Positions 1 to 23,076 of a stretch of 23,076 nucleotides of DNA are shown here, piece after piece (the stretch's first letter is position 1; every line of letters begins with the position of its first letter). The stretch lies in the IMG/VR virus record IMGVR_UViG_3300025941_000101, positions 1-23,076 of that record. The stretch is one strand, 5' to 3'. The DNA is from a virus. Position numbers and translations under genes: made by a program. A model generated the notes under the pieces. The model did no database searches and was not told the origin of the DNA. It worked only from the letters and a program-made list of their open reading frames with translations.

Positions 1-33
1 ATACGCTCCTACATCCGACTCATCTCCAACAGT

Positions 34-630
34 ATGATCAAAGACCAAAAGCTGTATGACAGACTCGTTGCCCGAATCCGGATCGACGAGGCGACCGGTT
101 GCTGGCTCTGGACAGGACCGTATTGGGATAAGCGTCCATGGCCACAGAACCGTTACGGTTACATCGGGATCGACTACGACCCAGTGAAGGGCCGCTCCAG
201 AACCGTAGGTACTCACCGCGCGATGTTAATCGCGATTCACGGCCCTCTGACGTCGCAACAATGCGCTTGCCATCGTTGCGACGTGCCCTTATGCATCAAT
301 CCGGAGCATTTGTTCATCGGGACGATGGGCGATAACATTCGCGATTCGCGCAGCAAGAATCGGCATCACGAAGCACAGAAAGACTTCTGCGAGCGCGGGC
401 ATCCGTTATCTGGTGACAATCTCGCACTGCGGCGGCAGCAGCCTCCCAAGATGGGCATTCGCCGCGTCTGCAGAACATGTGAGAAGGGCCGCTACCGCCT
501 CAACCTTGGATGGCCTGAGCATCTAGCTTTCGATATGGCCTTCAGGATTCCGCATGGGTATCGGCTGGATCGAACTACCTTCCAGGTTGTATCTGCAAGG
601 GGAAACACAAATGGAGACGTTGGTAAATGA
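34..630 (+). CDS. HNH endonuclease (HNH_3-type, homing-like)
   Basis: Predicted free-standing nicking or cutting HNH nuclease, 198 aa. The N-terminus carries the usual GCWLWTG element (residues 22-28), followed by a conserved His (H61) and the HNH core CHRCDVPLCINPEHLFIGT (about 79-97, with H80, N89 and H92). Downstream DN..D residues are typical of this family. A second Cys/His set (C119, H123, C146, C149) looks like the zinc ribbon often found after the HNH core. Residues 160-198 match nothing I know. The reading frame stays open from ATG 34 back to base 1 and there is no clear Shine-Dalgarno site before ATG 34, so the true start could lie outside the window. The stop overlaps the next start (ATGA at 627-630). 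Such genes are usually mobile homing endonucleases; a packaging-associated HNH is less likely given the small-gene context. Confidence 0.85.
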   Translation: MIKDQKLYDRLVARIRIDEATGCWLWTGPYWDKRPWPQNRYGYIGIDYDPVKGRSRTVGTHRAMLIAIHGPLTSQQCACHRCDVPLCINPEHLFIGTMGDNIRDSRSKNRHHEAQKDFCERGHPLSGDNLALRRQQPPKMGIRRVCRTCEKGRYRLNLGWPEHLAFDMAFRIPHGYRLDRTTFQVVSARGNTNGDVGK

Positions 631-875
631 GTAAACCCAAGATCGTATGCGTTGTTGGCAGCGCAGTTCTTGCACCGCTGGCATTCCTGGTCCCCACAGT
701 GGCCATCGGCCTAGCCATTTTCGTTGTGTTTGGACCACTGGACACACCTTCGTGGGTCAGGTGGATTGTCTGGGGCCTTGGACTTGCTTTAGCGCCGATG
801 ACGCTCTGGTCCATCTATAAGTGGTTCTTCGGCAAGTGTTACTCGCACAGCGCAGACGGTGACCCACATGGGTGA
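627..875 (+). CDS. Small two-pass membrane protein, unknown function
   Basis: 82 aa. Two hydrophobic stretches (about residues 6-35 and 45-66) are separated by a short turn containing TPSWVRW, followed by a short polar Cys/His-containing tail. It is predicted to sit in the host inner membrane. Its start overlaps the stop of the HNH gene (ATGA), so it is translationally coupled to it, and it ends just before the next small gene. No family recognised. Possible roles such as superinfection exclusion or holin-like activity are only guesses from topology and context. Confidence 0.6.
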   Translation: MSKPKIVCVVGSAVLAPLAFLVPTVAIGLAIFVVFGPLDTPSWVRWIVWGLGLALAPMTLWSIYKWFFGKCYSHSADGDPHG

Positions 876-876
876 C

Positions 877-1080
877 ATGAGCCGGTGTCCGCATGGAAGC
901 TTCCAAGGCTATTGCATGCAGTGCAATGAGCATTGTCCGCGCTGCAAAGGATCTGGTGAGATCACGGCGATGACGCAAGAGCACGGGCCAGACGACTACG
1001 AGATCGATGTCGAATGCCCCCGATGCAAGGGCGTCGGGCTCATCACTAGACTTCCTTCAACCGTGCCCGTGCAACCATGA
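877..1080 (+). CDS. Cys-rich zinc-ribbon protein with DnaJ-type CxxCxGxG motifs
   Basis: 67 aa. Two copies of a DnaJ-like zinc-binding motif are visible, CPRCKGSGEI (about residues 20-29) and CPRCKGVGLI (about 47-56). A preceding CPHG...CMQC...C cluster adds more Cys/His ligands. The protein should bind one or two zinc ions and is probably a small chaperone-like or RNA/protein-binding adaptor; the J domain is absent. I chose ATG 877 because it follows the previous stop as TGACATG, an arrangement seen at several other junctions in this window. GTG 859 and ATG 868 are in frame and possible. The stop overlaps the next start at 1077. Confidence 0.65.
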   Translation: MSRCPHGSFQGYCMQCNEHCPRCKGSGEITAMTQEHGPDDYEIDVECPRCKGVGLITRLPSTVPVQP

Positions 1081-1289
1081 GCGCTCGAAACGATACCTGC
1101 GAGTGGGCTATCTCGGATGACGAGAAGACGGCCGATCCAGAGTGCGGCTACAAGGCCGAGTCCGGCAAGAAGTTTTATATGGTGGGCGGCAAGTTCCTAT
1201 TCCCGTGCCCCGGCTGCGGACTTGAGATTAAAGTCACGCGGTCGTTCAAACCGGCACTTCCAATTCGCGAGGATCGCATTGCAAAATAA
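1077..1289 (+). CDS. Small Cys-containing phage protein, possible zinc finger
   Basis: 70 aa, coupled to the preceding gene by an ATGA overlap. Visible features are C8, C23 (in PECGYKAES) and a CPGCG motif near residue 44, so a four-Cys zinc site is plausible. The pattern W-x(n)-C-GY...F...G..FLFPCPGCGLEI resembles small phage zinc-ribbon peptides found in early regions. No enzyme motif is present. It is followed by the first real intergenic gap of the cluster, so it may be the last gene of a sub-operon. Confidence 0.6.
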   Translation: MSARNDTCEWAISDDEKTADPECGYKAESGKKFYMVGGKFLFPCPGCGLEIKVTRSFKPALPIREDRIAK

Positions 1290-1337
1290 AACGTCTAACG
1301 GGATGCTCGAAAGATCCTTATTAATAATGCTTGCATG

Positions 1338-1352
1338 CACAAGCGGCTTGTG
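1338..1352. promoter_or_regulatory. 15-bp palindrome, candidate operator or hairpin
   Basis: The gap between 1289 and 1385 contains a perfect 7-bp inverted repeat with a single central base: CACAAGC, G, GCTTGTG. A second perfect palindrome, TTATTAATAA, lies at 1318-1327. Dyads with a one-base centre suit a dimeric DNA-binding protein better than an RNA hairpin, although a 6-bp stem with a 3-base loop is also possible. It lies 33 bp before the next start. No convincing -35/-10 pair could be assigned, so the operator role is an inference. Confidence 0.35.
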
Positions 1353-1384
1353 GTCTACTATCTCCACTGGTTAAGGAGATGGAA

Positions 1385-1609
1385 ATGAACAAAGTCAACC
1401 GAAACAGCGTTAAGGGCGAACTCTACAACGGCCGGGATTTCGTAGGCTCGATTGTCAAAGTTGAGACGGGCTACCAGATCTGGAAAATCGAGTGCGGTCT
1501 AGGCGCCCCGATACTCGATGGCCGGGTGTTCAAGGGAACCGACTTCCGCAGTGCTGGGCAGCTCGACTTGGGATATGCGGTGGTCAAGAAATTCGAGATG
1601 GCGGCATGA
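1385..1609 (+). CDS. Small hypothetical phage protein
   Basis: 74 aa, unrecognised. The start is ATG 1385 because AAGGAG lies at 1373-1378 with 6 bases between it and the ATG, the best Shine-Dalgarno site of the left cluster. An upstream in-frame ATG at 1331 would run through the palindrome and lacks such a site. The protein looks compact and beta-rich, with a GYQIWKIECG segment and an alternating hydrophobic pattern. It opens the second run of overlapping genes; its stop overlaps the next start (ATGA at 1606-1609). Confidence 0.65.
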   Translation: MNKVNRNSVKGELYNGRDFVGSIVKVETGYQIWKIECGLGAPILDGRVFKGTDFRSAGQLDLGYAVVKKFEMAA

Positions 1610-1752
1610 GCCGCCCTCCGAAGGCCGTCAGCGCCTACATGGCGTCGATCGGCAAGAAGGGTGGCGAAACCAAGGGGGCAGCCAAGAAGCGCTCCACGGC
1701 GCACTACAAGGCCGCAGCAGCGGTACGTTGGGCGAAGAAAGCGAAGACCTGA
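1606..1752 (+). CDS. 48-aa basic peptide with KKGG...AKKRS motif
   Basis: A short, strongly basic peptide (many Lys/Arg, Ala-rich). Residues 16-48 read as GKKGGETKGAAKKRS followed by a helix ending in AVRWAKKAK. The pattern (GGxxKGxxKxRS, then an Ala-rich helix with RW) recalls small phage and bacterial peptides annotated as hypothetical. A nucleic-acid-binding role is plausible from charge only. The start is fixed by the ATGA overlap with the previous stop. Confidence 0.6.
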   Translation: MSRPPKAVSAYMASIGKKGGETKGAAKKRSTAHYKAAAAVRWAKKAKT

Positions 1753-1774
1753 GTTCAACCAATCATGAAGTCTA

Positions 1775-1857
1775 TGGGCGTCGATCAACAGAAAACTGTG
1801 GGTATCGGTGAGGGGCTGATCTCCCTCTACGGTGTTCGAATCACCGGCGCCTGTCCA
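1775..1857 (+). other. tRNA-like segment: T-arm, acceptor-like strand and CCA
   Basis: Positions 1830-1846 form a perfect T-arm (CGGTG, loop TTCGAAT, CACCG). They are followed by GCGCCTG (1847-1853), a discriminator T and CCA (1855-1857). A 5' strand TGGGCGT (1775-1781) pairs with the acceptor strand using three G-U wobbles. GAGGG (1811-1815) and CCCTC (1823-1827) can form an anticodon-like stem, but the loop has 8 bases, the variable region is only 2 bases and no D-arm can be drawn. It therefore fails as a standard tRNA. It may be a decayed tRNA, an attachment-site-like tRNA 3' end, or chance. Confidence 0.3.
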
Positions 1858-1879
1858 GCGTCCCAACTATAAGAGCAAC

Positions 1880-2095
1880 ATGTCTAAATTCAGACCGAAG
1901 CAAGCCGCCAAACTCTTCTGCCCTACTGCAAAGTCAAGGCGCTCTGGAGTTCATGGATGGCAGGTATTCGATAGCGTCACTGGCGAGGTACTTGGCTCGG
2001 GCCAATGCGCAGAAAGCGCATGGCATCTGGCCTATGTTGAGCTGTCTCAAAGAGCGACCCCAGCGCCAGCGTCTAACTCAAGGGGGCAACCATGA
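1880..2095 (+). CDS. Small hypothetical phage protein
   Basis: 71 aa. The chosen start MSKFRPKQAAKLF follows a weak purine-rich site (AAGAG). An in-frame ATG at 1832 would overlap the tRNA-like hairpin and is less likely. The core reads GWQVFDSVTGEVLGSG, a beta-hairpin-like stretch, then a helix (ESAWHLAYVEL) and a Pro/Ala-rich polar tail. No family recognised. Its stop overlaps the next gene (ATGA at 2092-2095). Confidence 0.6.
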   Translation: MSKFRPKQAAKLFCPTAKSRRSGVHGWQVFDSVTGEVLGSGQCAESAWHLAYVELSQRATPAPASNSRGQP

Positions 2096-2367
2096 AGATC
2101 GTCTGGACACTCATCGCGCTCGTAGTTCTCGCCGTGATCGCCATGCTTCCAAGGTGGCGAGTCGATCAATTTGACGCTTGGTGCAAAGAGCACCATTACG
2201 ACGGCGCCTGCGGGAATTGCCAGACCCCTGAGGGTGACCCTAACGCGGCGTGTCTTCGGTGGAGGATGAATGCATCCGGAAAGCAAGCCGCCGATATTGT
2301 TGGGCGAGATGAAGTCTTAGCCATCGAGCGGCGGCGGCAGACGGAATCAGCCGCTCACCGGTTATGA
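2092..2367 (+). CDS. Small single-pass membrane protein with Cys-containing tail
   Basis: 91 aa. Residues 3-20 (IVWTLIALVVLAVIAMLP) form one hydrophobic helix, an N-terminal anchor or uncleaved signal. The remainder is polar and contains a Cys cluster (WCKEHHYDGACGNCQ, about residues 31-45, plus a later ACLRW). If the tail is periplasmic these cysteines could form disulphides. No lipobox is evident. Coupled to the preceding gene by ATGA. Function unknown; a membrane-acting host-takeover or exclusion factor is one possibility. Confidence 0.6.
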   Translation: MKIVWTLIALVVLAVIAMLPRWRVDQFDAWCKEHHYDGACGNCQTPEGDPNAACLRWRMNASGKQAADIVGRDEVLAIERRRQTESAAHRL

Positions 2368-2393
2368 GACAGTACTAACTTAAACATACAACT

Positions 2394-2561
2394 ATGAAAC
2401 AACCGTGCCGCTGTACTCGCTGCCGAACCTCCTTCGAGGTCACCTACGCCAAGCGTGCTGGCGTCTGGGAGGTCTATCAGAAGATCGCCGCGAAGCACGC
2501 GAGGCTCAAACCGCAGTGCGCTGATAAATGGGGTATCCAATACGTGAGGGTCCGAGCATGA
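2394..2561 (+). CDS. 55-aa Cys-rich peptide, possible zinc finger
   Basis: Read by hand: the frame opens at ATG 2394 with KQPCRCTRCRTSFEVTY, so Cys 5, 7 and 10 lie close together and a fourth Cys sits near residue 42 (PQCADKW). CxCxxC followed by a distant Cys suggests a small zinc-binding fold. The chain continues as a helix rich in Lys/Ala. There is no strong Shine-Dalgarno site. The stop overlaps the next start (ATGA at 2558-2561), which supports it being a real member of the chain. Confidence 0.5.
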   Translation: MKQPCRCTRCRTSFEVTYAKRAGVWEVYQKIAAKHARLKPQCADKWGIQYVRVRA

Positions 2562-2653
2562 TCTACGTTCCAATCTGGGCTGACATCGATGGCTACTGGG
2601 GTCCTGTCAGCTATGCAGCCACGACAATCACTTACGTCAGGATGCTCGGATAA
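2558..2653 (+). CDS. 31-aa micro-protein between coupled genes
   Basis: A 31-codon frame starting in the ATGA overlap of the preceding gene. The peptide begins MIYVPIWADIDGYWGPVSY and ends YVRMLG. It is aromatic-rich and looks protein-like rather than random. A competing frame from ATG 2589 belongs to the next gene and would make a 23-residue N-terminal extension there. I favour the micro-protein because it keeps the ATGA pattern of the whole cluster. Confidence 0.4.
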   Translation: MIYVPIWADIDGYWGPVSYAATTITYVRMLG

Positions 2654-2657
2654 CTCA

Positions 2658-2858
2658 GTGAGTGAGGTAGAGCCAAAACTGCAGCGAATCCGGGCGATCA
2701 TGGGCCGCGAACGATATCCATTTAAGAATAACAAAACGCAGCTTTTCGAGTTAGTTGACACCCGGTTTGGGTTCGACTGCTTGGCGGGGTCCCCAGGCTA
2801 CTGGAAGTACTACGATAGATACGTGGTGAACGATTCGTTCATAGGGGTACGCGGATGA
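2658..2858 (+). CDS. Small hypothetical phage protein
   Basis: 66 aa with GTG as chosen start (MSEVEPKLQRIRAIMGRE), 4 bases after the stop of the 31-aa frame. An alternative start is ATG 2589 (89 aa). The sequence has a helical N-terminus, then KNNKTQLFELVDTRFGFDC and an aromatic segment GYWKYYDRYVV. It is unrecognised. Its stop overlaps the next start (ATGA at 2855-2858). Confidence 0.5.
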   Translation: MSEVEPKLQRIRAIMGRERYPFKNNKTQLFELVDTRFGFDCLAGSPGYWKYYDRYVVNDSFIGVRG

Positions 2859-3388
2859 CAAAGGAGCGGTTACGCGCCGAGATTCGCCGGATTCTGGATG
2901 AGTGCTCGCTAGACGAGATTCGAGGCGCTTTCAAGAGTCTTTGGGAAACCACAGCGGACGAACTGAACTCGCCTCAAGCGCCGATCGCGAAGATTACCAT
3001 CAGAGAATCCGGCGCCGGCCATTACGCGCCTGATGACGTGTCGGTGAGCCTCTACGCTCCCGGCCTGCCGCCCGGCGAGCATGATGTGTACTGCGAGCCG
3101 ATGTCAGTGGCGCCTGCGTTGAAAGCTCCCATCACGGCTGAGTACATCAAGGCGCGGCTCAAAGATCCCGTCGTCCTACAGCGCCTACGCGAGCGGGAGG
3201 ATTTAAGAAAATCGCTGAAGGCTGCAACGCCTCATGAGTTGGTTGAGTATTCGCTCCACCTCTTCAAGGACCTGGGGCCACACGAGGAAATAATTATCTC
3301 TGAGCTGTATTCGAGGATCTGGCCGGGGTGGGAGCGGGCGCCGGTTGAGGGAGAGGATGCAGCGGAGAAATCGGACGGTGGTCAATGA
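2855..3388 (+). CDS. Hypothetical phage protein, 177 aa
   Basis: The largest protein of the left cluster apart from the HNH protein; the HAD protein is about the same size. Residues 1-35 are helical and charged (TKERLRAEIRRILDECSLDE). Residues 45-85 look beta-rich (AKITIRESGAGHYAPDDVSVSLYAPG), and a Pro-rich linker and helices follow to residue 160. The tail is acidic. No catalytic motif recognised. Both ends are joined to neighbours by ATGA overlaps, so it is co-translated with them. Confidence 0.6.
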   Translation: MTKERLRAEIRRILDECSLDEIRGAFKSLWETTADELNSPQAPIAKITIRESGAGHYAPDDVSVSLYAPGLPPGEHDVYCEPMSVAPALKAPITAEYIKARLKDPVVLQRLREREDLRKSLKAATPHELVEYSLHLFKDLGPHEEIIISELYSRIWPGWERAPVEGEDAAEKSDGGQ

Positions 3389-3627
3389 AGCATCCAATGG
3401 CCACGGCCATCGATCTTGTGGCGGCTGGCGATCATCAGGCGATTGCCAACTATATCGCCCAGGCTCGACAGAACGAGCGATTCGCGCAGTTCTTCGAGTT
3501 CATGATGATGAACGATATGAGCGCCCAGTACGATCGCCACACGACGGATATGCTGACCGATCCGCGCTACGACAAGACTTACCTATGCGTCCTGCTTGAA
3601 AAGGCGGGAGCACCGTCGAGAACCTGA
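3385..3627 (+). CDS. Small helical hypothetical protein
   Basis: 80 aa, predicted mostly helical: AIDLVAAGDHQAIANYIAQA, then a Phe/Met-rich helix around FFEFMMMNDM and a polar C-terminus. The ATGA overlap sets the start. No family recognised. It is rich in Gln, Ala and Met and lacks membrane-length hydrophobic runs, so it is likely cytoplasmic. Confidence 0.6.
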   Translation: MKHPMATAIDLVAAGDHQAIANYIAQARQNERFAQFFEFMMMNDMSAQYDRHTTDMLTDPRYDKTYLCVLLEKAGAPSRT

Positions 3628-3629
3628 GC

Positions 3630-3827
3630 GTGCGCTATGTTCCTCGCGGTCCAAGGGATATAGAGGTGCTACAGAAGATGCGCGCGCGTATCAAAGCGCT
3701 TGAGAAGGCACTGGAGCGGGCCGTGACGAAGCATGGCCATGACTATCACTGCAGCGCCTCGCGCGGACTGGAAAGCGAATGCACGTGCGGGTGGACGGAG
3801 ATCAAGGCCATGGTGAAACGTCGATGA
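3630..3827 (+). CDS. Small coiled-coil protein with C-terminal Cys/His cluster
   Basis: 65 aa with a GTG start two bases after the previous stop. Residues 10-32 form a charged heptad-like helix (EVLQKMRARIKALEKALERA). The C-terminal part HGHDYHCSASRG...CTCGW (about 35-56) holds two or three Cys and several His. This helix-then-CxC arrangement is seen in many unnamed phage early proteins and suggests dimerisation plus a metal site. An internal ATG (3678) is a less likely start. The stop overlaps the next start. Confidence 0.55.
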   Translation: MRYVPRGPRDIEVLQKMRARIKALEKALERAVTKHGHDYHCSASRGLESECTCGWTEIKAMVKRR

Positions 3828-4351
3828 AAGTCCTGTTCCTCGACGTGGATGGCGTGCTCAACAGTCTCGAATGGTGCAAAGCTGGGAATGGCTTTGGCTG
3901 CCCTCCAGGAAAACGAGAGCGGTGTACGAAGGAGCGCTTGAAGTGGTGCCCCGACATGGTGAGGCGCCTACGGCAGGTGATTGAGGCTACTGGCGCAAGC
4001 ATCGTTGTAAGCTCCTCCTGGCGCGGCTACGGGGCTGGAGCCGTCCGCAAGTGGAAAGCTATGTTCAACGTCTATGGCTGGCGCAATGCCCCGGTGATTG
4101 GTGAGACGCCCGACTTGACGCGGCAGCAGTCCAGTGGACTCTATGTCTCAATCAAGCGTGGCGAGGAGGTAGCAGCGTGGCTGAAGGCGCATACGCATGT
4201 GGTCGATCGATTCGTATGCGTAGATGACGGGAATGACTTTTTGCCGGATCAACCTCTCGTGCTCACCGACATGGAGACGGGACTGACGGAGGACGCCGCC
4301 TTGAAATGCATCGTGTTACTCGGGAACGAAACGACATCAAAGCGTCGATGA
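3824..4351 (+). CDS. HAD-fold phosphatase-like protein (HAD_SAK-type)
   Basis: 175 aa. Motif I is intact at the N-terminus, VLFLDVDGVLNS (D7 nucleophile, D9 acid/base). Motif II is VVSSSWRG (about residues 61-68). A basic segment (SIKRGEEVAAWLKAH, about 109-123) is placed as motif III, and VCVDDGNDF (about 131-139) supplies the motif IV acidic residues. The order DxDG...SSSWR...GxEVxxWL...DDxxDF, then LVLTDMETGLT, matches the small HAD family named after its link to RNA-repair proteins. Such phage proteins may remove phosphate from nucleic-acid ends or nucleotides; the substrate here is unknown. ATG 3824 is chosen because of the ATGA overlap and because it puts motif I at residue 3, usual for the family. 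Confidence 0.8.
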   Translation: MKVLFLDVDGVLNSLEWCKAGNGFGCPPGKRERCTKERLKWCPDMVRRLRQVIEATGASIVVSSSWRGYGAGAVRKWKAMFNVYGWRNAPVIGETPDLTRQQSSGLYVSIKRGEEVAAWLKAHTHVVDRFVCVDDGNDFLPDQPLVLTDMETGLTEDAALKCIVLLGNETTSKRR

Positions 4352-4569
4352 GTGCGCTATTCGTCTGCAGCTTCCACGATTGTTCCGGCAGCGCCATGGT
4401 CGGCTATCGCATCGTGCATTGGGATTTCAGCTACCAGTTCGGGCCACTGTTCGTGTCCAAAGAGGGCGTGCCGTGGGAGAATCAGCCGAAGGTCACGAGC
4501 CGGGAATGGAAGGCATTCGAACAGTGGTTCGCGGAATTGAAAGCCGAAGCGAACGCTCTTAGCGGATGA
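4348..4569 (+). CDS. Small hypothetical protein, end of the left gene chain
   Basis: 73 aa starting in the ATGA overlap with the HAD gene. An upstream in-frame ATG (4306) would lie inside that gene. The N-terminal half looks beta-rich (YRIVHWDFSYQFGPLFVSKE) and the C-terminal half helical (SREWKAFEQWFAELKAEA). No family recognised. Co-translation with the HAD protein suggests a possible partner. Confidence 0.55.
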   Translation: MSALFVCSFHDCSGSAMVGYRIVHWDFSYQFGPLFVSKEGVPWENQPKVTSREWKAFEQWFAELKAEANALSG

Positions 4570-4685
4570 GCGCACCGCAGAATGACTCAACACGGATGGG
4601 GTGATAGGGTCGAGTAGAAGAAAAAAGGAAAGGGGTTCTATGGGAAGGAAGATCTTTAGCGGGATCGCACGCGGATTGCGAATCG
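4570..4685. other. Convergent junction between the two transcription blocks
   Basis: The plus-strand cluster ends at 4569 and the minus-strand block ends at 4686. Positions 4616-4635 are an uninterrupted 20-base purine tract on the plus strand, so the minus-strand RNA would carry a C/U tract there. I see only weak hairpins nearby (GATT-GCG-AATC at 4674-4684). A terminator could not be confirmed on either strand. Confidence 0.4.
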
Positions 4686-4693
4686 CTAGCTGA
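4640..4693 (+). CDS. Possible 17-aa cationic peptide
   Basis: A 17-codon frame, MGRKIFSGIARGLRIAS, preceded by a strong purine-rich ribosome-binding region (GGAAAGGGG) four bases before the ATG. The peptide has four basic residues spaced along a hydrophobic face and no acidic ones. It lies just after the last left-block gene and slightly overlaps the convergent 48-aa gene. At this length a chance frame cannot be excluded. Confidence 0.2.
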   Translation: MGRKIFSGIARGLRIAS

Positions 4694-4832
4694 CCGGATG
4701 CCCTACAAAGATCCAATAGGCCGCCACGCAGGCAAGCCCCGCCCAGCCCAGTGAAACCCTGGGTGATGGCACGTTCAGCGCTGCCAGGACGAACAGCACG
4801 AAAGCGGCAACGAGCAGGATAAGTCCGATCAT
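4686..4832 (-). CDS. 48-aa two-pass membrane peptide (lysis block)
   Basis: Read by hand on the minus strand, 8 bases after the holin stop with AGGTG five bases before the ATG. Residues 2-20 (IGLILLVAAFVLFVLAALN) form one hydrophobic helix, and VPSPRVSLGW leads into a second (AGLACVAAYWIFVG). This two-helix plan with a PRVxLGW turn is one I know from many unnamed small phage membrane proteins near lysis genes. It could be an auxiliary holin or antiholin. It is the last minus-strand gene before the convergent junction. Confidence 0.7.
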   Translation of the reverse strand: MIGLILLVAAFVLFVLAALNVPSPRVSLGWAGLACVAAYWIFVGHPVS

Positions 4833-4840
4833 GGTTGCAC

Positions 4841-5365
4841 CTACTTTTTGACAGCAATGGTATTCAACGCGTCAGTCTTGGCTGCGCTACCAGCTGAGGA
4901 TCCGAAGTAGTAGGCAACGATGCCCGTCCAGGCCGTACCCAGCGAGCCGACCATCACGAGCATGACGTCCCCGCCGCTGACGGGCTTTCCCTCCACCACC
5001 AGATACCCCAGCACCCCGAAGAACCCCACCGTGACTAGATAGGCCATGTACCGCGGGGTTGAGTCCTTGACCGCAATCTCCCGAGCTCGAGCATTGGCGA
5101 TGTCGTCGAAGACCAGCTTGTCCTTTTCAATCCCCAGCTTCTCCAGCTGCAGCTCGAAGTCCTGATCAGCTTTCTTGAGTGCCAACAGCTGATCCGGGGT
5201 CGCTGTCAGCAATGCCGCCTCTGTCGCTTTACCGTCGTCCTTGGGCGTTCCGAGTACGGCTGAGAGGGCGGCACTGGCCAAAGGCCCGAACGGCCCTCCG
5301 ACCGCCAGGGCAACCGTGGGAGCGACTGTGCGTAGGATCTGCAGAGCTTTTTCGCCAAGTGTCAT
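4841..5365 (-). CDS. Holin, 3TM (GTA_holin_3TM-like)
   Basis: 174 aa. It makes the inner-membrane lesion that releases or activates the endolysin. Family features: an N-terminal hydrophobic/Gly-rich segment (about residues 14-38), the soluble stretch ATPDQLLALKKADQDFELQ (55-73) with a long charged helix, two C-terminal membrane helices (about 106-125 and 134-155), and the signature YYFGSSAGS (152-160) near the end. The start ATG 5365 overlaps the stop of the homing endonuclease (ATGA); an upstream in-frame ATG at 5437 lies inside that gene. It sits one gene from the endolysin, as expected for a lysis pair. Confidence 0.85.
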   Translation of the reverse strand: MTLGEKALQILRTVAPTVALAVGGPFGPLASAALSAVLGTPKDDGKATEAALLTATPDQLLALKKADQDFELQLEKLGIEKDKLVFDDIANARAREIAVKDSTPRYMAYLVTVGFFGVLGYLVVEGKPVSGGDVMLVMVGSLGTAWTGIVAYYFGSSAGSAAKTDALNTIAVKK

Positions 5366-5871
5366 AGCTGCAATCTCCGAGCGAGCACGCCAACGTGCTG
5401 GCGTGTAATGCCAAAATCTCGCGCTATCGGCAGGCATTCCTCACCTGCGTTTCTGCGCCGGGAAACTTCACGCGCCTGTTCAGGCGTCAGTTTGAATATG
5501 GGTTTTGGGGGAACCGCAGTTCCATGCCTAACGCTATCCGCATGGTTAGCCACCCTAGTATCCCAGCGTAGATTGTCCAGTCGGTTGTTATGAATGTCTC
5601 CATCGTTATGACACGCCTGATGATGGGAAGACGGCCTCATTCCTTTGAAAGTCTCAAGAACGAGCAAATGCACTTTTCTGTCGGTGCGAACCGCATCTTT
5701 GTATAGCCCGACCTTGGGACGTCCGTCGATGCCATCAGCCCGTCTTTTTAGAATGACTCCACCTCTTATTCCATGAGGCGTCATGCGAGGGAGACTCCGT
5801 ACGCGACCCAAATCGCTAACTTCGTAGAGAGTTTCGAAGGATTTAATCGGGCACCAACTTTCTGATTTCAT
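5362..5871 (-). CDS. NUMOD4/HNH homing endonuclease
   Basis: 169 aa from ATG 5871. Domains in order: NUMOD4 at about residues 6-45 (WCPIKSFETLYEVSDLGRVR), an HNH motif at about 67-106 (VHLLVLETF, then CHNDGDIHNNRLDNLRW), and a helix-turn-helix-like DNA-binding tail at about 127-169 (LTPEQAREVSRRRNAGEE and FGITRQHVGVLARR). It is a free-standing homing endonuclease that likely cuts uninfected or related phage DNA to spread itself. It sits between endolysin and holin. An in-frame ATG at 5910 would overlap the endolysin, but 5871 places NUMOD4 at its usual position. Both junctions use ATGA, so the lysis genes remain translationally coupled. Confidence 0.85.
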   Translation of the reverse strand: MKSESWCPIKSFETLYEVSDLGRVRSLPRMTPHGIRGGVILKRRADGIDGRPKVGLYKDAVRTDRKVHLLVLETFKGMRPSSHHQACHNDGDIHNNRLDNLRWDTRVANHADSVRHGTAVPPKPIFKLTPEQAREVSRRRNAGEECLPIARDFGITRQHVGVLARRLQL

Positions 5872-5897
5872 GTTGGTATTGTAACCCCGATGTTCAT
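5868..5897 (-). other. 9-codon mini-cistron bridging endolysin and homing endonuclease
   Basis: A frame MNIGVTIPT begins in the ATGA that ends the endolysin (5894) and stops in the ATGA that starts the homing endonuclease (5871). It could hand ribosomes from one gene to the other. It is probably a scar of the insertion rather than a functional peptide. Confidence 0.35.
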
Positions 5898-6244
5898 TTG
5901 ACCCCGCCATAGCTAAGACTGAAGTGGTCTGCGTCCACGCTCTTAAAGTCCCCGCCGAAAGCGCAGTCTGGGTCTAACGTCTTCCAGAAGTCCCCCAGAA
6001 ACTTATACGCGTCCGGAGCCGTCAGGTATACGCCATCCTTGAATAGCTGCAGGTCCACGGCCAGGCGCTGCGTGTGCAGACTGTTACCGATGCCTGAGCC
6101 CTTCTTCGCATTGAGGGCGGCTTGTTCGGGCGTACGATAGAGCTCGCCGGCGGTCAGCTCGAATCCTTGCGCATAGGCGAAGTCGATCAGTTTGGCGACG
6201 AGCGGGAGGAATCGACGTTGTCTCTCCCCAAGCGTTTCGCTCAT
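5894..6244 (-). CDS. Endolysin, M15 family D-Ala-D-Ala/L-Ala-D-Glu peptidase
   Basis: 116 aa. It cleaves peptidoglycan cross-link or stem peptides in the periplasm after holin action. The chain begins ERQRRFLPLVAKLIDFAYAQ, typical of small phage M15 enzymes. ELYRTPEQAALNAKKG (about 34-49) precedes the zinc site SLHTQRLAVDL, in which H57 and D64 are ligands. DADHFSL supplies the third ligand H107 with the catalytic acidic residue just before it. Length is slightly short but complete for the group. There is no signal peptide, so export depends on the holin. The start overlaps the preceding 44-aa gene (ATGA). Confidence 0.9.
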   Translation of the reverse strand: MSETLGERQRRFLPLVAKLIDFAYAQGFELTAGELYRTPEQAALNAKKGSGIGNSLHTQRLAVDLQLFKDGVYLTAPDAYKFLGDFWKTLDPDCAFGGDFKSVDADHFSLSYGGVK

Positions 6245-6375
6245 TTCTTCTTCTCAGGTGGCGGCGGCAAAGGTTTGTCGTGCGGCCAGGAATGCGGTGG
6301 TAACCAGGGTTTGGGCTCTTCGGTTTTGCCCCGCGCATCGCGCCACAGCTCCTTGATCGCCTCCCACCAGCTCAT
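6241..6375 (-). CDS. 44-aa Trp/Pro-rich peptide
   Basis: Read by hand. It starts in an ATGA overlap with the gene before it and ends in an ATGA overlap with the endolysin start. The peptide opens MSWWEAIKELWRDARGK, continues with a Trp/Pro segment (EPKPWLPPHSWPHDKP) and ends in PPPPEKKK. There is no Cys, so it is not a lipoprotein spanin. Its position directly before the endolysin suggests a lysis role, but no family is known to me. Confidence 0.65.
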   Translation of the reverse strand: MSWWEAIKELWRDARGKTEEPKPWLPPHSWPHDKPLPPPPEKKK

Positions 6376-6566
6376 GACGGATTCGCCTTCTCGCTCGCCT
6401 TCCCCTCAGTGATGCCGAGTTGCTTGGCAATCGCCTCATTGCGCGTGGAGATAGAATTCGTGTTCTTCTCCAGTCGCCGGATATTGAACACGTTGTACAT
6501 CTGGCCGATGGCCGTGAGCAGCGTGCCACACGAGGTGATCACCAAAGCAACTTCGGTACCGGTCAT
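6372..6566 (-). CDS. 64-aa single-pass membrane protein, possible holin/antiholin
   Basis: The start ATG 6566 directly follows the previous stop (TGACATG); the longer in-frame start at 6662 lies inside the upstream gene. Residues 4-24 (TEVALVITSCGTLLTAIGQMY) form a membrane helix. A charged helix follows (IRRLEKNTNSISTRNE), and the tail is soluble. This short TM plus LEKNTNS-type helix is common in phage lysis regions. Which partner it regulates is not visible. Confidence 0.65.
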   Translation of the reverse strand: MTGTEVALVITSCGTLLTAIGQMYNVFNIRRLEKNTNSISTRNEAIAKQLGITEGKASEKANPS

Positions 6567-6567
6567 G

Positions 6568-6762
6568 TCAGCAGTGCGCATGCGCCCAGTGGAAGGCCGC
6601 AAACGCGAGGCAGTCCTCATTCTCGGTCCACGCGCTCGTATCCTTGGCGAGGATGGGATCAACCTCAGCTCGCGTGTCGGCTGGCAATGCCCCGTGCACC
6701 ACAGGATTGCTCAATGCCTGTTTGATCGCATCTCGAATGATGATATGTCCGCCGCCACTCAT
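6568..6762 (-). CDS. 64-aa hypothetical protein in lysis block
   Basis: An AGGAG site lies 8 bases before ATG 6762, which follows the previous stop as TGACATG. The sequence has a Gly-rich start (MSGGGHIIIRDAIKQAL), a central polar part (PADTRAEVDPILAKD) and a His/Ala-rich end (AFAAFHWAHAHC). No transmembrane run of full length is present. Unrecognised; soluble and probably cytoplasmic. Confidence 0.65.
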   Translation of the reverse strand: MSGGGHIIIRDAIKQALSNPVVHGALPADTRAEVDPILAKDTSAWTENEDCLAFAAFHWAHAHC

Positions 6763-6763
6763 G

Positions 6764-7081
6764 TCACTTCTCCTTCACTGCCTTTTGCAGGCCATAAGCT
6801 TGGATGAGATCGTGGTCCGCCTTCACTTGCGCCGCAAGATCAGCGAACCGCCCGTTGATGAACGTGTTGTCGTCGTACCGGTCCAGATCAACCGTCTGCT
6901 CCGTATGACGAAGCTGCATGTAGAGAGTAACATTGACGAGAATCGACAGCGCCAAAAGGATGGCAGTTCCCAACTGCCACGGATCTTTCGGCAGCGTGAA
7001 CCGATTGACATTGACATGAGAGCTGGGGTGAGCCGTGATCGACTCATCCGGGGACTCCTGATTAGAACCAATGCGCGTCAT
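6764..7081 (-). CDS. 105-aa single-pass membrane protein
   Basis: The start ATG 7081 overlaps the stop of the upstream gene (ATGA); an in-frame start at 7231 would lie inside that gene and adds a non-protein-like Arg/Asp-rich extension. A polar N-terminus (1-30) precedes one membrane helix (about 36-55, LGTAILLALSILVNVTLYM), then a helical domain (HTEQTVDLDRYDDNTFINGR and AAQVKADHDLIQAYG). Topology would fit an antiholin, a spanin-like envelope protein or a virion-associated membrane protein. No family assigned. Confidence 0.65.
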   Translation of the reverse strand: MTRIGSNQESPDESITAHPSSHVNVNRFTLPKDPWQLGTAILLALSILVNVTLYMQLRHTEQTVDLDRYDDNTFINGRFADLAAQVKADHDLIQAYGLQKAVKEK

Positions 7082-7530
7082 GGCCACAGTTTGTGCTCGA
7101 TGTTCGAGATTCGGCGCTCGAAGCCGTCCATCCGCTCGCTCATCGCCTTCTGGTTGGCGTACATCACGATCAGGCCCGTGATTCCGATCACGATCAGCGT
7201 TCCCAGCATCGTCATCACCCAGTTGCGCCACTGTGGACTACTCCCGTTTCCGCCTTCCTGATAGCCGCCTTGAATCTCAACCGTTGCGCGCACTGTATTG
7301 CGTACGAGTTCACGCAAGCTCTCCTTATCGGCTGCCTCATAATCCCTGGGTCCCCGATCACTCCAATGGGCCATTTTGGCCTTCCACTCGCCGAACAACT
7401 CCGTTGCGCGGTGCAGAACGCCATCAATCCTTAGCCACATTTCCGCTTGTTTGGTTATGGTCTTTTTGGCATGGCTCTCCAGGTTATCTTCAGTGTCGGG
7501 AAATGATCCTTCCGCAGCCCCCATTTCCAT
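7078..7530 (-). CDS. 150-aa membrane-anchored coiled-coil protein
   Basis: An AAGGA site sits 6 bases before ATG 7530, and the gene follows the tailspike stop by 12 bases. The N-terminal 100 residues are soluble and helical with conserved-looking charged stretches (DKESLRELVRNTVRATVE). One membrane helix is at about 103-124 (NWVMTMLGTLIVIGITGLIV), followed by a short amphipathic coiled coil (SERMDGFERRISNIEHKLW). It could help lysis or anchor another factor to the membrane. Function unknown. Confidence 0.65.
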   Translation of the reverse strand: MEMGAAEGSFPDTEDNLESHAKKTITKQAEMWLRIDGVLHRATELFGEWKAKMAHWSDRGPRDYEAADKESLRELVRNTVRATVEIQGGYQEGGNGSSPQWRNWVMTMLGTLIVIGITGLIVMYANQKAMSERMDGFERRISNIEHKLWP

Positions 7531-7542
7531 GATGTTCCTTGG

Positions 7543-9450
7543 TTATGTTCCGAGGCCAAAGCAGATGAAGGTGATAAAGCCGTTATCCGTCGGGGTCGCG
7601 ACCATCGCGCCCGCCGAGACACTCAGAACCTCCACGATGAACTGCGCAAACCCAGTGGCAGGACCTGCATTGTTGATGCTGTAGGCAGTCAGCCCAGCGG
7701 TCGTCACCGCGATGGCCTGTGAGTTACTCGCCAGGAGCGCGTTCTCGAAGTTCACCGAATAGTTGCCGGCTGAATTGCGCGTCACCGACTTGACGTTGAA
7801 ACCGTTGTTGGGCGCATTCGTTCCAGTCTTGGTCCCATCGAACGTACACCAGGCACTGGCCGTATTGGGCGCACTGATCCCCCGGTTGGCCGGGGTCGTC
7901 ACTATACCGCCTGAGGCATAGGCCGAGAAGCCACTGGAGTTGATGTTGACCGTGGCCGTCCACGCGCCTGTGGAGCCTCCAATCGCAGACACCGTTCCCC
8001 GCAGACCATTGATCTGCGTCATACCGACCACACCCGAAAAGTTCAGCAGCGAGCCGACAAACACCGGATTGGATCCAGCGGCGGAATTGAGAGTCACCAC
8101 GGCACTGGCCGCCTGCGTGATGCCGCTGATTGAATAGGCATTGCCTGGGCCGATCTGCAGGAACGGGATATCGACCGAGGCCGGGGTTCCCAGACCGCCT
8201 ACCCGATTGTCCTTGATGAAATTGGTCGCACTGCCCCGACGACAACCAATCATGGTGAGTGAACCACGAAAGGTCGCGGCAATCTCCACGAGGTTCGTGA
8301 CTGTATTAGCGGCCGCGCAATTGATCATCACATGCGTGCCGATCCCATCCAGATATAAGCCGGTCGTGCACTGCTCAAAGTGCACTTTCTCTAAGATGCT
8401 GGAGTCGTACACGATATCGATGCCGCGCGGCAGAAAATTCCCCGCGCCACCGGCAATGACTCCACGGCGAATATCGAGCACACAGTTACCGACCGAGGAG
8501 ATTTGCTCAACTTTGATCCCAGCTGCGGGGGTGATGGTATCGGAGCCGTAAACTTCGATATCTTCATGCGGCAGGATGTCCGCGCCGCCTGATATCGAAT
8601 AGCCTGCATTGGTATAGAGAATGCCGTAGGTCGTAAATTGATAGATAAGACAGCGCCGTGGACCGCTGTTGTTCTGCCAGGCATCCGATTGAATCGCCCC
8701 CAACCCAGCCACGTTATTGCAGTCAACCGTCAGGCTCTCCAGAATCGAATCGAACATGCTGAAAGGCGCATTATTCGCGCGCAGCATGAACGGGTAGGTT
8801 CCTGAGTTCCAACCCGTCACCGCTCGCAGGATCGATCCGTTTTTGTTGGTGCCAAGGAATCGCACATCATTGGGCAGCGTGACCTCGGAAGTCAGTACAG
8901 CCGTGCCCAGCGGCAGATCTACGACATTGCCGACCGCACCATGAACGTTCTGCTTGGCGACTAGAATGCTTTGATTGAGGGCTGCCGTATCATCGGTGGC
9001 GTTATCAAACTTCGCGCCATAGCGGGCCGGTTGGATCGATGGATAGGCGTAATTGGTGGGCGTCACTCCAGCCTGTTGCTCGGATGCCGTGATCGGATTG
9101 AGCACGGGCTGCAATAGAGCCAACTGGCCCGCAGCATTGAAGCCGGCGTTGTAGGGGTCTATCGTGCCGTTGGGACCGGAGACGATCGCCCCAGGGATGC
9201 TTGGGTTGTTGGCGTCGGGATATTGTAAAACAGCCTTATACGCCGGCAGTGCATCGTCCAGCCAGATTGCAGGCCAGACCCCATTGCCGTCCGCCTGGAC
9301 CGGATTGGCGAGCGGGATGGTGAGGGTGAATTCACTCCAGATAGGCTGTAAGGTAGAGGTCCCGGTTTTAAAAAAACTGAGGAAGGCTCCTGGAATCGGG
9401 TTATTGGCCTGATCGGCAGCGCGTAGATAGGGGGAGAACAGAATAGCCAT
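7543..9450 (-). CDS. Tailspike, right-handed beta-helix receptor-binding protein
   Basis: 635 aa, the adsorption protein on the short tail. Residues 1-100 form a particle-binding head (YLRAADQANNPIPGAFLSFF, then GNGVWPAIWLDDALPAYK). The beta-helix begins at about 140 with the pectate-lyase-type signature RYGAKFDNATDDTAALN and runs to about 430 with many short parallel-strand turns. Residues about 430-510 (ISGITQAASAVVTLNSA, then GMTQINGL) look like the insertion module common in phage fibres. The final 110 residues (AWCTFDGTKTG, FNVKSVTRNSAGNYSVNFE) match the C-terminal distal domain shared by many phage fibres. It probably binds, and may degrade, a host surface glycan; no catalytic pair could be identified. 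AGGG precedes the ATG. Confidence 0.85.
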   Translation of the reverse strand: MAILFSPYLRAADQANNPIPGAFLSFFKTGTSTLQPIWSEFTLTIPLANPVQADGNGVWPAIWLDDALPAYKAVLQYPDANNPSIPGAIVSGPNGTIDPYNAGFNAAGQLALLQPVLNPITASEQQAGVTPTNYAYPSIQPARYGAKFDNATDDTAALNQSILVAKQNVHGAVGNVVDLPLGTAVLTSEVTLPNDVRFLGTNKNGSILRAVTGWNSGTYPFMLRANNAPFSMFDSILESLTVDCNNVAGLGAIQSDAWQNNSGPRRCLIYQFTTYGILYTNAGYSISGGADILPHEDIEVYGSDTITPAAGIKVEQISSVGNCVLDIRRGVIAGGAGNFLPRGIDIVYDSSILEKVHFEQCTTGLYLDGIGTHVMINCAAANTVTNLVEIAATFRGSLTMIGCRRGSATNFIKDNRVGGLGTPASVDIPFLQIGPGNAYSISGITQAASAVVTLNSAAGSNPVFVGSLLNFSGVVGMTQINGLRGTVSAIGGSTGAWTATVNINSSGFSAYASGGIVTTPANRGISAPNTASAWCTFDGTKTGTNAPNNGFNVKSVTRNSAGNYSVNFENALLASNSQAIAVTTAGLTAYSINNAGPATGFAQFIVEVLSVSAGAMVATPTDNGFITFICFGLGT

Positions 9451-9459
9451 GGGTACCCT

Positions 9460-9606
9460 ATGAAGTCATGGGAATGGGCCGTCGCATTGCGCCCGCTCGG
9501 CGCCCTTTTGATCATGCTGTGCGTGGTCGCCCCGATCCGATGGGCGATCATGAGAAAAATCCCCGAAGGCAAACTCAGACGGCTGCTATTGACCCGGTTG
9601 AATTAG
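9460..9606 (+). CDS. 48-aa membrane protein on the opposite strand
   Basis: Read by hand on the plus strand: it begins MKSWEWAVALRPLGALLIML, continues as a hydrophobic helix (CVVAPIRWAIM) and ends with a basic tail, IPEGKLRRLLLTRLN. A short Trp-rich start, one membrane helix and a PEGKLRRLLL tail is a pattern I recognise from unnamed small phage proteins, so I think it is real. It occupies the otherwise empty gap between the tailspike and the ejection protein, against the direction of both, and overlaps the 3' end of the ejection gene by 21 bases. No good Shine-Dalgarno site or promoter was seen. Confidence 0.65.
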   Translation: MKSWEWAVALRPLGALLIMLCVVAPIRWAIMRKIPEGKLRRLLLTRLN

Positions 9607-11352
9607 CGGCAATGTCGCCGCTGTTGTAGGTAGAACGGCATTCGGCGCTTGTCGCAGACTTTGCAGAGCGGCTGTTCCCAGGAGGCTGGGAGTGTAATCT
9701 GGCGTCGCCAGAGCTCGCTGGCCGACCCCGCTGAGCAATCCTTGGCGCACCGCGTAAGGTGCGGCGGTCCCTGCCGCCGCAGCAGCGGCTAGAGGAATAT
9801 TCCCGGTCAGCAATCCGCCCACCATTCCACTCCCCCCCACTGCGGCGGCGAGTTTGGAGACACCCACACCGCCCTTGGGTAATTTGGTGGCATCACCGAA
9901 GTGATCGGCGAATCGTGCGACGAGTCCGAAGCCGTCCGTCATGGGCCGGCCTTTCTGCAACTGTGCGGCCAAGCGAGTAGCCGAGACATTCCCACCCTTC
10001 AATGCAGCTTGCGCCTGGTAGGACTTCGCAATCGTCGTACGCGCTTCCTGGAAGGCTTGGAGCAGATCCGGCTGACCGTTGGCCTGTAGATGACGCCCAA
10101 TCATATCCTCGAGCGAATCAGCACCCCGAATCTGGGCTTGAGCCAGTGCGCGCGCCTCAGGGTCTCCGGATCGACCGGCGACCGTAAAGTTGGCAGCCGC
10201 CTGTTGCCTCAGCCGCTTGGTATATTCGAGTGCTTGCGCGGAGGAAAACCCCGGCTGATCGAGTGAGGTCACCAGTGCATCAATCCGATCGCCGGCAGGC
10301 GTTACCGCCCCCGGAAATCCGGCTTGGACATTCTGCGAGACGTTCTGAATGCTACGAATGTCCTGAATGAATTGCGCATCGGGCATGATTCGTCCGGCTT
10401 GCCCTACCTGCCGATAAACCTGTCCGGCTTGCTGACGAACGCCTGCCAAGGCTTGTTGCGTGATCGGCTGGTTGGCCGGTAAACCAAGATCCTGCGCGAC
10501 GAGCCGATTAGTAACCGTTTGGTTCTGTGCTTGGGCCGCCTGCTTGGTTGCAGCTTTGCCTGAAATGCTCTCCAACGCCGTTGCAGTCGCGCTCGGATTC
10601 ACTTCGGTTGGCGGCACGACGTACCCTTCCGCCCGGCCGGCTTGTAGGACCGCATCACGCTGAGCGTTCTGGCTGGTGAGATTCGCCGCGGTCTGTGCGC
10701 GGCCGGCCAAAATGCGTTGAGCACCGGCTGCCACAGCATTGCTAACCGCCTGCCCTCCAGCGCCCAGGACGCCTCCTACACCGATACTACGTACCGTCTC
10801 ACCCGTAGAGGTGGATGGCTGAAGCGCTCCTGTAGCTGCTCCTATGAGGCCAGCACCCACCACGGTATTAGCCCCAGGGATGGCCATTGCCGGCAGCGTG
10901 GCCGCAACATTGCCTGAAATATTCCCGACCTTACCCGCCGTAGAGGCCATGAGCGGCGCATCCCGCTGGCGTGATTGCGCGACTTGCTGACGCAATTCAT
11001 CGACTCGGGAGAGGGGCGCGCCCGTGACGAGATCATCCAAGCTCGGCGAACGCGGCGCAATGGCATCCGCAATTCCCGCCCCCCACTGTGAGACACCGCG
11101 CCCCAGATCGACAAAGGCCTTGCCTGCACCTGCGAGAAAATTCTGCCCGCCTTGACCGATGGGAATATGTGTGTCCAGCGGACCTAACTGCAGGGTATTA
11201 CCGCCATAGTCGGTCGCGGGGTTCGGTGCCGGCTCTGCCTGGGGTGCCGTACCTTGCGAGCGAATGTAATCCGCCAACTGCTTGGCACCCACGGTATCGC
11301 CGGCTGCATCGGCCTTTTGCAGTGCGGTGTAGACCTCGGTGAGATCGGCCAT
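9586..11352 (-). CDS. Large ejection (internal virion, gp16-like) protein
   Basis: 588 aa. It is likely packaged in the capsid and injected before the DNA. The N-terminus EVYTALQKADAAGDTVGAKQ (about 6-25) is the alanine-rich repeat often seen at the start of phage ejection proteins. Next come hydrophobic/Gly-rich stretches (about 155-215 and 500-540) that could insert into host membranes, and a long Gln/Ala-rich helical middle. TAG of the preceding gene is immediately followed by ATG 11352. Position and length fit the last of three P22-type ejection genes. Assignment by family resemblance plus order. Confidence 0.75.
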   Translation of the reverse strand: MADLTEVYTALQKADAAGDTVGAKQLADYIRSQGTAPQAEPAPNPATDYGGNTLQLGPLDTHIPIGQGGQNFLAGAGKAFVDLGRGVSQWGAGIADAIAPRSPSLDDLVTGAPLSRVDELRQQVAQSRQRDAPLMASTAGKVGNISGNVAATLPAMAIPGANTVVGAGLIGAATGALQPSTSTGETVRSIGVGGVLGAGGQAVSNAVAAGAQRILAGRAQTAANLTSQNAQRDAVLQAGRAEGYVVPPTEVNPSATATALESISGKAATKQAAQAQNQTVTNRLVAQDLGLPANQPITQQALAGVRQQAGQVYRQVGQAGRIMPDAQFIQDIRSIQNVSQNVQAGFPGAVTPAGDRIDALVTSLDQPGFSSAQALEYTKRLRQQAAANFTVAGRSGDPEARALAQAQIRGADSLEDMIGRHLQANGQPDLLQAFQEARTTIAKSYQAQAALKGGNVSATRLAAQLQKGRPMTDGFGLVARFADHFGDATKLPKGGVGVSKLAAAVGGSGMVGGLLTGNIPLAAAAAAGTAAPYAVRQGLLSGVGQRALATPDYTPSLLGTAALQSLRQAPNAVLPTTAATLPLIQPGQ

Positions 11353-12711
11353 CTACTTGTACTTGTCGAGGAGTGCCTGAATCGGTGCTGGATGCGCGCC
11401 AGCAGGCGCCTGTGACGGCAATCCCGTGCTCTTGGCAAAGTCCATGAGTGTCGCGTTCGGGTTCTTCGACTGCTGCAGCTTCGTAATGTCGTGCTGTGTG
11501 AAGGGAATGGCGGATTGCACCTCAGATACGATCTTGTTGATCAGCTCCCGCTGAGCCGGCGCCAACTTCGGATTCGACAAGTTCGGTTCGATGCCCTTTT
11601 CGATGATCTGCCTGGTTTCGGCGAGCTTTCGAAGCTTGGTGAGCTGCGAATCCCCCTCGTTCAGGGTAATGCTGTCCATCGAGTGCGTGATCGAACCGTT
11701 CGGTGCCAGACCGGCGGTCTCAATAGTCGAGAGCGACCGTGAAACCCCCGCGATCATGGTCTTGTAGTCCTGCGCTTCCTGGCTTGTGATCTTCTGCCCT
11801 AACACGCTCTTGACCGAGCCCATGAGGGTAGTCGCCGGTTGCGCGCCGCCAAACCAGCCCGTGCTCGTGGTGACGGGCAGCTCGGCGATATTCTTGAGCG
11901 CTTGAACCGCCTCATTAGCCGATGCCGCTACGCGGTTGAACATCACGCTCGAGCGTGAGTCCATCCCTGCTGAAACCGCATTCGGATCATGCGGGCCGCC
12001 CGCAATGGGTCGTAGTGCACCGGGCGTATTCGGATCGCGCTCATAGCCTGCGGGAACTCCAGTCCGGGCCGCTTCCAGATCCTGACCGCGCATGGTGATA
12101 TTCTGTCCGCGGGCCTGTTGGGCACGCTCCGCCGCCGCACGGGCGTTCTCAGCGGCGATCGTGTTCTGGTTGCGCGCGAGCTCGCCCCCCGGACCTTCCT
12201 GCTTGTAATGCGCCTGGATCATGGCCTGATGGGCCTGGAACTGTTTCTCAGGGTCCACCAATCCGGCTAGGGCCTGTTGTGCTACATCGCCGGCCTGCTG
12301 CTTCACTTGCTCGGGGGTAAGTCGTGCGAAAGCTCCCGGTCCATGCGCCTGATCGTATTGAGCCGCAAACCCTGGCGCTACGCTATGCACGGTTCCGATC
12401 GGATCATCCGAATTCGCGACCTGATTGGCGGCGGTGAAGAGTTGCCGGTATCGGCTTGTCAAATCAGCCGCACGGGCCTGATTGAGATCCCCGGAGGCTT
12501 TCACTCCGGCCATGCCATATTTGCCGGCCAGATCCGACAATCCGACATTCGGATTGGCCTGAATCGCCTGATCAATGCCCTGTTGATCTGCCTGCGTTCG
12601 CTGCGCTTCCTGCAGCTGTAGATCGCCCATCTGCTGTCGCTGTTGCTGCCCTTTAATCTGGCCGGCTTGCTGCAGGATATCCCCGAGATTGATAGGGCTA
12701 TAGACGGCCAT
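11353..12711 (-). CDS. Ejection (internal virion, gp20-like) protein
   Basis: 452 aa from ATG 12711, chosen because GGAGGT lies seven bases before it and the ATG directly follows the previous stop (TGACATG). An in-frame ATG at 12726 overlaps the upstream gene and contains that ribosome site. The protein is Gln/Ala-rich and helical (LQQAGQIKGQQQRQQMGDLQ near the start), with a coiled-coil-like middle (NTIAAENARAAAERAQQARG) and a C-terminal domain with conserved-looking ETRQIIEKGIEPNLSN. It is predicted to be co-packaged with its neighbours and to help form the DNA-translocation channel. Confidence 0.75.
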   Translation of the reverse strand: MAVYSPINLGDILQQAGQIKGQQQRQQMGDLQLQEAQRTQADQQGIDQAIQANPNVGLSDLAGKYGMAGVKASGDLNQARAADLTSRYRQLFTAANQVANSDDPIGTVHSVAPGFAAQYDQAHGPGAFARLTPEQVKQQAGDVAQQALAGLVDPEKQFQAHQAMIQAHYKQEGPGGELARNQNTIAAENARAAAERAQQARGQNITMRGQDLEAARTGVPAGYERDPNTPGALRPIAGGPHDPNAVSAGMDSRSSVMFNRVAASANEAVQALKNIAELPVTTSTGWFGGAQPATTLMGSVKSVLGQKITSQEAQDYKTMIAGVSRSLSTIETAGLAPNGSITHSMDSITLNEGDSQLTKLRKLAETRQIIEKGIEPNLSNPKLAPAQRELINKIVSEVQSAIPFTQHDITKLQQSKNPNATLMDFAKSTGLPSQAPAGAHPAPIQALLDKYK

Positions 12712-12712
12712 G

Positions 12713-13390
12713 TCAAGGACCTCCATAGGGCGCTTGATTGACCGACGTCGCCGGATTCAGATAGCGATACAGAAGATAGTTACTCCCCAATGTATTGGCT
12801 GTATTACCGATGGTCTGCCCGATATCTCCATAGGCCGATGCCCGCGCATTGCCGGCGGACATCAGGGCATTGCTGTTCGCGTTTGCCATGTTGGTTCCAG
12901 CCGCTTGAGTGGCATTCGTGGCTGCTTGCCCCGCTCCGGCCACTCCCGATAATCGGCTCACATAGTCACCGAAATTCTGGTTGGCCAAGCCATTGGCATA
13001 GGTCTCTCCTGCCTTTACCGCAGCGCCAGAAAGCAATCCACCCCGAGCAGCCGCAGACCGATTGATTGCATCCTGACCCTGTCCCAGATTGAACTGGAAG
13101 TCAGGCGATGTTGAGAAGCTCGAAAAGTCGGCTTTGCCAGAACCCTTCACGACATTGCCATTGGCGTCGACGGTATCGAGCCCATACAGCTTGGCGATCT
13201 GATCCAACGCGCTTGCGCCGGTCGTTCTCCAGGGAGCCTGATCAGCGCGCGTTTGGGCATATTGCGCGCCTTGTTGTGATATCGAGGCATTGGAGGCACT
13301 CTTGATGGCGCCGGCCTGTTTGTTAGAAGCATAGATGGACGCACCGACCCCAACTGCGGCCACGCTCACCGCTGCAATGACTGCACTCAT
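12713..13390 (-). CDS. Ejection/DNA-transfer protein (gp7/p32-like)
   Basis: 225 aa. The N-terminal hydrophobic helix (AAVSVAAVGVGASIYASNK) is followed by a Gln/Ala-rich segment. The family signature FQFNLGQGQDAINRSAAARG (about 98-117) leads into GLLSGAAVKAGETYANGLAN and a tail with repeated GxxAGQAATNATQAAG. This matches P22 gp7-like DNA-transfer proteins of podoviruses. It is the first of three consecutive ejection genes; start overlaps the cupin gene stop (ATGA). The C-terminus is cleanly ended by a stop that nearly abuts the next gene. Confidence 0.8.
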   Translation of the reverse strand: MSAVIAAVSVAAVGVGASIYASNKQAGAIKSASNASISQQGAQYAQTRADQAPWRTTGASALDQIAKLYGLDTVDANGNVVKGSGKADFSSFSTSPDFQFNLGQGQDAINRSAAARGGLLSGAAVKAGETYANGLANQNFGDYVSRLSGVAGAGQAATNATQAAGTNMANANSNALMSAGNARASAYGDIGQTIGNTANTLGSNYLLYRYLNPATSVNQAPYGGP

Positions 13391-13851
13391 GAAAGCCTCT
13401 GTTGATTCAGAGCCGCGCCCAACTCTTTCACGGATTCGGCGGACTCAAAGATATCGGCTTCGAGGGTCGCGATATCCCGCTCGCCTGTGGGATTCGGATG
13501 AATAGTACGTGCAATGACGTCATCCACCGCATAAACCACCATCTGGTAGCCGGGCAATGTCACAATCTCAGACGGCGCTTGGAAAGCATCCCTACTCCCG
13601 TCACGTTGGACGAGAACGACCGAACCTTCCAGTAACTGGCAGACGTGGCCATGCCTGTGAACGCGGCCCGTCAGCAGCGTCCCGACTGGAATGCGAATCT
13701 CGCGGATGTACAGATTGCCCTCAAAAAGATGTTTCAGAGGGCACTGCGTTTGCTCCAGCGTGAGAAACTGATCCGTTAGTGCCGCCACCTTTTCCGTCCA
13801 AGTCAAACCCGGCAGCTGGTCCCACTGGGGGATAGGGACGTCGTTTGGCAT
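13387..13851 (-). CDS. Cupin-like (RmlC-fold) phage protein
   Basis: 154 aa. Motif 1 of the cupin fold is visible as GRVHRHGHVCQLLEGSVVL (about 62-80), with three His (65, 67, 69) and an acidic residue. Motif 2-like residues are PGYQMVVYAVDDVIARTIHP (about 100-119, H118). A metal site in a small beta-barrel is therefore likely. Cupin-fold proteins occur among virion genes of podoviruses, but their role is not established. It may be a virion accessory protein or a small-molecule or sugar-binding module. It lies between tail and ejection genes and overlaps the upstream small gene by 131 bases. Confidence 0.7.
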   Translation of the reverse strand: MPNDVPIPQWDQLPGLTWTEKVAALTDQFLTLEQTQCPLKHLFEGNLYIREIRIPVGTLLTGRVHRHGHVCQLLEGSVVLVQRDGSRDAFQAPSEIVTLPGYQMVVYAVDDVIARTIHPNPTGERDIATLEADIFESAESVKELGAALNQQRLS

Positions 13852-13945
13852 CGGCCATCATCCTTTGGTAGCACAGCATCTGAGCGACACCGGCATTCAA
13901 TTTCTTGAGTTCGTCGAGAATCGCTTGCGCTGTAACTTCGTTCAT
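13721..13945 (-). CDS. Small helical protein with read-on C-terminus
   Basis: 74 aa. Residues 1-34 (MNEVTAQAILDELKKLNAGV, then QMLCYQRMMADAK) look like a genuine helical peptide. Residues 35-74 lie entirely in another frame of the cupin gene and look like translation of that overlap (Gly/Pro-rich, no structure). Codon 35 is CGA. A T in its first base would give TGA and would leave the cupin protein unchanged (AAC to AAT, both Asn). The original protein was therefore perhaps 34 aa. Start overlaps the upstream stop (ATGA). Function unknown. Confidence 0.55.
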   Translation of the reverse strand: MNEVTAQAILDELKKLNAGVAQMLCYQRMMADAKRRPYPPVGPAAGFDLDGKGGGTNGSVSHAGANAVPSETSF

Positions 13946-14637
13946 ATGACCTGATACTGAAAGACGAACATCATGACCCGATTGCTGGTATCCACTGCGA
14001 TGAACTGCAGGCTCGCGCGATCATTCGTGAGATCACTCAGTATCGCCGCTCCCTGACCAGCCACGGTGTTGCAAAAGGCGATGCCCGAGCACTGCTTGTT
14101 GTCCGTGAAGTTCGACGCGATGGGGAGCGAGATACCCAATTCCACCGCGCCTGCGGCCGTGGGGTCCAGATCCACCCGGCCTGACACCGTCACCACGCTT
14201 CCAATTCTCGTGTAGGCGCAGAGATTGGCTCCCGAAGTATCCAGATTGGTCACGTTCGTGAGCGTCGGCGTGTACGTGCCCGTTGCGAATGCGGCGGCAA
14301 GGGCTGCAGTAATGGCCGTGGTCACTTCGGAATCGCGCGCGATAGTTGACGGAATATCCGTGTCCGCCAGCGCTCCAAACCCCAATGCCCCGGCACGGCG
14401 TACGAAGAACGTATCATCCGTCGTCGCGCCGATGTCCGCGGGCGTTCCTGGCGTATTAGTAACACGCCCAATGACGCTAGTGGGAATACTGTCGCGCAAC
14501 TTTGGGTTAGTGACAACCTTGTCCGCCAACTTCGTGATGGTGACGGAGTTGTCATCGGGCACCACTGCGGTTGACCTCGTCCATCGATCCCAGTCTGCTT
14601 GGTTGACCGGCGGAAACCCAGGCGGCTTAAGTGGCAT
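13942..14637 (-). CDS. Putative tail fibre / tail tip protein
   Basis: 231 aa. The N-terminus is Pro-rich (PLKPPGFPPVNQADWDRW). Residues 30-105 contain the fibre-like ITKLADKVVTNPKLRDSIPT and FFVRRAGALGFGALADTDIP. The C-terminal 110 residues form a beta-rich domain (GTYTPTLTNVTNLDTSG, YTRIGSVVTVSGRVDLDPTA, ELGISLPIASNF) common at the ends of phage tail-fibre and tailspike proteins. It probably forms a trimeric distal fibre attached below the tail hub. The start overlaps the gp10-like gene by 11 bases. Confidence 0.7.
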   Translation of the reverse strand: MPLKPPGFPPVNQADWDRWTRSTAVVPDDNSVTITKLADKVVTNPKLRDSIPTSVIGRVTNTPGTPADIGATTDDTFFVRRAGALGFGALADTDIPSTIARDSEVTTAITAALAAAFATGTYTPTLTNVTNLDTSGANLCAYTRIGSVVTVSGRVDLDPTAAGAVELGISLPIASNFTDNKQCSGIAFCNTVAGQGAAILSDLTNDRASLQFIAVDTSNRVMMFVFQYQVI

Positions 14638-15994
14638 TTTTCAGGATCGCCTGTATCAATGTGCGCCGGACGGGATCTGATACCTTGTACCGATACACAC
14701 GATCTCGAGACTGCCCCAGCCGGTTAAACAAAGCAGCACGGCGAAAGTCTCCGGCCTTACCCAACTGACGCCAGATCTCATTCGACCATGTACGTCCACC
14801 GTCATCCGACCAATCCAGCATGACTCGGGGATCTTCGCCCTGCCCCGTAGTTCCCACGCCCTGTTCGAAGACGAGCTCGAGGGATGCATGCGGGATGAGC
14901 AGGTTGTCCTGTGCAATCGCGGGGGCGGCAACCTGAGACACCAGGGTATCGCCCCACTCAGTGAACGTGCCGGCATCCAGAATCCCGAGTTTGTTCGAGG
15001 TGCGATCCCCCACGTAGGTTGTGTTGTTCCCACGGAGCACAAAGGCCGCGCGCCAGTTCGAATATCCGTAGGACTGCCGCTCATGCCAAAGCTGGGTTGA
15101 CACATCGTAAACCCACGTAGCCTCGTTGTAGGTCAGCCCATACATGGAGTGGCCATTCTCGATCCAGGTATTCCCCACGCACTCCTGGGCGGCGTACTTC
15201 GCAATGGCCTGCTCCATGGCGGTCTGCGAGATCCGCACCGGGGTATAGCCGTTCACCCGTCTGACCGTACCGTCGGTAGCGGGAAAGAAGATGGAATTGT
15301 CGATCTTCGCCGGTCCATACTTGGACGTAGTCCCGATCTCCATGAAGCCCGAGGACGTGCGGCTCAACGGGAAGGCGGGATCACCTGAGTTGTACCAAAC
15401 TTCCGTTGTCTGACGGCCAAAGAGAAACAGTTCCCGGTGATCAACAATGCCGACCACCACGTCATCGGGTGCGGCTTCGGCGGAAGCAAAATCCAGCGCA
15501 TCCCACCCGGAAGGATCAAAGGCCGTGTGATTGACGTATACCCGCCCATCCCCTGGGCCTCCGACCATATAACCGTCGAGGAACGCGACCCACTCATATC
15601 CGGGAAAGTCAGGATCCGTGATTTGTGCGGTGACTGCCCCATCCCACAGATAGGAAGGGCCGTTCACCGTCACCATGACGTGCGAGCCGTCTCCATCGAT
15701 GAATACCGGCCCCGCGCCTGGGATTGAGCCCAATGCAGTGACCAGGCCTCCAGCCGTCACGCTGTAGAGTTGAGTTCCCGAGACGACGTAGCCGAGATTG
15801 TTGACGATCTCTGCCCCTCTCATGGGGCCAGTGCCGAAGCTCAGGAAGTCCTTAATCCCGAAACAGGCGACCACTGCCGCAGCCGTTTTAGCGGCGGGCG
15901 GTGCCGGCTCGAGGTAGGAATTCACCATCCGTTGACATGAGAGGGGTAAGGATGCGTGCTGGTAATTCTGAGTTCCAAAGGGGACGGCCGGCAT
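14627..15994 (-). CDS. Packaged-DNA stabilisation protein (P22 gp10-like tail hub)
   Basis: 455 aa. It plugs the portal after packaging and forms part of the tail machine. The N-terminus MPAVPFGTQNYQHASLPLSC leads into a beta-propeller-like series of short repeats (GAEIVNNLGYVVSGTQLYSV, YEWVAFLDGYMVGGPGDGRV). The C-terminal signature DWSDDGGRTWSNEIWRQLGK followed by RRAALFNRLGQSRDRVYRYK is characteristic of this family. Length is close to P22 gp10. ATG 15994 shares its A with the upstream TGA (TGATG). It lies directly after the gp4-like gene, as in P22-type phages. Confidence 0.88.
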   Translation of the reverse strand: MPAVPFGTQNYQHASLPLSCQRMVNSYLEPAPPAAKTAAAVVACFGIKDFLSFGTGPMRGAEIVNNLGYVVSGTQLYSVTAGGLVTALGSIPGAGPVFIDGDGSHVMVTVNGPSYLWDGAVTAQITDPDFPGYEWVAFLDGYMVGGPGDGRVYVNHTAFDPSGWDALDFASAEAAPDDVVVGIVDHRELFLFGRQTTEVWYNSGDPAFPLSRTSSGFMEIGTTSKYGPAKIDNSIFFPATDGTVRRVNGYTPVRISQTAMEQAIAKYAAQECVGNTWIENGHSMYGLTYNEATWVYDVSTQLWHERQSYGYSNWRAAFVLRGNNTTYVGDRTSNKLGILDAGTFTEWGDTLVSQVAAPAIAQDNLLIPHASLELVFEQGVGTTGQGEDPRVMLDWSDDGGRTWSNEIWRQLGKAGDFRRAALFNRLGQSRDRVYRYKVSDPVRRTLIQAILKNAT

Positions 15995-16368
15995 CAGAAA
16001 TACTCAGCCCTGACTGGCCGTGAGACGACCGTGGGCGAGAGAATCTTCCGCAGCTGCCGCTCTGCCATGGAGGTAGTGGGCAACCCCAAGATGCCTTCGG
16101 TGGCGATCTTGGAGCGCTTGGGCTCGCCTAACATGAAGTCATCGACCAGTAACGCCGCCACCATGGCGATAATGGAATCCACCATCACGTCATCTATGCC
16201 GTCGGCAAAGTCAATGACCGCGATGTCCAAGTCCTGGAGTTGCTTTTGAATCGCGTCGCACTTCTCCCCGATCAACACCGCGTCTTCCGCCGAGAGTGAG
16301 TTGCCCACGGGCAGCACCCCCAGCTTCCGGGCTACCCGCTCCTTGAATTGATAAAGGTTGACACTCAC
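15994..16368 (-). CDS. Head completion / connector protein (P22 gp4-like)
   Basis: 124 aa from GTG 16368 (MSVNLYQFKERVARKLGVLP). An N-terminal helix-turn-helix element with KERVARKLGVL is followed by a long helix (AEDAVLIGEKCDAIQKQLQD) and helix IDDVMVDSIIAMVAALLVDD. This all-helical plan and the place before the gp10-like gene match connector proteins that bind the portal exit after packaging. The family match is by order and helical pattern, not by unmistakable residues. Confidence 0.65.
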   Translation of the reverse strand: MSVNLYQFKERVARKLGVLPVGNSLSAEDAVLIGEKCDAIQKQLQDLDIAVIDFADGIDDVMVDSIIAMVAALLVDDFMLGEPKRSKIATEGILGLPTTSMAERQLRKILSPTVVSRPVRAEYF

Positions 16369-16504
16369 GGAACCTCCCGGAATTGATCAGTCCCTTGGCA
16401 ACCAGCGGTGGAACATCCTTGCTCCACCCTTTTGTGGCCGCGATGGCGCCGTAGCCCGGGAAAACCCCGGACCACGGCTCATCGCCTATGAGCTCAACCT
16501 TCAC
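16211..16504 (-). CDS. Small protein with read-on C-terminus
   Basis: 97 aa from GTG 16504, which overlaps the previous stop as GTGA; an in-frame ATG at 16516 lies within the upstream gene. Residues 1-47 (MKVELIGDEPWSGVFPGYGA, then WSKDVPPLVAKGLINSGRF) look real and resemble small phage proteins found next to head completion genes. Residues 48-97 are out-of-frame translation of the gp4-like gene (Arg/Gly-rich). TGT at 16361-16363 would be TGA with one base change, so the original was perhaps 47 aa. Role unknown; location suggests head or connector accessory. Confidence 0.55.
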   Translation of the reverse strand: MKVELIGDEPWSGVFPGYGAIAATKGWSKDVPPLVAKGLINSGRFRECQPLSIQGAGSPEAGGAARGQLTLGGRRGVDRGEVRRDSKATPGLGHRGH

Positions 16505-16923
16505 TGATTGGTGCACATCACGGTCAGGTTGAACAATCCCGCCGCCGGAGTTGTGGCAACCGTGGTGATGTTGATCTGCACCTTGGTGCGGACTGCCGTG
16601 ACGACGGGTGCCGGAGAGATTCCCCAGAACGCCGAACCCGCGCCCGAACCGGTGGTGACACCGGTAATCGCATCCACCGTTGAGGCGCCCACGAGTTGGA
16701 TTTTGTAAACCAACGCAGAGGCCGCAAGCGATGCGGTACTGACAATGAACCCGATAACAGTGACGTTCTCGGGGATGTACCCCAGTTCCACGATATCGCC
16801 CACATCATCGAGTGAGGTCGTTGCGATCGTGGCGCTGAAGGTATAAGAGACGCTGCCAGCCTCATAAGGCTTCGGCACCAAATGCGCGGCGCTGTTCGCC
16901 ACCGCTACTGTTGCTGCTGTCAC
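16501..16923 (-). CDS. Head decoration / capsid-associated protein (putative)
   Basis: 140 aa from GTG 16923; GGAG lies about 10 bases upstream. The whole chain is beta-rich with alternating Val/Thr/Ser (SYTFSATIATTSLDDVGDIV, VTVIGFIVSTASLAAS, VQINITTVATTPAAGLFNLT). It directly follows the major capsid gene. Small beta-sandwich proteins in this place often decorate or cement the capsid. No known signature was seen, so the role is inferred from fold and position. Confidence 0.5.
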   Translation of the reverse strand: MTAATVAVANSAAHLVPKPYEAGSVSYTFSATIATTSLDDVGDIVELGYIPENVTVIGFIVSTASLAASALVYKIQLVGASTVDAITGVTTGSGAGSAFWGISPAPVVTAVRTKVQINITTVATTPAAGLFNLTVMCTNQ

Positions 16924-16950
16924 TTTGAAATTACTCCGTAGTGGTGGTTA

Positions 16951-18084
16951 TTAACCGTCAGCGACTGCTGAGGCGAAGATAGTCAGAATGCCGTTGTCCT
17001 TCGGCGTGGTGGTGTCCGTCGCTCCGGTTCCGAACTGGATCTTGCCGACGTCGTAGATCTGCTGGATTGCTACACCGCGCTTGGTCTGGTAGTCCATCTC
17101 CTGTGTGCGTGTATTCCAGCGCTGAGCCAGCGCATATCCCAGTGCCTGCGCACCGCACAGGTAACATTCGCCGACATCAATCGATGAAGCGCCCTGAGCG
17201 AGCCAGGTGTTCTGCGCCAGCTCCGGGATCTCGCGTACGATCACGCCGTCCCACACGATGTCGCCATCGGTAAAGAGCGGGTTGTCGGTACCCCGATCCA
17301 AGGCGTACTGCCGCGACTGAATGATATTCGTGTCGAGCTTGAGATCGCGGAAACAGGTTGATGGGGCGAACATGACGTACCATTCCTCATCCCCGTTGAC
17401 CTTGATGGGACGGATCTTGGGAGTGGCTGCCTTCGCCAGACGTTTGGCGAGTGAGACCATGGAGGAAGACAGCTTGTCGTTCGTGCTGTCCACGGTCGCC
17501 AAAGCGGTGGCAAACACGTTCGAAACACCATTGGCGACCAGAATTCCATAGAGCGCGCGGTCACGGTTGTTGGTCGTCCAGGTATTCAGCGCGGTTGCGT
17601 TGGCCACCTGAAACGTAGACGTGCTGCCGGTGCCGTTCGGACCTTGGCCGGCGCCTGCGAGAACCGCATCTTTCTGACCCAATGCACTGATGAAGCGGTC
17701 GCGGGTCTGCTCCATCGACCAGCTCTGCAGCACCGCCTTGGCGGCCTCGCGCAAGCTGATTGCAGTAACCTGCTCCTCAAACTCCGGTACCACGACACCA
17801 TGGCGATAGAGATTGACGGCGAGGGGCCAGGAGCGCTGGCTCAGGTCCTCCTCGAAGCCCTGCAAGGTCTGATTATTCTTCTTGCCCGCGCCCTGAAGAC
17901 GATTCACGAGCTCGAAATAGATGGTGTCGCCTGCGGACTTGGAGAGTTTCTCCTTGACCTGGACGATGGAATTCTCGTCCGTGCCCATGTAGCGGGCGAG
18001 CCGGTTGCCACGGATGTACTCCGTGAAATAGTTATCGTCCCACTGTTTGACCCGCAATGCGGTAGGGACGGTTGTATCAGCCAT
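16951..18084 (-). CDS. Major capsid protein (N4-gp56 family)
   Basis: 377 aa. It forms the icosahedral shell. The N-terminus (VKQWDDNYFTEYIRGNRLAR) leads to the family hallmark SAGDTIYFELVNRLQGAG (about 50-67), followed by LQGFEEDLSQRSWPLAVNLY and RHGVVVPEFEEQ. Later residues include KRLAKAATPKIRPIKVNGDE and GVIVREIPEL. The C-terminus has YDVGKIQFGTGATD. The series is typical of HK97-fold capsid proteins of the N4-gp56 (DUF4043) type. The scaffold gene lies just upstream and GGAG sits 9 bases before the start. Abundant expression is expected, but no promoter was identified. Confidence 0.85.
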   Translation of the reverse strand: MADTTVPTALRVKQWDDNYFTEYIRGNRLARYMGTDENSIVQVKEKLSKSAGDTIYFELVNRLQGAGKKNNQTLQGFEEDLSQRSWPLAVNLYRHGVVVPEFEEQVTAISLREAAKAVLQSWSMEQTRDRFISALGQKDAVLAGAGQGPNGTGSTSTFQVANATALNTWTTNNRDRALYGILVANGVSNVFATALATVDSTNDKLSSSMVSLAKRLAKAATPKIRPIKVNGDEEWYVMFAPSTCFRDLKLDTNIIQSRQYALDRGTDNPLFTDGDIVWDGVIVREIPELAQNTWLAQGASSIDVGECYLCGAQALGYALAQRWNTRTQEMDYQTKRGVAIQQIYDVGKIQFGTGATDTTTPKDNGILTIFASAVADG

Positions 18085-18089
18085 GGTGG

Positions 18090-18869
18090 CTATCTCCGAT
18101 CATTGATTCGTAATAGGGATTTCAGCGGGGGCGGACCCGCATAGACGGGTTCCGTCACCACAGGGGAGCTGTCGGAATTGAGGGAGGCCGGAACAGCGGG
18201 AGGCTTTACGCCTCCCTTGGCCGCGAACTCCGCTTCAACTTCAGCTCGAATGGATGCTTTGAGCTTTTCTCGGTAGGCGACCGGATCGCCGTTCACCGAA
18301 CCTAACTCGCGATGCAGTAGGCCTTGCTTATAGGCGTACTCTGCCGGGTTGCGCTCCTGACGCAAGCGTACGAACAGTGACGGGTCCGCTTCGGCAGCCT
18401 CGAGAAAGGCCGCTTGCATCTCGTCGTAGTCCTTGTGTCGCTGGCGTGCGATCTCAGCCGTGAGGTTGCAGCGCTCGACAAAGAGTGTTTCCTGCAGCTG
18501 TTCCCGTTCGCTTTTGAGGGCGCCGGGAAGATCAGTCCAGGGGTCAATCGGCTCTTTCTTGGGCTGCTCCAACTCACGCAGTCGCGCTTCTGCGGCCTGA
18601 CGCTTCTCGCGCTCGGCCTGCATGGCCCTTTTGTAGGCTTGTTCCTTCTCGGACTCTTGGACTGGAGCAACAACCAGCGGTGCTACGACCGGAGGAGTTA
18701 CCTCGGGAGGCGTGATAACCGGAGTGGCCTCGACCTTGGGTTCGGCTTTCGCCTCCACCTTCGGTTCTGCCTTCGGCTCCTCGGTCGGCGTCACCGAGAC
18801 AAAACGCCCGTTTTCATCACGCGCACGATTACCAATCAACGAGTCCAGAGACGGACTTTCGTCAGCCAT
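18090..18869 (-). CDS. Scaffolding protein (putative)
   Basis: 259 aa. Charged, Pro/Glu/Lys-rich N-terminus with a repeated EPKAEPKVEAKAEPKVEA stretch (about 31-48), then a Pro/Val-rich segment and a long coiled coil (ESEKEQAYKRAMQAEREKRQ and onward to about residue 140). The C-terminal half is helical and acidic. Immediately precedes the major capsid gene, the usual place for a scaffold. Composition and context support the call, as scaffold sequences themselves are poorly conserved. AGGTGG precedes ATG 18869. Confidence 0.7.
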   Translation of the reverse strand: MADESPSLDSLIGNRARDENGRFVSVTPTEEPKAEPKVEAKAEPKVEATPVITPPEVTPPVVAPLVVAPVQESEKEQAYKRAMQAEREKRQAAEARLRELEQPKKEPIDPWTDLPGALKSEREQLQETLFVERCNLTAEIARQRHKDYDEMQAAFLEAAEADPSLFVRLRQERNPAEYAYKQGLLHRELGSVNGDPVAYREKLKASIRAEVEAEFAAKGGVKPPAVPASLNSDSSPVVTEPVYAGPPPLKSLLRINDRR

Positions 18870-18975
18870 ACATCCACCTATCGTTTGGATTTATTCACGA
18901 AGCGCCCGCACTGCGGCGTCCAGTTTCCTCATTGACGGAGAGGAGTCCCGATGAACGCCCTTAAAGCCGGCGGCG

Positions 18976-19932
18976 CTAGTCCAATGCCGTGAGAATCAAT
19001 ACGAGCGCTTCTTCGTCGTCTCGTTCTGCCTGCTCGCGCATCAGAAATTCAATTTCACGATCGATCCGCGCACTCAGTGCTGCGGGCGCCTCGCCCAGTG
19101 TTTGGGCGAGCGTCGTAAAGTCGGGAACCTTGTCGATGACCGCTTGCGGCGGTGCCCGCTCAAAGCTAGCCGGCGAGATGAAGACCGGCGCGGGTAGCTC
19201 TAGTAAGCCTTGTTTGCGGCGCTTCTTGCGGCGGTAGAACCCTTCTGCAATGCGCGGACTATCGACTGGGCCAGGCTGTGCACTGAATGGCTGATCGAGC
19301 GTGCCGAATGCATCGAATAGCATTCCCGCGATGCCAGCCAACGTGCCGGAGGCTGTCAGGGTGCCAGAGGCATTCAGCGTGATCGCGGTCGTGCCGCTGA
19401 TGGATCCCGAAGGCACATCGGCGGTTGCACTGGCGCCGAAGACGAGCGCCGAGAGTCCGGCGAGTGCGCCCGATCCCGTCAGCGTTGCGCTCTGCCCGAA
19501 GACAAGCGCGGAGGAACTCGCTAAGGCGCCGGTACCCGTCAATGCGCCAGTCTGTCCGAACGTCAGGGCACTCGAGCCCGCGAGCACTCCGCTGCCCGTG
19601 AGCGTACCCGTCTGACCGAATACGAGGGCCGCAGAGCCCGCGAGGACGCCGGCGCCTGTGATCGCCCCAGATTGGCCGAAGATCAGTGCCGCGGAGCCGC
19701 TGAGTGCTCCCGCGCCCGTAATCGCACCGATTTGTCCAAAGACCAGACCCGCGGTCCCTGCGAGGGCGCCCGACCCGGTGAGAACTCCCGACTGGCCAAA
19801 TGTCAGCGCGGCCGTGCCGGCTAATGCTCCATCCCCGGTGAGAGTGCCGGTTTGATCGAACGCGAGGGAAGCCGTTCCCGAGATCGCACCCGAGGTCGCG
19901 GCTTCCCACTGCGACCGCAGGTCTATGAACAT
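18976..19932 (-). CDS. Tandem 20-residue repeat protein, virion-type
   Basis: 318 aa. Residues 16-175 hold eight successive 20-residue repeats with consensus LTGxGxLAGxxALxFGQxGx, then two more degenerate units up to about residue 215. The repeats are followed by a linker with RRKKRRK (about 234-240) and a helical, acidic C-terminal domain (SARIDREIEFLMREQAERDD). Repeats with Gly turns and alternating hydrophobics suggest a beta-solenoid or elongated fibre. It sits between beta-rich virion-type genes and the scaffold, so a head fibre or surface decoration is plausible. Similar Gly/Thr/Leu repeats occur in other phage virion proteins; function unproven. Confidence 0.65.
   Translation of the reverse strand: MFIDLRSQWEAATSGAISGTASLAFDQTGTLTGDGALAGTAALTFGQSGVLTGSGALAGTAGLVFGQIGAITGAGALSGSAALIFGQSGAITGAGVLAGSAALVFGQTGTLTGSGVLAGSSALTFGQTGALTGTGALASSSALVFGQSATLTGSGALAGLSALVFGASATADVPSGSISGTTAITLNASGTLTASGTLAGIAGMLFDAFGTLDQPFSAQPGPVDSPRIAEGFYRRKKRRKQGLLELPAPVFISPASFERAPPQAVIDKVPDFTTLAQTLGEAPAALSARIDREIEFLMREQAERDDEEALVLILTALD
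19288..19890 (-). repeat. 60-bp tandem repeats within coding sequence (about 10 units)
   Basis: The gene at 18976-19932 is built from units that recur every 60 bases exactly from about 19408 to 19890, with two degenerate units to about 19288. Units share the same amino acid pattern but differ at many codon positions, so they are diverged and in-frame. The register is broken once, near 19400 (residues ADVPSGS). Copy-number change by recombination between units would keep the frame. Confidence 0.85.
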
Positions 19933-19946
19933 GGGTTACCCCAGCG

Positions 19947-20570
19947 TTAGACGGGGACCTCCTCCCACACCATGCTGAACTGCCCTACCAACGTGGTGGC
20001 AGTGGCCGAGGCCGCAATCGAGCACCAACACTGCGGCGGCACAATCAACGCGCCACCCACATCGATCCAACCATTGCCGAACGTGTCCACGGTGAGCGCA
20101 CCGGTGTGAACCTGCGCGAGCGGCCAGAAGAACGTTCCGGCATTCGTGGGTGTTCCGACACGGTAAGCGGTACACGCCGATGCGCTACCCCCGATAAAGA
20201 GGTTGGACGTCGTGTCAATCGCGGTCGTAGAGCCCGGGGCCGAGACTTGTCCCGCCGCTCCAGTCAGTCCCAGTGCAGCCGCAACCGTCGTCACCACGGT
20301 ATGCGGCACACCAATCCCCAGAATGACGGCGTTTCTGTTAGTGCTGCCATTCCACAGCAGTGGCCCACCAGTACCAGCAGCAGTGCTGAAGATAACCGGC
20401 GCAGTCACGATGGCGCGTGCTACGAAGAGATTGCCGCGAACCGCCTGCTCGTAATAGCGGCCGTGGAGCTCGGAGACGATCGAATCGCCCAAGCGACCCG
20501 CGCGAGCGGCCATCTGGGTGCCGTCGGCGCCGAGGGCGGGGCCGACCTGAACGTAATTGGGCAGTGGCAT
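19947..20570 (-). CDS. Beta-rich virion-type protein
   Basis: 207 aa. AGGA lies six bases before the ATG. Opens MPLPNYVQVGPALGADGTQM with a helix (ARAGRLGDSIVSELHGRYYE), then beta-rich stretches (LFVARAIVTAPVIFSTA, AVILGIGVPHTVVTT, GQFSMVWEEVPV). The sequence looks like a phage surface or neck protein; no family name assigned. Adjacent to the repeat protein and the decoration-type genes. Confidence 0.55.
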   Translation of the reverse strand: MPLPNYVQVGPALGADGTQMAARAGRLGDSIVSELHGRYYEQAVRGNLFVARAIVTAPVIFSTAAGTGGPLLWNGSTNRNAVILGIGVPHTVVTTVAAALGLTGAAGQVSAPGSTTAIDTTSNLFIGGSASACTAYRVGTPTNAGTFFWPLAQVHTGALTVDTFGNGWIDVGGALIVPPQCWCSIAASATATTLVGQFSMVWEEVPV

Positions 20571-20578
20571 GGGGAATC

Positions 20579-20827
20579 CTATGGAGGTGGAAAGTCGTCT
20601 TCAGAGACGTTGACGTTGGAGGTAGCTTGTAGCGTTTCCAGGATGGCTCTGAGCACCGCCAGTTGCGCGCGGCTATTGGCGAGTAACTCACACAGCACGT
20701 TGCCGGTATCGCCTACCAGTACGGCCCGTTGACGGTAGATCGCGGCGCCGGCGGCCGTGGACGTAAGGTCCATATCGACCATCTTGCCGGCGCCATCCGG
20801 GGCTACTTGTAGTTGAGCGTCGCTCAT
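20579..20827 (-). CDS. Small hypothetical virion-region protein
   Basis: 82 aa, start overlapping the previous stop (ATGA). A polar N-terminus (MSDAQLQVAPDGAGKMVDMD) precedes a helical middle (CELLANSRAQLAVLRAILET) and an acidic/Pro tail (SEDDFPPP). No motif recognised. Coupled to the preceding beta-rich gene, so probably part of the same structure or its assembly. Confidence 0.55.
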   Translation of the reverse strand: MSDAQLQVAPDGAGKMVDMDLTSTAAGAAIYRQRAVLVGDTGNVLCELLANSRAQLAVLRAILETLQATSNVNVSEDDFPPP

Positions 20828-21219
20828 ACGTACTCGATGGTGAGAATGACCTTACGTCCACGGCCGCCGGCCGTATCGGTATCTGCTGAACCTGTGGTCA
20901 TCGTGATGCCGAGGCCCGCGGCGAATGCGAAGGGCACTGTCGGGGCTAGGATAAAACCCGCTCCCGTGGTCGCTCCGGGAATGCCGTAACGACGTATGGG
21001 CGTTCCGGCGCCGGCCACAGGGACTGTCGCGCTGTCATATAGGCGTAGGTACCGAACTGCCGCATTAACGTTGATCGCGTGAATTGACGTCACGACGCAG
21101 GGCCGATTGCAGATCAGCGTTACATTCGCTGTCGCTGCGGCCACGAGACTGAATGGAATGCTAACATCAGTGGCGTTCTCGCCCATCCCGACGAGAGCTT
21201 TGACGCGCGAGAAGAGCAT
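20824..21219 (-). CDS. Small beta-rich virion-type protein
   Basis: 131 aa. The upstream TAA is directly followed by ATG (TAAATG). Beta-rich: IPFSLVAAATANVTLICNRP, VTSIHAINVNAAVRYLRLYD, then IPGATTGAGFILAPTVPFAF and ITMTTGSADTD. This YLRLYD...PIRRYGIPGATTGAGF pattern recurs among unnamed phage structural proteins. Likely a decoration or neck protein. Confidence 0.55.
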   Translation of the reverse strand: MLFSRVKALVGMGENATDVSIPFSLVAAATANVTLICNRPCVVTSIHAINVNAAVRYLRLYDSATVPVAGAGTPIRRYGIPGATTGAGFILAPTVPFAFAAGLGITMTTGSADTDTAGGRGRKVILTIEYV

Positions 21220-21669
21220 TTAGTCGAGCGTCACAACGAGAGCGCCAATCGCGAACGAGGGCGTAATGCCGGCGGTGACAGCCAATTGTGCCGTCAGCAC
21301 TCCACTGGCAATGATCACACTGGCACCCGAGGTGGCTACCCCAACGGAGAAGTAAGTACAGGTGCTGGAACCGGCCGTACAGGCCCCAAAAGTCACAGCT
21401 GCCGCGTTCGCCGCTTGAGTGGGTGCGGTGCCCGAGACCGTGAAACCCGCTCCTGAACGGGCGACCGCCACCCGCGCATAGCCGGTATAGGTCGCCTCAC
21501 TCGTCGTCTGATCGCCCGCCTCGCCTGGATCGGCGGTATGCAAGGCAATGAAGAGGCTGCCCGCGGTCGTAGAGCCACGCAAACCGGTCGCGTCCCCGAC
21601 GTTGGCCGCATTCGTGTTGTTGAATATCAACAACATCAACTGGGATTCGAATGCATTGCTCGCTGACAT
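21220..21669 (-). CDS. Phage virion protein with ALHTADPGEAG motif
   Basis: 149 aa. Contains FIALHTADPGEAGDQTTSEA then YTGYARVAVARSGAGF (about 40-75), a signature seen in a widespread phage structural family often annotated as tail-fibre or hypothetical protein. Upstream stop joins the ATG directly (TAAATG). The remaining sequence is Ala/Thr-rich and beta-prone. Virion role likely, exact site unknown. Confidence 0.65.
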   Translation of the reverse strand: MSASNAFESQLMLLIFNNTNAANVGDATGLRGSTTAGSLFIALHTADPGEAGDQTTSEATYTGYARVAVARSGAGFTVSGTAPTQAANAAAVTFGACTAGSSTCTYFSVGVATSGASVIIASGVLTAQLAVTAGITPSFAIGALVVTLD

Positions 21670-22590
21670 TTAGCCTAGTCCTAGGGTCAAAAGTTGTTTG
21701 GTCGCAGCGGAGGCATCCGCAAAGGCCATCATGAAAACCTGATAGTGATCGCTCGTGAGGGCGCTGAAATTGCTGCCGGCGGTACCGGGATTGCTCGCGT
21801 TTCGATACTGCAGGCGGGCGTTGAACTGCGCCTGATCCCACTTCCACACGACGCTCGAGCTGGTATTGCCCGTGCCCGTAGCCGGAACACTCGACAGACT
21901 CACATCTGCGATGGCAAAGCCCAGAATGATGCCGGGCGATGAGCCCAGGGCAGCTGTACCTGAAACCGCGTTGTCCGTTCCAGCCGTGTAACTCGCCTGC
22001 GTGGCGTTATGACCTAAGAGCGGTGAGGCACTCAGCCCGGTAAGTTCGACGCAAATAGCGGCATTGTAATCGTCGAAGTTGGAGACCTGAATATCGACAT
22101 ACCCGCCCACGCTGTAGCGGTTGCCGGCGGCCGTCGCGCTCGTCGCACCGAACGTCAGCTGTGTGGCTGTATTCGAGGTGACAGTCGAAGTGGCGCCATT
22201 ACTCAGATTGAAATAGGTCGCCCCAACCCACTGATTCGTCGTCCATGCCTTGGCCGTGTCCTGACAGGTCGTCGTGCTGCCGCCGGTCGCATCGCCTCCG
22301 TCTCCTGCCGCGATCGCTCCCGCATTCGGGAAATAGTAGCTCCCGATATCCAGCCCGTCCGAGGGCTTGGTGAGATGATCGAGAGACGTATAGGCCGGAT
22401 TGGTCGAATCCGAAATCCCATTGACCGTATTGCTGCTGAGATTCGCGATACACGCCACAACCACGATTGTGCTGTTGGGCAGCGTGGGCGTTGATGTAGT
22501 GGCGCGAAAATGACTCGGCGTCCCCGCGATTCCGCCGAGGTTGCTGGGGGCAGGGTCAAAGGTGAACACCTGCCGGATTGCACCGGCCAT
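21670..22590 (-). CDS. Large beta-rich virion-type protein
   Basis: 306 aa; TAA of the preceding gene is directly followed by the ATG. Beta-sandwich-like stretches (STPTLPNSTIVVVACIANLS) and a motif DTAKAWTTNQWVGATYFNLS followed by SNTATQLTFGATSATAAGNR, seen in many phage surface proteins. The C-terminus SALTSDHYQVFMMAFADASA ends in KQLLTLGLG. May be a capsid fibre or a host-surface-binding protein. No enzyme motif. Confidence 0.55.
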   Translation of the reverse strand: MAGAIRQVFTFDPAPSNLGGIAGTPSHFRATTSTPTLPNSTIVVVACIANLSSNTVNGISDSTNPAYTSLDHLTKPSDGLDIGSYYFPNAGAIAAGDGGDATGGSTTTCQDTAKAWTTNQWVGATYFNLSNGATSTVTSNTATQLTFGATSATAAGNRYSVGGYVDIQVSNFDDYNAAICVELTGLSASPLLGHNATQASYTAGTDNAVSGTAALGSSPGIILGFAIADVSLSSVPATGTGNTSSSVVWKWDQAQFNARLQYRNASNPGTAGSNFSALTSDHYQVFMMAFADASAATKQLLTLGLG

Positions 22591-23076
22591 TTAGTTGACG
22601 GTCGCACCGCTCACGCGGCCCTGGGCATCACGTTCGACCGTGATCTTTCGCGGCTTCGCTTTCTCGGCGCCGTTCGCTTTGGCCGATTGCTCTTGCTGCT
22701 GTGCTGTAGCCGCACGCGCTTTCTCGCGCTCCTGATGCAGCTGCTGGTTGTGCTGCAAGGCCAGATCCGAAACCTGTTTCTTGTGCTCGACCTGTTGAGC
22801 TTCCAATTTGGCGGTGAGTGTATTGATGGCCGCTTCCTTGGCCGCCCCATCCACCACGGAATTGGCCGCATCCTGAGTGGCCTTGAGATTCTGAGCCGCC
22901 AACAGTTGCAGTGACTTCAGCTCGATCTCCTTGGCGTTCAGCATCTCCATTTGGGCCTCAAGCTCCTGTTGACGGGCGGCGAACTGCGCTTCCAACGCGG
23001 TGCTCTTGGCCTGCAATCCGTCCTGCATCGCCTTTAGGTTGGCCATCTGCAGCTTCACCTCGGAGGCTTGCTGTGT
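22591..23076 (-). CDS. Coiled-coil C-terminal part of a larger protein, possibly portal
   Basis: The frame is open to the right edge of the window, so the start is outside; a GTG at 23058 is in frame but probably internal. The visible part (about 160 aa) is almost all heptad-like helix rich in Gln, Ala, Glu and Lys (QQELEAQMEMLNAKEIELKS, LEAQQVEHKKQVSDLALQHN). It ends with KPRKITVERDAQGRVSGATVN-like residues. A long C-terminal coiled coil is typical of P22-type portal barrels, and a portal is expected just upstream of these genes. A scaffold or internal protein is an alternative. Confidence 0.5.
   Translation of the reverse strand, partial: TQQASEVKLQMANLKAMQDGLQAKSTALEAQFAARQQELEAQMEMLNAKEIELKSLQLLAAQNLKATQDAANSVVDGAAKEAAINTLTAKLEAQQVEHKKQVSDLALQHNQQLHQEREKARAATAQQQEQSAKANGAEKAKPRKITVERDAQGRVSGATVN

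Follow-up and report, generated by a model that had tools for sequence, protein, structure and literature searches.

Introduction

HNH homing endonucleases of the I-HmuI type, including those of Skunavirus phages, combine a NUMOD4 domain with an HNH domain that carries a catalytic histidine and asparagine, and their genes are placed between conserved phage genes (PMC12724721). I-HmuI itself is encoded within an intron (PMC2988022). Free-standing HNH genes that split a phage gene are described for T4, where mobA lies in gene 39/60, and for Aeh1, where mobE lies in nrdA; the downstream part of the split gene is expressed from a new start, and the target becomes two chains (PMC2988022, PMC3014915, PMC5009743). 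The start codon of T4 mobE overlaps the stop codon of nrdA (UAAUGA), and low coupled translation has been proposed for this pair (PMC2988022). In ShiLan an unspliced HNH insertion leaves the host gene, a phage methylase, still readable, the hidden HNH frame being read through in frame (PMC11855218).

Here we analyse a virus contig of 23,076 bases (the window, meaning the whole stretch of DNA that was analysed), in which an HNH gene appears to have entered a holin-like gene just behind its start. Like the I-HmuI-type enzymes, its product has both domains with the catalytic H and N, and the gene stands between conserved phage genes; unlike I-HmuI, it is free-standing. As with mobA and Aeh1 mobE, the downstream part of the split gene has a new start, but here four codons have been lost and re-supplied, and one full-length protein is predicted rather than two chains. 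As in T4 mobE/nrdA and other endonuclease overlaps, the nuclease start lies on an upstream stop (PMC2988022), but a 9-codon peptide read from the old start of the interrupted gene intervenes. Whereas the ShiLan gene is read through, the gene interrupted here is restarted downstream. The Skunavirus insertions were mapped by their neighbouring core genes, and the accessible sections of that report describe no split gene with a substitute start (PMC12724721). In the open-access literature searched, no case was seen in which an inserted endonuclease gene removes the opening codons of its target gene and supplies them anew. The element is of a known kind, a free-standing homing-endonuclease insertion; what distinguishes it is the amputated and re-supplied start.

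Organization of the lysis cassette

The minus strand of the window carries structural genes, among which head closure, major head protein and tail fibre families were recognised. The features of the lysis cassette are listed in Table 1. The upstream neighbour of the HNH gene is named endolysin because it matches phrog_1768, an endolysin family (E 6e-11); its Pfam match, Peptidase_M15_4 (E 0.016), is under the Pfam cut-off. The downstream neighbour matches phrog_1544, of unknown function (E 1.9e-22), and is annotated as a holin in one relative (H75, 40% identity) among the 31 phage records found, so that the name holin is less secure than the name endolysin.

A preliminary description of this DNA had stated that the endolysin stop and the holin start each lie in an ATGA, with the NUMOD4/HNH gene between them. 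Direct reading of the sequence proved this exact: the endolysin ends GTC AAA TGA on the minus strand, the HNH open reading frame ends CTA TGA and the holin begins ATG ACA, the ATGA being common to the last two. The mini-cistron described between the endolysin stop and the HNH start is also present, running from 5897 to 5868 as ATG AAC ATC GGG GTT ACA ATA CCA ACA TGA, nine codons and a stop. Within its last four bases, again ATGA, the HNH gene begins, at 5871. The HNH frame is open from 5910 as well, where an in-frame ATG lies within the endolysin; 5871 agrees better with the start of NUMOD4.

Table 1. Features of the lysis cassette and of the inserted DNA (window coordinates)
Feature	Position	Strand	Remarks
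Endolysin-like gene, upstream neighbour	5894..6244	minus	116 aa, M15-type peptidase
First ATGA: endolysin stop and original holin start codon	5894..5897	minus	same ATGA in empty relatives
Original holin remnant ATGAACATCGG, codons M-N-I-G	5887..5897	minus	identical to holin start of L006, L089 and L156
9-codon mini-cistron MNIGVTIPT, from old holin start to ATGA at HNH start	5868..5897	minus	
Inserted DNA, 532 bases	5355..5886	minus	blastn breakpoints; 2-base placement ambiguity (GG at both boundaries)
HNH endonuclease gene	5362..5871	minus	169 aa; NUMOD4, HNH_3
GGAG within 3' end of HNH gene, candidate ribosome site for re-started holin	5375..5378	minus	
Second ATGA: HNH stop and present holin start	5362..5365	minus	read directly
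Substitute holin start ATGACACTTGG (M-T-L-G), 3' end of insert	5355..5365	minus	bases ATG ACA CTT GG
Holin-like gene, downstream neighbour	4841..5365	minus	174 aa

Relatives without the nuclease define the insertion point

Viral contigs, scanned twice with the proteins of the endolysin and holin genes, yielded empty relatives. A single ATGA joins the endolysin and holin, without a nuclease, in L006, L101 (the same as L007), L013, L089 and L091. The holin of L005 begins at the final base of the endolysin stop, several other relatives have a different gene upstream of the holin, and in two distant relatives (L020 and L022) some 0.8 kb separates the two genes. These results bear out the earlier proposal that the HNH gene is an insertion. 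Relatives lacking the nuclease have endolysin and holin in the same order, sharing one ATGA, with zero intergenic DNA; longer intergenic DNA or another gene order, which had been named as evidence against an insertion, was seen nowhere that the two genes stand side by side.

The breakpoints were set by blastn and not picked by hand. The two closest empty relatives, L086 (IMGVR_UViG_3300028381_000236) and L101 (IMGVR_UViG_3300005347_000063), are short metagenome contigs of 4,667 and 4,990 bases. Upstream, 1.3 kb of the first and 3.0 kb of the second match the window with 94-95% identity. Window 7182..5887 matched L086 with 95.3% identity at positions 1-1296 of its locus, and window 5356..4678 matched with 90.4% identity at 1295-1973, so that the two matches overlap by two bases, GG. 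L101 matched window 8897..5887 with 94.3% identity. In both relatives the left match passes the shared ATGA, continues for 7 more bases into the holin and ends at 5887. L006 agrees with the window at every one of the 23 bases that lead up to the breakpoint and of the 16 that follow it. From the matches to L086 and L101 and the flank identity to L006, the insert therefore runs from 5886 to 5355 and interrupts codon 4 of the holin. The breakpoint thus lies inside the coding sequence of a conserved gene, and the nuclease is present or absent at one site in close relatives, as is usual for a homing endonuclease. The host protein is not predicted to fall into two chains, as it does in other gene-splitting insertions; the four codons are re-supplied at the right end.

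Other collections were also searched. The exact 16-mer GTCAAATGAACATCGG occurs in 10 stretches of viral contigs, of which five belong to this locus (four carriers and the closest empty relative) and five, in unrelated genes, look like chance. Scanning genome contigs with a holin alignment returned five loci, the best of which (L227) is 70% identical and is without this HNH gene. Plasmids gave two matches, to the endolysin only, and a DNA search of phage records gave 14 partial matches, none covering more than 80% of the query.

Within the otherwise close upstream match, the DNA of the endolysin gene shares no more than about 82% identity with L006, compared with 95% for the whole upstream match. 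Its 3' part occurs among the relatives in two versions, reading GRFTRADGNHF or GDFKSVDADHF. The two versions and the low local identity point to allele swapping.

A holin remnant before the insert and a substitute start at its 3' end

The 11 bases to the left of the insert are the start of an intact holin gene in empty relatives, and L156 shares this ATGAACATCGG start despite a different upstream sequence. At the other end, ATGACACTTGG agrees with the remnant in 7 of 11 bases and with the natural start of L148/L091 in 10 of 11, and conforms to the holin family pattern M-[NTS]-[FIL]-G. What is duplicated is the 11-base beginning of the holin, and the two copies have diverged, the left reading ATGAACATCGG and the right ATGACACTTGG. 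We found no phage that has this HNH gene but lacks the remnant. The table of holin starts used 24 of the 35 rows with more than 50% identity; the rows dropped were the carrier L090, three with M-S-S-F-G starts (L152, L092 and L008), and the distant L106, L163, L161, L159, L167, L160 and L164. A second count, over loci from L138 onward, was set aside as biased, since the pattern itself had been used to retrieve some of them.

The ATGA junctions are ordinary when taken alone. Among the 35 distinct junctions of holin relatives with more than 50% identity, the upstream stop and the holin start overlap in an ATGA in at least 20, and several unrelated genes occur upstream. This is a lower bound, since the script classed junctions by the longest upstream frame and misplaced some rows (L090, L152 and L092); two further ATGA junctions were among those misplaced. 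In a set of 86 HNH loci an ATGA was found at the HNH stop in 15 and at the HNH start in 12, and at both in three (L234, L245 and L254). It is the sequence after the first ATGA that exceeds chance: of the 176 ATGA sites on both strands of the window, this one alone matches the holin start of a relative in full (11/11). The functional holin start is one of three sites with 10 of 11 bases matched.

Pairing with the 16S rRNA tail was predicted at -6.6 kcal/mol for the new holin start, -6.7 kcal/mol for the old start (in L006 and L101) and the mini-cistron, and -6.2 kcal/mol for the nuclease start. As 26% of random positions attain -5 kcal/mol or better, these energies are permissive only. RNA folding at the two junctions gave no structure beyond that of shuffled sequences (z about 0.1).

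The nuclease and its carriers

The HNH protein matched NUMOD4 (E 4.5e-10) and HNH_3 (E 5.7e-6). A profile of seven homologues matched a single solved structure, PDB chain 1u3e_M, an HNH homing endonuclease, with E 1.5e-27 (8e-6 with the single sequence); we take this structure to be that of I-HmuI. Residues H75 and N96 of I-HmuI align with H88 and N109, both of which are invariant in the seven homologues, while the position of D74 is occupied by a cysteine, C87. The I-HmuI residues are named as in PMC12724721. With both domains and these catalytic residues in place, the insert encodes a free-standing nuclease of the I-HmuI type, which would be active in homing. It differs in composition from its surroundings: GC content is 51.6%, against 58% in the endolysin and 60% in the holin, and GC3 of the HNH gene is 48%, against 71-72% in these neighbours. 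A scan with the single nuclease sequence matched only contigs of this locus; remoter homologues occur in many phages.

The insertion is carried by the window and five further contigs, with the same junctions wherever these are covered. As all are near identical, they count as one event. The nuclease is intact in four copies (the window, L003, L085 and L083). L002 and L084, from different metagenomes, have in common two substitutions and an extra base that shifts the frame, all within the nuclease gene. L084 begins inside the nuclease gene. In L002 the HNH frame stops after 130 residues, 117 bases short of the holin, and the holin start is unchanged, so that the holin of L002 does not require strict coupling through the stop codon of the HNH gene. 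This suggests that the nuclease gene need not be translated in full for the holin to be expressed. Homing endonucleases are expected to decay while the host gene is retained, and an earlier report describes this for other phages (PMC2248197). Every carrier junction is an overlap of stop and start, which fits translational coupling, although coupling itself is predicted from the sequence.

Origin of the insertion

We consider it likely, with a probability of about 0.8, that a free-standing HNH gene of the I-HmuI type entered the lysis operon inside codon 4 of the holin, at ATGAACATCGG^CGAAAAAG (an insertion point to which the 2-base ambiguity applies), with the amputated start left behind and a substitute start supplied. 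The DNA shows directly where the breakpoints lie, that 11 bases of amputated holin start precede the insert, and that the inserted DNA carries at its 3' end a substitute start and a candidate ribosome site. The preliminary description had placed the insertion exactly at the 4-base ATGA, which would have been duplicated or targeted, with the mini-cistron as new linker DNA. The ATGA at both ends of the HNH gene, the single ATGA of the empty relatives and the appearance of the unrelated phage L254 (see below) would suit this account, but we regard it as improbable: ACATCGG, the seven bases that follow the first ATGA, is holin sequence in empty relatives, and both left blastn matches reach 5887 rather than 5894. 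The breakpoint is thus 7 bases beyond the ATGA, and the mini-cistron, proposed as a linker for coupling, instead begins with the amputated 5' end of the holin. Excision of the DNA from ATGA to ATGA does leave flanks that share one ATGA, as had been suggested, but the result reads M-T-L-G, whereas the closest empty relative has M-N-I-G.

The equal length of the two 11-base copies, and their resemblance in each case to a holin start, could also reflect a transposon-like target duplication, in which the right copy later drifted or was selected and M-T-L-G was not imported. This is unlikely, though it carries some weight. Differences from L006 affect four of the seven bases after the ATGA, compared with 57 of 514 in the remaining holin (binomial P 0.004 for at least 4/7), and no difference occurs in the next 16 bases, so that import or selection of the start is favoured over plain drift. 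Natural M-T starts exist (L148/L091 with 10/11 bases, L005 with 9/11), and only the GG is identical at the two breakpoints, the 11-base copies agreeing in 7/11, which is not the pattern of a transposon with a target-site duplication. That GG repeat at both boundaries would also permit the opposite polarity, in which the empty alleles are deletions of the HNH gene from a carrier and ATGAACATCGG was originally an HNH leader. We think this very improbable, since M-N-I-G starts are also found behind other upstream sequence (L088 and L156), M-N begins 15 of the 24 tabulated holin starts, and this HNH gene occurs in only six near-identical contigs. An intron, as in the case of I-HmuI, has a negligible chance of explaining the insert. 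An Rfam search of 5100-6300, even at E 5, found no intron and gave one nematode snoRNA match far below the cut-off; the HNH frame has its stop within the insert and fills most of the 532 bases, with no intron core around it, and the holin has its own start. The gene is accordingly not within an intron or intein.

If the HNH gene entered inside codon 4, the nuclease would have cut an empty allele near this codon. Repair might then have used little or no homology at the left end (GG) and homology within the holin at the right end, where it would have imported the M-T-L-G start from a donor. The old ribosome site and start would now translate the 9-codon peptide, which stops in the ATGA on the HNH start and may thereby give low, coupled expression of the nuclease. 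Translation would pass from endolysin to mini-cistron, nuclease and holin, with an ATGA at each link. The substitute start would maintain holin expression with just residues 2 and 3 altered (N-I to T-L), and the carrier should resist its own nuclease, the target being both split and recoded.

Such an arrangement shows how a selfish gene without an intron could occupy a conserved lysis gene and leave it unbroken. Where introns and inteins rely on splicing to mend the interruption, the mending here is done in the DNA itself, by the substitute 5' end. The old start, left behind as a scar, locates the insertion to within two bases; it also opens both the target site and the way in which self-resistance arose to direct testing. 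For annotation it is a warning that tiny open reading frames before such genes may be gene remnants.

Occurrence at other loci

We compared the left and right junctions of 46 HNH loci that have a gene close downstream. Their longest shared words did not exceed those of permuted pairs in length; words of at least 9 bases were shared at two of the 46 loci, and in about 3% of the permuted pairs. The scar is too weak to be detected blind unless empty alleles are at hand. A search for empty alleles of L245, which also has the double ATGA, returned only L245 itself. For L254 it returned seven loci including itself, of which five were examined. In this unrelated operon an HNH gene (2498..3010) lies between two copies of CCATGA, while L321 has a single CCATGACC; the nuclease would take as its start the codon at which the downstream gene formerly began. 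Between L254 and L321 the proteins are 39-59% identical, and L320, which is closer at 68%, has a different junction (TAA/ATG). In L322 and L325 nothing matched the upstream protein. The L254/L321 pair is therefore a lead and not a second proof.

A tentative generalization, which we put forward with considerable doubt, is that in tight operons nucleases capture start codons: the nuclease would insert at or just behind a start, take over its ribosome site and coupled start to express itself at a low level, and re-supply from its tail both a ribosome site and a recoded start on its own stop, the recoding also removing the target. The window would be the case behind codon 4, and L254 may be that at the ATGA of another operon. 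At L255 (2493..3037) TGTCTGATG is found at both junctions of the HNH gene in the same register, possibly by chance.

Three further features of the window were observed. A second HNH endonuclease gene (34..630, plus strand; phrog_1492, E 8e-28) lies near the contig end, on the strand opposite to the first. A 318-residue protein (18976..19932, minus strand) consists mostly of repeats such as GALAGTAALTFGQ. The protein encoded at 3779..4351 (plus strand) belongs to phrog_1818, of unknown function, and begins LFLDVDGVLNS, which resembles the motif of HAD-type phosphatases.
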